Shown here: piece by piece, positions 1 through 64,000 of the stretch | Layout of the letters: every line of letters begins with the position of its first letter | Numbering within the stretch: position 1 is the stretch's first letter | From: Ornithinibacillus sp. 4-3 | GTDB lineage: Bacteria; Bacillota; Bacilli; Bacillales; Amphibacillaceae | Assembly (NCBI RefSeq): GCF_040958695.1 | Contig: NZ_CP162599.1 | Coordinates: 1,584,001 to 1,648,000, forward strand | Reading direction: 5' to 3' | DNA length: 64,000 nucleotides | Notes under the pieces: model-generated | Database searches by the model: none | Told to the model about the DNA's origin: nothing | The model's input: the letters and a program-made list of their open reading frames with translations, nothing else | Program-made: the position numbers and the translations under genes

Positions 1-413
1 CGAATGAAACAGAAGAACAATTCGAAGAGACAATGACATTAGTAGAAGAAGTTGGTTTTGAATCAGCTTATACATTTATTTATTCTCCGCGTGAAGGTAC
101 TCCTGCAGCGGCCCGTAAAGATGATGTATCAATGGATGAGAAAAAACGTCGACTATATCGTTTAAATGAATTAGTAAATCATCAAGCAGCAGATTCGATG
201 CAAGAATATCAAGGAAAAGTTGTTAAAGTCCTCGTTGAGGGAGAGAGTAAGAAGGATCCAGATGTTCTTGCTGGTTATACGGAAAAGAATAAAGTTGTTA
301 ATTTCCGTGGGCCAAAATCAGTAATCGGCCAAATTGTTGATGTAAAAATTACAGACGCAAAAACATGGTCTTTAAACGGAGAAATGGTTGAAAATCAAGT
401 TGAGGTGAACTAA
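1..413 (+). CDS. miaB: tRNA-2-methylthio-N6-dimethylallyladenosine synthase MiaB, C-terminal part
   Basis: This is the 3' end of a gene that starts left of the window; the reading frame is open from base 3 and ends with TAA. About 136 residues are visible. The piece with [12 protein letters not shown] is the end of the radical-SAM barrel typical of methylthiotransferases. It is followed by a TRAM domain ([21 protein letters not shown]) that binds the tRNA substrate. MiaB adds the methylthio group to i6A37 of tRNAs; the partner enzyme MiaA, which makes i6A37, is encoded about 8 kb downstream. The catalytic Fe-S cysteines lie outside the window. The next gene, ricA, starts 1 base after the stop, so the two are probably cotranscribed as in B. 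subtilis ymcB-ymcA. Confidence 0.93.
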
Positions 414-414
414 C

Positions 415-819
415 ATGGCAAAATACACAAGAAAAGAAGTATTAGAAGAAGCAAAGCAATTAGCTGCTATGCTTGCACATACAGAAGAAATTGAACGTTT
501 CAAGCAATTAGAAGCACAAGTAAATAATCATGAAAATTTACAAAAAATGATTAAAGCATTGAAAACTTTACAGAAACAAGCAGTTAACTTACAAGCATAT
601 GAAAAAATGGAAGCATTGAAAAAAGTAGAGGAAGAAATTGAACGCTTGCAAAACGAAATTGATGCTATTCCAGTTGTTCAAGAATTTAAAGAAAATCAAA
701 TTGTAGTAAATGATGTATTACAGCTTGTAACAGGTACCATTGCACGTGAGATTACGAATTCTGTTATTGAAGCAACAGGCGGAGATTTGATGTCTGGTAA
801 AACAGGAAAACAAATCTAA
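415..819 (+). CDS. ricA: RicA (YmcA), YlbF/YmcA-family regulator of biofilm, competence and sporulation
   Basis: A 134-residue, almost entirely helical protein of the YlbF/YmcA family. In B. subtilis, RicA forms the Y-complex with RicF (YlbF) and RicT (YaaT), which affects RNase Y-dependent mRNA processing and Spo0A activation. The sequence shows the family pattern: an N-terminal amphipathic helix, a central charged coiled coil (about residues 15-90) and a short tail ending in SGKTGKQI. It lies 1 base behind miaB, the same order as ymcB-ymcA in B. subtilis. In B. subtilis cotE follows directly, but here two unrelated genes intervene. A terminator follows the stop. Confidence 0.93.
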   Translation: MAKYTRKEVLEEAKQLAAMLAHTEEIERFKQLEAQVNNHENLQKMIKALKTLQKQAVNLQAYEKMEALKKVEEEIERLQNEIDAIPVVQEFKENQIVVNDVLQLVTGTIAREITNSVIEATGGDLMSGKTGKQI

Positions 820-839
820 AATTTAAATAGTTTACTGAA

Positions 840-877
840 ATCCGACGATACGATTAATGTATTATCGGATTTTTTTG
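840..877 (+). terminator. Rho-independent terminator after ricA
   Basis: An imperfect 12-bp stem (ATCCGACGATAC with GTATTATCGGAT) is followed by a run of seven T. It ends the miaB-ricA transcript. Confidence 0.8.
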
Positions 878-997
878 TGGAGAAAAATTTATTTTAAACT
901 ATTAACATTCCTCAATATACATAATCCAAGAAATAATATATGATCAAAAAGAAGTGGGCTATTTTAGCTATTTAGAGTTGATTAAAAGGAGCTATCG

Positions 998-1747
998 ATG
1001 ATGAAAAAATGGAAACATGCTACATTATTGTCTGTAATCGCTGGAGGATTGGCGACATCTAGTTTTATAAATATTGTAGAAGCAAATAATGACTCGAATG
1101 CAGAGATAATAGAAGCAATCGAGACAGTACAGCAAGAGTATACTGAAATTACTGGAGATAATCTGGAATTAGATTCATCTGTTATTGCTGAGGAAGAGGC
1201 GCAAGAGCAGTATCAAGAAGAATTAGAGCAATCATTGGAAGCAATAGAAAACGTTGAAGAAGAAATAACTGAGTTAGCGGAAGAATTGGTCAATGCTCAA
1301 GAAAAAGAAGATGAAAAAGCTGTAGCGCAGATAGAAGCGCAAGTAGCACAAAAGCAAACACAGCAAGTTCAAATTGCGGCAATGGGATCAAATTTAAATG
1401 GACTTGACCTTAGCTCAATGGATCTAGAAACAGCTTTAATGCATGTTCAAACACAAAGGACACAACTTTTAGATACGCAATTAAAGGAACAGCTACAAGC
1501 CGTACAAGCTAGAAATGACGAAGTTGCAAGATTACATGAACAAATTCGTTTGGCTCAAGAAGCAAACGATAAAGCATTAGAAGAATCATTAAACAGGGCT
1601 ATGGATGTTTTACATAATACTCAACAAATGGACATGCTTAGGTTACAATCTTTATCTAATAAACGAAATGAAGCATTTGATCTAATGACTAATTTTATCA
1701 AAAAAATGCAAGAATCAAGAAGCTCCATTATTGGCAATATGAGATAA
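998..1747 (+). CDS. Secreted coiled-coil protein of unknown function
   Basis: A 249-residue protein that I do not recognise. It begins with a positively charged N-terminus and hydrophobic stretch (about residues 8-28, ending near VEA) that looks like a signal peptide. The rest is very rich in Glu, Gln and Ala and predicted by eye to be helical coiled coil: an acidic segment at about residues 50-120 and a second helix-rich segment at 150-240 after the short break GSNLNGLDLSS. The start ATG has a good ribosome binding site, AAAGGAG, 6 bases upstream. The next gene begins 25 bases after the stop and is probably in the same operon, so the two products may act together at the cell surface. The pair sits between ricA and cotE, where B. 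subtilis has nothing. Confidence 0.75.
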   Translation: MMKKWKHATLLSVIAGGLATSSFINIVEANNDSNAEIIEAIETVQQEYTEITGDNLELDSSVIAEEEAQEQYQEELEQSLEAIENVEEEITELAEELVNAQEKEDEKAVAQIEAQVAQKQTQQVQIAAMGSNLNGLDLSSMDLETALMHVQTQRTQLLDTQLKEQLQAVQARNDEVARLHEQIRLAQEANDKALEESLNRAMDVLHNTQQMDMLRLQSLSNKRNEAFDLMTNFIKKMQESRSSIIGNMR

Positions 1748-1772
1748 AGTATTTTTATAAGGAGAGTAGAGG

Positions 1773-3011
1773 ATGAAAAAGAAGGCAGTACAATTATGGC
1801 TATGGCCTGCTCTTATTCTTATAGGAATAGCTATCTATTGGGTAAGTCAGAAAGAAGATGAGCCAACTCTGGCGAATACTGAGGCAAAAATCATTGAAAT
1901 TGGTGTAATTTTACCATTAACTGGAGAGTTGTCATCAAAAGCTGAAATGATAAACCAGGCATTGAATATCTCAGTAGCAGATACGAATGAATTCTTAACA
2001 ATAGCTGGTTTTGAATTTCAATTTCGTTTAGTAGTAAAGGATAGCCAAAGTGATCCAGATGAAGGACTAAAACAAGCCAAACAACTTTATAAAGAAGGAA
2101 TTTCTATCTTTATTGCAGGAGCTAGTCAGGAAATAGAAGCTTTAAAACCATGGGCAGATACAGAGGATGTTGTAGTTCTTAGCTACAGTAGTACAGCCCC
2201 ATCACTAAGTGAAGCTAATGACGGGATCTTTCGCATTGTACCAAATGACCATCATCAAGCTAATGCACTTGCGACATTATTGACTGATGAAGAGATAGAA
2301 TATGTGATACCAGTATACCGTAATGATATCTATGGAAATGAATTACTACAATTATTTGTGGAAAATTATAAAATGCTATCTCCTACAGGCAATATAGCCG
2401 AACCAATTCAATATCAACCAGATAAAACTGATTTTGAAGTAATAGCTAAGCAAATTGAGGATGCCACGACACTAAATGATACAAAGACGGGTGTTATGCT
2501 GATTGCATTTGATGAAGCAACTGAAATATTTAAAGCATCGAAACATCTAACCGCTGTTCAGTGGTATGGTACTGAAACTTTAACACGTAATGAACCGTTA
2601 ATGGCAGATAAGGAAGCTTTTGATTTTGCAAAGGAAGTAGCATTTACAGGTTTATCTTTTAGTGCACCAGAAACGGATATTTATCAAGCCATTGCACAAA
2701 AGATTGCCGATCAGGCTGAAGTGGAAGTTATACCAACAGCTGTATTTGCATATGACATCATTGGATTGCTAATGTCTGTTTCTCAAAAAATGGATATACC
2801 AGGTGATCCGATTGAGCTAAAGGAAAACCTTATTTCTCTTTCAGAAAACTATGCAGGAGCTACGGGATGGATAGTGTTAGATGATGCTGGCGATAGAAAG
2901 TACTCTAATTATGATGTATGGCAAGTAGATAAAGCATCAGAAAATAAATGGATAAATCGAGGCACTTATCAAAGAGATCCTGGTTTACCAGGCTATATTA
3001 ATTATAAATAA
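1773..3011 (+). CDS. Membrane-anchored periplasmic-binding-protein-like protein (LivK/Peripla_BP_6 type)
   Basis: 412 residues. A short basic N-terminus and one hydrophobic segment (about residues 8-24) lead into a type I periplasmic binding fold: IIEIGVILPLTGELSSK at the start of lobe 1, IFIAGASQ and VVVLSYSSTAPSLS further in, then FRIVPNDHHQANALA typical of branched-chain amino acid/amide-binding proteins. No lipobox cysteine is present, so the protein is either held by an uncleaved N-terminal helix or secreted, unlike most Gram-positive binding proteins. No ABC permease or ATPase genes are near. It may serve as a sensor or scavenging receptor with the upstream coiled-coil protein; ligand unknown. 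A strong terminator follows. Confidence 0.8.
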   Translation: MKKKAVQLWLWPALILIGIAIYWVSQKEDEPTLANTEAKIIEIGVILPLTGELSSKAEMINQALNISVADTNEFLTIAGFEFQFRLVVKDSQSDPDEGLKQAKQLYKEGISIFIAGASQEIEALKPWADTEDVVVLSYSSTAPSLSEANDGIFRIVPNDHHQANALATLLTDEEIEYVIPVYRNDIYGNELLQLFVENYKMLSPTGNIAEPIQYQPDKTDFEVIAKQIEDATTLNDTKTGVMLIAFDEATEIFKASKHLTAVQWYGTETLTRNEPLMADKEAFDFAKEVAFTGLSFSAPETDIYQAIAQKIADQAEVEVIPTAVFAYDIIGLLMSVSQKMDIPGDPIELKENLISLSENYAGATGWIVLDDAGDRKYSNYDVWQVDKASENKWINRGTYQRDPGLPGYINYK

Positions 3012-3060
3012 AAAGTGGTTCTGTTCATTGCTGATCGCAATGGATAGAATCACTTTTTTT
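3011..3060 (+). terminator. Rho-independent terminator
   Basis: A long stem of about 20 bp (AAAAGTGGTTCTGTTCATTG paired with its near complement) with a 7-base loop and T-run, closing the coiled-coil/binding-protein operon. Confidence 0.88.
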
Positions 3061-3243
3061 GATGGGTATGAAAGTATAATGAAAACTGACTTCCTACAGG
3101 GACATTTGCATGATAGGAACATATCTATATAAAAGACTAATTACTTTTCTGTTTTTATGCTTGGAGAGACAAAATTAATAAAATATATCATGAATTTCTA
3201 AACTTCTTCTATTTTTAATTATGAAATGTAAGAAAGCTCTATG

Positions 3244-3272
3244 CACTTTAGGTAAATGCCTTGCATAAAATG
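3244..3272 (+). promoter_or_regulatory. Candidate sigma-K-type promoter of cotE
   Basis: CATAAAAT at 3264-3271 matches the -10 consensus CATAnnnT of the mother-cell sigma factors E and K. The trinucleotide CAC at 3244-3246 gives the short -35 (mAC) 16-17 bases upstream, the spacing expected for sigma K. In B. subtilis cotE is transcribed from a sigma-E and a sigma-K promoter. The match is by eye only. Confidence 0.45.
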
Positions 3273-3301
3273 AAATGGAGAAAAGAGGAGGTTGCGTGTA
3301 A

Positions 3302-3865
3302 ATGTCTTATTTAGATAAAGATTATCGTGAAATCATTACGAAAGCGGTTTGTGGAAAAGGGAAAAAGTTTGTAAAAGATAAGCACAAAATAGAACCGCTT
3401 CATCGCCCATCAAGTATTCTAGGTTGCTGGATTATCAATCATGAGTATCAAGCAGTCCAAAAAGGACGTCATAAAGTAGAGATTAATGGAAGCTATGACA
3501 TCAATATTTGGTATTCATACAGTGATAACACGAAAACAGAGGTTGTAACAGAACGTGTAAATTATTGTGATGAGATTCCTTTAACTATTCGTGATGATCA
3601 TTGTATTAGTGATGATTTTGAAATTATTGTCCGTGTTGTCCAGCAGCCAAATTGTTTGGAATGTGTAATTGAAGAAAAAGGCAATCGAATGGTTGTAGAA
3701 GTAGAAAGAGAATTTGTTGTTAAAGTTATTGGCGAAACAAAAGTATTTGTCCGTGTTGATCAAAAAGCATATGAAGATAAAGACAGTGACGACTGGGATG
3801 AAAAAGTCACAGATGAGGAATTGCGTGATGTCAGCCCTGATTTTTTACGGAAGAAAAGAGCATAA
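3302..3865 (+). CDS. cotE: Outer spore coat morphogenetic protein CotE
   Basis: 187 residues, close to the B. subtilis length of 181. CotE is made in the mother cell during sporulation, binds the forespore surface and recruits most outer-coat proteins. The sequence matches the family over its whole length: the N-terminus (MSYLDKDYREIITKAVCGKG), the central beta-rich block with GCWIINH and VEINGSYDINIWYSYS, and an acidic C-terminal tail (about 150-175) that in B. subtilis helps coat-protein interactions. The start ATG follows AGAGGAGGTTG by a good spacing. It is monocistronic here, with its own mother-cell-type promoter and a terminator before mutS. Confidence 0.95.
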   Translation: MSYLDKDYREIITKAVCGKGKKFVKDKHKIEPLHRPSSILGCWIINHEYQAVQKGRHKVEINGSYDINIWYSYSDNTKTEVVTERVNYCDEIPLTIRDDHCISDDFEIIVRVVQQPNCLECVIEEKGNRMVVEVEREFVVKVIGETKVFVRVDQKAYEDKDSDDWDEKVTDEELRDVSPDFLRKKRA

Positions 3866-3932
3866 ACTCTTAACAACTAATAAATTTAGAATCAATACAA
3901 AGAAAAAACATGTAAAAAGAAATGCTGAATAA

Positions 3933-3989
3933 GGGAGAGGTGAAGTTTAATCATGCATTTGCAGATAACTAACAACCTCTCTTTTTTTG
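3933..3989 (+). terminator. Terminator after cotE
   Basis: GAGAGGT and ACCTCTC arms, with an inner extension, are followed by TTTTTTTG. The loop is long (about 30 bases), so confidence is moderate. Confidence 0.6.
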
Positions 3990-4061
3990 TTATTTGAAAA
4001 AAATGCTTAAACGCTAGAAAATTTAGATGTAATTATGTCTGACGTAATTGGTCTAGTGATA

Positions 4062-4070
4062 TGTTATAAT
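4062..4070 (+). promoter_or_regulatory. Extended -10 promoter for the mutSL operon
   Basis: TGTTATAAT is a perfect extended -10 (TGnTATAAT) 37 bases before the mutS start. No convincing -35 hexamer lies 16-18 bases upstream, as is common for extended -10 promoters. Confidence 0.5.
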
Positions 4071-4106
4071 TAATCTAACTAATTTTGTGTATTTGGAGGA
4101 CAAATC

Positions 4107-6710
4107 ATGGCAAAGCACACACCAATGATGGAACAATATTTACGAATTAAAGCTGAACATAGAGATTCTTTCTTGTTTTTTCGTCTCGGCGATTTTTACG
4201 AGATGTTTTTTGATGATGCGGTACTAGCTGCAAGAGAATTGGAAATTACATTGACAAAAAGAGATCCAGGGCAAAATGAACCAATTCCAATGTGTGGGGT
4301 ACCTTATCATGCTGCACAAAATTATATCAAAATATTGATTGATAAAGGCTATAAAGTGGCTATTTGTGAACAAGTGGAGGATCCTAAAAAAGCTGTAGGC
4401 GTAGTAAAACGTGAGGTTGTCCAAATCATTACACCAGGAACGGTGATGGATCATGGAATGTTGAAGGAAAGTGAAAGCAATTATATTGCAAGCCTTACAC
4501 ATTTCAATGATGGTTCTTATGCGATTGTCTATAATGATTTATCAACTGGTGAGAATAGTATTGCATTAATTGAAGAAGGCTGGGATGCAGTCTTTCATGA
4601 GTTATATAATCAATCGGTAAAAGAAATTGTTATTTCATCAGAGCTTCCAAATGAATTCCAAGAACAGCTTCGTGAGAGACTGCATGTAACGTTATCCTAC
4701 CAAGATGAGGTTAATTTTAATGCAGAGTTTCGTAATCTTTGTGATCATCTGTTGAATGATGAACGTCTGATGAAGGCATTTAGCCGTCTATTAAACTATA
4801 TTCAACATACACAAAAGCGATCTCTTGATCACTTACAACCAGCAAAAGTAATTAAATTAGATAATTACTTAAAACTAGATATGTACTCCAAACGTAATCT
4901 AGAGCTTACAGAAACAATTATGAAAAAAGGAAAACATGGCAGCTTATTGTGGGTGTTAGATCGCACGATAACCGCAATGGGAACTCGTTTATTAAAAAAA
5001 TGGTTAGAACGTCCTTTATTAAATAAAAAACGTATCGAAGAAAGACTAGCAATTGTATCAAGTTTATATGATAACTTTATGGAAAGAGATAGCTTAAGAG
5101 AGACATTAAAATCTGTATATGATTTAGAACGTCTAGCGGGAAGAATTGCTTTTGGGAATGCGAACGCTCGTGATCTTATTCAATTGAAGCAATCTTTACA
5201 AAATATCCCAGAAATTCTTTCCGTGCTTGAGCTATTAAATGATAATCAAGAAATTAAGAATTTAATGGAGCGCCTTTTCTATCCAAAAGAAATTGTGGAG
5301 TTACTGGAGACAAGCATTATTGATGAACCACCTATTTCAGTAAAAGAAGGTTCGATTATTAAAGAAGGTTGTAATGAAACATTAGATAAATACCGTGAAG
5401 CTGCTAAAAATGGCAAGAAGTGGATTACAGAGTTAGAGATTGCGGAGAAAGAAGCAACAAATATTAAATCACTTAAAATTAAATACAATCGAGTATTCGG
5501 TTATTTTATTGAAGTGACGAAAGCTAATCTATATCTTATTCCAGAAGACAGATATGAACGTAAGCAAACATTGACAAATGCGGAGCGCTTTATTACTCCT
5601 GAATTAAAGGAAAAAGAATTACTTATTTTGGAAGCCGAAGAAAAAAGTGTTGAATTAGAGTATGAATTATTTACAGAGATTCGTGAGAAAATCAAAGATC
5701 ATATTCCAGAGATTCAATTTTTAGCAGAAGTGATTAGTACGATTGATGTTTTACAGTCTTTTGCGACAGTTAGTGAAGCGAATAATTATACACGACCAAA
5801 TTTTGTTGAGAAGGAATTAAAAATTACCCAAGGAAGACATCCGGTAGTAGAACAAGTGATGAAAAACGGATCTTATGTACCTAATGATGTTTCCTTAAAT
5901 GATGAACGAACGATTTTATTGATTACAGGACCAAATATGTCTGGGAAGAGTACATATATGCGTCAACTTGCTCTAACAGTGATTATGGGACAAATTGGAT
6001 GCTTTGTTCCTTGTGAACATGCTGATCTATTAATATTCGATCAAATATTTACAAGAATCGGGGCAGCGGATGATTTAGTTGCAGGCCAGAGCACTTTTAT
6101 GGTAGAAATGCTGGAAGCTAATCATGCTCTGCAACACGCAACTGAGAATAGCCTTATTTTATTAGATGAAATTGGTAGAGGGACAAGCACATATGATGGA
6201 ATGGCACTTGCCCAAGCCATCGTCGAATATATTCATCATCATGTTCATGCAAAAACATTATTCTCTACCCATTATCATGAATTGACATCCATGGAGGATG
6301 AGTTAGACCGATTGAAAAATATTCATGTTCGGGCAGAGGAGCATGATGGAAAAGTAGTATTCCTCCATCAAATTAAAGATGGAGCAGCAGATGAAAGCTA
6401 TGGGATACATGTTGCTAGATTAGCCAATTTACCAGCAGGATTAATTTCTAGAGCAACAGCAATTTTAGAACAGCTTGAGGATAAAGAGAAAGTAAATACG
6501 GTTAAAGAAACATCAGAAGAAATGGAAGTAGGACAGCTATCTTTCTTTGTAGAAAACAAGCAAGCGACAAAATCTGTCTCAAAAGAAATAGTTTCTTCTG
6601 CTCATAAAAAGGTTATGGAAGAACTAAAGGAGATTCCTTTGTTTGAAATGACTCCATTAGATGCAATGAATGCATTATATCGCTTGCAGAAACAAATACA
6701 AGAGCAATAG
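4107..6710 (+). CDS. mutS: DNA mismatch repair protein MutS
   Basis: 867 residues, full length for bacterial MutS. MutS clamps on DNA, recognises mispairs and small loops, and on ATP binding recruits MutL. The mismatch-reading Phe-x-Glu motif is FYE at residues 30-32 within [11 protein letters not shown]. The C-terminal ATPase has Walker [10 protein letters not shown] from about residue 608, Walker [17 protein letters not shown] and the switch STHYHEL. The C-terminal tail with a beta-clamp-like QLSFF motif (near 810) is also present. The start is ATG behind GGAGG. mutL begins 16 bases after the stop with a UUG start, so the two are cotranscribed and probably cotranslated at matched levels. 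Confidence 0.98.
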
Positions 6711-6726
6711 AGAGAGGGTGGAAGCA

Positions 6727-8571
6727 TTGAAAATTATTCAGCTCCCAGCGTCACTTGCTAATAAAATTGCTGCAGGAGAGGTTGTTGAAAGACCCGCCTC
6801 AGTTGTAAAAGAGTTAATGGAGAACAGCATTGATGCAAAAAGCACATGGATTAAAATTGATTTAGTAGAAGCAGGTCTTGAAGAAATTAAGATCACGGAT
6901 AATGGGGAGGGGATGTCTCCAGAGGATTGTGAACGTGCCTTTTTAAGGCATGCAACGAGCAAAATAAAGTATGAAACAGATTTATTTCATATTGGTACTT
7001 TAGGCTTTCGTGGTGAAGCATTAGCGAGTATTGCTTCAGTTAGCAATCTAACTATTAAAACATCATTAGGCGAAGAAGCAGGAACGCTACTACAATTAGA
7101 AGGTGGCGAAATTACGCATCGAGATCGTAGTGATGCCAGACAAGGTACGGAAATTACTGTGCAGCAATTATTTTTTAATACACCTGCACGGTTAAAGTAC
7201 ATGAAAACACTCCATACTGAATTAGGGCATATTACGGATGTCCTGAACCGAATTGCTCTTGCAAATCCATCTATACGAATTGAAGTAACACATAACGGGA
7301 AGCGATTATTCCAAACGACAGGATCTGGTGATGGACGACAAGTGATTGCGAATATTTATGGAATGAATGTAGCAAAGCAAATGCTAGCTGTAGAAAAGCG
7401 AACATTAGATTTCCAGATACAAGGTTTTGTTTCTAAACCAGAATTAACAAGAGCTAGTCGTTCATATATTTCTATTATCATTAATGGTAGGTATATCCGT
7501 AGTCATGCATTAAATCATGCGATTACACGTGCTTATCACACATTACTTCCAATTAATCGCTATCCAGTTGCTGTCTTAGCTATACAAATGGATCCAATCT
7601 TAGTTGATGTGAATGTACATCCAACAAAGCTAGAAGTACGTTTTAGTAAAGAAAAAGAGCTAATAGAGGCCATTGAAGTAATGATACGTGATAACTTTCG
7701 TAAACAAACATTAATACCAGAAATAAAGCCTAAACCAACGACAGAAGAAAGAAAATCAGTTCAACATGAGCTTGATTTCAATCAATGGCAAAAACATGTA
7801 GTTCCGGAACCATACAAAGTAAATGAAACAATGCAAATCCACGAAACTCCAGTTTTTGAGCATAAAAGTATTACTGAAGAATTACCAAATCAAATAGAAC
7901 AAGAAATTCATATAGAGCAAAAAGAACCAAAAGAAACTCCGTTACCTGTTCAAGAAAATTCACCGCAAATAGAAGTAGAGCCACAACAGCGTGTTCCAGT
8001 TATGTATCCTGTTGGACAAGTTCAAGGAACTTATATTATTGCTCAAAATGAACAAGGATTATATTTAATTGATCAGCATGCTGCACAAGAAAGAATTAAA
8101 TATGAATTTTTTAAAGAGAAATTAGGTAAAACCATTAATGAATCTCAGGAGCTGCTTATTCCACTTACCTTTGAATTTTCGAAGACAGAAGCTATTTTTA
8201 TTGAAAAATTTAAAGAAGAATTTGAAAAAGTAGGTTTATTTTTCGAATCGTTTGGTCATCAAACGTATATTATTCGCTCTCATCCTACATGGTTTCCAAA
8301 AGGATTTGAAATAGAAATTATTCAAGAAATGGTAGAACAAATCATTCAAAATGAAAAAATTAACATCGAAAAATTACGTGAAGAGGCTGCAATTTTAATG
8401 TCATGTAAACGTTCGATTAAAGCAAATCACTATTTAAATGATAAAGATATGTTTCGCTTGCTTGAAGACTTACGAAATACAGTTGACCCATTTACATGTC
8501 CACATGGCAGGCCGATTATTATTCATTTTTCTTCATATGATTTAGAAAAAATGTTTAAACGTGTGATGTAG
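6727..8571 (+). CDS. mutL: DNA mismatch repair endonuclease MutL
   Basis: I chose the UUG at 6727 (614 residues): it gives the family N-terminus ([27 protein letters not shown] region) and has GAGGGTGG upstream, while the longer frame would start inside mutS. GHKL ATPase motifs are visible: the conserved ELMENSIDA helix, DNGEGM and FRGEALASI. The C-terminal domain carries the endonuclease metal-binding motif [12 protein letters not shown] (from about residue 449) and the SCKRSIKA and CPHGRP motifs, so this is a nicking MutL as expected in bacteria without MutH. The linker (about residues 340-430) is acidic, repetitive and poorly conserved, as usual. Confidence 0.97.
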
Positions 8572-8598
8572 TTATTAAATCGTAATAGGAGTAGAATA

Positions 8599-9534
8599 TT
8601 GAAAAAGACTGTGATAGTGATTGTTGGCCCAACTGCGGTTGGAAAGACAAATTTAAGTATTGAAGTTGCTAAACAATTTAACGGTGAAATTATTAGCGGT
8701 GATTCCATGCAAGTATATAAAACGATGGATATTGGAACTGCAAAGGTAACCCCAGTAGAAATGCAAGGGATACCTCATTATCTGATTGATCAAATAGAAC
8801 CGAATGAAGCATACTCTGTAGCTGATTTTAAAGAAGATGTTCAAAAATATATTCATGAGATTTCAGAAAGAGGAAAATTGCCAATTATTGTTGGGGGTAG
8901 TGGACTCTATATTCAAGGAGCGTTATATAATTATCATTTCTCTGATAAACAACGTGATGAATCAATTACTAAAAGATTAGAGGAACAGCTAGAGAAGCAT
9001 GGTATTTCTCCATTGTATGAGTATTTACAGGAAGTAGATCCTGCTCAAGCAGAGAAAATACATCCAAATAACCATCGTCGTGTTATTCGAGCATTGGAAA
9101 TTTACGAAACAACTGGGAAGAAGATGTCTGAGATAGAAGCAACACAGACGAAAGAATCTCCATACCATATTATTTTTATTGGTTTAGAAATGGAGAGAAA
9201 ATTATTATATGAACAAATTAATCACCGTGTAGATCTGATGATGGAGGCAGGATTGTTAGCTGAAGTAAAAAGACTTTATGAGCTTGGATTAAAGGATTGT
9301 CAATCTATGAAAGCCATTGGTTACAAGGAATTCATTCCTTATTTCGAAGGATTTCAAGAATTAGAAGAAGCAATCGAACTACTCAAAAGAAATTCCCGTA
9401 GATATGCTAAACGTCAATATACTTGGTTTAAAAACAAAATGGATATTACTTGGTATTCAATGAATCCAGATGAGAAAATAGAAAATTACAAAAAAATATT
9501 AAAAGATATAGAAGGAATCCTTAAAAAAATATAG
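8599..9534 (+). CDS. miaA: tRNA dimethylallyltransferase MiaA
   Basis: 311 residues. Transfers a dimethylallyl group from DMAPP to A37 of tRNAs reading UNN codons, making the substrate for MiaB encoded at the left edge. The P-loop GPTAVGKT is at residues 10-17, followed by the DSMQVYKTMDIGTAKV signature that binds substrate and the VGGSGLYI motif. The start is UUG, with AGGAGTAG at the right distance upstream. It lies 27 bases after mutL and 37 bases before hfq, the common Gram-positive order mutS-mutL-miaA-hfq. Confidence 0.97.
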   Translation: MKKTVIVIVGPTAVGKTNLSIEVAKQFNGEIISGDSMQVYKTMDIGTAKVTPVEMQGIPHYLIDQIEPNEAYSVADFKEDVQKYIHEISERGKLPIIVGGSGLYIQGALYNYHFSDKQRDESITKRLEEQLEKHGISPLYEYLQEVDPAQAEKIHPNNHRRVIRALEIYETTGKKMSEIEATQTKESPYHIIFIGLEMERKLLYEQINHRVDLMMEAGLLAEVKRLYELGLKDCQSMKAIGYKEFIPYFEGFQELEEAIELLKRNSRRYAKRQYTWFKNKMDITWYSMNPDEKIENYKKILKDIEGILKKI

Positions 9535-9571
9535 AATGTTATTTATTAGATAGAAATAAGGAGGAATCGCT

Positions 9572-9796
9572 ATGGCACAATCAGTAAACATTCAAGACTT
9601 CTATTTGAATCAACTTAGAAAGACACACGGGGCTGTAACAGTGTTCTTAACCAATGGATTTCAATTAAGGGGAATAATAAAAGCCTTTGATAATTATACG
9701 GTCTTACTGGAATCAGAAGGGAAGCAGCAACTTATATACAAGCATGCGATTTCAACATATGCACCACAGAAGAATATATCTTTTGAAGAAGAATAA
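9572..9796 (+). CDS. hfq: RNA chaperone Hfq
   Basis: 74 residues, the short Gram-positive form. The Sm1 motif ([24 protein letters not shown]) and the Sm2 motif ending in [10 protein letters not shown] are complete; the KH pair belongs to the proximal RNA-binding site. Hfq hexamers bind small RNAs and A-rich mRNA stretches. The start ATG follows AAGGAGGAA. A strong terminator directly follows, making this the last gene of the mutS-mutL-miaA-hfq run. Confidence 0.97.
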
Positions 9797-9797
9797 T

Positions 9798-9846
9798 AAA
9801 AATCGTTTTGTGAGGAAGTAAGTAATCCTTACAAAACGATTTTTTA
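9798..9846 (+). terminator. Rho-independent terminator after hfq
   Basis: Stem AAAAATCGTTTTGT/ACAAAACGATTTTT with an inner GGA..TCC extension and T-run. Confidence 0.9.
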
Positions 9847-9915
9847 TGAAAAAAACTGGGCGAATGTCACAATTCTGATATGAATTCATATACTAGCTTA
9901 CACAGGGGTGATCTT

Positions 9916-10824
9916 GTGAAAGTGAAGGCTATGGAAGCAAAAACATCCAAAATTAATATTGTTCTCCAAGAAGAGAAAAATGTTTTATATCAACGGGAGA
10001 ATGAAGTAAGTCATCCTTTATTAGAACAAATCGATAAAGCATTTGCAGATTTAATTAATATGAATGAAATAAAGGGCACATTAAAGGAAATTTGCGCGAT
10101 GTTATGGATTAATCAGCAACGAGAAAATTTTGGTTTACTAAGCAGCAAACAAGTTTTGCATATGCTATTTACAGGTAATCCTGGTACAGGAAAAACAACC
10201 GTTGCTCGTAAGCTTGCAAAAATTTATTATGAATGGAATTTTTTGTCTAAAGGACAATTTATAGAAGTAGAGCGTGCTGACCTTGTTGGAGAATACATTG
10301 GGCAAACTGCACAAAAAACAAGGGCATTGATTCAGAAGGCACAAGGTGGGATCTTATTTATTGATGAAGCTTATTCTCTTTCAAGAGGTGGAGAGAAGGA
10401 TTTTGGAAAAGAAGCAATCGATACACTCGTAACACATATGGAGAATAATTATACTGATTTTGTACTTATTTTAGCAGGCTATCCGAATGAAATGGAAAAT
10501 TTTTTGAATTTAAATCCTGGACTACAGTCAAGATTCCCATTTATTATTGATTTTCCTGATTTCTCAGGTAAAGAATTACTTGAGGTAGCTAAAAAGATGG
10601 TTATGGCAAGAGAGTTTTCTTTAACGAAGGAAGCGGAATGGCATTTGCAAAAGCATTTTCATGAAAAAACAAGCACATCAACCCGCCATTTTGCTAATGC
10701 TCGTTATGTACGAAACACAATAGAACATGCGATTCGTAAGCAGGCGGTTCGTTTAATGAAAAAACAACCTTTAACTGCAGAAGACCTCATTTTTTTATCA
10801 AAAGAAGATTTTTCTTTTTTATAG
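9916..10824 (+). CDS. spoVK: Stage V sporulation protein K, AAA ATPase SpoVK
   Basis: An AAA-family ATPase of the CbbX/SpoVK type, needed for late spore maturation in B. subtilis. I chose GUG 9916 (302 residues) because AGGGGTGAT lies just upstream; the ATG 12 codons earlier has no ribosome binding site. Walker A is GNPGTGKTT (from residue 87), Walker B ILFIDEAYSL, followed by sensor-1 FVLILAGYP and an arginine finger region LQSRFPF. The C-terminal lid ends in FSFL. It is placed between hfq and hflX as in B. subtilis, with a terminator before it and an unmarked gap after it. Confidence 0.95.
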   Translation: MKVKAMEAKTSKINIVLQEEKNVLYQRENEVSHPLLEQIDKAFADLINMNEIKGTLKEICAMLWINQQRENFGLLSSKQVLHMLFTGNPGTGKTTVARKLAKIYYEWNFLSKGQFIEVERADLVGEYIGQTAQKTRALIQKAQGGILFIDEAYSLSRGGEKDFGKEAIDTLVTHMENNYTDFVLILAGYPNEMENFLNLNPGLQSRFPFIIDFPDFSGKELLEVAKKMVMAREFSLTKEAEWHLQKHFHEKTSTSTRHFANARYVRNTIEHAIRKQAVRLMKKQPLTAEDLIFLSKEDFSFL

Positions 10825-10915
10825 AATTTCCCCAAAGCATTACCTATTGCTATCATATTTTCTAAATTAATGTAGAATAAAAGTAATCTATATGTAAAGG
10901 ACGGAAAAAAATTAT

Positions 10916-12193
10916 ATGAATGAAAAAGAAAAAATTCTTATCATGGCAGTAAAAAGACCATTCGAAAAAGAAGAACGATTTTTATCCTCCGTTGACGAGT
11001 TAAAATCATTAAGTGCAACAGCTGGTGGTGAAGTGATCGAAGTAATTACACAAAATCGTCAGCAGATTCATCCAGCTACTTACTTAGGTTCAGGAAAAGT
11101 GAATGAAATAAGAGAAAGAGTGGATAGTTTAGAAATCGATCTTGTTATTTCTAATGATGAGTTATCTCCTGGGCAGTTACGAAATTTAGGAGATTTATTT
11201 GGAGTACGTGTCATTGATCGGAGTCAATTGATCCTAGATATATTTGCTATGCGTGCAAAGACAAAAGAAGGTAAGCTACAGGTCGAATTGGCACAATTAG
11301 AATATACATTGCCGAGATTACGAGGTATTGGAATTGAACTATCTCGTCTTGGAGCGGGAATTGGTACACGTGGTCCTGGGGAAACAAAACTTGAGACAGA
11401 TCAACGACATATTCGTAGACGTATTGATGAAATTAAACGTCGACTTACTTTAGTGGTAAAACAGCGTGAACAATATCGAAAGCATCGCAGGGAAAAGGGC
11501 GTATTTCAAATCGCTATTGTCGGTTATACCAATGCCGGTAAATCAACCATCTTTAATCGGATTACAAATAGTGATTCATTAGAAGAAGATCAGCTTTTTG
11601 CTACGCTTGATCCGTTAACGAGACAGCTCCCATTGCCTTCAGGCTTTCAAACATTAGTTACGGATACGGTAGGATTTATTCAAGATTTACCTACTTCATT
11701 AATCGCTTCTTTTCGTTCGACTTTAGAAGAAGTTACTGAAGCAGATTTAATCTTGCATGTTGTAGATAGCTCACATCCTGATCAAGAGCAGCATCAAGCA
11801 ACAGTGTTAAAAATTTTGGAGGATTTAGAAGCACATCAAATTCCCATGTTGACGGTCTATAATAAAAAGGATAAAATAACATCGGATTTTATTCCATTAC
11901 ATCAACCAAGTATTGTTATTAGCGCATATGATGAAGCTGAGTTAGAGCGTTTAATTATAAAAACAGAAGAAACAATTTGTGAAAACTGGGAGTCATATGC
12001 TTTACGTTTACCAATGAATGAAACAAAGAGATTACACCGTCTATTAAATGAATCGATTGTGAAATATAATCAATTTGATGAAGAAACAAATGAATATGTT
12101 GTCCATGGTTATATATCAGGAGAGCATCCACTACAAGGCTTTATAAAGGAGAACAATATCATAAATGATGGAACGAATCATACAACAAGTTGA
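10916..12193 (+). CDS. hflX: GTPase HflX, ribosome-splitting factor
   Basis: 425 residues. HflX binds the 50S subunit or stalled 70S ribosomes and splits them after stress. The N-terminal HflX domain (about 1-195) includes LLGSGKV-like TYLGSGKVNEI and the glycine-rich LSRLGAGIGTRGPGETKLE linker with a helical hairpin. The G domain starts with G1 GYTNAGKST at residue 203, G3 DTVGFIQDLP and G4 NKKD. A C-terminal domain follows. The 3' end overlaps the ynbB start by 29 bases in another frame, so ynbB translation may be coupled. Confidence 0.96.
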   Translation: MNEKEKILIMAVKRPFEKEERFLSSVDELKSLSATAGGEVIEVITQNRQQIHPATYLGSGKVNEIRERVDSLEIDLVISNDELSPGQLRNLGDLFGVRVIDRSQLILDIFAMRAKTKEGKLQVELAQLEYTLPRLRGIGIELSRLGAGIGTRGPGETKLETDQRHIRRRIDEIKRRLTLVVKQREQYRKHRREKGVFQIAIVGYTNAGKSTIFNRITNSDSLEEDQLFATLDPLTRQLPLPSGFQTLVTDTVGFIQDLPTSLIASFRSTLEEVTEADLILHVVDSSHPDQEQHQATVLKILEDLEAHQIPMLTVYNKKDKITSDFIPLHQPSIVISAYDEAELERLIIKTEETICENWESYALRLPMNETKRLHRLLNESIVKYNQFDEETNEYVVHGYISGEHPLQGFIKENNIINDGTNHTTS

Positions 12194-13427
12194 AGCAGAG
12201 TGCGTGGCACTACATGAACAAGTAAATAAAATGGTAGAGATAAATCAAAAACGAGTCTTAGAAGCATTTAAAAATAATCGTATTGGCGATTATCATTTTA
12301 ACTCTACAGATGGTTATGGCTATGATGATCTAGGTCGTGAAGGTCTAGAAAAACTGTATGCAGAAGTATTTGGGGGAGAAGATGCACTTGTGCGTCCGCA
12401 AATTATCTCTGGAACACATGCGATCTCAACAACCTTATTTAGCTTATTGCGTCCAGGTGATGAGCTATTGTATATTACAGGCGCACCATATGACACGTTA
12501 GAAGAAGTAATCGGAAAACGTGGAAATCAATCAGGTTCTTTAAAGGATTACCATATAGAATATAATGAGATTCCCTTACTGGAAAGTGGAAATGTAGACT
12601 TTCAAGAAGTGGAAAAAGCTATTACTAGTAAAACAAAGGTTATTGGGATTCAACGGTCAAAAGGATATAGTGATCGGCCTTCATTTACGATTGATGAAAT
12701 TGCAGAAATGGTTAATTTCATAAAAGGAATAAATGAAAACATCATTGTCTTTGTTGACAATTGTTATGGAGAATTTGTAGAAGAATGTGAACCATTACAT
12801 GTAGGAGCTGACGTTATTGCTGGTTCTTTAATTAAAAATCCCGGTGGAGGCTTGGTTCGTTCTGGTGGTTATATCGTTGGGAAAGAACATATTGTAGAAC
12901 AAGCAGCTAATCGTTTAACAGCTCCAGGTTTAGGAAAAGAAGCAGGAGCAACTTTAAATATGCTCCAGGAAATGTATCAAGGATTCTTCTTAGCACCGCA
13001 TGTTGTTGGGGAATCTATCAAAGGCTCGATTTTTACTGCAAGACTTATGGAATTACTGGGATATACGACAACACCTCATTATCAAGCAAAACGTACGGAT
13101 TTAATTCAGTCGATTACTTTTAATGATCCAGAACAGATGATTGCTTTTTGTCAGGCGATTCAAGAAAACTCACCTATTAATTCATTTGTTGCCCCCTATC
13201 CAAGTAAGATGCCAGGATATGATAATGAAGTAATTATGGCAGCTGGAACCTTCATTCAAGGGGCGAGTATTGAGTTAAGTGCTGATGGCCCAATTAAACC
13301 TCCTTATCTTGTGTTTGTACAAGGAGGATTAACATATGCGCATGTCAAACTCGCGATAATAGGTTGTGTAAATAAATTAATAGAAAAAGGTTATATCCAA
13401 CAAGGTAACTTAATAATTAGTAAATAA
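12165..13427 (+). CDS. ynbB: PLP-dependent YnbB, aluminium-resistance/methionine gamma-lyase-like protein
   Basis: 420 residues, fold-type I PLP enzyme of the Alum_res (PF06838) family, distantly related to cystathionine/methionine gamma-lyases. Motifs: the PLP-phosphate binding region ISGTHAISTTLF, the aspartate in IVFVDNCYGEF, and the presumed Schiff-base lysine K224 in GSLIKNPGGG. The physiological substrate is not established. The start is one of two adjacent ATGs preceded by AAGGAGAAC inside hflX. In B. subtilis glnR-glnA follow ynbB; here the gene is closed by a terminator and lexA converges on it. Confidence 0.93.
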   Translation: MMERIIQQVEAECVALHEQVNKMVEINQKRVLEAFKNNRIGDYHFNSTDGYGYDDLGREGLEKLYAEVFGGEDALVRPQIISGTHAISTTLFSLLRPGDELLYITGAPYDTLEEVIGKRGNQSGSLKDYHIEYNEIPLLESGNVDFQEVEKAITSKTKVIGIQRSKGYSDRPSFTIDEIAEMVNFIKGINENIIVFVDNCYGEFVEECEPLHVGADVIAGSLIKNPGGGLVRSGGYIVGKEHIVEQAANRLTAPGLGKEAGATLNMLQEMYQGFFLAPHVVGESIKGSIFTARLMELLGYTTTPHYQAKRTDLIQSITFNDPEQMIAFCQAIQENSPINSFVAPYPSKMPGYDNEVIMAAGTFIQGASIELSADGPIKPPYLVFVQGGLTYAHVKLAIIGCVNKLIEKGYIQQGNLIISK

Positions 13428-13478
13428 AAAAAGCAAGCTTCGTTGATCCATATTAAAATCAACGAAGCTCGCTTTTTA
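13427..13478. terminator. Bidirectional terminator between ynbB and lexA
   Basis: A 20-bp stem (AAAAAGCAAGCTTCGTTGAT and near complement) with A-run on one side and T-run on the other, serving both convergent genes. Confidence 0.9.
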
Positions 13479-13498
13479 TGGTTTAAGGCTATATTTTC

Positions 13499-14122
13499 TT
13501 ATCCAAAATGACGATATAATCCAATGACTTTACCTAGAATCGATACATTTTGTAAAAGCAGTGGCTCCATATAATCGTTCTCAGGCTGTAAACGGATATG
13601 ATCAGATTCTTTATAAAAAGTTTTGACAGTTGCTTCATCATCCTCTGTCATCGCTACTACAATATCACCATTTAATGCTGTGTTTTGCTGTTTAACAATA
13701 ACCCGATCTCCATCTAGGATTCCTGCATTAACCATACTTTCTCCTTCAACAATTAAAATAAATAAATTATCGTTCTCATTAGCAGCAGAACGTGGTAGAG
13801 GAATATATTCTTCTATGTTTTCAATTGCTGTAATAGGAATACCAGCTGTAACTTTCCCAATAACGGGAGCATAGCGAGCTTCATCTTTTGGAACTGAATT
13901 TTCCATATCTAAATCCAAAATTTCAATCGCACGAGGTTTGGTAGGATCTCTTCGGATATAGCCTTTCCTCTCTAATCTTGATAGATGTCCATGAACAGTT
14001 GAACTAGAAGCTAATCCAACAGCTTTAGCAATTTCACGTACAGATGGTGGATAACCTTTAATCTCAACCTGCTCTTTTATGTAATCGAGTATCATTTGTT
14101 GTCTTTTAGCCAGTTTTGACAT
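13499..14122 (-). CDS. lexA: SOS repressor LexA (DinR)
   Basis: 207 residues from the ATG at 14122, chosen because MSKLAKRQQ is the family N-terminus and AGGTGA lies 8 bases upstream; the frame stays open further upstream without a better start. The N-terminal winged helix ([21 protein letters not shown]) reads the operator. The S24 domain has the self-cleavage site Ala93-Gly94, catalytic Ser129 (EGESM) and Lys167. RecA filaments trigger autocleavage and induce the regulon. Targets visible here are lexA itself, the divergent micropeptide-yneB operon and probably parE. Confidence 0.97.
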
Positions 14123-14159
14123 GTCTGCTTCACCTCGCTCTTTATGTTTGATTGTATTA

Positions 14160-14188
14160 ATTTTATCATTCATAAAATCAAAATGCAA
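14160..14188 (-). promoter_or_regulatory. lexA promoter
   Basis: On the minus strand TTGCAT (-35, plus-strand 14183-14188) and TAAAAT (-10, 14160-14165) are 17 bases apart. The -35 overlaps the LexA box, consistent with autoregulation. Confidence 0.6.
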
Positions 14189-14199
14189 ACATTCGTTCG
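14186..14199. promoter_or_regulatory. LexA (SOS) box upstream of lexA
   Basis: CAAACATTCGTTCG matches the Gram-positive consensus CGAACnnnnGTTCG with one mismatch. Confidence 0.8.
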
Positions 14200-14250
14200 A
14201 ATAAATTAGTGGAAAAGCTGATAACAAAGGGGAGTGGGGCTGAGCTGTTT

Positions 14251-14451
14251 CTATTTAGCCCCAAAAATAGCCCCAGTAACATTGTTTCCAAAAAGTTGAA
14301 CAGCTTTATCTTGAGTTTCTTTTAGTAGTGTATTATCTAGTCGCTCAGCAATAATGTTTCTTGGTAATTCTTTATTTAATGTAAGCAAGCTTATAGAAAA
14401 TAACTTGTGTGGTAAAGATTTATCAAAAAATGAAATACTTGTAACGATTAA
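14251..14451 (-). pseudogene. Possible 3' remnant of a decayed gene upstream of lexA
   Basis: On the minus strand a 66-codon frame runs without stops to a TAG at 14251-14253. It has protein-like composition (for example NKELPRNIIAERLDNTLL and [18 protein letters not shown]) but no credible start codon or ribosome binding site, and it is closed upstream by a stop at 14452-14454. I do not recognise the family. It reads as the C-terminal tail of a lost gene. A GGGGCT/AGCCCC hairpin follows its stop, possibly its old terminator. The rest of the 14123-14589 gap holds only the lexA promoter. Confidence 0.35.
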
Positions 14452-14589
14452 TTATAAAGCTTTAGCGGATATTTATTAAAGTTTAATCAGGACAAATAAA
14501 AATGTTAGAATATATTAAAGGATAAGAAAGTTAATATAAATATAGAGTACTATAATAGCTTCAGATTAAATTCAAATTGGAGGTTTATC

Positions 14590-15264
14590 ATGAATCCTAA
14601 AGTTATTACATTTGATGTATATTCAGCTTTAACTGATCTTAAAGGTAGTGTAGTTCAGGAATTGCAAAATGTTTTACAGGATGAAAATATTCACTATCCT
14701 ACCATGTTTCAAATGTGGCGCGATAGACAATGGAATTACTTATTGATTACTAATTCTCTGCAAAAAGGATATGTTAGCTATCATACATTAACGACACGCG
14801 CACTAGAATATACGTTAAATCAATATAAAATTGATCTGACAGAGCAAGAAAAGGAACAATTAGTAGCCGGATGGAGCCGATTAAAGCTTTGGCCTGAAGC
14901 AGAACAAATATTGATGAGGCTTAGAGAAAAAGGGTATAAACTCGGAATGCTTTCAAATGGGGATGAGTACATGCTACGTACATTAGATCAAACATTTAAT
15001 TTTTCTTTTGATTATATTTTTTCTTCAGATCAGGCAGGAGTTTATAAGCCTAGTGCGGAGATTTATCAACTTCCTTTAAATTTATTAGAGATTTCTCCTG
15101 AAGAAGTTCTCCATGTTGCTGGGTCATATATCGATGTTATGGGAACAAAATCAGCTGGGTTGCCATGTGTCTGGACGAATAGGCTTAATGACACTATTTT
15201 TGATCCTGCCTATGCTCCAGATTATGAATTGAAAAATTTAGAAGGTTTATTACAATTTTTATAA
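14590..15264 (+). CDS. HAD-superfamily hydrolase, 2-haloacid dehalogenase-like
   Basis: 224 residues. Motif I places the nucleophile at Asp9 in TFDVYSALT; the usual Gly-Thr-Leu after DxY is changed to Ser-Ala-Leu. Motif II is SNGD at 122-125, the motif III lysine is K153 in YKPSAEIY, and motif IV is GSYIDVMGTKSAG. The absence of a second Asp two residues after the nucleophile is the pattern of L-2-haloacid dehalogenases rather than phosphatases. The substrate is unknown. The start ATG follows TTGGAGG. It is a single gene between lexA and the SOS operon with its own terminator. Confidence 0.85.
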   Translation: MNPKVITFDVYSALTDLKGSVVQELQNVLQDENIHYPTMFQMWRDRQWNYLLITNSLQKGYVSYHTLTTRALEYTLNQYKIDLTEQEKEQLVAGWSRLKLWPEAEQILMRLREKGYKLGMLSNGDEYMLRTLDQTFNFSFDYIFSSDQAGVYKPSAEIYQLPLNLLEISPEEVLHVAGSYIDVMGTKSAGLPCVWTNRLNDTIFDPAYAPDYELKNLEGLLQFL

Positions 15265-15306
15265 AAGTAAAGACTTACATATTTTTTAATGTAGATATAA
15301 TCAAGG

Positions 15307-15350
15307 CGATGATATTTATCTTTTTTAAGGGTAAATATCATCGTTTTTTT
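15307..15350 (+). terminator. Rho-independent terminator after the HAD gene
   Basis: Stem CGATGATATTTA/TAAATATCATCG followed by seven T. Confidence 0.9.
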
Positions 15351-15400
15351 GCTTAACTTTTCCCTATATTTCATCCTTTTGTTCGCATAATAAAACAAAA

Positions 15401-15414
15401 CAAACATTTGTTCG
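15401..15414. promoter_or_regulatory. LexA box 1 of the SOS micropeptide-yneB promoter
   Basis: CAAACATTTGTTCG, one mismatch from CGAACnnnnGTTCG, just upstream of the -35. Confidence 0.8.
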
Positions 15415-15423
15415 CAAAAACTG

Positions 15424-15452
15424 TTGACAAGAACAAATGATCGTATTATTAT
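15424..15452 (+). promoter_or_regulatory. Sigma-A promoter of the SOS micropeptide-yneB operon
   Basis: A perfect -35 TTGACA (15424-15429), 17-base spacer and -10 TATTAT (15447-15452). LexA boxes lie on both sides. A weaker LexA-like sequence, AGAACAAATGATCG, sits within the spacer at 15430-15443. Confidence 0.85.
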
Positions 15453-15467
15453 ATAAATAACCAAAGG

Positions 15468-15481
15468 CGAACAAAAGTTCT
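15468..15481. promoter_or_regulatory. LexA box 2 of the SOS micropeptide-yneB promoter
   Basis: CGAACAAAAGTTCT, one mismatch from consensus, just downstream of the -10 and overlapping the expected initially transcribed region. Confidence 0.82.
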
Positions 15482-15505
15482 TATCTGAAATAGGAGGGTT
15501 CAAAT

Positions 15506-15601
15506 ATGTTTAGTAATTTATCAAAAACAGATTTATTTTATATTGTAGGATTTGGAGTATCACTAGTACTTATGTATTTTGCAATGGTTTCTGTACTTTA
15601 A
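15506..15601 (+). CDS. SOS-controlled 31-residue single-pass membrane micropeptide at the yneA locus
   Basis: A 31-codon frame with ATG start and TAA stop, 8 bases behind a near-perfect ribosome binding site (TAGGAGGG). Residues 1-9 (MFSNLSKTD) are polar; residues 10-31 are an uninterrupted hydrophobic helix long enough to cross the membrane, leaving essentially no extracytoplasmic tail. It is the first gene behind a strong promoter flanked by LexA boxes and lies 12 bases before yneB, exactly where B. subtilis has the SOS division inhibitor YneA (a longer protein with a membrane helix and a LysM domain). The LysM domain is absent here. By position and regulation it is inferred to be an SOS-induced division or membrane regulator; homology to YneA is not shown. 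Confidence 0.75.
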   Translation: MFSNLSKTDLFYIVGFGVSLVLMYFAMVSVL

Positions 15602-15604
15602 TAG

Positions 15605-16252
<648 letters not shown>

Positions 16253-16277
16253 AAATGATATAGGGGAAGAGTAAGAT

Positions 16278-16305
16278 AAAGGCAGGTAGTTACTGCCTTT
16301 TTTGT
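16278..16305 (+). terminator. Rho-independent terminator after yneB
   Basis: AAGGCAG/CTGCCTT stem with 7-base loop and T-run. It separates yneB from ynzC. Confidence 0.85.
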
Positions 16306-16360
16306 TGTATAGGAAAGTATAAAATTTTCCTAAGGTTGGTTCTTATTCCAAGCTAGTGTT

Positions 16361-16510
16361 GTCTAGCTCCGAGCGCCAAAAACTAAGAGATTTCACGTCA
16401 CATCCTACAATAAGTCAACATCGGTTCGTCACCTCACCGTGTTTCCTTTATCTTGGTTGTGTCGCTCCAATCTCTACGTTTTTAAACGGGCGCTCTGCGC
16501 TTTTCGTTCC
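16361..16510. repeat. Intergenic repeat element with inverted GAGCGCC/GGCGCTC ends
   Basis: A GC-richer block in AT-rich surroundings, beginning GTCTAGCTCCGAGCGCC and ending GGGCGCTCTGCGCTTTTC. The ends pair: GAGCGCCAAAAAC at 16371 with GTTTTT...GGGCGCTC ending at 16495. I recall sequences of this kind as a dispersed non-coding repeat in Oceanobacillus and relatives; that is from memory. It separates yneB from ynzC, which are adjacent in B. subtilis. Confidence 0.55.
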
Positions 16511-16638
16511 TGTTTATAAACGAATTTTGTCAAAATATCTAAATTCATATAATTAATATGTTTGAAGTGCAAAAAACTAAGTAATATTACCTGGATAAAT
16601 TTAAATAGTTCTTATTAAAATAGGAGGTCATATATAAC

Positions 16639-16872
16639 ATGACATTTGAAGAAAAATTAGCAAGAATTAATGAGTTAGCTCATAAGGAAAAAAAAGAAGA
16701 ATTGACAAAGGAAGAAAAACAGGAGCAACAACAACTGCGTCAGGACTATTTGCAGAATTTGAGAAAGTCTTTTTCCAATCAAATTGAAACATTAACTGTT
16801 ATCGATCCAGAGGGAAAAGATGTTACTCCAGAAAAATTAAAAGAAATCCAAAAGCGAAACAAATCAAACTAA
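16639..16872 (+). CDS. ynzC: YnzC family protein (DUF896/UPF0291)
   Basis: 77 residues, a small cytoplasmic helical-hairpin protein. The N-terminal FEEKLARINELAHKEKKE and the LRQDYLQNLR motif of the DUF896 family are visible. In B. subtilis ynzC is the third gene of the SOS operon. Here a terminator and a repeat element lie between yneB and ynzC, so SOS control may have been lost or weakened. The start ATG follows TAGGAGGTC. Function unknown. Confidence 0.92.
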   Translation: MTFEEKLARINELAHKEKKEELTKEEKQEQQQLRQDYLQNLRKSFSNQIETLTVIDPEGKDVTPEKLKEIQKRNKSN

Positions 16873-16943
16873 CCTTGTTTTTGTAGGTTTTTCCATATAA
16901 AATGAAGGCAATAAGTGAATTTTAATTAAAAGGAGCAAATAAA

Positions 16944-18947
16944 TTGTCAATTCAAGTTGAACAACTATCTATCAATACAATTCGTACTTTATCTATTGAT
17001 GCAATTGAAAAAGCAAATTCTGGTCATCCAGGACTACCTATGGGAGCAGCACCAATGGCTTATACCCTATGGACTGATTTTATGAACCACTATCCAAAGC
17101 AATCAAAATGGTTTAATCGAGACCGTTTTGTTTTGTCAGCAGGTCATGGTTCTATGCTGTTATATAGCTTACTTCATTTATCTGGTTACGATGTGACAAT
17201 GGATGATATTAAATCCTTCCGTCAATGGGATTCACGTACACCAGGACACCCAGAGGTTCATTATACGGATGGTGTAGAAGCTACAACTGGTCCATTAGGT
17301 CAAGGACTGGCAATGTCTGTTGGTATGGCAATGGCGGAAGCACATTTAGCTGCAAAGTTTAATAAGGAAAATTACCCAATAGTAGATCACTATACTTATA
17401 CATTAGTTGGTGATGGAGATATCATGGAAGGTATCTCACATGAAGCAGCTTCTTTAGCTGGTCATCTTGGATTAGGTAAACTTATTGTCTTATATGATTC
17501 AAATGATATTTCATTAGATGGTGATTTAAATCGCTCTTTTTCTGATAACACAGAACATCGCTTCCAAGCATACGGATGGCAGGTACTACGTGTAGAAGAT
17601 GGAAATGATACTGCTGCACTTAGAAATGCGATGAAAGAAGCACGAGCAAATACAGATCAACCAACATTAATTGAGGTTAAAACAATTATTGGTTATGGTT
17701 CACCAAACAAAGGAAATTCTTCTGCATCACATGGTGCTCCATTAGGTAAAGAAGAAGTTACTTTAACAAAAGGAAATTATGAATGGGCACATCAGGAATT
17801 TCATGTACCACAAGAGGTCTATTCTGATTTTAATGAAAAAGTTGTCGAAAAAGGTGAGAAGCGCTTTAAAGAGTGGGAGCAATTGATTGCCTCTTATAAA
17901 GAAGCTTACCCTGAATTAGCGCAAGAACTTGAATTAGTAATGAAGGATGAACTCCCAGTAGATTGGGATAAAGATCTTCCTACTTATGAAGCTGGTAAAG
18001 ATAATTTAGCAACAAGAGTTTCATCAAGTGAAGTAATTAATGCTGTTTCAAAAACAGTTCCAAACTTCTTTGGTGGTAGTGCAGACCTTGCAAGCTCTAA
18101 TAATACGATGATGAAGGCTGAAGAAGATTTTACTAAGGAGAATTATGCTGGTAGAAACATCTGGTTTGGTGTTCGTGAATTTGGAATGGCTGCAGCTTTA
18201 AATGGTTTAGCACTTCATGGAGGATTGAAAGTATATGGCGGAACATTCTTCGTGTTCTCTGATTATTTACGCCCAGCAGTTCGTTTATCTGCAATTATGA
18301 AAATGCCTGTTACTTATGTATTTACACATGATTCTATTGCAGTAGGAGAAGATGGACCAACACATGAGCCAGTAGAACATCTAGCTTCATTTAGAGCAAT
18401 GCCAGGATTATCTGTTATTCGACCTGCAGACGGCAATGAAACACAAGCTGCATGGAAATTAGCATTAGAATCTCAAGATAAACCAACAGCACTAGTATTA
18501 ACAAGACAAGGCTTACCTACATTAGAAGGCACTGTTGAACATGCTTATGAAGGTGTGAAAAAAGGTGCTTATGTAGTAAGTAAATCTGCAAAAGAAACTC
18601 CAGATGCATTATTATTAGCAACTGGATCTGAAGTTCAGTTAGCAGTGAAGGCCCAAACGGTATTGAAGGAGAAAAATATCGATGTGTCTGTAGTGAGTAT
18701 GCCTTCTTGGGATCGTTTTGAAGCTCAGGATGAAGCATATAAAAATGAAATCATTCCACCAGAAGTAACATGCCGTGTTGGAATTGAAATGGCTTCAACA
18801 TTAGGCTGGGATCGTTATGTTGGTAATGGAACAATGATTGGTGTGGAAACATTCGGCGCTTCTGCAAAAGGGGATACAGTAATTGCTGAATATGGCTTTA
18901 CTGTCGAGAATGTTGTTAAGCATGTAGAAGCATTATTAAATAAATAA
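16944..18947 (+). CDS. tkt: Transketolase
   Basis: 667 residues, full length. Thiamine-diphosphate enzyme of the non-oxidative pentose phosphate pathway, moving two-carbon units between ketoses and aldoses. Motifs: the N-terminal [24 protein letters not shown] stretch (in pieces), the ThDP-binding [14 protein letters not shown], the central [16 protein letters not shown] with the catalytic glutamate region, and [16 protein letters not shown]. The start is UUG, with AAAGGAGC 8 bases upstream. In B. subtilis tkt likewise follows ynzC. A strong terminator closes the gene. Confidence 0.97.
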
Positions 18948-18963
18948 GTAAATAAGTATTAAA

Positions 18964-19033
18964 AAGAAGACTGCTTGAGAAGATTCACCAGGTATAAATA
19001 TCAACCTAGGTGATTTCTCTCAAGTAGTTTTTT
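18964..19033 (+). terminator. Rho-independent terminator after tkt
   Basis: A long stem: ACTGCTTGAGAAGATTCACC pairs with its near complement before a T-run. Confidence 0.88.
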
Positions 19034-19130
19034 TCTTTTTGCTATTCGACAAAACAAGTGCTAGTCCAAAACAAATATTGACAATTATTTTTATGGAAAT
19101 GGGGTAATATGAAGAGAAGGGAGTGATTAC

Positions 19131-19580
19131 ATGCTGCAATATCAAATATTTGCGATAAAAAAAGATTTTGCATATCATTACTATTACAAAGGGGATATAT
19201 TATATCGATTTATTCAACACTATGTTGAGAACAAACATTGTGAAGACTTTTCTAAGCAGTATCATTATATTACTCGAGATATACCTGAAAATGTATTCCT
19301 ATCAAATTTAAAGCAAAAAAATATTAATAGTAAAGTTATTGATCCACAAACCATTCAAATATCTGACACCCATCAAAGAATATATCTTCAAATCCATAAG
19401 CGGCATATAACGATTTATTGCCCTTCTTTAATTGAGCCAGAAAAACTAATTTTTCCAGTATTACGCAAACTAAACAGACATCTTTTTGTAGTGGGCATCA
19501 ACGTACAGGAGTATGGTTGGTTAACTTCTTTAAGTAAAATTGAGGATATGCATCATCAGGAGTTGTATTCTTTTCATTGA
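19131..19580 (+). CDS. sirA: Sporulation inhibitor of replication SirA
   Basis: 149 residues, matching B. subtilis SirA (YneE) in length and layout. SirA is made under Spo0A control and binds domain I of DnaA, blocking new rounds of replication as sporulation begins. The family N-terminus (YQIFAIKKDFAYHYYYKGDILYRFIQHY) and the QYHYITRDIP segment are visible. Position between tkt and yneF also matches. A Spo0A box could not be assigned with confidence in the 90-base gap upstream. Confidence 0.88.
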   Translation: MLQYQIFAIKKDFAYHYYYKGDILYRFIQHYVENKHCEDFSKQYHYITRDIPENVFLSNLKQKNINSKVIDPQTIQISDTHQRIYLQIHKRHITIYCPSLIEPEKLIFPVLRKLNRHLFVVGINVQEYGWLTSLSKIEDMHHQELYSFH

Positions 19581-19620
19581 TTTATTATACTGTATTAGGA
19601 ACGAATGAAGGGGGACAAGC

Positions 19621-19845
19621 GTGATGCATATAATTTGGATTATTTTAATTGCTCTTGCAGCATTAATTGCCGGAGTAGCATTAGGGTTTTTTATTGCGAG
19701 AAAATCAATGATGAATTACTTAAAGAAAAATCCACCAATTAATGAGCAAATGCTTCGCACATTAATGATGCAAATGGGACAGAAACCATCACAAAAGAAA
19801 ATCAATCAAATGATGCGCTCAATGAATAATCAAATGGATAAGTAA
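19621..19845 (+). CDS. yneF: YneF family membrane protein (UPF0154)
   Basis: 74 residues (GUG at 19621) or 73 (ATG at 19624); both are served by AAGGGGGA. One N-terminal transmembrane helix (about 5-26, [22 protein letters not shown]) is followed by a highly conserved cytoplasmic segment, [20 protein letters not shown] and [15 protein letters not shown], typical of UPF0154. Function unknown, although the family is widespread in Firmicutes. Possibly cotranscribed with sirA (40-base gap, no terminator). Confidence 0.93.
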
Positions 19846-20058
19846 GTAGAGCTAAATGTCTTATATATCAAGGAATTTGGTGAATACGAAGACAGGCAAT
19901 TTTCCTATAATAATGAGTTTGATTAATTTTCATTGTAGAAAATCAATCAAAAATTGAAACACTTTTTTATTAGTTAACTGACTGATAAGGAGGTGTTTTT
20001 TAACGTTATGGTCAATTAGTAAGAAATAACGAATAATACTATACGAGGAGATATTCTA

Positions 20059-20517
20059 ATGAAAAAACTAATTACATTATTATCATTACTCTTGCTACTA
20101 GCAGGATGTGGTCAAAGTGATGAGGAGAAAATCAAAGCAAACGAAGAATTTTTTGCACCTCTTGATGAAATAATCAAAATAAGTGATGATGAACTACAAG
20201 AAATAGAAGAAGGCATGCTTAGAGTGTGGAGGAAGCATGTAACAAAGCTAGAAGAAGGGTTCAGTAGATATAGTCTTGAAGACTGTAGAGTTATATCGCT
20301 TTGCGATGAATACATAACAAAAAGTGATTTTGATTTAGATGTTGGGCGTGAAATTATAGATTATTATAGTGGACTAAGAGAAGGAGAAACTATTAATTAT
20401 TCTCTGGAAGAAATAAAGGAAAGTATAGAAAGAAGTTTTGAAGAAGATTGGGAACTTAAAATGTATAAAGAGTTTATCACTATTATCGTGTCAAATACGA
20501 TAACACATAATTTATAA
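20059..20517 (+). CDS. Small hypothetical lipoprotein
   Basis: 152 residues. The N-terminus MKKLITLLSLLLLLAGCG is a lipoprotein signal peptide with lipobox LAGC, making Cys17 the lipidated residue. The mature part is acidic and helical with no recognised domain; it contains a possible disulfide pair in EDCRVISLCDEY. It lies between yneF and ccdA, where B. subtilis has no equivalent. AGGAG is 10 bases before the start. A second strong ribosome binding site (19987-19995) lies further upstream in front of a three-codon frame at 20008. Function unknown. Confidence 0.75.
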   Translation: MKKLITLLSLLLLLAGCGQSDEEKIKANEEFFAPLDEIIKISDDELQEIEEGMLRVWRKHVTKLEEGFSRYSLEDCRVISLCDEYITKSDFDLDVGREIIDYYSGLREGETINYSLEEIKESIERSFEEDWELKMYKEFITIIVSNTITHNL

Positions 20518-20582
20518 GATTAACATTTATTCTAACGCAATTCGCTTATCATAAATTAATTTGTGCAAAATAATGAACAAAG

Positions 20583-20633
20583 AATACCTTTTTGTAGTAA
20601 TGAAATAAATTACTATAAAAGGGTGTTTTTTCT
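20583..20633 (+). terminator. Rho-independent terminator upstream of ccdA
   Basis: ATACCTTTTTGTAGTAA pairs with TTACTATAAAAGGGTGT around a 9-base loop, then a T-run. Confidence 0.82.
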
Positions 20634-20772
20634 TTGTTTAGATATAATTGTTTTCCTAATGTTGCATGATAATCTATAATAGTCAGCAATTTGTCAAATA
20701 ACTAACTGTATTATTTTGTTAAAATAGTAATAGTTGTAATATTTCTCACGCAGTTTAAAGAGGAGGAGTTAC

Positions 20773-21486
20773 ATGTCTGCAGTGATTAGTGTTTTGATGG
20801 CGTTTGGTGGTGGGGTCTTATCTTTTGTTTCACCATGTACGCTCCCATTGTATCCAGCATTTTTATCCTATATTACAGGAATGAGTGTTGGGGAGTTGAA
20901 GGAAAATAGAAAGTTTAATTCAAAAGCCTTTTTACATACGATCTTCTTTCTATTAGGTTTTTCAGTTGTATTTATAATGATTGGATTTGCTTATACTAAT
21001 GTTACAGCTGTTTCCGATTTTTTGATGCAATATAAAGATTTATTCAGACAGCTTGGAGCTATCTTAATGGTATTTTTCGGATTAGTGATTATTGGAGTGT
21101 TTAATTTCCAATTTTTAATGAAGGAAAGAAAAATTACATTTAAGAACAGACCAGCAGGATTTATTGGTTCATTTATTATTGGATTAGCTTTTTCAATGGG
21201 ATGGACTCCGTGCATTGGGCCTATTTTAATGGGGATATTTGGTAAAATGCTAGATGAACCACAATTAGGTATGGTAATGATGATTTCATATGTACTTGGA
21301 TTTTCTATACCATTTTTAATCCTTTCTTTCTTTATAGGACGTTTAGACTGGATTAAACGACATAGTGTAAGATTGATGAAAATTGGCGGATATATTATGA
21401 TCTTACTTGGAATTGCACTATTTTTCGACTGGATGACAGCATTTACTTCATTTTTAGCAAATTGGTTTGGCTGGTTCGGATTTTAG
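20773..21486 (+). CDS. ccdA: Cytochrome c biogenesis protein CcdA
   Basis: 237 residues, six hydrophobic helices. CcdA is a DsbD-like membrane protein that passes electrons across the membrane to extracytoplasmic thioredoxins; in B. subtilis it supports cytochrome c maturation and endospore formation. The two redox cysteines are visible in FVSPCTLPLYP (helix 1) and MGWTPCIGP (helix 4). The start follows AGAGGAGGAG. A TlpA-like thioredoxin that could receive its electrons is encoded at 27145. B. subtilis has the response-regulator-like yneI after ccdA; it is absent here and ccdC follows directly. Confidence 0.96.
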   Translation: MSAVISVLMAFGGGVLSFVSPCTLPLYPAFLSYITGMSVGELKENRKFNSKAFLHTIFFLLGFSVVFIMIGFAYTNVTAVSDFLMQYKDLFRQLGAILMVFFGLVIIGVFNFQFLMKERKITFKNRPAGFIGSFIIGLAFSMGWTPCIGPILMGIFGKMLDEPQLGMVMMISYVLGFSIPFLILSFFIGRLDWIKRHSVRLMKIGGYIMILLGIALFFDWMTAFTSFLANWFGWFGF

Positions 21487-21536
21487 CGGTATAATTATGT
21501 TTATATGGAGATAAACATTAAAGGGGTCAATCATAT

Positions 21537-22016
21537 ATGCATATGTTTTTAGTAATTGGAAGTGTTATTGTTACCATATTTATGGCAACATTGATGATAT
21601 TTGTTCGCCTACGAGCGGCTAAACAACCAGCAAGTGTAAAAAAAATTATTTTACCACCTATTTTTATGAGTACTGGTGCATTTATGTTTCTTTTCCCTAT
21701 ATTTCAAGTGAGCTGGGTGCAAGTTGCAGAAGCTCTTCTTGTAGGAATGATTTTTTCTATTGTATTAATAAAGACATCGAAATTTGAGATTAAGGATAAA
21801 GATATTTATTTAGTTCCTTCCAAATCATTTGCGTTTATTTTATTTGGATTATTATTTGTTCGAATTATATTTAAGCTTATTATTGGAAGTCAGATTAGTT
21901 TTGGCGAAACAAGTGGGATGTTTTTCTTGCTTGGTTTTGGAATGATTTTTACATGGCGTATGGCAATGCTTTACAAATATAGTCAATTAAAAAAAGAATT
22001 ATTGTCGGTAACATAA
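21537..22016 (+). CDS. ccdC: CcdC family membrane protein
   Basis: 159 residues with four to five transmembrane helices and the conserved charged segments FVRLRAAKQPASVKKIILPP and ISFGETSGMFFLLGFGMIFTWR. It matches CcdC (YneJ), found beside ccdA in Bacillus; its role in cytochrome c biogenesis is not clear, since the B. subtilis gene is dispensable. AAGGGG precedes the start; the 50-base gap suggests cotranscription with ccdA. A bidirectional terminator follows. Confidence 0.9.
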   Translation: MHMFLVIGSVIVTIFMATLMIFVRLRAAKQPASVKKIILPPIFMSTGAFMFLFPIFQVSWVQVAEALLVGMIFSIVLIKTSKFEIKDKDIYLVPSKSFAFILFGLLFVRIIFKLIIGSQISFGETSGMFFLLGFGMIFTWRMAMLYKYSQLKKELLSVT

Positions 22017-22017
22017 A

Positions 22018-22064
22018 GAAAAGATGCTTAAATCGTATTTTCCTTCGATTTAAGCATCTTTTTG
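22018..22064. terminator. Bidirectional terminator between ccdC and yneK
   Basis: AAAAGATGCTTAAATCG/CGATTTAAGCATCTTTT, a perfect 17-bp stem with flanking A and T runs. It overlaps the last codons of the leftward gene. Confidence 0.92.
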
Positions 22065-22538
22065 TGCTTGTTGATGTTTTTCTTTCCAATTTTCGCGATA
22101 ATCTTTCTTTGACAAAGCGAATAAATGCTCATATGGTGCTACATCAATATTTAATTGGGCAAGCTTTTTACGCAAAAAGCGATGATCCTTTTTAGGTGTT
22201 CCAATAATATATCCTTCAAGAAGAATTTCACGAGTGATTTTTGTCGCATTTTTTTCTAGAGCAACTTGACCGACTTTTCCTGCAATTGTTTGTCTAGCTA
22301 CATCTCTAAATAATTCTGGTACTGGTGAAACAAGCTCTTCAAGCAAAGCCTTTTGCTCATCATCCCACATATGCTTGGTTTCTTCTATATGATATCGTTC
22401 CCAATCCATCATCGAACGTCCATCTTTTTTGGGCAATTGCTTTAGAAATTTTCGAAACATAAAAAATCCGCCTATTGCCATAAAAACAATCATAAAAAGT
22501 CCCCAGAAAATGATAAAATAATCTGTGATAACCGACAT
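22050..22538 (-). CDS. yneK: YneK-like protein (DUF2621)
   Basis: 162 residues from the ATG at 22538, which has AGGTGA about 7 bases upstream; the GUG three codons earlier lies within that ribosome binding site. One N-terminal transmembrane helix (about 8-28) is followed by a cytoplasmic helical domain with the conserved MDWERYHIEETKHMW and GYIIGTPKKDHRFLRKKL segments. B. subtilis yneK sits at the same place after the ccdA-ccdC genes, in reverse orientation. Function unknown. Confidence 0.85.
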   Translation of the reverse strand: MSVITDYFIIFWGLFMIVFMAIGGFFMFRKFLKQLPKKDGRSMMDWERYHIEETKHMWDDEQKALLEELVSPVPELFRDVARQTIAGKVGQVALEKNATKITREILLEGYIIGTPKKDHRFLRKKLAQLNIDVAPYEHLFALSKKDYRENWKEKHQQAQKDA

Positions 22539-22954
22539 TTCCTTCACCTATCTTTTATAGAAATTAACGAAACATGCCATTTAATCAATAAATATTTTTC
22601 TTTGTTCGGAGAATATTGTACTCTAGTTGAACAAAGATAAAGCTTCTAGTAGGTGTCATAGATTTTTTCAAGATTAACTATTAAAAAAATCTGGACGTAA
22701 TTACGCCAAAATATAATAAATTTTATTTAATCGAAATTGATTGAATTATTGGCAAGTTTTATAAATATGGTATATTAATTATACTGGTTATAAATAATTC
22801 GTGATAATTATTTAAAGTATATTATAGCAATTTTTACAGTAAATAGGAAGAATAGAGACGTTACGAGTAATTGTATAATCATATTTATATTTTTTTCATC
22901 ATATTACTCCAATAAATGATTGATGCAAATCGAATGGTATTGGGAGATGATAAG
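22539..22954. other. 416-base divergent intergenic region between yneK and the histidine kinase
   Basis: No gene is seen. A possible rightward promoter is TTGGCA (22749-22754), 16 bases, TATATT (22771-22776). Small coat and spore-protein genes (cotM, sspP, sspO) found near here in B. subtilis were looked for on both strands and not found. Confidence 0.45.
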
Positions 22955-24067
22955 ATGAACAATAATGATACAGGAATCGAAAACTTTATAGAACCAAGAA
23001 GGGATGATATGACAATTTATCAGAGTTTGGGATCATTACCTAGTGAAATTTTACAATGGCTCGATAAAAACAGTATGTCGCATGTCATGGTATGGGATAC
23101 TGGTGGAAAATTAAGATATATAACAGATTCAATGGAAAATGTTCTTGGATACAAGGCAGAAGAATTAATTGGTAAAACATGGCGTGAAATCGTTTCACCT
23201 ATGGATATAAAATATATAGAACAGGCTTTTTACGACGAGGGAAACGACGGATTAGAGTCTGAGGATTCTAGTTTTGATGTAAGTATGGTGAATAAAAATG
23301 GTCAAGTTATCTGGTTTGAATATCGCCTTGGAAAGGTTCATAGTAAGAAAGATGAGAGCTTTTTTATTACTACAATACAAGAGTTAAAAGACCAGCAAGA
23401 AGCAAAAAATCGATTAATTCAATCAGAGAAATTATCTGTTGCTGGGCAGTTAGCTGCTGGAATTGCACATGAGATTCGTAATCCATTAACATCTTTGAAA
23501 GGTTTCTTGCAATTATTACAGGCAGGAGTTAGTCAAAAAGAAGTCTATTATAAAATAATGTACGAAGAAATTGAAAAAATTGAAGCGATTACTACAGAGC
23601 TTCTGTTTTTGTCTAAGCCAATGACAAACAACAAAAAAGAAGAAAGCGTTCAATCCATGATAAACGATGTAATTATTTTATTACGACTACAAGCAAAGTT
23701 AAATAATATTGTAATTGAAACACAAATCGATGAGGATTATTCGATTTTTTGTGATCGTTCTCAAATGAAACAGGTATTTATAAATTTAATAAAAAATGCG
23801 ATAGAAGTATCAGAAGCTGATACTAAGGTAGTCGTTATAAGTAGAAAAAAGGAAGATTGTATTGAGATTGATGTAGTGGATGAAGGCCCCGGTATACCAG
23901 AATCAATTATTCATAAAATTGGCGAACCGTTTTTTACAACTAGAAATGGTGGAACAGGATTAGGGATTATGATAACGAAACAAATTCTTAAGCATCATGA
24001 ATCAAAATTAGAAATATTGTCGAATGAATCGAAAGGAACAATATTTAGAATTTGTTTTCCAATTTAA
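22955..24067 (+). CDS. PAS-domain sensor histidine kinase, sporulation-kinase-like
   Basis: 370 residues from ATG 22955, which follows GGGAGATG; an upstream ATG at 22916 has no ribosome binding site. One PAS domain (about residues 35-150: VMVWDTGGKLRYITDSMENVLGY, in part) precedes the dimerisation/phosphoacceptor box GIAHEIRNPLTSLKGFLQ with the phosphorylated histidine. The ATP-binding domain has N box NLIKNAIEVS, G1 DEGPGIP and G2 GGTGLGIM. There are no transmembrane helices and no response regulator next door, the hallmark of orphan KinA/KinE-type kinases feeding Spo0F. Whether it acts in sporulation is inferred. Confidence 0.9.
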   Translation: MNNNDTGIENFIEPRRDDMTIYQSLGSLPSEILQWLDKNSMSHVMVWDTGGKLRYITDSMENVLGYKAEELIGKTWREIVSPMDIKYIEQAFYDEGNDGLESEDSSFDVSMVNKNGQVIWFEYRLGKVHSKKDESFFITTIQELKDQQEAKNRLIQSEKLSVAGQLAAGIAHEIRNPLTSLKGFLQLLQAGVSQKEVYYKIMYEEIEKIEAITTELLFLSKPMTNNKKEESVQSMINDVIILLRLQAKLNNIVIETQIDEDYSIFCDRSQMKQVFINLIKNAIEVSEADTKVVVISRKKEDCIEIDVVDEGPGIPESIIHKIGEPFFTTRNGGTGLGIMITKQILKHHESKLEILSNESKGTIFRICFPI

Positions 24068-24149
24068 TTATTTTTATATATAACGAACTGTTTTCTTTTA
24101 TTTCATAACGTATAAGTAATATTTATCCAATTGAATAAGTTTTTAGTAT

Positions 24150-24191
24150 ACGAAAAAGGACGTAAACATTTGTTTTATGTCCTTTTTTTGT
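24150..24191 (+). terminator. Rho-independent terminator after the kinase
   Basis: AAAGGACGTAAACA pairs with TGTTTTATGTCCTTT, then a T-run. Confidence 0.85.
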
Positions 24192-24283
24192 ATAAGATAG
24201 GATTAGGACTGTGGTGTTTAATGACCACTGTGAGTTTTTATTTGATAGTACATTTTAAGTATGTTTGAGAGGAGTAAAAAACC

Positions 24284-26989
24284 ATGACAAAAAATGCATT
24301 TAATGCAAAGAAACAGTTTGAATTAGATGGTAAGAAGTATAATTATTATCATCTAAAACAGTTAGAGCAAGATGGTTTAGGAGAAATTGCAAGATTACCT
24401 TTCTCTATTCGTGTTCTACTTGAATCTGTCTTACGTCAACATGATGGATTTGTAATTAATGATGATCATGTAAAAAGCTTGACAAAGTGGGGTAAAAAAG
24501 AGTGTACGGAGGATGTACCTTTTAAACCTTCCCGTGTAATTTTACAGGATTTCACAGGAGTTCCAGCTGTAGTAGACCTTGCTTCACTACGTAAAGCGGT
24601 AGTTGATATGGGAGGAAGCCCAGATGAAATTAATCCAGAGGTTCCAGTAGACCTAGTAATTGACCACTCTGTACAGGTAGACCAGTATGGATCTCCAACA
24701 GCACTTCAAGCAAATATGGATTTAGAATTTGAGCGTAACGCTGAGCGTTATTCATTCTTACATTGGGCACAGAAAGCTTTCAATAACTATCGTGCTGTAC
24801 CACCAGCAACAGGTATTGTACACCAAGTAAACTTAGAGTACTTGGCAAATGTTGTTCATGCATATGAACAAGAAGATGGTTCTTTTGATGCTTTCCCTGA
24901 TACACTTGTAGGTACTGATTCTCATACAACAATGATCAACGGTCTTGGTATTTTAGGCTGGGGTGTTGGTGGTATTGAGGCAGAAGCTGGTATGTTAGGT
25001 CAGCCTTCTTATTTCCCTGCACCTGAGGTAATTGGTGTTAAATTTACAGGAAGCTTCCCAGAAGGAACGACTGCAACAGACTTAGCATTAAAAGTAACTC
25101 AGGTATTACGTGAGAAGAATGTAGTAGGGAAGTTTGTTGAATTCTACGGCCCAGGTCTAAAGGATATGCCACTTGCTGACCGTGCTACTATTTCTAACAT
25201 GGCTCCAGAATATGGTGCAACATGTGGATTCTTCCCAATTGATGAGGAGTCTTTAAATTATTTACGTTTAACAGGACGCAGCGAATCATTAATTGACCTA
25301 GTTGAAAAATATTGTAAAGAAAATGATCTTTGGTATTCTGCAGATCAAGCGGATCCAGATTATACAGTAACAATAGAGGTTGATCTTTCTGAACTAGAGC
25401 CTAACTTATCAGGACCAAAACGTCCTCAAGATTTAATCCCATTATCTGCAATGCAGAAAGAGTTTAAGAAAGCAATTACTGCACCTGTAGGGAACCAAGG
25501 ATTTGGTCTTGATAATGAAGAATTTGATAAAGAAGCAACAGTTAAATTTGCTGATGGAAAAGAAGCAGTAATGAAAACTGGTGCAGTAGCTATTGCAGCT
25601 ATTACTTCTTGTACAAATACATCTAACCCATATGTTATGTTAGGTGCTGGACTTTTAGCGAAAAATGCTATTGAAAAAGGTCTGGAAGTACCTGCATATG
25701 TGAAGACATCTTTAGCTCCAGGTTCTACAGTAGTTACACGCTACTTAGATGATTCTGGTTTAACTCAATATTTAGATCAATTAGGATTTAATACAGTTGG
25801 TTATGGTTGTACAACATGTATTGGTAACTCTGGTCCATTACTTCCAGAAGTAGAAGATGCAATTGTTAATAGTGATTTAACAGTATCATCTGTACTTTCT
25901 GGTAACCGTAACTTTGAAGGACGTATTCACCCACTAACAAAAGCAAACTACTTAGCTTCACCGCCATTAGTAGTAGCTTATGCATTAGCTGGTACTGTGG
26001 ATATCGATCTAGTAAAAGATCCAATTGGTCAAGATAAAGCAGGAAACGATGTATATCTTAAAGATATTTGGCCAGCAATGGAAGAAATCAAGTCTACCAT
26101 TAACGAAGTGGTAAATCCTGAAATCTTCCGCAGCGAGTACGATAATGTATTTGCTTCTAATGAGAAGTGGAATGAAATTAACACAACAGATGAGCCATTA
26201 TATGAGTGGGATAATGAATCTACATATATTCAAAACCCACCATTCTTTGAAAACTTATCTAAAGAAATCAGAGAAATTAAGCCATTAACTGGTTTACGTG
26301 CGCTTGCAAGTTTTGGTGATTCCATTACTACAGACCACATTTCTCCTGCAGGTGCGATTGCGATCGACATGCCTGCTGGTAAATATTTACAAGAAAAAGG
26401 TGTATCTCCTCGTAACTTTAACTCTTATGGTTCTCGTCGTGGTAACCATGAAGTAATGATGCGTGGTACATTTGCAAATATTCGTATTCGTAACTTACTA
26501 GCTCCTGAAACTGAGGGTGGCTATACTACTTACTTCCCAACAGATGAAGTAATGCCAATCTATGACGCTTCTATGAAATATCAAGAAGATGGCACAGGCT
26601 TAATCGTAATGGGTGGTAAAGATTACGGTATGGGATCTTCACGTGACTGGGCAGCTAAAGGTACTAACCTATTAGGCGTAGAAGCAGTAATTGCTGAGAG
26701 CTTTGAGCGTATTCACCGTTCAAACCTTGTAATGATGGGAGTTCTTCCATTAGTGTTTGAAAAAGGCCAAAATGCTGAGAAGCTTGGGTTAACAGGTAGA
26801 GAAACATTTAAGATTGAATTAGACGAAAATGTTCAACCTAACCAGTTAACTGCTGTTACTGCAGTAGCTGAAGATGGAAAAGAAACTAAATTTAATGCTG
26901 TAGTTCGTTTTGATAGTGAAGTAGAGGTAGATTACTATCGTCATGGTGGTATTCTTCAAAAAGTACTTCGCAGTAAATTACACGCATAA
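24284..26989 (+). CDS. citB: Aconitate hydratase (aconitase)
   Basis: 901 residues, the IRP1-like AcnA class. Interconverts citrate and isocitrate in the TCA cycle; members of this class also bind mRNA when they lose their cluster. The [4Fe-4S] ligands are seen in [11 protein letters not shown] and [14 protein letters not shown]. The swivel domain has [10 protein letters not shown] with the catalytic serine. Codon use is noticeably biased toward the preferred codons of the window, as expected for an abundant protein. The start follows GAGAGGAG. The upstream region has a CcpC-like half site. A terminator follows. Confidence 0.98.
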
Positions 26990-26998
26990 ATCATAATA

Positions 26999-27041
26999 AA
27001 TCTTCCTATTCAATCAATTTTTGGATAGGAAGATTTTTTTG
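26999..27041 (+). terminator. Rho-independent terminator after citB
   Basis: AATCTTCCTAT/ATAGGAAGATT stem followed by seven T. Confidence 0.92.
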
Positions 27042-27144
27042 CGTTCTAGAAATGTTCCGAAAGCTTTAACAATCTGCTAATGATGTTTCACTATGATAAT
27101 GGTATCATTTAGGAAAGAGTAGATTTTTAATGGGATGTGATGAA

Positions 27145-27732
27145 ATGATAAAGAAAATAATTGGTATCTCAATTATTGTAGTGCTCATAGGGATTGTAAT
27201 TTTTAATGTGATTGAAAAATATATATCAGAACCGAGTAGACAAGCAGAGGAAGATACTTTAACTGCACAGGAGGGAACAACCCTTGTACCTCCACAAATT
27301 GATGGATTAGCAGTTGGGGATGAAGTAGCTCCCTTCACTTTAGAAACAATGGATGGAAACTATTTAAATATTGCTGATTTAAAAGGAAAGAAAATCATCT
27401 TAAACTTTTGGGCATCTTGGTGTGGGCCTTGTAAAGCAGAAATGCCAGATATGCAGAAATTTTATGAGAATCATAAGGATGAGGTAGAAATTATTGCGAT
27501 TAATATGACTGGTAAAGAGACAAATTTCAGTGATGCAGAGGAATTTGTGGAAGCATATGAGCTTACTTTTCCTATTTTATTAGATCATGATTTAGAACTT
27601 AGTGACAAGTACGGAATTATGGCTATTCCAACAACTTATTTTATTGGTACAGATATGACTTATCAATTACCACCAAAATTAGGTCCTATGACTTATGATG
27701 AGATGATTGAAAAGATGGAAGATATAAATTAA
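27145..27732 (+). CDS. yneN: TlpA/ResA-like thiol-disulfide oxidoreductase (YneN)
   Basis: 195 residues from ATG 27145; the ATG five codons upstream is possible but less well placed. An N-terminal membrane anchor (about 3-24) is followed by a thioredoxin domain facing outward: WASWCGPCKAEMP carries the CxxC pair, and IMAIPTTYFIG has the cis-proline. Such proteins reduce apocytochrome c or other exported thiols, receiving electrons from CcdA, encoded about 6 kb upstream. Position after citB matches B. subtilis yneN. Confidence 0.9.
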   Translation: MIKKIIGISIIVVLIGIVIFNVIEKYISEPSRQAEEDTLTAQEGTTLVPPQIDGLAVGDEVAPFTLETMDGNYLNIADLKGKKIILNFWASWCGPCKAEMPDMQKFYENHKDEVEIIAINMTGKETNFSDAEEFVEAYELTFPILLDHDLELSDKYGIMAIPTTYFIGTDMTYQLPPKLGPMTYDEMIEKMEDIN

Positions 27733-27738
27733 TTTATG

Positions 27739-27772
27739 GAGAAGTTGAGGTAAAACTCAGCTTCTTTTTAAT
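27739..27772 (+). terminator. Rho-independent terminator after yneN
   Basis: GAAGTTGAG/CTCAGCTTC stem with GTAAAA loop and T-run. Confidence 0.82.
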
Positions 27773-27947
27773 AGGCAAAATGTATTGAAATTTTAGCACA
27801 GATGTATCTTTAGAGAGGAGAAATACTAATACAGGCAATTACTCTCATGACATCTATTTTTAGCTTATAAGAGCTTCTAAGAGGCATTGTAACATACAAC
27901 AGATTCAAACTATGTTAGAATAGTTATGCATGAAGGAGGTATTTTCT

Positions 27948-28370
27948 TTGAAAAAGGTTAAGACACCTATTGAGGTTAGATATCAGGAAACTGATCAAAT
28001 GGGTATTGTTTATCACGCAAATTATTTAGTTTGGTTTGAGATAGGTAGGACCAAATTTATCGAACATTTAGGATTTAAATATGCAGATATGGAAAAAAGT
28101 AATGTGGTTTCCCCGGTTATTGATGCCCAAATTACATATAAGAAAGCAATTCGTTATGGCGAGAAAGTAATGATTGAAACATGGTTGGAGCAATATGATG
28201 GAATTCGCACAGAATATGGCTATCGTATTTTAAATGAAAATGGAGAATTAGCTGTTTCTGGAACAACAAAACATGTGATTGTTAATAAAGATACTTTTCG
28301 TCCCATGTCATTAAGAAAAGCATTTCCAGATTGGCATGCGGCGTATTCAAAACAATTAAATGAGGAATAA
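27948..28370 (+). CDS. yneP: YneP, 4-hydroxybenzoyl-CoA-thioesterase-fold acyl-CoA thioesterase
   Basis: 140 residues from UUG 27948. The ATG six codons upstream sits inside the ribosome binding site AAGGAGGT, so it cannot be the start. Hot-dog fold with the YbgC-type motif: RYQETDQMGIVYHANYLVWFE contains the catalytic aspartate followed by YHANY. It probably hydrolyses short or branched acyl-CoA thioesters; the true substrate is unknown. yneQ starts 2 bases after its stop, so the two are translationally linked, as in B. subtilis. Confidence 0.9.
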   Translation: MKKVKTPIEVRYQETDQMGIVYHANYLVWFEIGRTKFIEHLGFKYADMEKSNVVSPVIDAQITYKKAIRYGEKVMIETWLEQYDGIRTEYGYRILNENGELAVSGTTKHVIVNKDTFRPMSLRKAFPDWHAAYSKQLNEE

Positions 28371-28372
28371 TC

Positions 28373-28678
28373 ATGGCATTTGGAATTAACCGACAAGAAT
28401 TATTAATATGGAAAGAACAAGTAGGGCGTGGAGAAATAGCCTTTTTAACACATTATTGGATCGATGAACGTTTTCCAGACTGTAATACCGTTACTAAGGT
28501 AGGCTGTAATGATCTTACAAAGCTTATTATCTGGGGAGAACAATATGGTCTACTAGCTGATTGGATCGATAAACGAGGTGGATTTCCCCATTTTGATCTA
28601 TTTGGTGAAAGACAACTACATATATTGCAAAAAGAAAAACAGTGGTCACATATTGATAAATTTAACCTTCGTAATTAA
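28373..28678 (+). CDS. yneQ: YneQ family hypothetical protein
   Basis: 101 residues, a soluble protein rich in Trp and aromatic residues. It matches B. subtilis YneQ by position and by segments such as FGINRQELLIWKEQVGRGEI and ERFPDCNTVTKVGCNDL. No function is known and no catalytic motif stands out. It is cotranscribed with yneP (2-base gap) and ends at a bidirectional terminator shared with the leftward yneR. Confidence 0.88.
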   Translation: MAFGINRQELLIWKEQVGRGEIAFLTHYWIDERFPDCNTVTKVGCNDLTKLIIWGEQYGLLADWIDKRGGFPHFDLFGERQLHILQKEKQWSHIDKFNLRN

Positions 28679-28680
28679 AA

Positions 28681-28711
28681 ATTAAAAAAGGCGTTTAAGA
28701 ACGCCTTTTTT
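28681..28711. terminator. Bidirectional terminator between yneQ and yneR
   Basis: AAAAAAGGCGTT/AACGCCTTTTTT with a TAAG loop. Confidence 0.93.
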
Positions 28712-28717
28712 CTATGA

Positions 28718-28999
28718 TTACTGAATATTAATTTTTGGTTCTTCTAAGTTTTCATCCCATGTAACGTCGATATTTAAACCTTCAAAAAACCAAGCATCTT
28801 TTTCTTCTACATAAAAAGTGATTTGTTCTATTTCCTTGGAAACATGAACTGTCTCAGGTGGATCATCAATTACCGCAATGGCAAAGCCTGGTATATGTCC
28901 GCCTCCGCCATATCGAGGATAGAATCGGATAAATGGTGAAGTATTAATTAGTTCGTCCTTATACCATTGTACAGCTTTTTGGTCAACGTTAATATGCAT
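28718..28999 (-). CDS. yneR: YneR, HesB-like iron-sulfur-assembly-fold protein
   Basis: 93 residues. The sequence has the HesB/IscA-like fold signature (FIRFYPRYGGGG, GFAIAVIDDPP) but lacks the conserved cysteines that bind Fe-S in A-type carriers, the usual state of the YneR subfamily. Its role is therefore unclear. Start ATG follows AAAGGGGAAG. It is the last gene of a leftward run plsY, folE2, yidD, yneR. Confidence 0.85.
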   Translation of the reverse strand: MHINVDQKAVQWYKDELINTSPFIRFYPRYGGGGHIPGFAIAVIDDPPETVHVSKEIEQITFYVEEKDAWFFEGLNIDVTWDENLEEPKINIQ

Positions 29000-29029
29000 G
29001 TTTATCTTCCCCTTTGTAAAAATAGTGAG

Positions 29030-29266
29030 TTATCGCTTCTTCTTTTTCTCTTCTTTTTCAGGTACTAAATCGATTCCTCCAGGGTGAAATGGATGACATT
29101 TACTAATTCGTTTAATGGTTAAATACCCGCCTTTTATAACCCCAAAACGCTTAAAAGCAGTTATTCCATATTCTGAGCAGGTAGGTAAGAATCTACATGT
29201 TGGTGGTTTAAGAGGACTGATTACTTTTTGATAAAATTTAATAAGTCCAATAAATATATATTTCAT
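29030..29266 (-). CDS. yidD: Membrane protein insertion efficiency factor YidD
   Basis: 78 residues. The conserved core is complete: [26 protein letters not shown] followed by [13 protein letters not shown] (quoted in pieces). An amphipathic N-terminal helix places it at the inner face of the membrane, where it assists YidC-type insertases. The C-terminal tail is very basic (EKEEKKKKR). It lies 20 bases downstream of folE2 and is probably cotranscribed with it. Confidence 0.93.
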
Positions 29267-29286
29267 ATTATTCCCACCTATTCTGT

Positions 29287-30207
29287 TTATTCTTCCAGTT
29301 TATTATAAGAAATTGACGCAATTGCATCATGCATATGAATGGATTCTTCATTTCGACAGGTTACTTCAAATTGTGTAATGAAAGATGTTTCATACAAGTC
29401 AGCAGCAACTAGACGAACCATATCCTCTACAAATCGTGGATTTTCATAGGCTAATTCAGTTACTATTTTTTCATCAGGGCGTTTAAGTACAGGGTGAATT
29501 CTTGCACTTGCATTACTTTCAGCCGCCTCTAGTAATAATTGCTTCCAATCATATTGATCTTCATCATAAGTATCAGAAAGGCTAACTTCCATGAGTACTT
29601 CTCCACGCTGGTTATGAGCACTATATTCACTAATTTCTTTTGAACAAGGGCAAAGCGTTGTGATAAGTACAGATAAACTTACTTTTACAGTGTAGCCAGT
29701 TTCTTTATGATATTGAACATGAATACTTACATCTGCATGATTCATTCCTTTTAAATTTGATTGTGGTCCTTTTCTTTCATAGAACCAAGGGAATGAAACT
29801 TTTATTTCGGCATCGTTTTGCTCTAGTCGATCAGCTAGTTCTTTAGTGAATTTCTTTAATGTTTTGATATCTGTTACACAGCCGTCTTCATAATAGAGTT
29901 GTAATTGTTCGGTAAAACGACTCATATTTGTACCTTTTGCAGATTGTGCAATACTTGATGAGAAGAAGAAAGTCCCAATGGTTGTTTGTGTCATTGGCTG
30001 TAAACTACTTTTCACCGTAATAGGATGTTTTACATTAGAGATTCCAACTACATCTATATGAAAAAGAAAATCCTTTTTAACATTTTGTAAGTCCTTCATT
30101 TTATTTTTCTCAGTCGGTTTTGATTTAGGACCTGGAGAGACTGAGCCAAACAAATGATGACGCTCTGTTTTATTTGGTAAATGCCTAGTTGGCATTGGTT
30201 TGTCCAT
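29287..30207 (-). CDS. folE2: GTP cyclohydrolase FolE2 (type IB)
   Basis: 306 residues. Makes 7,8-dihydroneopterin triphosphate from GTP, the first step toward folate; FolE2 is the metal-promiscuous alternative to zinc-dependent FolE. Family marks include the conserved LCPCSKEIS region, whose cysteine is the metal ligand, and SAHNQRG. Start ATG follows AAGGAG. In B. subtilis folE2 is induced by zinc starvation through Zur, but no Zur box is recognisable here. Instead a promoter and a perfect 8-bp hairpin with a T-run lie in the leader, suggesting a different control. Confidence 0.94.
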
Positions 30208-30232
30208 GATGAATGACTCCTTCCAACAAAAA

Positions 30233-30256
30233 GTTCAACAGCAATATGTGTTGAAC
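30233..30256 (-). promoter_or_regulatory. Perfect inverted repeat with T-run in the folE2 leader
   Basis: GTTCAACA, 8 bases, TGTTGAAC, reading leftward into TTTTTG. It sits between the candidate folE2 promoter and the folE2 start. It may be the plsY terminator, an attenuator of folE2, or an operator. Confidence 0.6.
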
Positions 30257-30279
30257 AAATAGATAATTCGCTATTTCAA

Positions 30280-30308
30280 AGTATACTTAACGATTTGCTT
30301 ATTTTCAA
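30280..30308 (-). promoter_or_regulatory. Candidate folE2-yidD promoter
   Basis: On the minus strand TTGAAA (-35, 30303-30308), 17 bases, TATACT (-10, 30280-30285), right after the plsY stop. Confidence 0.6.
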
Positions 30309-30328
30309 TTGTTTGAACTGGACAGTAG

Positions 30329-30913
30329 TTACATCCACTTGATTTTTGGCTCTGTACCATTCCAAATACGCTTTATATTTGCTGCATGTCGATATAATAC
30401 AAATGCAGTAACAACAACTAATGCAATGGTTAAGCCGATATCCTTTAAGAATAAAGATACAATGACAGCAACTATACCCGCAACAATAGAGGATAGAGAT
30501 ACATATTTGGATAAATATAAACTAAGGAAGAATGTAGCAAACATCATTAAAAATAAAATAGGGCTAATTCCTAAAAATACTCCACTTGATGTTGCAACAG
30601 CTTTACCACCTTTAAATTTAGCAAAAATAGGATAAGTATGGCCTAAAATAGCAAATGCACCAATGATTAATGGATACACATCTGCTTTAAAAATAAGTGT
30701 AGGAATAATAATTGCTAATGTACCTTTTAAGATATCGGATAAAGTAACAATAAATCCAGCTTTTTTTCCTAATGTACGAAAAGCATTTGTTGCACCGAGA
30801 TTTCCGCTTCCATGCTCACGAATATCTATATTATAACCAACTTTCCCAACAATTAGTGCAAAAGGAATTGATCCAATCAGATAAGCAATAATCCCAAAAA
30901 TAATATAATCCAT
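30329..30913 (-). CDS. plsY: Glycerol-3-phosphate acyltransferase PlsY
   Basis: 194 residues with about five membrane helices. Transfers acyl from acyl-phosphate (made by PlsX) to glycerol-3-phosphate, the first step of phospholipid synthesis. The three active-site loops are visible: [31 protein letters not shown] and [14 protein letters not shown]. Start ATG follows GAGAGGAAAT. B. subtilis plsY (yneS) also lies just before yneT and parE, but is transcribed toward them; here plsY points leftward with folE2-yidD-yneR behind it. Confidence 0.95.
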
Positions 30914-31212
30914 ATAATATTTCCTCTCTCATTTTCTCTAAATAAAATTTTCTTTTAAATTTCCTTATCTATGCTGTTTTTCACTAATTGAAATTATAAC
31001 ATTTTTATTAATCATTGTGTGAATTCATTGTAAATATCTCGTAGTATATGTGAATTGCTTGATTTCCATCTGGCAAAACCTTCTTCATCTATCAAGCGTT
31101 CGAGAGAAAGGAAAGGAGGGAATTAAATAATAAAGATCTTAAGTAGTTTAATGATGATTTAGATAACATATTAGATGAAGGAAATTATATAAATGCCCGT
31201 ACAAGCAACTAC

Positions 31213-31494
31213 ATGATGAATATTGAACGAGAGTTAATCCGTGACGGATATCACCTATCCGATACGGATTGTTTTATTAATGGATCAACGTTATTTGATA
31301 AACATGTAGACATTGACCATATTTCCTCCAGATTTACTCGATTAAAAATAATAAAGTCGTTTAAATCTAAAGGTTTATACAACAATCGCGCCCGATACTT
31401 AAATAAAGATTTTATTATAGCTGGAGCATGCTTATTTTCCAATTTATATTTCATCTTTACTCTTAATATAAGAATGTCTAAAAAACAAAAATAA
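31213..31494 (+). CDS. Doubtful 93-residue open reading frame
   Basis: I do not recognise it. The frame continues upstream without a start (to a stop near 31141), and a strong ribosome binding site AAAGGAGGG at about 31112-31120 is followed by no start codon in frame. This looks like a gene whose 5' end is damaged. The N-terminal half is polar (ERELIRDGYHLSDTDCF), the end hydrophobic and basic. The 3' end overlaps the convergent DUF2834 gene by 51 bases. An opposite-strand frame (31251-31454) is equally possible, so this is weakly supported. Confidence 0.25.
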   Translation: MMNIERELIRDGYHLSDTDCFINGSTLFDKHVDIDHISSRFTRLKIIKSFKSKGLYNNRARYLNKDFIIAGACLFSNLYFIFTLNIRMSKKQK

Positions 31495-31767
31495 AGGTAG
31501 TGCTAAAGATAATCCAACTGTAAACAGAGATAAAAGACAAATCCATTTTTCCTTAATGTTATACTTTCGTGATTCATTGAACATAAATACCAAGAAAACA
31601 ACACATGAGATTAAAAAATCAACTGCAAAAAAGGCCGATATCGTGTTAGTAAATAATAATTCTATTAATAAACCCAAATTAAGTCCATTATCCTTGATGA
31701 ACTGAATTAAAAAATAATACGGAAAAACAGTACCAATTAGCCCTAAAATTAAATATAATTTTTTCAC
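31444..31767 (-). CDS. DUF2834 family membrane protein
   Basis: 107 residues, three transmembrane helices. The pattern YLILGLIGTVFPYYFLIQFI, then NTISAFFAVDFLISCVVF and LALPLFLFFRH, matches DUF2834, small integral membrane proteins of unknown function. The start is GUG, with AAGGGGAAA about 9 bases upstream. It stands alone in a decayed stretch between plsY and yneT; B. subtilis has nothing here. Confidence 0.75.
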   Translation of the reverse strand: MKKLYLILGLIGTVFPYYFLIQFIKDNGLNLGLLIELLFTNTISAFFAVDFLISCVVFLVFMFNESRKYNIKEKWICLLSLFTVGLSLALPLFLFFRHSYIKSKDEI

Positions 31768-32185
31768 TGGATAATTTCCCCTTTTTTAACAAAGTTACTA
31801 TTAGATTACCATACTAAGACCGTTCAAAATATATATTATTGAAGATTGCTTTACTAAACAATCTGGCCCGATTACTGAATAGGCATGATTGACGTTTGTT
31901 AAATAACTTTATTTAACACCACTCACATTTACGGACGGTGTTATACGAGTTTATAGTATTGAAACTACTTTATTGTCATTAATTAGCCAATAAAAACAAA
32001 AGACCTCAAGCTTCTCTAATTAACCCACGCTTTTCAATCTCATGATATAACGTTTTGTTTTTAAATATATGGTGAAATTTTTAAAAATCTTATATACAGC
32101 AGTATTGTGTGTTGTTACGTTTGAAAAAATTGTGTTATGATGAAGCATAATAAGTTACAGAAAAATAAGACAAGGAATGATTATA
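31768..32185. other. Intergenic stretch with possible gene remnants
   Basis: No intact gene. AGATTG/CAATCT makes a small hairpin near 31835-31860. On the minus strand 32006-32083 reads as a short protein tail (FKNKTLYHEIEKRGLIREA then stop) with no start, perhaps the end of a lost gene. The yneT promoter should lie near 32120-32170. Confidence 0.3.
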
Positions 32186-32599
32186 TTGGTACAGAACCCG
32201 ACAAAAGAAGAATTGAAAGGCATTTTAGAAGATGCAAAAACAATTGCTGTAGTTGGTTTATCTGGAAATCCTGAACGAACTTCTTACCAAGTATCAGCAG
32301 CAATGCAAAAGGCAGGATATCGAATAATACCCGTAAATCCAACAGTGGATGAAGTACTTGGAGAAAAATCATATCCTTCCTTAACAGATATCAAAGGGAA
32401 AATTGACATTATCAATGTGTTTCGTAGACCAGAGCATTTGCCACAAGTTGCTAAAGAAGCAGCTCAAACAGATTGTCGTATCTTCTGGGCTCAGCAAGGG
32501 ATTGTTAATGAAGAAGCGGCGGACTACCTACAAGAAAGAGATTTTACGGTCATTATGGATCTATGTATTAAAGTAGCACATGCTACGTTAGTTAAATAA
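32186..32599 (+). CDS. yneT: CoA-binding Rossmann protein YneT
   Basis: 137 residues from UUG 32186: AAGGA lies 9 bases upstream, whereas the ATG at 32177 abuts that ribosome binding site directly. A CoA_binding domain of the succinyl-CoA-synthetase type: TIAVVGLSGNPERTSYQVSAAM is the dinucleotide-like loop and GYRIIPVNPTVDEVLGEKSY follows. No catalytic partner is evident and the physiological role is unknown. Position just before parE agrees with B. subtilis. Confidence 0.92.
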   Translation: MVQNPTKEELKGILEDAKTIAVVGLSGNPERTSYQVSAAMQKAGYRIIPVNPTVDEVLGEKSYPSLTDIKGKIDIINVFRRPEHLPQVAKEAAQTDCRIFWAQQGIVNEEAADYLQERDFTVIMDLCIKVAHATLVK

Positions 32600-32604
32600 T
32601 TGAC

Positions 32605-32637
32605 TTCAAGGATGACTATTATACTAGGTCATCCTTA
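32605..32637 (+). terminator. Rho-independent terminator after yneT
   Basis: AAGGATGAC/GGTCATCCTT stem followed by ATTTTGT. Confidence 0.75.
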
Positions 32638-32677
32638 TTTTGTCTTTATTTAGCGAAGTTTGCTATTTAGAAAGGAT

Positions 32678-32855
32678 GTTCAAAAAGTCCAGTAAAATGA
32701 CATAGGACATCGAAGTCATCACAACACGCGCAATTCCGCTAATCTAAGCTGTGCTGTCTTGAACTTTTGACGGACAAGATGTACTAGTACGGATGTTGCT
32801 CTCATGACGTTCCGAACTTAACCGATTGCAGTTCTTTTTACTGACCTTTTTGAAT
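32678..32855. repeat. MITE-like repeat, copy A, with terminal inverted repeats
   Basis: Begins GTTCAAAAAGTCCAGTAAAA and ends with its near-perfect reverse complement (TTTTACTGACCTTTTTGAAT). About 178 bases, no coding frame. The interior (CACAACACGCGCAA, GATGTACTA, CGGATGTTGCTCTC) recurs in copy B at 33055-33244. More GC-rich than its surroundings. Confidence 0.75.
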
Positions 32856-33054
32856 ACGCACTTATATAGCTACCTCGTCTAGATATTTTAAAATGATTCT
32901 CCATGGATGCATAAATATTTGTCTAAGCTTCGTCAAATTTCCGTTTGAAAACGATGAAAAAACAGATTACCATTGGACAATAGCGGGAGATACCTATACT
33001 ATTTAAACAAAAGATTTTTTGCATAATACTATTGCATAGATGAATTTCTGTTAA

Positions 33055-33244
33055 GACCGCCCACGTCCTATGGGCAGTACAGAAGTCACCACAACACGCG
33101 CAAGTCCGTGCGTAAAAATGATGTCGCCTTAAACTTTCGACGCACACGATGTGCTACGACGTATAGGATGTACTAATGCGAATGTTTCTCTCGTGATGTT
33201 GCGAAATTAACCGATGATGGGCTTTTTTATCGCCCTTTTTGAAC
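33055..33244. repeat. MITE-like repeat, copy B, diverged
   Basis: Shares with copy A the blocks GAAGTCAYCACAACACGCGC, GATGTACTA and TTTGAAYACGCA in the same order and orientation. The right end is intact (CCCTTTTTGAAC); the left terminal repeat is eroded. Near the right end GGGC...GCCC forms a hairpin. It ends 41 bases before a LexA-type box upstream of parE. Confidence 0.7.
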
Positions 33245-33285
33245 ACGCATTTATAGATAGGAATTAAAAATCTGTTTTACATTAT

Positions 33286-33299
33286 CAAACATTTGTTCT
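33286..33299. promoter_or_regulatory. LexA-type box upstream of parE
   Basis: CAAACATTTGTTCT differs by one base from the first LexA box of the micropeptide-yneB promoter and by two from the consensus CGAACnnnnGTTCG. In B. subtilis parE-parC are reported members of the LexA regulon. Confidence 0.65.
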
Positions 33300-33362
33300 A
33301 TGATAAACGTTGAGAAATTGTTTGAGCGGAAAGGAGTAGAGCGTTTTTTGGATAAGGATATA

Positions 33363-35303
33363 ATGACATATACTGATGATTCCATACAAGTATTAGAAGG
33401 ATTAGATGCTGTACGTAAACGCCCAGCAATGTATATTGGAAGTACTGACGTTCGCGGACTGCATCATTTATTATATGAGATTGTAGATAATGCGGTGGAT
33501 GAAGCATTAGCTGGCTTTGGTGAAAAGATTAAAGTTACTATTTATAAAGATAATAGTATTTCTGTTCAGGATAGTGGAAGAGGGATGCCTACAGGAATGC
33601 ACCGTACTGGAAAATCAACACCAGAGGTTATCTTAACAGTTCTACATTCAGGTGGAAAGTTTGGTCAAGGTGGTTATAAGGCAAGTGGTGGTCTACATGG
33701 AGTAGGTGCTGCTGTTGTTAATGCTCTATCTGAGTGGTTAGAAGTAAAGGTTCAACGTGATGGTTCTGTATATTACCAGCGTTTTGAGAATGGTGGACAT
33801 CCAATTGGCACGTTAGAAAAAGTTGGTGAGACGAGAAAAACCGGTACGTTTATTCATTTTAAACCAGATCCAGAGATTTTTTCTGTAACGACATTTGATA
33901 TCGAAATCATTGCTGAGCGCCTAAGAGAATCAGCATTTTTATTAAAAAATCTAGAAATTGAAATTATAGATGAACGCACAGACTATCACGAAGTTTTTCA
34001 TTATCCTGATGGGGTAAAATCATTTATTCAATACTTAAATGAAGGTAAAGACACCGTAATGGATGTTGTGGCTTTTGAAGGAAATCAAAATGGATTTGAG
34101 TTAGATTTTGCTTTCCAATTTAATGATGGGTATGCAGAGAATATGCTTTCCTTTGTAAACCATGTACGTACAAAAGACGGTGGAACGCATGAAATAGGTG
34201 CACGTTCTGCCATTACAAGAGCAGTTAATGAATACGCTCGCAAGCAAAGTTTATTAAAAGATAAAGATAAAAATCTAGAAGGAACAGATATTCGTGAAGG
34301 GTTAACAGCTATTGTATCTATACGCGTACCTGAAGAACATTTACAGTTTGAGGGACAAACTAAAGGTAGGCTTGGTACACAGGAAGCACGTTCTATTGTT
34401 GACGGGATCGTATCAGAGCATTTGCAATTTTTCTTAACAGAAAATCCAGATATTGCAGGAATGTTAATTAAAAAAGCAATTCAAGCAAAAGAAGCTCGTG
34501 AAGCGGCACGAAAAGCCCGTGAAGATGCACGTTCAGGAAAGAAGAAACGTAAAAAGGAAACCATTTTAAGCGGGAAATTAACACCAGCACAATCGAAGAA
34601 CCCTGATAGAAATGAATTGTACTTAGTAGAGGGAGATTCAGCAGGTGGTTCAGCTAAACAAGGAAGAAACCGCACTTTCCAGGCTATCTTACCATTAAGA
34701 GGTAAAGTAATTAATACCGAAAAAGCGAAGTTAGAGGATGTCATGAAGAATGAAGAAATTTCTACAATCATCCACACAATTGGTGCTGGTGTAGGTGGAG
34801 ATTTTAATTTAGAAGATGTACAATACGATAAAATCATTATTATGACAGATGCGGATACAGATGGTGCGCATATCCAAGTACTTTTACTTACATTCTTCTA
34901 CCGCTATATGCGTCCATTATTAAACGCTGGTAAAGTATATATTGCCTTACCTCCATTATTTAAGATTTCAAAGGGGAAAGGTAAGAAAGAGGAAGTTGTT
35001 TACGCTTGGGATGAGTCTGAGCTCCAACAAGCAACTAAAAAATTTAAGTCTAACTATGTAATTCAGCGTTATAAAGGTTTAGGGGAAATGAATGCAGACC
35101 AATTATGGGAAACAACGATGGATCCTGAAACCCGTACATTGATACGTGTTACCATTGATGATTTAGCAAGAGCAGAACGTAGAGTAACCACGTTAATGGG
35201 CGATAAAGTATTACCAAGACGTGAATGGATTGAAAGCAATGTAAGCTTTGGATTAGATGAAGACGAAAATATTTTAGAAAATGAGAAAATCCAGTATGAA
35301 TAA
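33363..35303 (+). CDS. parE: DNA topoisomerase IV subunit B ParE
   Basis: 646 residues from ATG 33363 (AAGGA 5 bases upstream), giving the family N-terminus MTYTDDSIQVLEGLDAVRKR; a UUG at 33348 and an ATG at 33300 are longer alternatives, the latter lying next to the LexA-type box. ParE is the ATPase half of topoisomerase IV, which decatenates daughter chromosomes. GHKL motifs: DNAVDEALAG, DSGRGMPTG, GLHGVGAAVVNALS. Toprim: VEGDSAGGSAKQGR and DADTDGAHI. parC follows after 28 bases. Confidence 0.97.
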   Translation: MTYTDDSIQVLEGLDAVRKRPAMYIGSTDVRGLHHLLYEIVDNAVDEALAGFGEKIKVTIYKDNSISVQDSGRGMPTGMHRTGKSTPEVILTVLHSGGKFGQGGYKASGGLHGVGAAVVNALSEWLEVKVQRDGSVYYQRFENGGHPIGTLEKVGETRKTGTFIHFKPDPEIFSVTTFDIEIIAERLRESAFLLKNLEIEIIDERTDYHEVFHYPDGVKSFIQYLNEGKDTVMDVVAFEGNQNGFELDFAFQFNDGYAENMLSFVNHVRTKDGGTHEIGARSAITRAVNEYARKQSLLKDKDKNLEGTDIREGLTAIVSIRVPEEHLQFEGQTKGRLGTQEARSIVDGIVSEHLQFFLTENPDIAGMLIKKAIQAKEAREAARKAREDARSGKKKRKKETILSGKLTPAQSKNPDRNELYLVEGDSAGGSAKQGRNRTFQAILPLRGKVINTEKAKLEDVMKNEEISTIIHTIGAGVGGDFNLEDVQYDKIIIMTDADTDGAHIQVLLLTFFYRYMRPLLNAGKVYIALPPLFKISKGKGKKEEVVYAWDESELQQATKKFKSNYVIQRYKGLGEMNADQLWETTMDPETRTLIRVTIDDLARAERRVTTLMGDKVLPRREWIESNVSFGLDEDENILENEKIQYE

Positions 35304-35331
35304 TAGGTTAAGTTATTAGGGGTGGATTTGT

Positions 35332-37776
35332 TTGGTGAAGCAGGAGAATTTTTTAGACCTTCCATTAGAAGAAGTAATTGGTGATCGTTTTGGAAGATAT
35401 AGTAAATATATTATTCAGGACCGAGCTTTACCAGATGTACGAGATGGGTTAAAGCCAGTTCAACGTCGAATATTGTTTGCGATGCATGAGGATAGAAATA
35501 CACATGAGAATCCGTACCGTAAAGCAGCAAAAACTGTCGGAACAGTAATTGGTAACTATCACCCACACGGAGATACATCTGTATATGATGCAATGGTTCG
35601 ATTAAGTCAAGATTGGAAGGTTCGTAACGAGCTTATTGAAATGCATGGAAATAACGGGAGTATTGATGGAGATCCTCCTGCGGCAATGCGATACACAGAA
35701 GCGCGTTTATCAAGTATTTCATCCGAATTATTAAAGGATATTGATAAACAAACAGTTGATTTTATTCCAAACTTTGATGATACACACTTCGAGCCTGTTG
35801 TATTCCCAGCGAAGTTCCCGAATTTATTAGTAAATGGTTCGACCGGAATATCTGCTGGTTATGCGACAGATATTCCACCGCATAATTTGGGCGAAGTCAT
35901 TGATGCAGTTATTAAAAGAATCGATAATCCAAATGTATCTATTGATGAATTAATGACAGTTATGCAAGGGCCTGATTTTCCAACAGGTGGTATTATCCAG
36001 GGAGTAGAAGGAATAAAGCAAGCTTATGAAACTGGTAAAGGGCGAATTATTGTCCGTGCTAAAGCTAGTATTCAAAAAGCAAAAGGTAATCGGGAGCAGA
36101 TTGTCGTTGACGAGATTCCATATGATGTGAATAAGGCAAACCTTGTACGAAAAATCGATGAATTAAGTATTGAACGAAAAGTAGAAGGTATTGCAGAAGT
36201 AAGAGATGAGACAGATAGAACTGGGTTACGAATCGTTATTGAATTAAAGAAGGATGCCAATAGTGAAGGTGTTCTAAACTATTTATATAAAAATACAGAT
36301 CTACAAGTATCCTTTAATTTTAATATGGTAGCAATTCAAGATAAAACACCAAGACTACTTTCTCTACCAGCTATCCTAGATGCCTATATTGTCCATCAGA
36401 AGGAAGTTGTAACAAGACAAACTCAATTTGATTTGAAAAAAGCAAAGGATCGTGCTCATATTGTAGAAGGATTGATGAAAGCAATCTCTATTTTAGATGA
36501 GTTAATTGCAACGATTCGTTCATCGAAAAACAAACAAGATGCAAAAAATAATATTATTGAAGCATATGATTTTACGGAAAAACAAGCAGAAGCTATTGTG
36601 ATGTTGCAGTTATATCGTTTAACAAATACAGATATTACAGCATTAGAGAAGGAAGCTGCTGAGTTAATCCAAGAAATTGGAAAATATGAATCAATTTTAG
36701 CGAGTGAGAAAAAGCTATTTCAATCGATTAAAAAAGATCTTCTGTCGTTGAAGAAAAAATATATGACAGAACGCAGAACAATTATTGAAGAGAAGATTTC
36801 TGAGCTTAATATTAATATTGAAGTAATGATTCCTAGTGAAGAGGTACTTGTTTCCGTAACGAAAGAGGGCTATATTAAGCGTACTAGTCTTCGCTCCTAT
36901 GGTGCATCCAATGGCGAAGATTTTACTATTAAGGATAGAGACTATCTCGTTGGCTTAATTGAGCTAAATACGACAGATACGATGTTGTTATTTACTGATA
37001 AAGGTAGATATATCCCGATTCCTGTACATGAATTACCTGATATTCGCTGGAAGGATCTTGGGGAACATGTTTCTAATCTGTCTGCGATTGATAATAATGA
37101 AAAAATAGTTAAGGCAATTCCAATTCGTGCATTTAGTGAAGAGGAATACTTGATTTTCTTTACGAAAAAGGGAATGGTAAAACGAACAGTATTAAAAGAA
37201 TATGACTCAAAACGTTATGCGCGTCCATTAGTTGCAGTAAATCTAAAAGCAGATGATGAAGTTGTCAATGTATGTCAATCAGATGGGAATGCACAAATAT
37301 TCATCGCTTCTAATCGAGGCTACGGACTGTGGTATGATGAATCAGAAGTTTCAAGTGTAGGACTACGTGCACAGGGAGTTATTGCCATTCAGTTAAAGGA
37401 TGAGGAATATGTAGTGAACGGTCATGTATTCTATTCAGATGATCATCCATCCATTGTACTTGTTACTCAACGTGGAGCATGTAAACGCATGAGCTTCTCT
37501 GAATTCCAAAAATCATCGAGAGCAAAACGGGGTCAAGTTATGCTGAGAGAATTAAAAGGAAAACCACACCGAATTCGTGGTTTCTATACAATTAATGAGA
37601 ATGATACGGTTCAATTTAGAACAGAAACAAATAAAATATCAAGTGTTTTCCCACTTGAATTGGCATTAAGTGAAAGATTAAGTAATGGATCCTTTATTAT
37701 TGATTCCGATCAAGATGGGGAAGTTGTCGAAGTTTGGAAAGAAGTTAATTATTTAAAGGCATTTGATGAAGAATAA
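35332..37776 (+). CDS. parC: DNA topoisomerase IV subunit A ParC
   Basis: 814 residues (UUG 35332; a GUG at the next codon is equally possible; AGGGGTGGA upstream). The DNA-cleaving tyrosine is Tyr121 in PAAMRYTEARL. The quinolone-determining region reads HPHGDTSVYDAM, with Thr and Asp where B. subtilis and S. aureus have Ser and Glu. The beta-propeller C-terminal domain starts near residue 495 (LVSVTKEGYIKRTSLRSY, and repeats such as LIFFTKKGMVKRT). Cotranscribed with parE. Confidence 0.97.
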   Translation: MVKQENFLDLPLEEVIGDRFGRYSKYIIQDRALPDVRDGLKPVQRRILFAMHEDRNTHENPYRKAAKTVGTVIGNYHPHGDTSVYDAMVRLSQDWKVRNELIEMHGNNGSIDGDPPAAMRYTEARLSSISSELLKDIDKQTVDFIPNFDDTHFEPVVFPAKFPNLLVNGSTGISAGYATDIPPHNLGEVIDAVIKRIDNPNVSIDELMTVMQGPDFPTGGIIQGVEGIKQAYETGKGRIIVRAKASIQKAKGNREQIVVDEIPYDVNKANLVRKIDELSIERKVEGIAEVRDETDRTGLRIVIELKKDANSEGVLNYLYKNTDLQVSFNFNMVAIQDKTPRLLSLPAILDAYIVHQKEVVTRQTQFDLKKAKDRAHIVEGLMKAISILDELIATIRSSKNKQDAKNNIIEAYDFTEKQAEAIVMLQLYRLTNTDITALEKEAAELIQEIGKYESILASEKKLFQSIKKDLLSLKKKYMTERRTIIEEKISELNINIEVMIPSEEVLVSVTKEGYIKRTSLRSYGASNGEDFTIKDRDYLVGLIELNTTDTMLLFTDKGRYIPIPVHELPDIRWKDLGEHVSNLSAIDNNEKIVKAIPIRAFSEEEYLIFFTKKGMVKRTVLKEYDSKRYARPLVAVNLKADDEVVNVCQSDGNAQIFIASNRGYGLWYDESEVSSVGLRAQGVIAIQLKDEEYVVNGHVFYSDDHPSIVLVTQRGACKRMSFSEFQKSSRAKRGQVMLRELKGKPHRIRGFYTINENDTVQFRTETNKISSVFPLELALSERLSNGSFIIDSDQDGEVVEVWKEVNYLKAFDEE

Positions 37777-37781
37777 AAGCG

Positions 37782-37824
37782 AAAGGTGTACCTTGTGATC
37801 TAGCTCAAGGTACACCTTCTGTTT
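37782..37824. terminator. Bidirectional terminator after parC
   Basis: AAGGTGTACCTTG/CAAGGTACACCTT around a 10-base loop between the convergent parC and reductase genes; the T-run is short. Confidence 0.75.
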
Positions 37825-38374
37825 ATCTGTAGACTAAAAGTATATTTCCACACTGGAATGTTTTTGTCTCTACTAAGTTGAGCTTTTGTTGGAAATTATT
37901 GAATAATCTCTGTCCTTTTCCAAGTAAAATTGGATTAACGATTAATCGATACTCGTCAATGAGATTCTGTTCAATAAAAAACTGAGCAATATTAGCACCT
38001 GCAAATAAAACCAAATCTTTTCCAGGCTTAGATTTTAGATACTCCATTTCTAAAGCCACATCTTCTTTTACAACTCTTGCATTCCATGATTCTTTTTCCA
38101 ATGTACGTGAGAACACAATTTTTTCTTTTTGATTCATTTTTTTAGCAAAAGAACGGGTTTTCTCTGTATTTGAATCATCGAATTCAGCCACTGGCCAATA
38201 CTGAAGCATCATATCATAGGCAACTCGCCCATAAAGTAGCGTATCTACAGTATCTAAGAAATCATCCATATAATCATGCATCTCCTGATCCATTACATGC
38301 CATGAGCAATCTCCATTTTCACCGGCTACAAAACCATCTAATGATACCACCATCGATAAAACAATTTTCCTCAT
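37823..38374 (-). CDS. RibD C-terminal/dihydrofolate-reductase-like protein
   Basis: 183 residues. The start MRKIVLSMVVSLDGFVAG is the RibD_C fold signature for NADPH-binding reductases related to dihydrofolate reductase and the reductase half of RibD; LLYGRVAYDMM and LVLFAGANIAQFFIEQNLIDEYRL (in part) and LLGKGQRLF also fit. Close relatives in Bacillus (YyaP, YwjB) are of unknown function. No riboflavin genes are near, so it is probably not part of that pathway. A single gene. Confidence 0.88.
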   Translation of the reverse strand: MRKIVLSMVVSLDGFVAGENGDCSWHVMDQEMHDYMDDFLDTVDTLLYGRVAYDMMLQYWPVAEFDDSNTEKTRSFAKKMNQKEKIVFSRTLEKESWNARVVKEDVALEMEYLKSKPGKDLVLFAGANIAQFFIEQNLIDEYRLIVNPILLGKGQRLFNNFQQKLNLVETKTFQCGNILLVYR

Positions 38375-38489
38375 TTGGTTATCACCCTTTTTAATATGAA
38401 TAGTTATATTCTAATTATAAGATAGAGATGGAGTAATGATTTCTTTTCGATTGCTTTTTTAGCTAGTAAATTAGTATAAGGAGTTTTTC

Positions 38490-39767
38490 TTATTTCAATA
38501 TAGCTTCTTCTTTCCTCTGATTATATATTTTTGTTCCTTCTTTTCGATCATGCACCAAAGCAAATACCCAAAATAAAGCAAGAATCAATAAAATAATGGA
38601 GCTAGCAATAAACACGGCTTGTAGACCATATGTGAATGAAATAATTGAAAATGCTAAGATTGGTCCAGCTGCGGAGCCCAGATCTAAAACAATAGAATAA
38701 AGTGTAATAAATGAAATAATGGACGATGAGCTTGCACTATCAGAAGCAAATGCATCACTTACTGTTGTTAAGGATGTTGCTGCCAACATCACAACAATAC
38801 AAACAATAATCCAGATGATGACATTCATATTTAAAGCTAACAAACCAAAAGAAATGGCAGCTATAACTAATGAACCAATATAAATTGGAATTCGTCCTTT
38901 ATATCCATCTGTCAAAGCCCCAATTTTACTAGCAAGGAATGGTTCCCACATCCAACGCAAAGCTTGAATAATTCCAGCTAAAGCTGTTACTGTAAATAAC
39001 CAACCAAAGATCATAATATTTTCTCCATAATTAAATTCTAATGCTGTGCTTATTATAGAAGCAAATACGCCTTGGAATAATAAAGCAATAATAAATCCAC
39101 TAGAAATAATTAATAAAGTTCGCTTATTTAATAGATAACGAACAAATGCTGAACCATTTATAGAGGCTGTAGGATTATCTATATCTGTTGTATGTGTGTT
39201 TCCGGAAACTGCCATCCAAATAAGTGGTATTCCAATCATTGACATAAAGCCAAAAATAATTGAAGTAGTGGAGAAGCCCATAAATGGAACAATAATTCCA
39301 CCAACAAGCATACCTACTAGGCTGCCGATTCGATAAATTCCGTTATATAGCCCAATTACTCTCCCTCTATTAGCAGCTGTGGAATAGAAGACAGCTGTAG
39401 ACATACCTCCAATTTTTAATAAAGACCATGCAATTCCCCAAATACAACGTAAAAGAATCCAAAGAACAAAGCCACTAGCAAGCCCATACCCTAAAGTAGA
39501 GATAACAGCTAATACTAAAGCAATGATAATTCCCGTACGCAATGATGTTTTTTTATAAAAATAACCAATAAACGGATGAAGAGGAAGGCGAACAAACCGG
39601 TTAATGGATAGAATCACACCAACTTGCCATAAAGAGTCTAATCCAGCTTCTTTATAATATATTGGTAAAACAACATAGAGCATGGAATCACCAATTAATG
39701 CTAATGCTGTTGCAACAGCAACAAAAGTAACTACTTTATTCGTTGGTTGGTCAGATGTACTTTTCAT
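38490..39767 (-). CDS. Major facilitator superfamily transporter
   Basis: 425 residues from the second of two adjacent ATGs (AAGGAG 5 bases upstream). Twelve hydrophobic helices; the loop 2-3 motif is degenerate (GYFYKKTSLRTG). A long cytoplasmic central loop (about residues 195-215) separates the halves. Substrate unknown; general similarity is to drug or sugar efflux-type MFS members. Neither neighbour gives a clue: a RibD-like reductase downstream and a broken flavin reductase diverging upstream. Confidence 0.85.
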   Translation of the reverse strand: MKSTSDQPTNKVVTFVAVATALALIGDSMLYVVLPIYYKEAGLDSLWQVGVILSINRFVRLPLHPFIGYFYKKTSLRTGIIIALVLAVISTLGYGLASGFVLWILLRCIWGIAWSLLKIGGMSTAVFYSTAANRGRVIGLYNGIYRIGSLVGMLVGGIIVPFMGFSTTSIIFGFMSMIGIPLIWMAVSGNTHTTDIDNPTASINGSAFVRYLLNKRTLLIISSGFIIALLFQGVFASIISTALEFNYGENIMIFGWLFTVTALAGIIQALRWMWEPFLASKIGALTDGYKGRIPIYIGSLVIAAISFGLLALNMNVIIWIIVCIVVMLAATSLTTVSDAFASDSASSSSIISFITLYSIVLDLGSAAGPILAFSIISFTYGLQAVFIASSIILLILALFWVFALVHDRKEGTKIYNQRKEEAILK

Positions 39768-39964
39768 CATATCTCCTTCTTTATTTCGAAATACGTAATA
39801 ATTTCATCATAACGGGAATGGATTTCAAAAACAATAACAATTTAGATTTTTTAAAATTAATTATATAGATTACAATAATATTATTATGTAAACTAAAAAG
39901 TCATTATTTCAGTATAAAACAATTAGTGATAATCTTATAATGGATGAATGGAAAGAGAGGTATC

Positions 39965-40404
39965 ATGATGGATGATTGACTTTTTCGCGATGCAATGGGA
40001 AAATTCGCAACAGGAATTACCATTGTAACGCTAGAAGATAATCATAAAATTTTGGAGATGACAGTAAATGCATTTATGTCCGTCTCTTTGGAACCAAAAT
40101 TAATTGCAATTTCTATTGATGAAAGTGCAAGTGTGTATGAAGAATTACAGGAAACAGATAAATTTGGCATTAGTATATTAAGCACGGAGCAACAAAATAT
40201 TTCGATGTACTTTGCGAAACAAATAGAAGAAGTTACGATCAATTATGAATATCGTGATGGAGTTCCTATATTACAAGATGCACTTGCTACCATCATTTGT
40301 CGTAAATTAAAGCAGGTGACCATCTTATCTTTATTGCAGAAGTGACAGATATACAACTAGCTGAACTAGAAGATCCGTTATTGTACTTTGGTGGAAAATA
40401 CTGA
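39965..40404 (+). pseudogene. Flavin reductase family protein, broken by a nonsense codon and a frameshift
   Basis: The original frame starts at ATG 39965 (GAGAGG upstream). It hits an in-frame TGA at 39977-39979, which restores to CGA (Arg) by one base change, then reads FRDAMGKFATGITIVTL and NAFMSVSLEPKLIAISID, the FMN-binding flavin_reduct domain. Near 40315 the frame shifts: continuation in another frame reads AGDHLIFIAEVTDIQLAEL and DPLLYFGGKY before a stop at 40402-40404, the normal C-terminus of the family. Two independent lesions indicate true inactivation rather than a sequencing error. Confidence 0.85.
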
Positions 40405-40431
40405 ACGCTATAACTATTATCATACTTACAT

Positions 40432-40478
40432 TAAAAATATTCAGTATTTTGACGTCATGATACTGAATATTTTATTTT
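40432..40478 (+). terminator. Rho-independent terminator after the flavin reductase pseudogene
   Basis: AAAATATTCAGTAT/ATACTGAATATTTTA stem with 12-base loop and T-run. Confidence 0.85.
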
Positions 40479-40522
40479 TAAAAAGTCAACATCTAAGTTA
40501 AAATAAATAGGTAAGGAGACAT

Positions 40523-40564
40523 ATGAAAATGGCTACTTTTTCAAACTATGAAGAAGTATTATAG
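40523..40564 (+). pseudogene. 13-codon gene-start remnant
   Basis: A good ribosome binding site (TAAGGAGAC) precedes ATG and a frame reading MKMATFSNYEEVL, which stops at TAG. It looks like the beginning of a gene whose remainder is deleted; no continuation is found in the 150 bases that follow. Confidence 0.35.
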
Positions 40565-40721
40565 AATTTTTTAATTTATTTTATCTTTTAGCGAATATTT
40601 ATTTAAGAGAATAGATATGAAAAATTGATAGTTATAAGCTACAGGATGTCAAAAGTTTAAAATTTATATAGCTGAGCGTAATTGAAGTATATATTACTAT
40701 GGGGGAGTTGTTTAAGAGAAA

Positions 40722-41672
40722 ATGCAACAAGATGATAAGAGGGTTTCTAAAGTATATATAGATATCAATGGAGCCAAGCAAGGTTTAATTATTGAAACAA
40801 CAGATGAAAATCTACCAGTTTTACTTGTGGTGCATGGAGGACCAGGTTATCCATTATATCCAATTGCTCGAGCAAATAATGTTCAGCTATATCGTCTCTT
40901 CACGGTTTGCTATTGGGATCAACGCGGTACGGGCATGTCTTATACATCGGACAAAAAGAGCCTAACAATCGATCAAATTGTAAATGATACCGTTGAAGTC
41001 AGTAATTATTTGATTCAAACATTTTCTAAAGAAAAAATTTATCTGATGGGACATTCATGGGGTACAATTATTGGTAGCAAGGCCGCTAGTATCCGTCCAG
41101 ATCTTTTTCAAGCCTATATTGGTGTAGGACAAATTGGGTCACAGAGTGCATCTGAGAAAGAAAACTATAATGTTATTTCAGAAAAAGTCGAAGCTTCGGG
41201 AAATGAAAAGTGGATTTCTGAGATCAATAGCGTAAATTATAGTGATAACTATTATAAAGATCGAAAATACTTTTCAATAGTTGATAAATATAGAACTAAA
41301 TTTGGGTGCGGTTTTTTACGTGAAGGATACCCAAATTCACAAGGATTAAGAGATATATTTGGTACACGCCAATATTCGTTCAAAGAAAAAATGAATGTTT
41401 TTCGAGGTATTGCAAACGCGTATCAAGCCTTTGGTGAGAAGATGGCTAAGACGGATTTGGCAACTGAAATTAGCGAGATAAATACCAATGTCTATATATT
41501 TCATGGAAGGCATGATTACATAACCACGCACCATCAAGCATTGCGTTTCTACGATTATTTGAAAGCATCTAAAAAGAGCTTCCATACTTTTGAAAATTCT
41601 GCACACACACCTTTTATTGAGGAACAATCAGCATTTTTAGAGAAATTGCAAAATGAAGTATTAAATAGTTAG
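40722..41672 (+). CDS. Alpha/beta hydrolase, proline-iminopeptidase-like (S33 type)
   Basis: 316 residues. The oxyanion motif HGGPGYP (from residue 38) and DQRGTGMS (about 66-73) are typical of prolyl aminopeptidase-like hydrolases. The nucleophile elbow is GHSWG with Ser112. The acid is probably in FHGRHDY and the base is the histidine of NSAHTPF near the C-terminus. Substrate unknown; no signal peptide, so cytoplasmic. Start ATG is preceded by TGGGGGAG at some distance. Single gene with its own terminator. Confidence 0.88.
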   Translation: MQQDDKRVSKVYIDINGAKQGLIIETTDENLPVLLVVHGGPGYPLYPIARANNVQLYRLFTVCYWDQRGTGMSYTSDKKSLTIDQIVNDTVEVSNYLIQTFSKEKIYLMGHSWGTIIGSKAASIRPDLFQAYIGVGQIGSQSASEKENYNVISEKVEASGNEKWISEINSVNYSDNYYKDRKYFSIVDKYRTKFGCGFLREGYPNSQGLRDIFGTRQYSFKEKMNVFRGIANAYQAFGEKMAKTDLATEISEINTNVYIFHGRHDYITTHHQALRFYDYLKASKKSFHTFENSAHTPFIEEQSAFLEKLQNEVLNS

Positions 41673-41709
41673 TGATTTAAAATATTTACGATTTTTATTG
41701 TAGTTCTTT

Positions 41710-41752
41710 AATGGTCATCTGAACAGTTTTACCAACAGATGGCTTTTTTAAT
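41710..41752 (+). terminator. Rho-independent terminator after the hydrolase
   Basis: GTCATCTG/CAGATGGC stem with T-run. Confidence 0.75.
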
Positions 41753-41913
41753 GTCATTATTTAGGAATTAATCATTTTTTTCAACCAAATGAAATAAAAT
41801 GCAGGTTCATTTATTCAAAATTATTTACTGAAGTTAAGCCTTATATAGGAGAAAATAGATGATATAATAAATAAAATTATCCATTGAGATCAGGATAGAA
41901 AAGGAGTTCCAAA

Positions 41914-42264
41914 TTGATAGGAATTAAAATAAGCAGTTATGTTTATCTGGCAGAAACCGTTTCGATTATACGGAAATTTGATAATAGCATTTCTATAAAA
42001 GAAATTAAAGATAATATATCTAACCAAAAATATGTATTGGAATACGATATTTATCAATTTGATATTACAGAAGAAATTCAGCACATAGATCGGAAAGACA
42101 CCATTATGGAGCTGGTTAGTAATTTATTGAATAATAACATTTCCATAAGTATCTTTATAGAAGATGAGGAAGTGAACTTCGATTTTTTCAAAAACTATCT
42201 TGAAAGTGCGAAAGAAATAGAAAAACAGACAATGTTGGATATGGAAAGAGAAGCAGAAAAATAG
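41914..42264 (+). CDS. Hypothetical cytoplasmic protein
   Basis: 116 residues from UUG 41914, behind AAAAGGAG at normal spacing. I do not recognise the family with certainty. The protein is acidic, soluble and predicted alpha/beta, with a conserved-looking core: YLAETVSIIRKFDNSISIKE, NQKYVLEYDIYQFDIT and ISIFIEDEEV. A terminator-like hairpin lies about 90 bases downstream. It stands alone between the hydrolase and the GntR-ABC cluster. Confidence 0.65.
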   Translation: MIGIKISSYVYLAETVSIIRKFDNSISIKEIKDNISNQKYVLEYDIYQFDITEEIQHIDRKDTIMELVSNLLNNNISISIFIEDEEVNFDFFKNYLESAKEIEKQTMLDMEREAEK

Positions 42265-42684
42265 TTGATAGATTCCTGATGTATGGGAGGAATCAGGTAG
42301 AGCTATGATTAAAACACAAGTCAATGTATTGGAATAACGAGTAGCACTTAAAAGCCATTTGAAAGGTATATACCGACCGATGGCGTTTTTTACTAAATAA
42401 TTATTTTGGATTAGGAGATAGCCCCAGAATCAATAGCTGCAAAAAATGTTCTATTCCTCCATTTTTATAAATACTTGAAATGCAATGATATTGGTGGTTA
42501 ACTAATGTATATAATGATTATGTAATCTATATATAATATTTAATAATATAAGAACATCCTATCATTTAATTTTAAGAAATGAAGAGTTGTATTAAATGAG
42601 TAATTTAAACTGATTAAAAATGATGCAAAGCCTTCTATGCCGTTAATAACAGCTGTACATAATGATTAAAAAAGAGGTATTATT
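42265..42684. other. 420-base intergenic region upstream of the GntR regulator
   Basis: Contains a terminator at 42350-42394. An AT-rich block with TATAAT (42510-42515) and TATATATAAT (about 42529-42538) probably holds the gntR promoter, but no clear -35 could be assigned. No gene seen. Confidence 0.4.
42350..42394 (+). terminator. Terminator-like hairpin
   Basis: AAAGCCAT...ATGGCGTTTTTT, with an inner GGTATATACC dyad; most likely ends the upstream hypothetical gene. Confidence 0.6.
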
Positions 42685-43056
42685 ATGCAAATTATTATAT
42701 CAAACAGCTCAAAAGAGCCAATCTATGAACAGATTTTGAAACAAATTCAAACGAAAATATTATCGGGTGAACTGAAAGAAGGAACAACTTTGCCTTCTAT
42801 TAGACAATTAGCGAAGGATTTAAAAATCAGTGTGATCACGACGAAACGGGCATATGAGGAACTAGAAAAATTGGGATTTATCTATTCGATGGTTGGAAAA
42901 GGTTCGTTTGTGGCAGAACAAAACTTAGATGTTATTCGAGAGAAAAAATTAAGAATGATTGAAGAGCAATTAAGTGCAGTTATCTCAAATAGTCGAGAAA
43001 TTGGGTTATCCTATGAAGAACTACAGGAATTATTGAAGTTGTTGTACGAGGAGTAG
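42685..43056 (+). CDS. GntR-family regulator, YtrA-like
   Basis: 123 residues. Short GntR protein: the winged helix (about 10-78: EPIYEQILKQIQTKILSGEL, then LPSIRQLAKDL and TTKRAYEELEKLGFIYSMVGKGSFV) plus a small C-terminal dimerisation helix, the layout of the YtrA subfamily, which typically represses its own ABC transporter operon. The start follows AAAAGAGGT. The ABC ATPase gene begins 8 bases after its stop. A candidate operator dyad lies at the second ATPase promoter (44118-44143). Confidence 0.92.
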   Translation: MQIIISNSSKEPIYEQILKQIQTKILSGELKEGTTLPSIRQLAKDLKISVITTKRAYEELEKLGFIYSMVGKGSFVAEQNLDVIREKKLRMIEEQLSAVISNSREIGLSYEELQELLKLLYEE

Positions 43057-43064
43057 TGATAGGC

Positions 43065-43934
43065 ATGGAAAATGTAATAGAATTAAGCGGCATTTCCAAA
43101 CAATTTAAGGCATTCTCTATAGAAGATGTTGATTTACAGATAAAAAAAGGGTACATAACAGGATTTATCGGAGCAAATGGAGCTGGTAAGTCAACAATGA
43201 TTAAGTTGATGATGAATCTTTTAAAGCCAGAAAAAGGGGAAGTAAAAGTATTTGGACTGGATTATGCTAGCCATACAAAAGAGATAAAAGAGCGTATTGG
43301 CTTTGTTTATGACAGCAATATATTATATGAGTCATCAACGCTTAAGGATATTAGTAAAATCGTTGCGCCAGCTTATAAACGTTGGAATCATAAGCAATTT
43401 AAAGCATATGCAGATCAATTTGAACTAGCTTTAAATAAACCAATTAAGAAATTTTCTAAAGGAATGCAGATGAAGGCAGCTTTAGCGCTCGCCTTATCTC
43501 ATGATGCGGAGCTAATCATAATGGATGAGCCAACTGCTGGATTAGATCCAACCTTTCGCAGAGAGGTACTAGATATTCTTCAAGATATGATGGTAGACGA
43601 AAAAAGAAGTATATTTTTCTCAACACATATTACAAGTGATTTAGATCGTCTTGCTGATTATATTGTCCTGATTGATAAAGGGGAAATTCTTTTTAATCAA
43701 TCTATTGATGTGCTGCAGGAACAGTATGCATTAGTGAAAGGAAGTACTGATTTACTTGATCGGGATACAGAAGCAAACTTTATTAAAATTGAACGTTCGC
43801 TAAGTGGATTTCAAGCTTTAACAAACGATGTAGAAAAAGTACAAACAGTATTTGGTGATCATGTAGTGATAGAGAAAGCTTCATTAGAAGAGATTATGTT
43901 TTATGTTAAAGGTGAACGCCAGCTAAGGAATTAA
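43065..43934 (+). CDS. ABC transporter ATP-binding protein (YtrB/BcrA-like), first paralogue
   Basis: 289 residues from ATG 43065 (GAGGAG 10 bases upstream; the GUG at 43056 lies too close to it). Walker A GANGAGKST (near residue 39), signature FSKGMQMKAAL in place of LSGGQ, Walker B LIIMDEPTAGLDP and H-loop STHIT. A C-terminal extension of about 80 residues is typical of antibiotic-type exporters. It is roughly two-thirds identical by eye to the ATPase at 44295, but no permease follows it; the next 350 bases are non-coding. Confidence 0.92.
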   Translation: MENVIELSGISKQFKAFSIEDVDLQIKKGYITGFIGANGAGKSTMIKLMMNLLKPEKGEVKVFGLDYASHTKEIKERIGFVYDSNILYESSTLKDISKIVAPAYKRWNHKQFKAYADQFELALNKPIKKFSKGMQMKAALALALSHDAELIIMDEPTAGLDPTFRREVLDILQDMMVDEKRSIFFSTHITSDLDRLADYIVLIDKGEILFNQSIDVLQEQYALVKGSTDLLDRDTEANFIKIERSLSGFQALTNDVEKVQTVFGDHVVIEKASLEEIMFYVKGERQLRN

Positions 43935-44035
43935 CATACCTGCTTCTATTTCTTTTGACAGTAACGTCACGTGCTTTAAATAAGCTATTTCTTATGCAAA
44001 ATCTTTAAAATTAATAAATGGTAAAGCTTTATTTT

Positions 44036-44076
44036 TGGAGATCTTAAACATATATTAAGATCTCTTATTTTTTATC
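44036..44076 (+). terminator. Rho-independent terminator after the first ATPase
   Basis: GGAGATCTTAA/TTAAGATCTC stem with T-rich tail. Confidence 0.8.
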
Positions 44077-44097
44077 TTAAATAATAAAGAAAAGTTA

Positions 44098-44126
44098 TTG
44101 AAAAACAATTTAATATTGTATATAGT
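44098..44126 (+). promoter_or_regulatory. Promoter of the second ATPase-permease unit
   Basis: TTGAAA (44098-44103), 17 bases, TATAGT (44121-44126). Confidence 0.6.
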
Positions 44127-44143
44127 GTTTATATAGTATATAC
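44118..44143. promoter_or_regulatory. Candidate GntR operator at the ABC promoter
   Basis: GTATATA occurs at 44118-44124 and 44137-44143, and GTTTATA-TAG-TATATAC (44127-44143) is an imperfect dyad directly after the -10. The site would suit repression by the upstream YtrA-like regulator. The region is AT-rich, so the match is suggestive only. Confidence 0.4.
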
Positions 44144-44294
44144 TGTTTATGTGATATATATACTCTTGTGAAATAAAGCATGTGAGTATGTGCAAGAAGG
44201 AGGGCCTTGTAACAGAAGAAAGAGATGGTGCTTATTTTAAAAAGCCAGCCTAAAGCAAAATAAATTACTGAAAATTTTTGTAAGGAGTGTGAAT

Positions 44295-45164
44295 ATGAGC
44301 AATATAATAGAATTTAAAAATGTAACTAAGCGTTTTAAAGATTTTTCCATAGAAAATATCAATCTACAAATAAAACAAGGCTATGTAACAGGATTTATTG
44401 GGGCAAACGGAGCTGGCAAGTCTACAACAATGAAGCTGATGATGAACCTTTTACAACCAGATGTAGGAGAGATAAGTGTATTTGGATTAGATTATGCCAA
44501 GCATGAGAAAGAAATAAAGGAACGCATGGGATTTGTTTATGATAGTAATGTGTTTTATGAGAATTTAAATTTAAAAGATATACGAAAGATTGTAGCACCC
44601 TCATATAAAAAATGGAGTGACAAGCAATTTTATGACTATATAAAACAGTTTGAACTGCCATTAAATAAAGCGATTAAAACTTTTTCAAAAGGAATGCAAA
44701 TGAAAGCTTCCTTGGCAATGGCTTTATCCCATGATGCAGAATTTATCATGATGGATGAGCCGACAGCTGGATTAGATCCAGTTTTCCGGAGAGAGCTGTT
44801 AGATATACTACAAGATATTATGAAGGATGGAAGACGGACGCTATTCTTTTCCACTCATGTTACCAGTGATATAGAACGGATTGCTGACTATATTGCTTTT
44901 ATTCAAAAAGGAAAAATTCTTTTTAATGATTCGATAGATGATGTGCAAGAGCGTTATGCTTTGGTCAAAGGAAGTACTACTTTACTGAATCGTGATATAG
45001 AAAAAAGTTTTATAAAGATAGAGCGTTCTTCTAGTGAATTTCAAGCTTTAACAAACGATGCAACGAGAGTAAGGGTTTTATTAGGAGATCAAGTAGACAT
45101 TGAAAGAGCTAGTTTAGAGGATATTATGTTTTATGCGAAAGGAGCGGATCATCAGCATGTTTAA
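44295..45164 (+). CDS. ABC transporter ATP-binding protein, second paralogue
   Basis: 289 residues from ATG 44295, behind TAAGGAG. Same architecture as its paralogue at 43065: Walker A GANGAGKST, signature FSKGMQMKASL, Walker B FIMMDEPTAGLDP, H-loop STHVT, and a C-terminal extension with the shared block FQALTND. The high similarity and tandem position show a local gene duplication. The permease gene overlaps its 3' end by 8 bases, so this ATPase certainly works with that permease. It has its own promoter. Confidence 0.93.
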   Translation: MSNIIEFKNVTKRFKDFSIENINLQIKQGYVTGFIGANGAGKSTTMKLMMNLLQPDVGEISVFGLDYAKHEKEIKERMGFVYDSNVFYENLNLKDIRKIVAPSYKKWSDKQFYDYIKQFELPLNKAIKTFSKGMQMKASLAMALSHDAEFIMMDEPTAGLDPVFRRELLDILQDIMKDGRRTLFFSTHVTSDIERIADYIAFIQKGKILFNDSIDDVQERYALVKGSTTLLNRDIEKSFIKIERSSSEFQALTNDATRVRVLLGDQVDIERASLEDIMFYAKGADHQHV

Positions 45165-45768
45165 CTTGATAAAAAAAGATTTAATCATACAAAAATCTCA
45201 ATTATTTCTGTTCATTCCAGTTATTGTTTTCTTTGCGATTTTTGGAGGGCATTTGAGTCCTGCTGTCATTTTTCTGGCTGCAAGTACTTATATACCTATG
45301 AATGGATATATTTACGATGAACGGGTAGAATCGAATATTTTTCTTAATTCTTTACCCTATACACGAAAAGAGATTGTTGCAGCAAAATACATCGGAGGTA
45401 TTGTTTATATGATTATATCAATGGGGATAGCTGGAATTATTCTGTATTTATTTAATTACAGCTATATAATCAAAGATATAGCCATCGCCGCTGGATTGTT
45501 CTTTGCTTTTGCAGCTATCGCTTTTCCGTTATTTTATATATTAAAACCTGGTTATATAGGAACAGCAGTTTTAATCGGATTTATTTTCTTAGTAGTGGTT
45601 ATGCCACCAATTATCCGATTCTTAGGAAAACATCTTACAGCGATTACAGAATTTTTTACAAGTTTGTCGACAACAACTCTTTATCTTACTGGATCAGTTA
45701 TCGCTATTGGTCTATATCTGATTTCTTGGCTGTTTAGTCAATTTATTTATCAACGCAAAGCATTCTGA
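45157..45768 (+). CDS. ABC-2-type permease (YtrC/D-like, ABC2_membrane_5 type)
   Basis: 203 residues from ATG 45157, overlapping the ATPase end by 8 bases; AAAGGAG is about 12 bases upstream. Six hydrophobic helices with short loops and the motif SLPYTRKEIVAAKYIGG typical of this small permease family. The pair probably exports a peptide, antibiotic or lipid-like substrate. It may also serve the orphan paralogous ATPase encoded upstream. Confidence 0.88.
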   Translation: MFNLIKKDLIIQKSQLFLFIPVIVFFAIFGGHLSPAVIFLAASTYIPMNGYIYDERVESNIFLNSLPYTRKEIVAAKYIGGIVYMIISMGIAGIILYLFNYSYIIKDIAIAAGLFFAFAAIAFPLFYILKPGYIGTAVLIGFIFLVVVMPPIIRFLGKHLTAITEFFTSLSTTTLYLTGSVIAIGLYLISWLFSQFIYQRKAF

Positions 45769-45861
45769 TGGTAGCGTAAGGTAACAGTCTGAAAGGAGCA
45801 ATTATCATTAGTTGAACAGCTTTTCGTTCTTAAAATTATAAAAAACTAGGGAAGGTTTGGA

Positions 45862-46119
45862 ATGAAAAATTGGTTAATTAATATTGGGTACTTTTTAGTT
45901 CTTAATTTAATATTGTTGATTGTGGATGGTACGCCTCTTGTTGATAATTTTACCAAATTTAGTAATTTTGGAAACGTAGTTTTACAGACAGGAATTTTTA
46001 CAAAATGGTTCAATTTTTATGATACTCCATTCTTTAATGTGGTTTTATTGTTCGCTTTAGTTCATATAATAACATTTCCTTTTTATCAAATTCTTTTTAA
46101 GAAACCAGCTAGTAAGTAA
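45862..46119 (+). CDS. Small membrane protein, possibly YfzA-like
   Basis: 85 residues with two transmembrane helices (about 5-22 and 57-78) joined by an extracytoplasmic loop rich in Asn and Phe. The arrangement and the segments IVDGTPLVDNF and KWFNFYDTPFFNVV recall the Bacillus YfzA family, from memory and not tested. ATG follows GGAAGGTTTGG. It lies 93 bases after the permease and could be in the same transcript. Confidence 0.6.
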   Translation: MKNWLINIGYFLVLNLILLIVDGTPLVDNFTKFSNFGNVVLQTGIFTKWFNFYDTPFFNVVLLFALVHIITFPFYQILFKKPASK

Positions 46120-46202
46120 CTTTTTTAGTCTTAAAAAAAATAATACCAGATGAAAATATCCAGAGTTATCGAAGAGTACCTTTTAAAATATATTATATTT
46201 TA

Positions 46203-46235
46203 CTGACGATAGTTGAAAAGCTGTCGTCTTTTTGT
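46203..46235 (+). terminator. Terminator-like hairpin
   Basis: GACGATAGTT/AGCTGTCGTC with GAAA loop region and T-run. The following 250 bases up to dynA hold no gene that I can see. Confidence 0.6.
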
Positions 46236-46487
46236 TTGAAGTAAGAACTACCTCTGAGGAATTTAAAATAAAGTTAATAAATTTTAGATAATGCTTTTAA
46301 GATTCAATTTAACGAATAAAAAATTACTTTCCTTCGTACATACATCAGGTTGAAATACATTAACTCTTTTCATATTGCTTCGCTAATTTTCTCTCATTTG
46401 TAGTAATAGCGAACGAGGCAGAATTGCTCTTATTGTTTTTTTATAAAATAATTGAATATTTATTTAGTAAAATGTCGATTTGTTCAG

Positions 46488-46493
46488 TATAAT
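46488..46493 (+). promoter_or_regulatory. Candidate -10 element of dynA
   Basis: A perfect TATAAT, with a weak TTAGTA-like -35 about 18 bases upstream. If used, transcription starts near 46500, after the ATG at 46496, which supports the downstream UUG as the dynA start. Confidence 0.45.
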
Positions 46494-46528
46494 AGATGGG
46501 TAATATCAATGGAAAGGGAATGTACAAT

Positions 46529-49500
46529 TTGACTTCGATAGATATAAAATCAAAACAAATCACATTACAGCATATTGTTGCACTTTATGATGTAATGAAA
46601 AAGCATCAAGATGATGTGAATGCAGGAAAGCTTTTGGATCTTTATGAGAAAATGAATAAGGATCAATTTATTATTAGTTTTTCAGGACATTTTTCAGCTG
46701 GTAAATCTTCCATGATTAATGCTCTATTAGAGGAAGAAATTTTGCCAAAAAGTCCAATCCCAACAAGTGCCAATATTGTTGAGATTACGAATGGAAATGG
46801 AAATGCTAAAATTCATTTTTATGATGAAGCACCAAAGGAATATCAAGCGCCTTATGATATTGAGATGATTAAAGAATATTGTAAGGATAAAAATACAGTA
46901 AAGAAAATTGAATTAAGTACATCGAAGGATATTATTCCTGAGGATTGTATCATTGTGGATACACCTGGGATTGATGCAGCTGATGATGCAGACCGAGTGA
47001 TTACAGAGTCTTTTTTACATGTAGTAGATAGACTCTTCTATGTGATGGATTATAATCATGTGCAATCTGATGTAAACTTACACTTCTTAAAACAAATTCA
47101 GGAAAAAGGAATTCCATTCTTTATTATTATCAATCAAGTAGATAAACATAATGAAGCAGAAATTCCTTTCACGTCTTTTGATGAAAGTGTTCGTCTTACT
47201 TTTGAACAGTGGAATCTAGAACCAGAGCAAATTTTCTACACTTCCTTATTTGATCAAGAGAATATCCATAATCAATATGCAATCGTAAAAGAAACCATTT
47301 TTAATATATTAGAAAATCGTAAACAAGTAGAAAACACATTAGAGCATGCTATAAATGGTCTTCTTAAGGATCATAATAAATTTTTAAAACAATCCTATGA
47401 TGAGAAGCTAGCAACATTTGCGACTGAGGAAATGGATGAAGAGGAAGCAAATGAATTACGTGAAGCGAAAGCAAAATTATTAACGATTCAGAACCAGCCA
47501 CAGCAATTGGAAGAAGAATTCCAATTTGATTTATCAGAAACGTTGAAAAATGCATATTTAATGCCAGCAGCTTTAAGAGAGAAAGCTAGTGAATTTTTAG
47601 AATCACAGCAAAAAGATTTTAAAATAGGTTTCTTTGGAGCGAAAAAGAAGACAGAAGCAGAACAAGAGCGGAGAATGAATGAATTTTTAGAGGAATTACA
47701 AAAGAATATTGAAACTTCTATTCAATGGAAGCTACGTGATAAAATCATTGCTTTACTATCAAAATATAAGGTATCTAGCCCACAGCTAATGGAGTTTACG
47801 AAGCAATTTTCCATTACATATACAGGAGAAGACCTGCTTTCTCAAATCAAAAGAGGTGCAAAGTTTAGTGGGGATTATGTTCTAAACTATACCAATGATG
47901 TGAGTGCACATATTAAGGGGAAATTTAGAACACAAGCGCAGCATTTATGGGAAGAAATTCAACAGGAAATTCATCAATCTGCGGAAAAAGAAGCTACTCA
48001 ATATGAAAAACAAGCTTCTAAATTTGAAGAATTAGCTGCTGTAGAAGCAGAGAAGGCGAAGCTTGCTGATGAACTAGACAATAAAAAAGAAGTAGCAAAA
48101 TCTACTTTAGAAGAGCCACATGCAACAGATGCAGCTTTGGAGCTTATTGAGCATGATCGCAAAAATAATATCCAAGTCTCTCAAGTAGTTCAATACGTTG
48201 AAAAAGAGAAATCTGCAGCTAAAGCGGTAGAGAAGAAGGAAGAGCCAGTTATTTCACACAGCAAGAGTCAGCATTCTATTGCAGATGTGATTGAATCCAT
48301 TGAAAATACGATTGCTACCGTTGAAAATGTACATGGCTTCCAAGAAATTATTGAGGATTTATTAGACAAGAAACGTCGTTTAGATCATCGTACATTAACT
48401 ATTGCATTATTTGGTGCTTTTAGTGCAGGTAAATCATCTTTTGCCAATGCATTAATAGGTCAAAGTGTATTGCCATCTTCACCGAATCCAACTACTGCTG
48501 TAATTAATCGTATTGCACCTGTTACAGAAGAACATAAGCATGGTACGGTTGTTATTCAACTGAAGAGTGAAGAAACATTATTGCAGGATCTTATTTCGAT
48601 TACAAAGGATTTTTCACCTGAAAGTGAAAATCTAGATACGATGGTAAAATGGATTCGCGATAAAAAAATGATGGAGCATGCTAGTATCAATAAAACATAT
48701 CAGTCGTATTTACGTGCCGTATTAGCTGGATATGATCATAATAAAAATGATATTGGTAATGTAAAAACAATTACTTTAGAAGATTTTGCAGAATATGTAA
48801 CAGATGAAACAAAGGCTTGTTATATCGAGCTTGTAACCCTTTATTATGACTGTTCTCTAACGCAGCTTGGCATTACGTTAGTAGACACTCCTGGGGCAGA
48901 TTCTGTTAATGCAAGACATACAAATGTAGCATTTGATTATATTAAATATGCGGATGCTATCTTATATGTAACTTATTATAACCATGCTTTAAATAGAGCA
49001 GATAAAGACTTTTTAATGCAGTTAGGTCGAATTAAAGAATCATTTGAACTAGACAAGATGTTCTTTATTATTAATGCATCTGATCTTGCAGCAGATGAAT
49101 CAGAGCTATCATTAGTTAAAGAATATGTACAAGAACAGCTCTTACAGTTAGGAATTCGTTTTCCTAGAATCTATCCTGTTTCAAGTAAACGTTCGTTAGA
49201 AGAGAAGCAGAGTAGAGAAGAGCTTAATGAAAGAATGGAAATCTTTGAAACAGAGTTTTATCAGTTTATTAACGAAGATTTACCTTCTTTAACAATGGAG
49301 TCGGCATTATGGGATATAAAGCGTGCCTATGAATGGATGACGAATTATATTGAAACTGTTCACTTAAGTACACAAGAGAAAGAAACGTATCAGGCTGACC
49401 TACAAGAAAAGAATGGTTTACTTATTAAAGAAGTCGAAACAGTCAATGCGACGATGTATGAGGAGAGAATTATTCAACGAATCGAACGTCAATTACATTA

Positions 49501-50146
49501 TGTAAAAGAAAGAATGGGCATTAGGTTCCATGATATGTTTAAAGATAAATTTAATCCAACCACGATTAATGAATCCGGACAAAAAGGAATGCGTCAAATA
49601 GAAGCTTCCTTGAAGGAGTTATTAGATTATACAGGTTATGAATTGCTTCAAGAAATCCGAGCTGTTTCTTTGAGAATAGAAGCGTTTATCAAAGAATTAA
49701 GTAAAGAAGTGTATGAGGATTTAAGTAAGCAGTTAAAAACAATTGATTCGAAGTTCTCCTTACCAATGATGGCTAGTGAGGAGTTAGTTACACCAGCTTA
49801 TGAGCAAGCATTTTTAAATATTGATTTTAGTGAATTTAATAAAGCGATGAAACGCTTTAAGGGGCCTAAAGCATTCTTTGTAGAGAATGAGAAAGAAATA
49901 ATGAAAGAAGATATCTATGAATCCTTAGTCCCTCATATCGAAGATTATATTTCTACTAATAATCAAACAATGGATCAAGCATATAAAGAACAGTGGCAGC
50001 AAGTAATTGAAGAGCGCAATACACAAGTGAAGAAGAATATTCAAAACTATATTGATAATTTACTTGCGATTACTTCTGAAACAGTGGATATTGATATGCT
50101 TCAAGAAAAACAGGATCAATTAGCACAAATTATTTCTGAGAAGTAA
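46529..50146 (+). CDS. dynA: Bacterial double-dynamin DynA
   Basis: 1205 residues from UUG 46529 (GGAAAGGGA 9 bases upstream); an ATG 11 codons earlier lacks a ribosome binding site. Two complete dynamin-like halves are fused: half 1 has P-loop GHFSAGKSS (residues 53-61) and DTPGIDAADD; half 2 has GAFSAGKSS (from residue 629) and DTPGADSVNARH. Each is followed by a long helical stalk with paddle-like hydrophobic residues. B. subtilis DynA (YpbR) tethers and fuses membranes and protects against phage and membrane stress. The exonuclease gene ypcP follows, as near ypbR in B. subtilis. Confidence 0.95.
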   Translation: MTSIDIKSKQITLQHIVALYDVMKKHQDDVNAGKLLDLYEKMNKDQFIISFSGHFSAGKSSMINALLEEEILPKSPIPTSANIVEITNGNGNAKIHFYDEAPKEYQAPYDIEMIKEYCKDKNTVKKIELSTSKDIIPEDCIIVDTPGIDAADDADRVITESFLHVVDRLFYVMDYNHVQSDVNLHFLKQIQEKGIPFFIIINQVDKHNEAEIPFTSFDESVRLTFEQWNLEPEQIFYTSLFDQENIHNQYAIVKETIFNILENRKQVENTLEHAINGLLKDHNKFLKQSYDEKLATFATEEMDEEEANELREAKAKLLTIQNQPQQLEEEFQFDLSETLKNAYLMPAALREKASEFLESQQKDFKIGFFGAKKKTEAEQERRMNEFLEELQKNIETSIQWKLRDKIIALLSKYKVSSPQLMEFTKQFSITYTGEDLLSQIKRGAKFSGDYVLNYTNDVSAHIKGKFRTQAQHLWEEIQQEIHQSAEKEATQYEKQASKFEELAAVEAEKAKLADELDNKKEVAKSTLEEPHATDAALELIEHDRKNNIQVSQVVQYVEKEKSAAKAVEKKEEPVISHSKSQHSIADVIESIENTIATVENVHGFQEIIEDLLDKKRRLDHRTLTIALFGAFSAGKSSFANALIGQSVLPSSPNPTTAVINRIAPVTEEHKHGTVVIQLKSEETLLQDLISITKDFSPESENLDTMVKWIRDKKMMEHASINKTYQSYLRAVLAGYDHNKNDIGNVKTITLEDFAEYVTDETKACYIELVTLYYDCSLTQLGITLVDTPGADSVNARHTNVAFDYIKYADAILYVTYYNHALNRADKDFLMQLGRIKESFELDKMFFIINASDLAADESELSLVKEYVQEQLLQLGIRFPRIYPVSSKRSLEEKQSREELNERMEIFETEFYQFINEDLPSLTMESALWDIKRAYEWMTNYIETVHLSTQEKETYQADLQEKNGLLIKEVETVNATMYEERIIQRIERQLHYVKERMGIRFHDMFKDKFNPTTINESGQKGMRQIEASLKELLDYTGYELLQEIRAVSLRIEAFIKELSKEVYEDLSKQLKTIDSKFSLPMMASEELVTPAYEQAFLNIDFSEFNKAMKRFKGPKAFFVENEKEIMKEDIYESLVPHIEDYISTNNQTMDQAYKEQWQQVIEERNTQVKKNIQNYIDNLLAITSETVDIDMLQEKQDQLAQIISEK

Positions 50147-50162
50147 GAGAGGGGCGAATGAA

Positions 50163-51026
50163 ATGACAGAGAGAATCTTACTTGTAGATGGAATGGCTTT
50201 ATTATTTCGTGGTTTTTACGCTACATCTTTTACAGGAAATTACATGATAACAAGTAATGGCACACCTACAAATGGAGTGTTTCAATTTCTACGCTATTTT
50301 ACAAATGCGATTGAAACTTTCGAGCCTACACATGTCATTTGCTGTTGGGATATGGGAAGCAAAACATTCCGTACAGAGATGTATCCAGCATATAAGGGGA
50401 ATAGAGAGGCTCCACCAGAGGAGCTTATCCCTCAATTTGATTTAGTAAAGGAAGTTGTAGAAGCATATCAGGTTCCTAATATTGGTTTAGTCAATTATGA
50501 GGCAGACGATTGCATTGGTACATTTTCTAGAAAATTTAGCAATACCCATGATGTACTTATTCTTACAGGCGATCATGATATGCTGCAATTGGTTGATTAT
50601 CAAATTAGTGTAGCTATTATGCGTAAAGGAATCGGAAATTATGAAGTGTATAACCAAGAGAACTTTGCAGAGAAAATGGGGGTTATTCCAAGCCAAATCA
50701 TTGATATGAAAGGCTTAACTGGTGATTCTGCTGATAATTATCCAGGTGTAAAGGGAATTGGAGAAAAAACGGCACTTAAACTATTAAGTGAGTATGAAAC
50801 AATTGATAATTTACTAGAGAATGTACATCTGCTAACAAAAGGCTTGCAGAAGAAGATAAACGAGAACATGGATATGCTGCACCTTTCCCGTGAACTAGCT
50901 AAAATTAAATGTGATGTACCGATAGAATGTACTTTAGAACATGCGATTTGGAAATATGAAAAAGAAAAGGTAAATGATTTTCTTACAGAACTAGAAATTC
51001 GCAAGGCAGAAACGTTCTTAATCTAA
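50163..51026 (+). CDS. ypcP: 5'-3' exonuclease YpcP (FEN-type)
   Basis: 287 residues, the free-standing counterpart of the DNA polymerase I 5' nuclease domain; removes RNA primers and flaps. Metal-binding acidic motifs are visible: LLVDGMALLFRGFYA, WDMGSKTFRTEMYPAYKGNR, EADDCIGTF, TGDHDMLQLV and MKGLTGDSADNYPGVKGIG (helix-hairpin-helix). Start ATG follows AGAGAGGGG. It begins 17 bases after dynA and is likely cotranscribed with it. Confidence 0.95.
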   Translation: MTERILLVDGMALLFRGFYATSFTGNYMITSNGTPTNGVFQFLRYFTNAIETFEPTHVICCWDMGSKTFRTEMYPAYKGNREAPPEELIPQFDLVKEVVEAYQVPNIGLVNYEADDCIGTFSRKFSNTHDVLILTGDHDMLQLVDYQISVAIMRKGIGNYEVYNQENFAEKMGVIPSQIIDMKGLTGDSADNYPGVKGIGEKTALKLLSEYETIDNLLENVHLLTKGLQKKINENMDMLHLSRELAKIKCDVPIECTLEHAIWKYEKEKVNDFLTELEIRKAETFLI

Positions 51027-51051
51027 ATAGAGACATAAGGGGGCAGCAAAT

Positions 51052-52389
51052 ATGAGTTTTTCTAAAGAAGTGATTCAGCAGTATACAGAAAAATTTCCAC
51101 TTTTAAATCAAATTATTGGTTTAGAAGAAGTAGTATGGTTTAATCCAAAGATTCGTAGTGTAACAGAGGTAGATGCAACAGAGCTATCGATTTATGATAT
51201 GAAAGATTCAGAGAAGCTTTGGCAGCGTTTTGCTCCATTTCTAGAAAAGAGTTTCCCTGAAGAATTAAAGGAATCGAAAGGAATTATCGAATCTCCTTTA
51301 CGTCAAATTAATCAGATGCGTGAGCAATTAAATGATGTATTTTCATCTAATATTGAAGGAAATCTTTTCGTGAAATGTGATAATGAGCTATCCATTGCTG
51401 GTTCCGTAAAAGCTAGAGGTAGTTTTTTCGAAATATTACATTATGCAGAAAGACTAGCAATTGAAGCAGGATTAATTACAAAAGAGGATAATTATGAAAA
51501 ATTCACAGAGCAACAATTTAAAGATTTCTTTAGCCAGTATTCCATTGGTGTTGGTTCAACTGGAAATTTAGGCTTAGGTATTGGCATCATGAGTGCGAAA
51601 TTAGGATTTAATGTATCTGTATTTATGTCTGCTGATGCAAAACAGTGGAAAAAAGATCTTTTGCGAGAAAAAGGTGCTACTGTTTATGAATTCGATGGAG
51701 ATTTTAGTGAAGCAATTAAAATCGGTCGTGAAAAAACATTAGAGCAGCCAAATGGTTATTTCGTAGATGATGAAGATTCTGAGCATTTATTTTTAGGATA
51801 TAGTACAGCTGCATTTCGTCTAAAAAAACAATTAGACGAACAAGGTGTAGTAGTAGATAAAGACCACCCATTATTTGTTTATTTACCTTGTGGGGTAGGT
51901 GGTGCTCCAGGTGGAATTATGTTTGGCCTAAAACAAGTATTCGGAGATCATGTGCATTGTTTCTTTGTCGAACCAACAGAAGCTCCTGCTGTACTAATCG
52001 GCCTGTTAACAGAAGAAAAAGATAAAGTTTGTGTACAGGATTTTGGCATTAGTAATCGCACTGAAGCAGATGGACTTGCTGTTGGAAGAGGTTCTCGTTT
52101 TGCAACAATGATTAGTGAACAATTAGTGAGTGGAGTATATACATTAGAGGACAAGCATTTATTTGAATTCTTAGCACTGCTAAAGGATAGTGAAAATATT
52201 TTTGTCGAGCCTTCAGCTACAGCCGGATTCTATGGACCAAAACAAATCTCAGGTACAGATTATATAGCTAAGCAAGGTTTGAAAGCAGATCAAATTACAC
52301 ACATTGTTTGGGCAACAGGCGGATCATTAGTACCTGAAGAGGAGCGTCAGGCGCTTTATCGTAAAGGGAAAGATAGTTTAGAAAAATAA
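51052..52389 (+). CDS. dsdA: D-serine ammonia-lyase (D-serine dehydratase)
   Basis: 445 residues, full length. PLP enzyme of fold type II converting D-serine to pyruvate and ammonia, which detoxifies D-serine. The PLP lysine is in ELSIAGSVKARGS; the phosphate-binding glycine loop is VGSTGNLGLGIG, with LPCGVGGAPGGI later. Start ATG behind AAGGGGGC, 25 bases after ypcP, so probably the third gene of the dynA transcript. No DsdC-type regulator or D-serine permease is adjacent. Confidence 0.96.
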   Translation: MSFSKEVIQQYTEKFPLLNQIIGLEEVVWFNPKIRSVTEVDATELSIYDMKDSEKLWQRFAPFLEKSFPEELKESKGIIESPLRQINQMREQLNDVFSSNIEGNLFVKCDNELSIAGSVKARGSFFEILHYAERLAIEAGLITKEDNYEKFTEQQFKDFFSQYSIGVGSTGNLGLGIGIMSAKLGFNVSVFMSADAKQWKKDLLREKGATVYEFDGDFSEAIKIGREKTLEQPNGYFVDDEDSEHLFLGYSTAAFRLKKQLDEQGVVVDKDHPLFVYLPCGVGGAPGGIMFGLKQVFGDHVHCFFVEPTEAPAVLIGLLTEEKDKVCVQDFGISNRTEADGLAVGRGSRFATMISEQLVSGVYTLEDKHLFEFLALLKDSENIFVEPSATAGFYGPKQISGTDYIAKQGLKADQITHIVWATGGSLVPEEERQALYRKGKDSLEK

Positions 52390-52399
52390 TTTAACCTAT

Positions 52400-52540
52400 A
52401 TAAAAAGCTGAGCAAAAGTATTATTTCAAAAATGTACATGTGTAATTCCTTAATTAGGAGATAAAATTTTATAAAAACACATCGTATTTCTTTGAATTTG
52501 AATTCGTTCAATAATACTTACGGCTCAGCTTTTTATTATG
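52400..52540 (+). terminator. Large inverted-repeat structure/terminator after dsdA
   Basis: ATAAAAAGCTGAGC and AAGTATTATT at the left pair with AATAATACTT and GCTCAGCTTTTTAT at the right (24 bp in all), with an 84-base interior. The final T-run suits a terminator, but the long interior is unusual. Confidence 0.65.
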
Positions 52541-52614
52541 CTGTTATAAATTAGCCAAAGCAAAAAGCATATTAATCTGTTATCATTAAATGAGGAGACA
52601 ATAGGGGGGATAGT

Positions 52615-55350
52615 TTGGATAGAAAGCAAAACAACACTATAAATATGCCAGATTGGCGTAAGTTTCGTAAAATGATTCGAAATATCAGTATTATTTTGAT
52701 CTTACTAATTGTGGTCTTCACATTAGGTATTCCTGCATTTCATTGGTTAATCGAGTACATTTGGATGGATTCATTAGGATTTGGTAAGGTATATACAACC
52801 ATTTTAACCAGTAAAATAATGCTTGTTGCAGTAGGTTTTATTTTGTTTGCTCTTACTTCATATTTTACTTTATTTTGGATTCGTCATGCTTATTTAAAAC
52901 AATTTCATGCATCAAAGCTACCATCAATCGTTTCGAATCGAAAAATAAGCAATGGAATGATAATTTTCGTATCCTTTATTATGGGAGTAATAGGTAGTAG
53001 CATTGTTCAAGGTATTGGTTGGGAACCATCTTTGAAATTGTTGAATCAAGAAAGCTACGGAATTACCGATCCATTCTTTGGCATGGATGTTTCATTTTAT
53101 GTGTTTACATTACCATTTATTAATTTTGTTATTTATGTATTATTAAGCTTAGCAATTTTTTATTTAATGATTGAATTTGCAGCATATGCATTTTTTAACA
53201 TGTATCGCGAAAATCGTACGGCACAGCTTCATTTAGGAGTGACACTAGCATTTATTGGATTATTACTTGCTGGACAGCATCTATTGGCACCATTTGAAAC
53301 ATTGCTGACAGACCAAGTGAATATTTTCCAGAAGAGTGTTGTTCACGGGCTAAGTTTCACAGATAAAGTAATCAACATACCCAAATCTTATCTATTAGCA
53401 GCTGTTGTACTATTTGCAGCAATTTGGATGATTACAATTATTGTTCGAGGTAAATTACATAAAATTTTCTTCCCAATTGTGTTATATGTAGGATTGGTTA
53501 TTATAGGACAACTTGCATCAGTTGTTGTTCAGAACTTCATTGTTGCACCAAATGAGTTTGCTCGTGAGACACCGTATTTAGAGCATAATCTTAATTTTAC
53601 TCGAGCGGCATATGGTTTAGATGAAATTACAGAGGAAGAACATCCTGGTAATTATTCTCTAGATGAAGATATGGTGACAAGAAATGAGTTAACACTTGAT
53701 AATGTGCGTTTAAATGATTCACGACCATTGCTAGATATTTATAATCAATTACAAACCTTCCGTACATATTATAAATTCAATGATATGGATATTGATCGCT
53801 ATGAAATTGATGGAGAATATGAGCAAGTCTTTATTGGTGCTAGAGAACTAAGTACAAATGATTTACCTTCTCAAGCGCAAACCTGGGTTAACCGCACACT
53901 TCGTTATACACATGGTTATGGTGTTGCGATGAGTCATGTAAATAAGGTAACGAATCAAGGACAACCAGAGTATATGTTGAGAAATATACCTTCTGAAGGG
54001 GTTTTAGATGTTACACGTCCGCAAATCTACTTCGGTGAGGAACCGTATGGAAATGTTATCGTGAATTCGAAGGTAGATGAATTTGATTATCCAACGGGTG
54101 ATGAGAATGCGACAAATCGATTTGAAGAAGATACAGGTATCAATTTAAGTGGCATCAATCGCTTCTTATTTGCGGCAAGTGAGAAATCCTTCCGCATGCT
54201 GTTTTCTGATCGAATTACAGGTGAAAGTCAACTATTAGCCACAAGAAATATTATGGATCGTGTAGAAAGAATTGCACCATTTTTTGAATATGATAGTGAT
54301 CCGTATATCGTTGTTCGTGATGATGGAACATTAGTATGGATTATTGACGCTTATCTAACTGCTGAGCATTATCCTTATGCAGAAACATATAATGGAAATA
54401 AAAGCTATATTCGAAACTCTGTAAAAGTAGTAGTTGATGCATATTCTGGTGAAGTGAATTACTATATTGTAGATCCAGATGATCCATTATTAAAAACATA
54501 TTCGAAAATGTTTCCAGATTTATTTACAGAAGAAATCCCTGAGGATATAAAGGCGCATTTCCGTTATCCTGAAATGCTATTTAAAATTCAAGCGAAAATG
54601 TATGGAACCTACCATATGTCCAATTTAGAAGTATTTTATAATCGAGAGGACTATTGGGAATTTCCTACAGAGAAATACTTTAATCAAGATATCGAAATGG
54701 AACCATACTATATTACGATGAAGTTGGAAGAGGAAACCGATGAAGAATTTATCTTAATGATGCCGTACACGCCCAAAAAACGTCAAAATATGATTGCTTG
54801 GATGGGTGTTCGAAATGATGGAGATAATTATGGTGAAATCTTTGTATACCGTTTTCCAAAGCAAAAAAATATTTATGGTCCGCAACAAATTGAGAATAGA
54901 ATCAACCAAGATAGTGTTATTTCACAGCAATTAAATCTATGGTCTCAAGGCGGCTCAGAGGTTATTCGAGGAAACTTATTGGCAATTCCAATTGAAGACA
55001 CCGTTTTATATGTAGAACCTGTCTATATTGAATCATCTAATGAAACTTCATTACCTGAAGTAAAACAAGTTGTAATGGCATATGAAGACCATATTGTAAT
55101 GGAAGAGACATTTGACAAATCATTAGATAAGATTTTACAACTAGTAGACTCTGGCTACACATCAGATGATAAAGAGCAAGAAGATGAAAGTCCAGATAGC
55201 TCTCCACAACCTATTGTCGGTGCAGAAGAGCAATTATCACATATTGCAGAACGCTTCACTGCATATCAAGAAGCATTAGCAAATGGAGAATGGAAAGCAG
55301 CAGGAGAAATTCTGGAAGAAATAGAACAAATGTTAGAAGAAGTAGAATAA
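52615..55350 (+). CDS. UPF0182 (COG1615) large membrane protein
   Basis: 911 residues from UUG 52615, behind AGGGGGGA. Seven transmembrane helices fill about residues 15-310. A large extracytoplasmic-type domain follows with family motifs such as FVAPNEFARETPYLEHNLNF (here starting IVAPNEF), WVNRTLRYTHGYG, PEYMLRNIP and RPQIYFGEEPYGNVIV. The C-terminus (about 840-911) is an acidic Pro/Ser linker and a helical end typical of the family. Function is unknown. Monocistronic, with terminator. Confidence 0.93.
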   Translation: MDRKQNNTINMPDWRKFRKMIRNISIILILLIVVFTLGIPAFHWLIEYIWMDSLGFGKVYTTILTSKIMLVAVGFILFALTSYFTLFWIRHAYLKQFHASKLPSIVSNRKISNGMIIFVSFIMGVIGSSIVQGIGWEPSLKLLNQESYGITDPFFGMDVSFYVFTLPFINFVIYVLLSLAIFYLMIEFAAYAFFNMYRENRTAQLHLGVTLAFIGLLLAGQHLLAPFETLLTDQVNIFQKSVVHGLSFTDKVINIPKSYLLAAVVLFAAIWMITIIVRGKLHKIFFPIVLYVGLVIIGQLASVVVQNFIVAPNEFARETPYLEHNLNFTRAAYGLDEITEEEHPGNYSLDEDMVTRNELTLDNVRLNDSRPLLDIYNQLQTFRTYYKFNDMDIDRYEIDGEYEQVFIGARELSTNDLPSQAQTWVNRTLRYTHGYGVAMSHVNKVTNQGQPEYMLRNIPSEGVLDVTRPQIYFGEEPYGNVIVNSKVDEFDYPTGDENATNRFEEDTGINLSGINRFLFAASEKSFRMLFSDRITGESQLLATRNIMDRVERIAPFFEYDSDPYIVVRDDGTLVWIIDAYLTAEHYPYAETYNGNKSYIRNSVKVVVDAYSGEVNYYIVDPDDPLLKTYSKMFPDLFTEEIPEDIKAHFRYPEMLFKIQAKMYGTYHMSNLEVFYNREDYWEFPTEKYFNQDIEMEPYYITMKLEEETDEEFILMMPYTPKKRQNMIAWMGVRNDGDNYGEIFVYRFPKQKNIYGPQQIENRINQDSVISQQLNLWSQGGSEVIRGNLLAIPIEDTVLYVEPVYIESSNETSLPEVKQVVMAYEDHIVMEETFDKSLDKILQLVDSGYTSDDKEQEDESPDSSPQPIVGAEEQLSHIAERFTAYQEALANGEWKAAGEILEEIEQMLEEVE

Positions 55351-55359
55351 ATTTTTATG

Positions 55360-55394
55360 CAAGCACTCAATTTTGGGTGCTTGTTTTTTATTCC
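55360..55394 (+). terminator. Rho-independent terminator after the UPF0182 gene
   Basis: CAAGCACTCA...GGGTGCTTG stem followed by TTTTTTA. Confidence 0.9.
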
Positions 55395-55455
55395 AAATAA
55401 TATGAATAAAAGAAAATAGGAAGGAGAGGATAAGAGTAAAAAGAAGGTGAACACA

Positions 55456-55605
55456 TTGAAGAAAAAGGAGAAAGCTAAAGAGCAACAGCAGAGTAAATCA
55501 GTAGAGTTTTCCAATGAGTTTCTAGAAGGGCTAGAAGAAAATATGAAAAGCCCGCAGCAGGATAAAAAGAAGCTCAAAAATTGGCGTCGAGAAAATAAGA
55601 ATTAA
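55456..55605 (+). CDS. Small hydrophilic 49-residue protein
   Basis: A frame from UUG 55456, 7 bases after AAGGTGA, to TAA. The product is extremely charged: a Lys/Glu/Gln-rich N-terminus (KKKEKAKEQQQSKSVEF), a short amphipathic middle (SNEFLEGLEENM) and a basic Trp-containing end (LKNWRRENKN). The composition is like small acid-soluble or spore-associated proteins, but I do not recognise it. A terminator on each side makes it an independent transcript. Confidence 0.55.
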   Translation: MKKKEKAKEQQQSKSVEFSNEFLEGLEENMKSPQQDKKKLKNWRRENKN

Positions 55606-55607
55606 AG

Positions 55608-55654
55608 AGAAAGAGATTGGGAAGAAAAACCATCATATTTTTCCCAATCTCTTT
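55608..55654. terminator. Bidirectional terminator
   Basis: AAAGAGATTGGGAA/TTCCCAATCTCTTT stem with A and T runs on either side, between the small gene and the leftward amidase. Confidence 0.9.
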
Positions 55655-55661
55655 TTCCGTG

Positions 55662-56561
55662 TTATTTTAATGTGATATTATATTTTTCTAATATATTTCG
55701 CGGTAATTCCATCCTTGTTGTTTTTAATGGGTTAACAATTTGGCATATTTTTAAATCGCCAACTAATGATAAAAGCATTCCAGCCTCTGCAGCTGATAGT
55801 TTTACTTGCTCTTCTAAAAAGGCATGCATATTCTCAGTTGCACGAACCGAAGCTTCATCTAATGTGTCTGCTGCAGCAATTGTCATTAAATGTGTATCAT
55901 TAGTTAAGAATGGAAGTGGGTATTCCTGACCCTCAAGTACAGTTACTTTTACTGTTGTTTTGGAAGGAATTTCCAAACCGCAAATAAGTACTTCACCATC
56001 GCTCATTACTGCATGGGCATCTCCCATTGCAAGCATTCCTCCGGCAACATTGACAGGTAAATACAATGTTGCACCTTTAGTAATTTTTTTACAGTCCATA
56101 TTTGCACCATGATCTCCAGGCGAACCAGTTGGAATATCACCTTCTTTTGGAGCTGTACCAATAACACCAATCATCGGATCAATAGGGATTTCAATATGCT
56201 CACTAAAAATAGCTTTTCCATCTCTTATTGGGATTATTTTAGTGGTTTCCTCGTTAATTCTATTTTTCAATGAACCAAGACCTGGTACAGTAGCCATCAC
56301 ACCTTGATCTGCAATCTCAATATCTAAAATTTCTACTTTTAAAGTATCTCCAGGGTTTGCACCTTCAACATACAGAGGACCTGTAGCAGGGTTAATCTTA
56401 TCCCAACCAACCTTACTGAATTTATCTGCTGTCGTCTCTAGTTTATTACTAAAACAATCATAAGCTTCAAAAACAACCGTGCTACCGGAAGGAACCGTTT
56501 CAACAGCTTCATGTTCTGGTGACATGGATATTACAAATTTTTCTTTAGGAATTATTTTCAT
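55662..56561 (-). CDS. Acetamidase/formamidase family protein
   Basis: 299 residues. FmdA/AmdA fold, hydrolysing short amides to ammonia. Family motifs are VPSGSTVVFEAYDCF, TGPLYVEGANPGDTL, VIGTAPKEGDIPTGSPGDHGANMD (in part) and LAMGDAHAVMSDGEV, which include the metal-binding Asp/His. Start ATG follows AGGAGGTA. No urea or amide transporter is adjacent, though the divergent MFS gene could be functionally linked; that is only inference from position. Confidence 0.93.
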   Translation of the reverse strand: MKIIPKEKFVISMSPEHEAVETVPSGSTVVFEAYDCFSNKLETTADKFSKVGWDKINPATGPLYVEGANPGDTLKVEILDIEIADQGVMATVPGLGSLKNRINEETTKIIPIRDGKAIFSEHIEIPIDPMIGVIGTAPKEGDIPTGSPGDHGANMDCKKITKGATLYLPVNVAGGMLAMGDAHAVMSDGEVLICGLEIPSKTTVKVTVLEGQEYPLPFLTNDTHLMTIAAADTLDEASVRATENMHAFLEEQVKLSAAEAGMLLSLVGDLKICQIVNPLKTTRMELPRNILEKYNITLK

Positions 56562-56737
56562 GAAAAGTACCTCCTGTTTTTATATTATATTTCTCAGTAT
56601 AACAAACTCGTCTTTGAAAACGAAATGAAGTATCAGAAAATTAAGTGCTTTCTTAATCAAATGAAAAATATGTTACAATAATATGAACTTCGTTAAAAAA
56701 TACAATAAACCAGTAAGAAGGGGGAGTGAAGCGGATA

Positions 56738-57958
56738 ATGCCTACAGTAAATCGGCAAAAGAAAATACGTTCATTAAAAGATGGAGCTTTATGGGGGATT
56801 TGCTTAGGTCATACATTTACCCATTGGTATTCAGCTAGTTTTTATATTTTATTACCTTATATTACGTTAGAGCTTGGTTTATCTGTTGCCCAAGCAGGTG
56901 CGCTTGTTACGGTAATGTTTATTGCTAAAACATTGATTGGTATGCCGATTGGTGCGATAACAGATATGACTTCTAGGAAGAATTTATTAATGGCTATTTC
57001 ACTTTTGTTATCAGGAATACCATTTCTTTTTATGGGATTATCACATGCGTATTGGCTGATTATGTTGCTAGTTATTATTATGGGAATTGGGAATGAGATG
57101 TGGCACCCAGCATCATTTGCGACATTGTCCAGTAGATTTCCAGCACAAAAAGGTGTTGTTTTTGGATTACACGGAATGGCAGCTAATTTAGGAGATTTAT
57201 TAGCACCTATCATTATTGGAGGGTTAATTGCAACAATTGCTTGGCGTGAAGTTGTATTTTGGAATGTTGCTCCTGGAATAATCGTTAGTATTATTATATT
57301 AATCTTATTGCGTAAGGTAGCAGAAGATAAAAAGCAAACACAACAACAGGATGATACTGTTACAATAAGTGATTACATAAAAAGCTTTAAGCAGGTTATC
57401 CAAAATAAAACAGTATTATTATTAGCTTTAGCGAGCGGCTTTCGCTCTATGGCGCAAACAGGATTAATGACATTTTTACCATTATATTTAGCGCTAGATA
57501 TGGAGTTATCTCCATTATGGGTAGGTGTGTATGTTTCCATTCTACAAGGTGGAGGTTTATTATCAGCACCAATTGTAGGGGCAGTATCTGATAAATATGG
57601 TGCAAGAAAAGTTGTAAACTCTGGAATGATATTGACTTCGGTGATGGTTCTAGTAATGACATTTATCCAAATTAATTGGTTATTAGTAGGATCCATTGCG
57701 GTGATCGGATTCTTTTTATATGCACTTCGTCCAGTTATGCATGCCTGGGCCATGGAAACTACACCAGATGAGATGGCAGGTACTACAACAAGTTTGGTGT
57801 TTACATCCCAAGCCTTAATGGCATCCGTATCGCCAATGATAGGCGGTTTCTTAGCAGATATGTACGGATTTACTGCTGCGTTCTATTTCATTGCGGCTGT
57901 TATTTTAATTGGAAATTTCGTAATAGTAATTATTCCTAAATCTGAAAATGTAGCTTGA
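56738..57958 (+). CDS. Major facilitator superfamily transporter, divergent from the amidase
   Basis: 406 residues from ATG 56738; a GUG four codons upstream abuts the ribosome binding site AAGGGGGAG. Twelve transmembrane helices; the loop 2-3 motif is GAITDMTSRKNLL and the equivalent in the second half GAVSDKYGARKVV. A conserved GNEMWHPASFATLSSRFP in helix 4 recalls fosmidomycin-resistance/sugar-type MFS proteins. The substrate is unknown. The two genes diverge from a 165-base region. Confidence 0.88.
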   Translation: MPTVNRQKKIRSLKDGALWGICLGHTFTHWYSASFYILLPYITLELGLSVAQAGALVTVMFIAKTLIGMPIGAITDMTSRKNLLMAISLLLSGIPFLFMGLSHAYWLIMLLVIIMGIGNEMWHPASFATLSSRFPAQKGVVFGLHGMAANLGDLLAPIIIGGLIATIAWREVVFWNVAPGIIVSIIILILLRKVAEDKKQTQQQDDTVTISDYIKSFKQVIQNKTVLLLALASGFRSMAQTGLMTFLPLYLALDMELSPLWVGVYVSILQGGGLLSAPIVGAVSDKYGARKVVNSGMILTSVMVLVMTFIQINWLLVGSIAVIGFFLYALRPVMHAWAMETTPDEMAGTTTSLVFTSQALMASVSPMIGGFLADMYGFTAAFYFIAAVILIGNFVIVIIPKSENVA

Positions 57959-58129
57959 TAAGACCTGACTTTTATAGCTAATTTTTTAAAAATTTCTTCC
58001 CATTTTCTCGGCGTTAAAGCTGATTTTCCTATATCGATTGAATACAATCAAAAAGATAGTTACACTTAAAGATAAGTATTGAACATTTTACAATTGTACC
58101 AATGTGCAGAGAAAAAGAGGGATAAATAC

Positions 58130-59083
58130 ATGAAAGCTTACTTAACCATTTTTTTGAGCCTTTTCTTAGCTGTTATTTTAAGTGGATGCGGAAAAGCAGA
58201 AAAAGACCCAGTGGAGAATGAAACGGCGATATCTCCTGACCAATTTACAGATCGCTTTTTAGCAGGTGATTTCGAAGCGTTATATAATCAGACTAGTGAT
58301 GATTTTCAGGATATGGTAACACTAGAATCCTTTATTGAACTCGGAGAGGGTTTTAATGCAGATGTAGAAGGCTTTGAACTTGTATCGGAGATGCCTATAG
58401 ACCATGTGACAGAATATCAATGGATCAGTGAGCGTGGGGACAAAGGAATTCGAAGTTATTTCTTAGAGGACCACACGATCGAAGGTATGCAGCTTATGCC
58501 ACTTTCTGTTTTTCCAGAAAGTGATGAAAAGTATACTGAAAACATCTATCAAATGCCAATAAATGAAGAATGGTATACTTTTTGGGGTGGTACCAATGAG
58601 CTTGTCAATTATCACTACGCGCATGAAAATCAACGATATGCTTATGATCTCTTAATAGTAGAAGCAGGCAATAGCTTTGATGGTGATTCAGAAGATAATG
58701 AAAGCTATTTTGCTTTTGGAAAAGAAGTGCTTGCTCCTTTAGAGGGTGTCGTTGTGTCTACGGAAAATAGTATTCCTGACAATACACCACTTGTTGAAAC
58801 AAACGCAGAGGAGCCCCTCGGCAATCATGTCATTATCGAACATAAAAATAATGAATACAGTGTGATTGCGCATTTACAGGAAAACAGTCTACAGGTTAGT
58901 GAAGGGGATAGTGTAGCAGCAGGAGATGTAGTTGGATTAGCTGGTAACTCGGGGAACTCAAGTGAGCCTCATATCCATTTCCATGTAGCAGATGGCGAGG
59001 ACTGGGAGAATGCAACTTCCATCCGAATAAATTTTAAGAATGGAGAAGAACCAGTTCGTGGAGAAACAACTACTGGTTTTTGA
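58130..59083 (+). CDS. M23-family peptidase lipoprotein
   Basis: 317 residues from ATG 58130 (AGAGGGA upstream; an in-frame ATG 17 codons earlier is weaker). Lipobox LSGC with Cys20. An N-terminal DUF3887-like domain (about 30-110: FTDRFLAGDFEALYNQTSDDF, in part) precedes an M23 zinc peptidase domain with YAYDLLI (Asp ligand), GNHVIIEH, VIAHLQENS and the final SEPHIHFHV. The lysostaphin-type active site is intact except that the first His comes as HENQRYAYD. Probably trims peptidoglycan bridges or stems at the outer membrane face. Confidence 0.87.
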   Translation: MKAYLTIFLSLFLAVILSGCGKAEKDPVENETAISPDQFTDRFLAGDFEALYNQTSDDFQDMVTLESFIELGEGFNADVEGFELVSEMPIDHVTEYQWISERGDKGIRSYFLEDHTIEGMQLMPLSVFPESDEKYTENIYQMPINEEWYTFWGGTNELVNYHYAHENQRYAYDLLIVEAGNSFDGDSEDNESYFAFGKEVLAPLEGVVVSTENSIPDNTPLVETNAEEPLGNHVIIEHKNNEYSVIAHLQENSLQVSEGDSVAAGDVVGLAGNSGNSSEPHIHFHVADGEDWENATSIRINFKNGEEPVRGETTTGF

Positions 59084-59117
59084 TGCAATAAATCTTAAAA
59101 AAGATCAGAATTGCCTA

Positions 59118-59164
59118 GAATCACAAGCTAGTTTTTTAATAGGGACTGGCTTGTGATTTTAAAT
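59118..59164 (+). terminator. Terminator-like hairpin after the M23 gene
   Basis: AATCACAAGC/GCTTGTGATT stem with a 20-base loop and TTTAAA tail. Confidence 0.6.
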
Positions 59165-59253
59165 TGGTAAAGGGATTAAATCTTTTTTCAGCAAGACTAC
59201 TCCTAACATTTTTATACTTCTATTCTATAAAATGGATGAGTGTTGAATATTTC

Positions 59254-59451
59254 CTATCTAAAAAATATTTGAATCAACATACCGATTGCAAAAAGAGCAT
59301 ATGCAAACTGAATAACAACGTACATGGTTAATTCAAAAGGTGTAAGTTTTCTTTGTTTTTTCGTTTTATGTAAATGTCGAAAATAGAAGCTCCCACTAAG
59401 AATGAGTAATACAATTGCTATTACAATTAAAATTTCTGAAAAAATCAACAT
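59254..59451 (-). CDS. Small two-helix membrane protein
   Basis: 65 residues. Two transmembrane helices (about 2-23 and 43-63) linked by a very basic cytoplasmic loop (FRHLHKTKKQRKLTPFE). I recognise no family. The start ATG is preceded by GAGGTGTATAT. It converges with nothing and stands alone between the M23 gene and the TetR cluster. Confidence 0.65.
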   Translation of the reverse strand: MLIFSEILIVIAIVLLILSGSFYFRHLHKTKKQRKLTPFELTMYVVIQFAYALFAIGMLIQIFFR

Positions 59452-59660
59452 ATATACACCTCACTTTCCCTTACTATTAAACATTCCACACTGAATATTG
59501 AAAGACAATATAAATCCCTTTTAAATTCATTCTAACATATTCCTCCTACAATAATACTTCGCTCTGTAGTACTGCTATCCATGGTTTTAGAATAAAATAA
59601 GCCTAGGGTCTAATTGCATATTTTGAGTTTTTTGATTATAATTTGAATTAACTTATTTAA

Positions 59661-59679
59661 TCGACAGACAGACGGTCTA
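59661..59679. promoter_or_regulatory. TetR operator upstream of tetR
   Basis: TCGACAGACAGACGGTCTA. Read on the other strand it matches the better palindrome at 63733-63751 at 15 of 19 positions. It lies just after a weak TTGATT/TATTTA promoter (59632-59659, 16-base spacer). Confidence 0.65.
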
Positions 59680-59699
59680 ATGATGGAAGGATGATAGAT

Positions 59700-60332
59700 A
59701 TGAGGAAAACTAAAGAAGCTCAGGAAAGAAGAAACGAAATTTTAGATGTAGCAGAGGCCTTATTTAATGAGCAAGGTTATGACGCAACAAGTACAAATGA
59801 TATCTTAAAAAAGATTGGAATTGCCAGAGGTACACTTTATTATCACTTTGAAAGCAAAGAGGCCATTATGGATGGAATTATTGATCGTTATAACAGAAAG
59901 GTGGTAGCAGGCGTACAATCAATTGTTGGGAGAAAGGAAATACCTGTTGTCAGTCGATTACTAATGGCAATTACTTCATTGAATGTAAGTGGATCTGTCT
60001 CTGAAGAATTGATGACACATATTCATAAGCCACAAAATGCCCTGATGCATCAGAAGATTCAGCAGGTGCTATTTAAAGATATCACACCAATTTTCACAGA
60101 AATTATTCAAAGTGGTATAGATGAGAAAATATTTCATACACCTTACCCTTATGAAAGCGTAGAAATGTTATTAGTATATGCTGTTACTATTTTTGATGAT
60201 GGAACAATTGAATTGACAAAAGAGGAGCAAATGCAGCGAATGATAGCTTTTGCATATAACGTGGAGAGATTACTTGGAACAGAAGAAGGAATGATCAGTC
60301 AGCAGTTAATGGAAATTTTAACAAAAGAATAG
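59700..60332 (+). CDS. TetR/AcrR-family transcriptional regulator
   Basis: 210 residues from ATG 59700 (GGAAGG 9 bases upstream; the ATG at 59691 touches it). The N-terminal TetR helix-turn-helix is intact: ILDVAEALFNEQGYDATSTND, ILKKIGIARGTLYYHFESKEAI. The C-terminal ligand-binding domain is unassigned. The gene starts 21 bases after its presumed operator and is followed 10 bases later by an ABC permease, so it autoregulates and controls the exporter. Confidence 0.94.
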   Translation: MRKTKEAQERRNEILDVAEALFNEQGYDATSTNDILKKIGIARGTLYYHFESKEAIMDGIIDRYNRKVVAGVQSIVGRKEIPVVSRLLMAITSLNVSGSVSEELMTHIHKPQNALMHQKIQQVLFKDITPIFTEIIQSGIDEKIFHTPYPYESVEMLLVYAVTIFDDGTIELTKEEQMQRMIAFAYNVERLLGTEEGMISQQLMEILTKE

Positions 60333-60342
60333 AGGAAATAGG

Positions 60343-62658
60343 ATGTTTTTTCAAATCATACGAAATGATTTTTTGAGAAATAAATTAATCAGTGTAACAA
60401 CGATGCTATTCATCACTGCTGCAACAATGCTTGTAAGTATTGTTGCTATTTTAACTGTTAATCTTGTTGGATCTATTGATACATTAACAAAGCAAGCTAA
60501 AATACCAGATTTTTTGCAAATGCATAATGGAGATATTGATAAGGAAAGATTACAAAGCTTTGCAATTGAACATAAGAATGTAAAAGATTTTCAAGTACTG
60601 GACTTTCTAAATATAACAGGATCAAAAATTCAATTAGGTGAAAATAGTCTGATTGATAATATCCAAGACAATGGCTTTTCAACCCAAAGTCCAAATTTCG
60701 ATTATTTATTAGATTTGGATGGCCAACCAATTGATCCAGCTGTAGGAGAGCTATATGTACCCATTGGTTATATGAAAGAAGGAATTGCTCAGGTTGGGGA
60801 TCAAGCTAAAATTGCCGGAAAAGAATTTCAAATCGCAGGCTTCCTAAGAGATGCACAGATGAATTCGCCATTAGCCTCCTCCAAACGTTTTTTAGTGCAT
60901 GAACAGGATTATCAGGAACTGGCTTCAGAAGGAACCCTCGAATATTTAATCGAATTTCAGTTGAAAGACTCATCTAAAACCAATCAATTTGAGACGGCAT
61001 ATGCGGATGCAGGTTTGGAGGCAAATGGACCGACACTAACTGGTGGTTTATTCAAGGTTATTAATGGATTATCTGATGGCATTATGATAGCAATGATTCT
61101 ATTAATAGGCTTTTTAATTGTGATGATTGCCTTTATGTGTATTCGTTTCACCTTATTAACTAAAATTGAAGAGGATTATCGAGAAATTGGAACAATGAAG
61201 GCAATTGGTTTACGGTTAGCAGATATTAAGAAGATTTATTTAGCTAAATATGCTGTAATTGCTTTGGTAGGCTGCTTAATAGGCTTAATTCTATCCTTTA
61301 TTTTCAGTCATCCATTATTAGAAAATATTCGACTTTATATAGGTGAAAGTGATTATGCTAGCTGGAGTATTTTACTTGCGGTTTTTGGAAGTGGGTTTGT
61401 TTTTCTACTAGTTATTGGTTACATCCATTTCTTATTAAGGCGCTTTAGAAAAATATCTGCTGCCTCAGCAATTCGCACGGGGAGCCCAGAGGAAAAAACT
61501 GCTCGTAGAAATTACTTTTTTCTTAGCAAGAACAGGTTGCTACCAACCAATGTATTTATGGGAATAAAAGATGTATTTTCTAGGAAAAAGCTTTACGTGA
61601 CGATGTTTATTGTATTATTACTTTCCTGTTTTATTATGATTGTTCCTTGGAATACTCACCAAACAGTATCTTCACCATCGTTCACAAAATATTTAGGCTT
61701 TGGAGATATGGATCTCATGATCAGTATGTATCAATCCGATGAACCATTAAAAAGCGAGCAGCAGGTTGTAAATTATTTAAATGAAGATAGTTCTATTAAT
61801 AAATTTGTCCAAATCATTTCAAAATCTTTTAAAGCAAAGACAGAAGACGGTTTAGAGGAAAAAATAGTCATTGAACTTGGTGATCATGCTGCATTTCCAA
61901 TTGAATATAATACCGGGAAAGCGCCAGAACAGCCTAACGAAATTGCTTTATCCTCTATGAATGCAGCAGCGTTTGAAAAACAAGTTGGTGATACAATAGA
62001 GATTATTACAGATAATGGAACAAAGAATTTTGTTGTATCTGGAATTTACTCCAATATTTTAAATGGCGGTAAGACCGCAAAGGCAAATTTTTCAGATGAA
62101 ACGGCTCCAACGATGTGGCTGAACTATTATATCAAGCTAAGTGATACCAGTCAGATTGCTGCAATCGCTGAAGAAATGTCACAAGCATTGCCTTTTGTAA
62201 AAGTAACAGATGCCAATAATCATAAGCAGCAGGTATTCGGCACGACCATGGCGTCCATTAAAACTGTAGCAAAGGTTGCGTTGATTGTTGCTTTATTTAT
62301 TACAGGATTAGTGAGTATATTATTTATGAAATTATTAGTGGCTAAGGATAAACCAGCCATTGCAATGTTAAAAGCAATTGGCTTCACCAATCAGGATCTT
62401 GCTAATCAATACGCAGTTCGTGGAATTTTCATCTTAATCATTGGTGTTGCCGGAGGAAGTATCCTAGCAAGTACCTTGGGTGAATCGATCACAGGGATGG
62501 CAATCTCCTTCTTTGGTGTGGATTCACTCACCTTTAGCAGTCATCCACTGATTTATTTGGGCTTTCCTGTATTGATGTTGTTTGTCACTTTGTTAGCTAC
62601 TAAGCTCGGAACCAATCAAGCTGGGAAAATTACAATTGCAGAAAATATAAAGGAGTAA
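60343..62658 (+). CDS. FtsX-type ABC transporter permease
   Basis: 771 residues, about ten hydrophobic segments. The layout is that of large MacB/FtsX-like permeases: an N-terminal helix, an extracytoplasmic domain (about 50-230), three helices with the conserved cytoplasmic motif YREIGTMKAIGLRLADIKK, a second extracytoplasmic domain (about 430-610) and three final helices with KDKPAIAMLKAIGFTNQDL. These transporters do mechanotransmission rather than transport through a channel, often for antimicrobial peptides or lipids. ABC ATPase gene follows after 3 bases. Confidence 0.9.
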   Translation: MFFQIIRNDFLRNKLISVTTMLFITAATMLVSIVAILTVNLVGSIDTLTKQAKIPDFLQMHNGDIDKERLQSFAIEHKNVKDFQVLDFLNITGSKIQLGENSLIDNIQDNGFSTQSPNFDYLLDLDGQPIDPAVGELYVPIGYMKEGIAQVGDQAKIAGKEFQIAGFLRDAQMNSPLASSKRFLVHEQDYQELASEGTLEYLIEFQLKDSSKTNQFETAYADAGLEANGPTLTGGLFKVINGLSDGIMIAMILLIGFLIVMIAFMCIRFTLLTKIEEDYREIGTMKAIGLRLADIKKIYLAKYAVIALVGCLIGLILSFIFSHPLLENIRLYIGESDYASWSILLAVFGSGFVFLLVIGYIHFLLRRFRKISAASAIRTGSPEEKTARRNYFFLSKNRLLPTNVFMGIKDVFSRKKLYVTMFIVLLLSCFIMIVPWNTHQTVSSPSFTKYLGFGDMDLMISMYQSDEPLKSEQQVVNYLNEDSSINKFVQIISKSFKAKTEDGLEEKIVIELGDHAAFPIEYNTGKAPEQPNEIALSSMNAAAFEKQVGDTIEIITDNGTKNFVVSGIYSNILNGGKTAKANFSDETAPTMWLNYYIKLSDTSQIAAIAEEMSQALPFVKVTDANNHKQQVFGTTMASIKTVAKVALIVALFITGLVSILFMKLLVAKDKPAIAMLKAIGFTNQDLANQYAVRGIFILIIGVAGGSILASTLGESITGMAISFFGVDSLTFSSHPLIYLGFPVLMLFVTLLATKLGTNQAGKITIAENIKE

Positions 62659-62661
62659 ATT

Positions 62662-63420
62662 ATGAAAAAAATAATAGATGGACAACAAATTCATAAGTCA
62701 TTTGCTACGGACAAGAAAAAAGTTAATGTTCTTCGTGATGTATCTGTTAGCCTTTATGAAGGCGAGTTTATCTCTGTTATGGGACCTTCAGGATCAGGAA
62801 AATCAACGCTACTCTATGCTTTGAGTGGAATGGATACAATTGATAGTGGCGAGGTAATATTTAATAGTCAATCTCTTACAGCATGTGGAGAAACAGAGTT
62901 ATCAGATATTCGCAGACAACAAATGGGTTTTGTCTTTCAGCAACCAACATTTTTGAAAAATTTAACTATTATTGATAATATCGTACTTCCAGCAATGCGA
63001 GATAATCGAAAAAAGAGAAAATCAATCGTAAATAATGCGCAGCAGCTTTTGGAAAAAACAGGGATTGGTGATTTAGCCTATCGAATGCCAAATCAAGTGT
63101 CTGGAGGACAGCTACAAAGAGCGGGAATTTGTCGGGCTTTAATTAATGAACCGAAAATTATTTTTGGAGATGAACCAACTGGAGCACTAAATTCAAAATC
63201 TGCTGAGGAAATTATGAGGTATTTCCTTCAAACAAATCAAGCTGGCATGACGATTTTATTAGTGACACATGATGCGAAGGTTGCTGCTCAAAGCGAACGG
63301 GTATTATTTATGAAAGACGGGCAAATTGTCGATGAATTACAGTTAGGAAAGCTGTCGAATCAAGTTTTGGATAACCGAATAGAAAAAGTAACAAGGAAAA
63401 TGCTCAAGGTAGAGATGTAG
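62662..63420 (+). CDS. ABC transporter ATP-binding protein, MacB/LolD type
   Basis: 252 residues. Walker A GPSGSGKST at 41-49, Q-loop FVFQQPTF, signature VSGGQLQRAGI, Walker B IIFGDEPTGALNSKS and H-loop VTHD. Partner of the FtsX-type permease just upstream (3-base gap). The pair plus TetR form one operon closed by a terminator. The substrate is unknown; resistance to a peptide or hydrophobic compound is the usual role of such modules. Confidence 0.93.
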   Translation: MKKIIDGQQIHKSFATDKKKVNVLRDVSVSLYEGEFISVMGPSGSGKSTLLYALSGMDTIDSGEVIFNSQSLTACGETELSDIRRQQMGFVFQQPTFLKNLTIIDNIVLPAMRDNRKKRKSIVNNAQQLLEKTGIGDLAYRMPNQVSGGQLQRAGICRALINEPKIIFGDEPTGALNSKSAEEIMRYFLQTNQAGMTILLVTHDAKVAAQSERVLFMKDGQIVDELQLGKLSNQVLDNRIEKVTRKMLKVEM

Positions 63421-63555
63421 ATCGTGCAGGCGCTACTCAAACACCTGAACTTAAACAAGTACATTTATTTTTTTATTAATTGCTTTTATAACTACTCTGA
63501 TTATTCGAACTGTTTAGTTAATGTTCGATTTGAGAATTAGTAATAATAGAGACTA

Positions 63556-63598
63556 ACTGAAAAACCCTTTTGATTAATTATTCAAAAGGGTTTTTACT
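63556..63598 (+). terminator. Rho-independent terminator after the TetR-ABC operon
   Basis: AAAAACCCTTTTGA/TCAAAAGGGTTTTT around a 7-base loop. Confidence 0.93.
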
Positions 63599-63698
63599 AT
63601 TTATTATAAAATACGGATAGAAAGTTGACTAAGCATATTTGAAGGTTAATCAAGATTTGGAGATCGATAACTTTTATTACAACATAGAGAATAATTCC

Positions 63699-63727
63699 TT
63701 GACTATATCCTTAGTTTAACTTATTCT
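63699..63727 (+). promoter_or_regulatory. Promoter of the right-edge small-protein/ABC operon
   Basis: TTGACT (63699-63704), 17 bases, TATTCT (63722-63727), directly before the operator. Confidence 0.7.
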
Positions 63728-63732
63728 ATTTA

Positions 63733-63751
63733 TAGACCGACAGTCAGTCTA
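63733..63751. promoter_or_regulatory. Palindromic TetR operator of the right-edge operon
   Basis: TAGACCGACAGTCAGTCTA, almost perfectly self-complementary and the same site type as at 59661-59679. It covers the expected transcription start. Confidence 0.75.
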
Positions 63752-63777
63752 TTAAATTGTAAAAAGGAGAGGTGTAA

Positions 63778-63966
63778 ATGAATAACGTAGAAGTAATTAT
63801 CAAGGTATCGGAAAACTCTGGTGTTAACGTGAATGATTGTGAAAAGGTACTGAATGCGTTAGAGAATTTATTAGATGATGAATTATCTAATTCCAAAAGT
63901 ATGGCCGGGGCATTTGAAAAGATTTATAAACTGATGACTTACTTTAACAAAAAGGGAAGGACATAA
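63778..63966 (+). CDS. 62-residue protein with an HU-like N-terminal helical pattern
   Basis: ATG behind AAAAGGAGAGG. The N-terminal VIIKVSENSGVNVNDCEKVLNALENLL is predicted two helices and faintly recalls the start of HU-type proteins (residue pattern only), but it lacks the DNA-binding arms; the C-terminus is FEKIYKLMTYFNKKGRT. Not a known family to me. It is the first gene of an operon behind the TetR operator, with the ATPase gene starting inside its stop codon (1-base overlap), so it is likely an accessory or regulatory protein of that ABC module. Confidence 0.65.
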   Translation: MNNVEVIIKVSENSGVNVNDCEKVLNALENLLDDELSNSKSMAGAFEKIYKLMTYFNKKGRT

Positions 63967-64000
63967 TGGATCCTATTATTATGGTTAAGGATTTCACCAA
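63966..64000 (+). CDS. ABC transporter ATP-binding protein, 5' end only
   Basis: The first 11-12 codons (MDPIIMVKDFT) before the window ends. The start ATG overlaps the preceding TAA by one base, indicating translational coupling. The sequence (IIMVKDFTK type) is the common beginning of ABC ATPases, so this is probably a second ABC module under the same TetR operator, but the assignment rests on very little sequence. Confidence 0.45.
   Translation, partial: MDPIIMVKDFT

Follow-up and report, generated by a model that had tools for sequence, protein, structure and literature searches.

A membrane micropeptide of 31 residues, encoded behind LexA boxes, occupies the yneA position of the Bacillus gene order in the window, the stretch of 64,000 nucleotides of the Ornithinibacillus sp. 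4-3 genome analyzed here. This peptide probably does a job similar to that of YneA, through the cell-wall enzyme FtsW. Our preferred reading, to which we give a probability of about 60%, is that the yneA of this lineage has been cut down to an FtsW-binding membrane helix that is induced in the SOS response and delays septum synthesis.

The gene order in Bacillus is lexA-yneA-yneB-ynzC-tkt. In the window, the micropeptide gene sits between lexA and yneB, and yneB is followed by a DUF896 gene, tkt (named by eye), sirA (PF10747), and yneF, in agreement with a preliminary description of this DNA that had placed the peptide where yneA would be expected (Table 1). A HAD hydrolase gene (window 14590–15264) intervenes between lexA and the micropeptide, so that the SOS operon does not directly adjoin lexA here.

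Table 1. Features of the micropeptide locus, with positions in the window
Feature	Position	Strand	Basis
lexA	13499..14134	-	TIGR00498, E 8.6e-76
LexA box in front of lexA	14186..14199	.	box scan
LexA box 1 (CAAACATTTGTTCG), upstream of -35	15401..15414	.	box scan and conservation
Promoter TTGACA-17-TATTAT (-35 at 15424-15429, 17-base spacer, -10 at 15447-15452)	15424..15452	+	direct reading
LexA-like box 2 (AGAACAAATGATCG), inside the -35/-10 spacer	15430..15443	.	weaker, 2 mismatches
LexA box 3 (CGAACAAAAGTTCT), downstream of -10	15468..15481	.	box scan and conservation
Ribosome binding site TAGGAGGG of the micropeptide	15491..15498	+	direct reading
31-aa single-helix membrane micropeptide (ATG at 15506, 31 codons, stop ends at 15601)	15506..15601	+	ORF reading, 34-row alignment, dN/dS, AlphaFold
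yneB, resolvase-like protein, 12 bp behind the micropeptide	15614..16252	+	NF049883, E 1.4e-103
DUF896 gene (ynzC-like), member of the yne synteny	16639..16872	+	NF002711, E 2.3e-24, below curated cut-off

The promoter with its perfect -35 and the two LexA boxes flanking it, as first described, were both read again and stand. A third, weaker box lies beyond those two in the promoter spacer, giving three LexA-type boxes in all, and a box at approximately this spacing recurs in most relatives. Boxes with up to two mismatches turn up often enough by chance in the window (68 observed versus 50.7 expected; 4 of 100 shuffles as high); their significance rests on conservation across loci. At least two LexA boxes are found within 220 bp upstream of all 77 homologous loci (67 distinct sequences), as against none of 1540 upstream regions shuffled base by base (0 of 1340 for the distinct set). 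Three boxes are present in 55 of these copies, four in 16, and two in 6 (48, 14, and 5, respectively, of the 67 distinct copies), TTGACA is present upstream of 73 (64 of 67 distinct), and the yneB match begins 2–67 bp behind the micropeptide in the 77 fetched copies. Elsewhere in the window, a LexA-like box (CAAACATTTGTTCT) at 33286–33299 lies directly 5′ of parE (33300–35303, TIGR01058), which suggests that topoisomerase IV may be under SOS control.

The one-helix ORF of 31 residues behind its ribosome binding site also reads as first described. Hydropathy and an AlphaFold2 model calculated on a 34-row alignment predict a single N-terminal transmembrane helix, as in YneA, which comprises residues 7–30 of the micropeptide with a mean pLDDT of 90.7; the expected topology is N-in/C-out. 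The absence of the YneA LysM domain is borne out, with no match for the 31-residue peptide in Pfam and NCBIfam searches, and the 30–31 aa homologs of the alignment have no extracellular segment.

Comparison with relatives indicates that the ORF is a conserved gene under purifying selection. Among 61 genomes, 55 have some yneB match, two of these being weak recombinases only, and 53 have a yneB ortholog, the window's own included. Together with five named loci these orthologs provide 58 upstream regions, or 57 distinct ones, as L018 and L042 are the same locus. A homolog of 30–31 aa is present at 36 of the 58 (35 of 57 distinct), 33 of them recognized by pattern and three by eye (L023, L041, and L043). 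At 12 loci a YneA of 92–108 aa is found instead, always with a match to NF010723 and in 10 of 12 cases with a detectable Pfam LysM domain (PF01476), while nothing recognizable lies upstream of yneB at seven (L029, L049, L054, L056, L059, L065, and L067). The remaining three loci encode longer proteins with no Pfam LysM match (L053, 59 aa; L066, 60 aa; L070, 94 aa), which are transmembrane proteins that stand behind LexA-like boxes at the yneA place in other families of bacteria. Carriers of the micropeptide include Oceanobacillus polygoni, Pontibacillus yanchengensis, Halobacillus salinus, H. litoralis, and Sediminibacillus massiliensis.

Across the 34 peptides of the alignment, M1, D9, F16, and Y24 never vary, and K7, Y12, and L20 hardly do. 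For 62 distinct homologous ORFs, dN/dS is 0.12 in the 10 pairs less than 15% diverged, and 0.10 (194 pairs) and 0.14 (1322 pairs) in two further sets in which dS is near saturation. The other two forward frames contain stops in 61 and 52 of the 62 ORFs, which together with the dN/dS of 0.12 rules out a chance ORF. The check on frame conservation named beforehand thus came out in favor of the gene, whose frame is kept in relatives. As to the stops or frameshifts that had been named as evidence against it, among the host loci read one copy (G472) is broken and several loci lack a copy, but the gene is otherwise conserved. A profile search recovered the micropeptide in 55 of 397 genomes of the order at E 0.01 (for some genomes, among the best 20 candidates); 49 of these matches are strong (E 3e-6 or better), all in families f1, f2, f7, f32, and f36, and six are weak. 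Within the window's own family it is present in 135 of 159 genomes at E 0.001 and is therefore the usual form there, whereas the 12 genomes in which YneA was found at this position all belong to other families of the order. Among the matches listed, at the level of titles and the beginnings of abstracts, we found no description of the peptide in the open-license literature.

The micropeptide shares with the YneA of Bacillus (transmembrane helix plus LysM, NF010723) its locus before yneB, the LexA boxes of the lexA-yneB locus, and the short N-terminal membrane helix; it differs in having 31 residues rather than about 100, with neither LysM domain nor tail and no NF010723 match. A full-length yneA with LexA boxes elsewhere in the genome, an observation named in advance as one that would speak against the proposal, was looked for and not found: a LysM scan of the genome gave 13 domains in 8 ORFs with open frames of 237–514 aa, none preceded by a LexA box over a distance of up to 300 bp. 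A search of the 159 family genomes with profile A3 gave no YneA at E 1e-10, a result of little weight, with at most 30 candidates scored per genome and no positive control. NF010723 did not match the window peptide or two relatives at E 1, and matched the transmembrane part of L053 weakly (E 0.0016).

Helix sequences point to common descent for some YneAs, which they support but do not prove. We scored 44 YneA-type N termini (the 12 of A3, 29 database homologs, and L053, L066, and L070) with the micropeptide profile. Ten reach at least 4 bits, each with no more than 2 of 200 shuffles as high, and the best (L052) reaches 16 bits; the other 34 show no resemblance. Among 82 control transmembrane N termini from fetched DNA, three reach 4 bits, or one of 80 when L066 and L070 are removed, and this one stems from a biased IMG/VR pattern scan. 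The difference (10 of 44 versus 1 of 80, Fisher p 1e-4; 8 of 41 and p 7e-4 when the three forms with no LysM are left out) is flattered, because the ten include several close relatives and the controls a few nested starts. In the accessible part of PMC13396833, K5, E6, F10, V11, and F14 of B. subtilis YneA are essential, and its helix binds FtsW TM7. When K5 is set on K7 of the micropeptide, by eye and from the published residue numbers only, F10, V11, and F14 line up with Y12, L/I/V13, and F16, while E6 has no counterpart and does not fall on D9. As to whether the peptide had been "shortened or replaced," the two options of the preliminary description, shortening thus fits somewhat better, given the YneA helices that resemble it, but these are a minority, and NF010723 remains unmatched.

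The link to FtsW comes from a pattern of shared loss: genomes lacking the micropeptide often had a best FtsW match only about 40% identical. At cut-offs of E 1e-95 for canonical FtsW and E 0.001 for the micropeptide, 133 of the 159 family genomes have both, eight FtsW only, two the micropeptide only, and 16 neither (p 3e-14); the micropeptide is missing from 16 of 18 FtsW-minus but 8 of 141 FtsW-plus genomes, with four of the micropeptide-minus genomes (G007, G511, G512, and G535) known by subtraction from lists only. The FtsW-only genomes are G439, G472, and six of genus g26; the micropeptide-only genomes are G024 and G435. In the G435 draft ftsW lies in broken frames, so G435 is not an exception. 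A corrected table that leaves out G439 (73% complete), G512 (80%), and G465, whose contig ends at the ftsW locus, has 134 with both, seven with FtsW only, one with the micropeptide only, and 14 with neither (p 5e-14), most of the co-loss genomes belonging to one large clade. In an RpoB tree of 61 genomes, built by a quick method with SH-aLRT support only and omitting G512, in which no rpoB was found, double losses fall on four branches: a ten-genome clade (support 97), G465, G025, and G535, or three branches without G465. The last three genomes each have a sister that keeps both genes. The overlap of branches has a p of approximately 1e-5, or 1.5e-4 without G465, with the number of branches approximate and all branches treated as equal.

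Individual loci were also inspected, with ylaN-ftsW-pycA of G029 as the reference (ylaN and pycA recognized by eye). In G535, G025, and G024 (L452, L454, and L451) the interval from ylaN to pycA contains no FtsW-like sequence, and G535 and G025 still have yneB and a LexA box; G024 and G025 encode a divergent SEDS protein, 39%–41% identical. The 11 loss loci read that keep yneB retain at least one LexA box, and no micropeptide was seen in them; G009, G428, and G035 have no yneB, and G427 falls outside the loci read. G024, in which ftsW is gone from its usual place and the micropeptide is kept, is the one clear exception; this genome also has a second copy of the micropeptide (L459). Upstream of yneB in G472 (L434), which keeps FtsW, there is a frame-broken micropeptide remnant with LexA-like boxes of two mismatches each. 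Six genomes of genus g26 have FtsW and no micropeptide, and the two that were searched (G026 and G507) also lack yneB. Outside the family, G046 and G057 show neither a close FtsW nor a yneA within the 600 bp that precede yneB, a trait that YneA has in common with the micropeptide. G060, however, keeps YneA although its best FtsW match looks unlike the canonical TM7 region, in a comparison by eye that covered 22 of the 52 SEDS sequences chosen. The comparison for yneA leaves aside G040, G043, G049, G050, and G051, in which FtsW is present and yneB missing. Most simply, these distributions would mean that the peptide serves a purpose only in the presence of FtsW, its presumed target, and the co-loss yields a target prediction ahead of any experiment.

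Under our preferred reading, DNA damage would lead to LexA cleavage and switch on the micropeptide-yneB operon. The peptide, once translated, would insert N-in/C-out, and its conserved helix face (D9, Y12, F16, L20, and Y24) may then bind FtsW, the polymerase of septal peptidoglycan, in its membrane part, delaying septum synthesis, and so arresting division, until repair is done. The LexA step and the FtsW link are supported by comparison among genomes; against the helix face stand the weak periodicity of conservation around the helix (p 0.07) and the position of K7 on its other side. As there is no LysM domain, inhibition would have to go through the helix itself, as for SidA, and not by the LysM-on-glycan route that has been proposed for YneA. 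Caulobacter, the host of SidA, belongs to a different phylum from this bacterium. According to the available portion of PMC4211646, SidA (29 aa) is SOS-induced, acts on FtsW, and may inhibit by a helix-only route; the micropeptide resembles it in size, single helix, LexA control, and, probably, FtsW as target, a likeness of kind. SosA of Staphylococcus (77 aa), as presented in the accessible text of PMC6851548, is likewise encoded near lexA under SOS control with a transmembrane helix and no LysM, but has an extracellular part reported to be critical for toxicity, of which the micropeptide has practically none. YneA is subject to CtpA/DdcP turnover, in the portion of the literature available, and the micropeptide, with almost no residues outside the membrane, should escape it.

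The main difficulty for a helix acting by itself comes from YneA. In B. subtilis, as far as the accessible part of PMC13396833 goes, YneA is argued to depend on its LysM domain in order to block septum synthesis by way of FtsW, and without it is inactive, reaching midcell while division is not blocked. The micropeptide naturally has no LysM domain, and its mechanism would therefore differ from that of YneA; the preliminary suggestion that a helix the size of SidA can be enough to stop division is weakened accordingly. Since the YneA helix alone goes to midcell without inhibiting (same source), a helix-only form could retain just the targeting half of the job, as an adaptor on FtsW or another divisome protein, the arrest itself being the work of a second SOS factor or of a protease that is recruited. 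We consider this unlikely, as no second partner is seen among the neighboring genes and the 11 loci that have lost the micropeptide retain yneB.

Copies of the peptide also occur away from yneB (L102–L106; the IMG/VR contigs L126, L130, L149, and L163; and L459–L471, the last being all 13 extra matches among those listed in family genomes, one of them broken). The IMG/VR contigs come from pattern scans that yielded 80 and at least 120 stretches; HMM scoring then singled out only L126, L130, L149, L163, L172, and L142, the last being the contig that carries L102. L172, a weak match, was left out of the count, and L107 (G319) was dropped, as its match has stops and no phage context. The neighbors compared with PHROGs are phage genes, namely integrase (L102 and L105), anti-repressor (L103 and L149), RecT (L104), Sak4 (L102 and L126), and DnaB (L106), and L103 also lies near an SbcC-like protein and a transcriptional regulator. 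For L459–L471, with two upstream genes put to PHROGs and the rest judged by eye, about nine copies appear to lie in prophage early regions (XRE, anti-repressor) and two lie by resolvase genes (G005 and G034), the other two having no clear context. No convincing LexA box was found within 250–400 bp of the extra copies, L106 and L460 having one match of two mismatches each. In 12 of 22 copies (7 among the first 9, 5 among the later 13) the start of the peptide overlaps the stop of the gene in front of it, which is 84–130 aa long, some of these upstream genes matching phrog_6048, and the overlap suggests that the prophage copies may be translationally coupled within an early operon. Searches of a phage collection with two micropeptides and one upstream gene, and of plasmids with one micropeptide, gave no match, a length of 31 aa being at the limit of the method. 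The peptide of L103 matches phrog_12200 (E 1e-4), as do 4 of 34 host peptides, these only weakly (best 0.012), and 3 of 11 rows of A2; in 61 relatives phrog_12200 gave two weak places only, and we treat the connection as a lead rather than a finding. No description of the phage copies was found among the literature matches listed.

These copies bear on where the host gene came from. That a phage division-arrest gene was put under LexA in place of yneA, an origin compatible with our preferred reading, would account for the prophage homologs being numerous, varied, and devoid of clear LexA boxes. It seems improbable given that some YneA helices resemble the micropeptide and that host copies share one locus across families, and 30 residues are too few to read the direction of transfer.

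TisB exemplifies a type of SOS-induced membrane toxin that could also be encoded here, depolarizing the membrane and slowing growth with no divisome target. DinQ, in the accessible part of PMC3567139, is an SOS-regulated toxic peptide with a single transmembrane segment. The size, single helix, and LexA boxes of the micropeptide fit such a toxin, which we nevertheless regard as doubtful: the residues invariant in the 34 rows, the yneA position, and the co-loss with FtsW are all unexpected of a peptide directed at lipid. A functionless translated leader or coupling ORF for yneB, as the 12-bp distance might suggest, is very hard to reconcile with dN/dS of 0.10–0.14, residue-specific conservation, prophage homologs away from yneB, and the retention of yneB where the micropeptide is gone.

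In its strongest form, our preferred reading would have a bacterial family reduce its DNA-damage checkpoint to one helix of 30 residues that stops FtsW alone, with temperate phages carrying it in early operons, uncoupled from LexA, to halt division of the host at times of their own; we advance this tentatively. There is a precedent in Gp11 of phage PhiNM1, described in the available text of PMC11237401 as an early membrane protein of the phage, which blocks division by targeting MurG and DivIC, and likened to the prophage copies by that description only. A widespread, selected form of the yneA locus product that has no LysM domain would offer a natural way to ask whether a SEDS polymerase can be inhibited by a helix alone, and by which of its faces. 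Judging by the phage copies, this helix may have been turned against the host as well, and a 30-residue ligand of FtsW would be a lead for division inhibitors.
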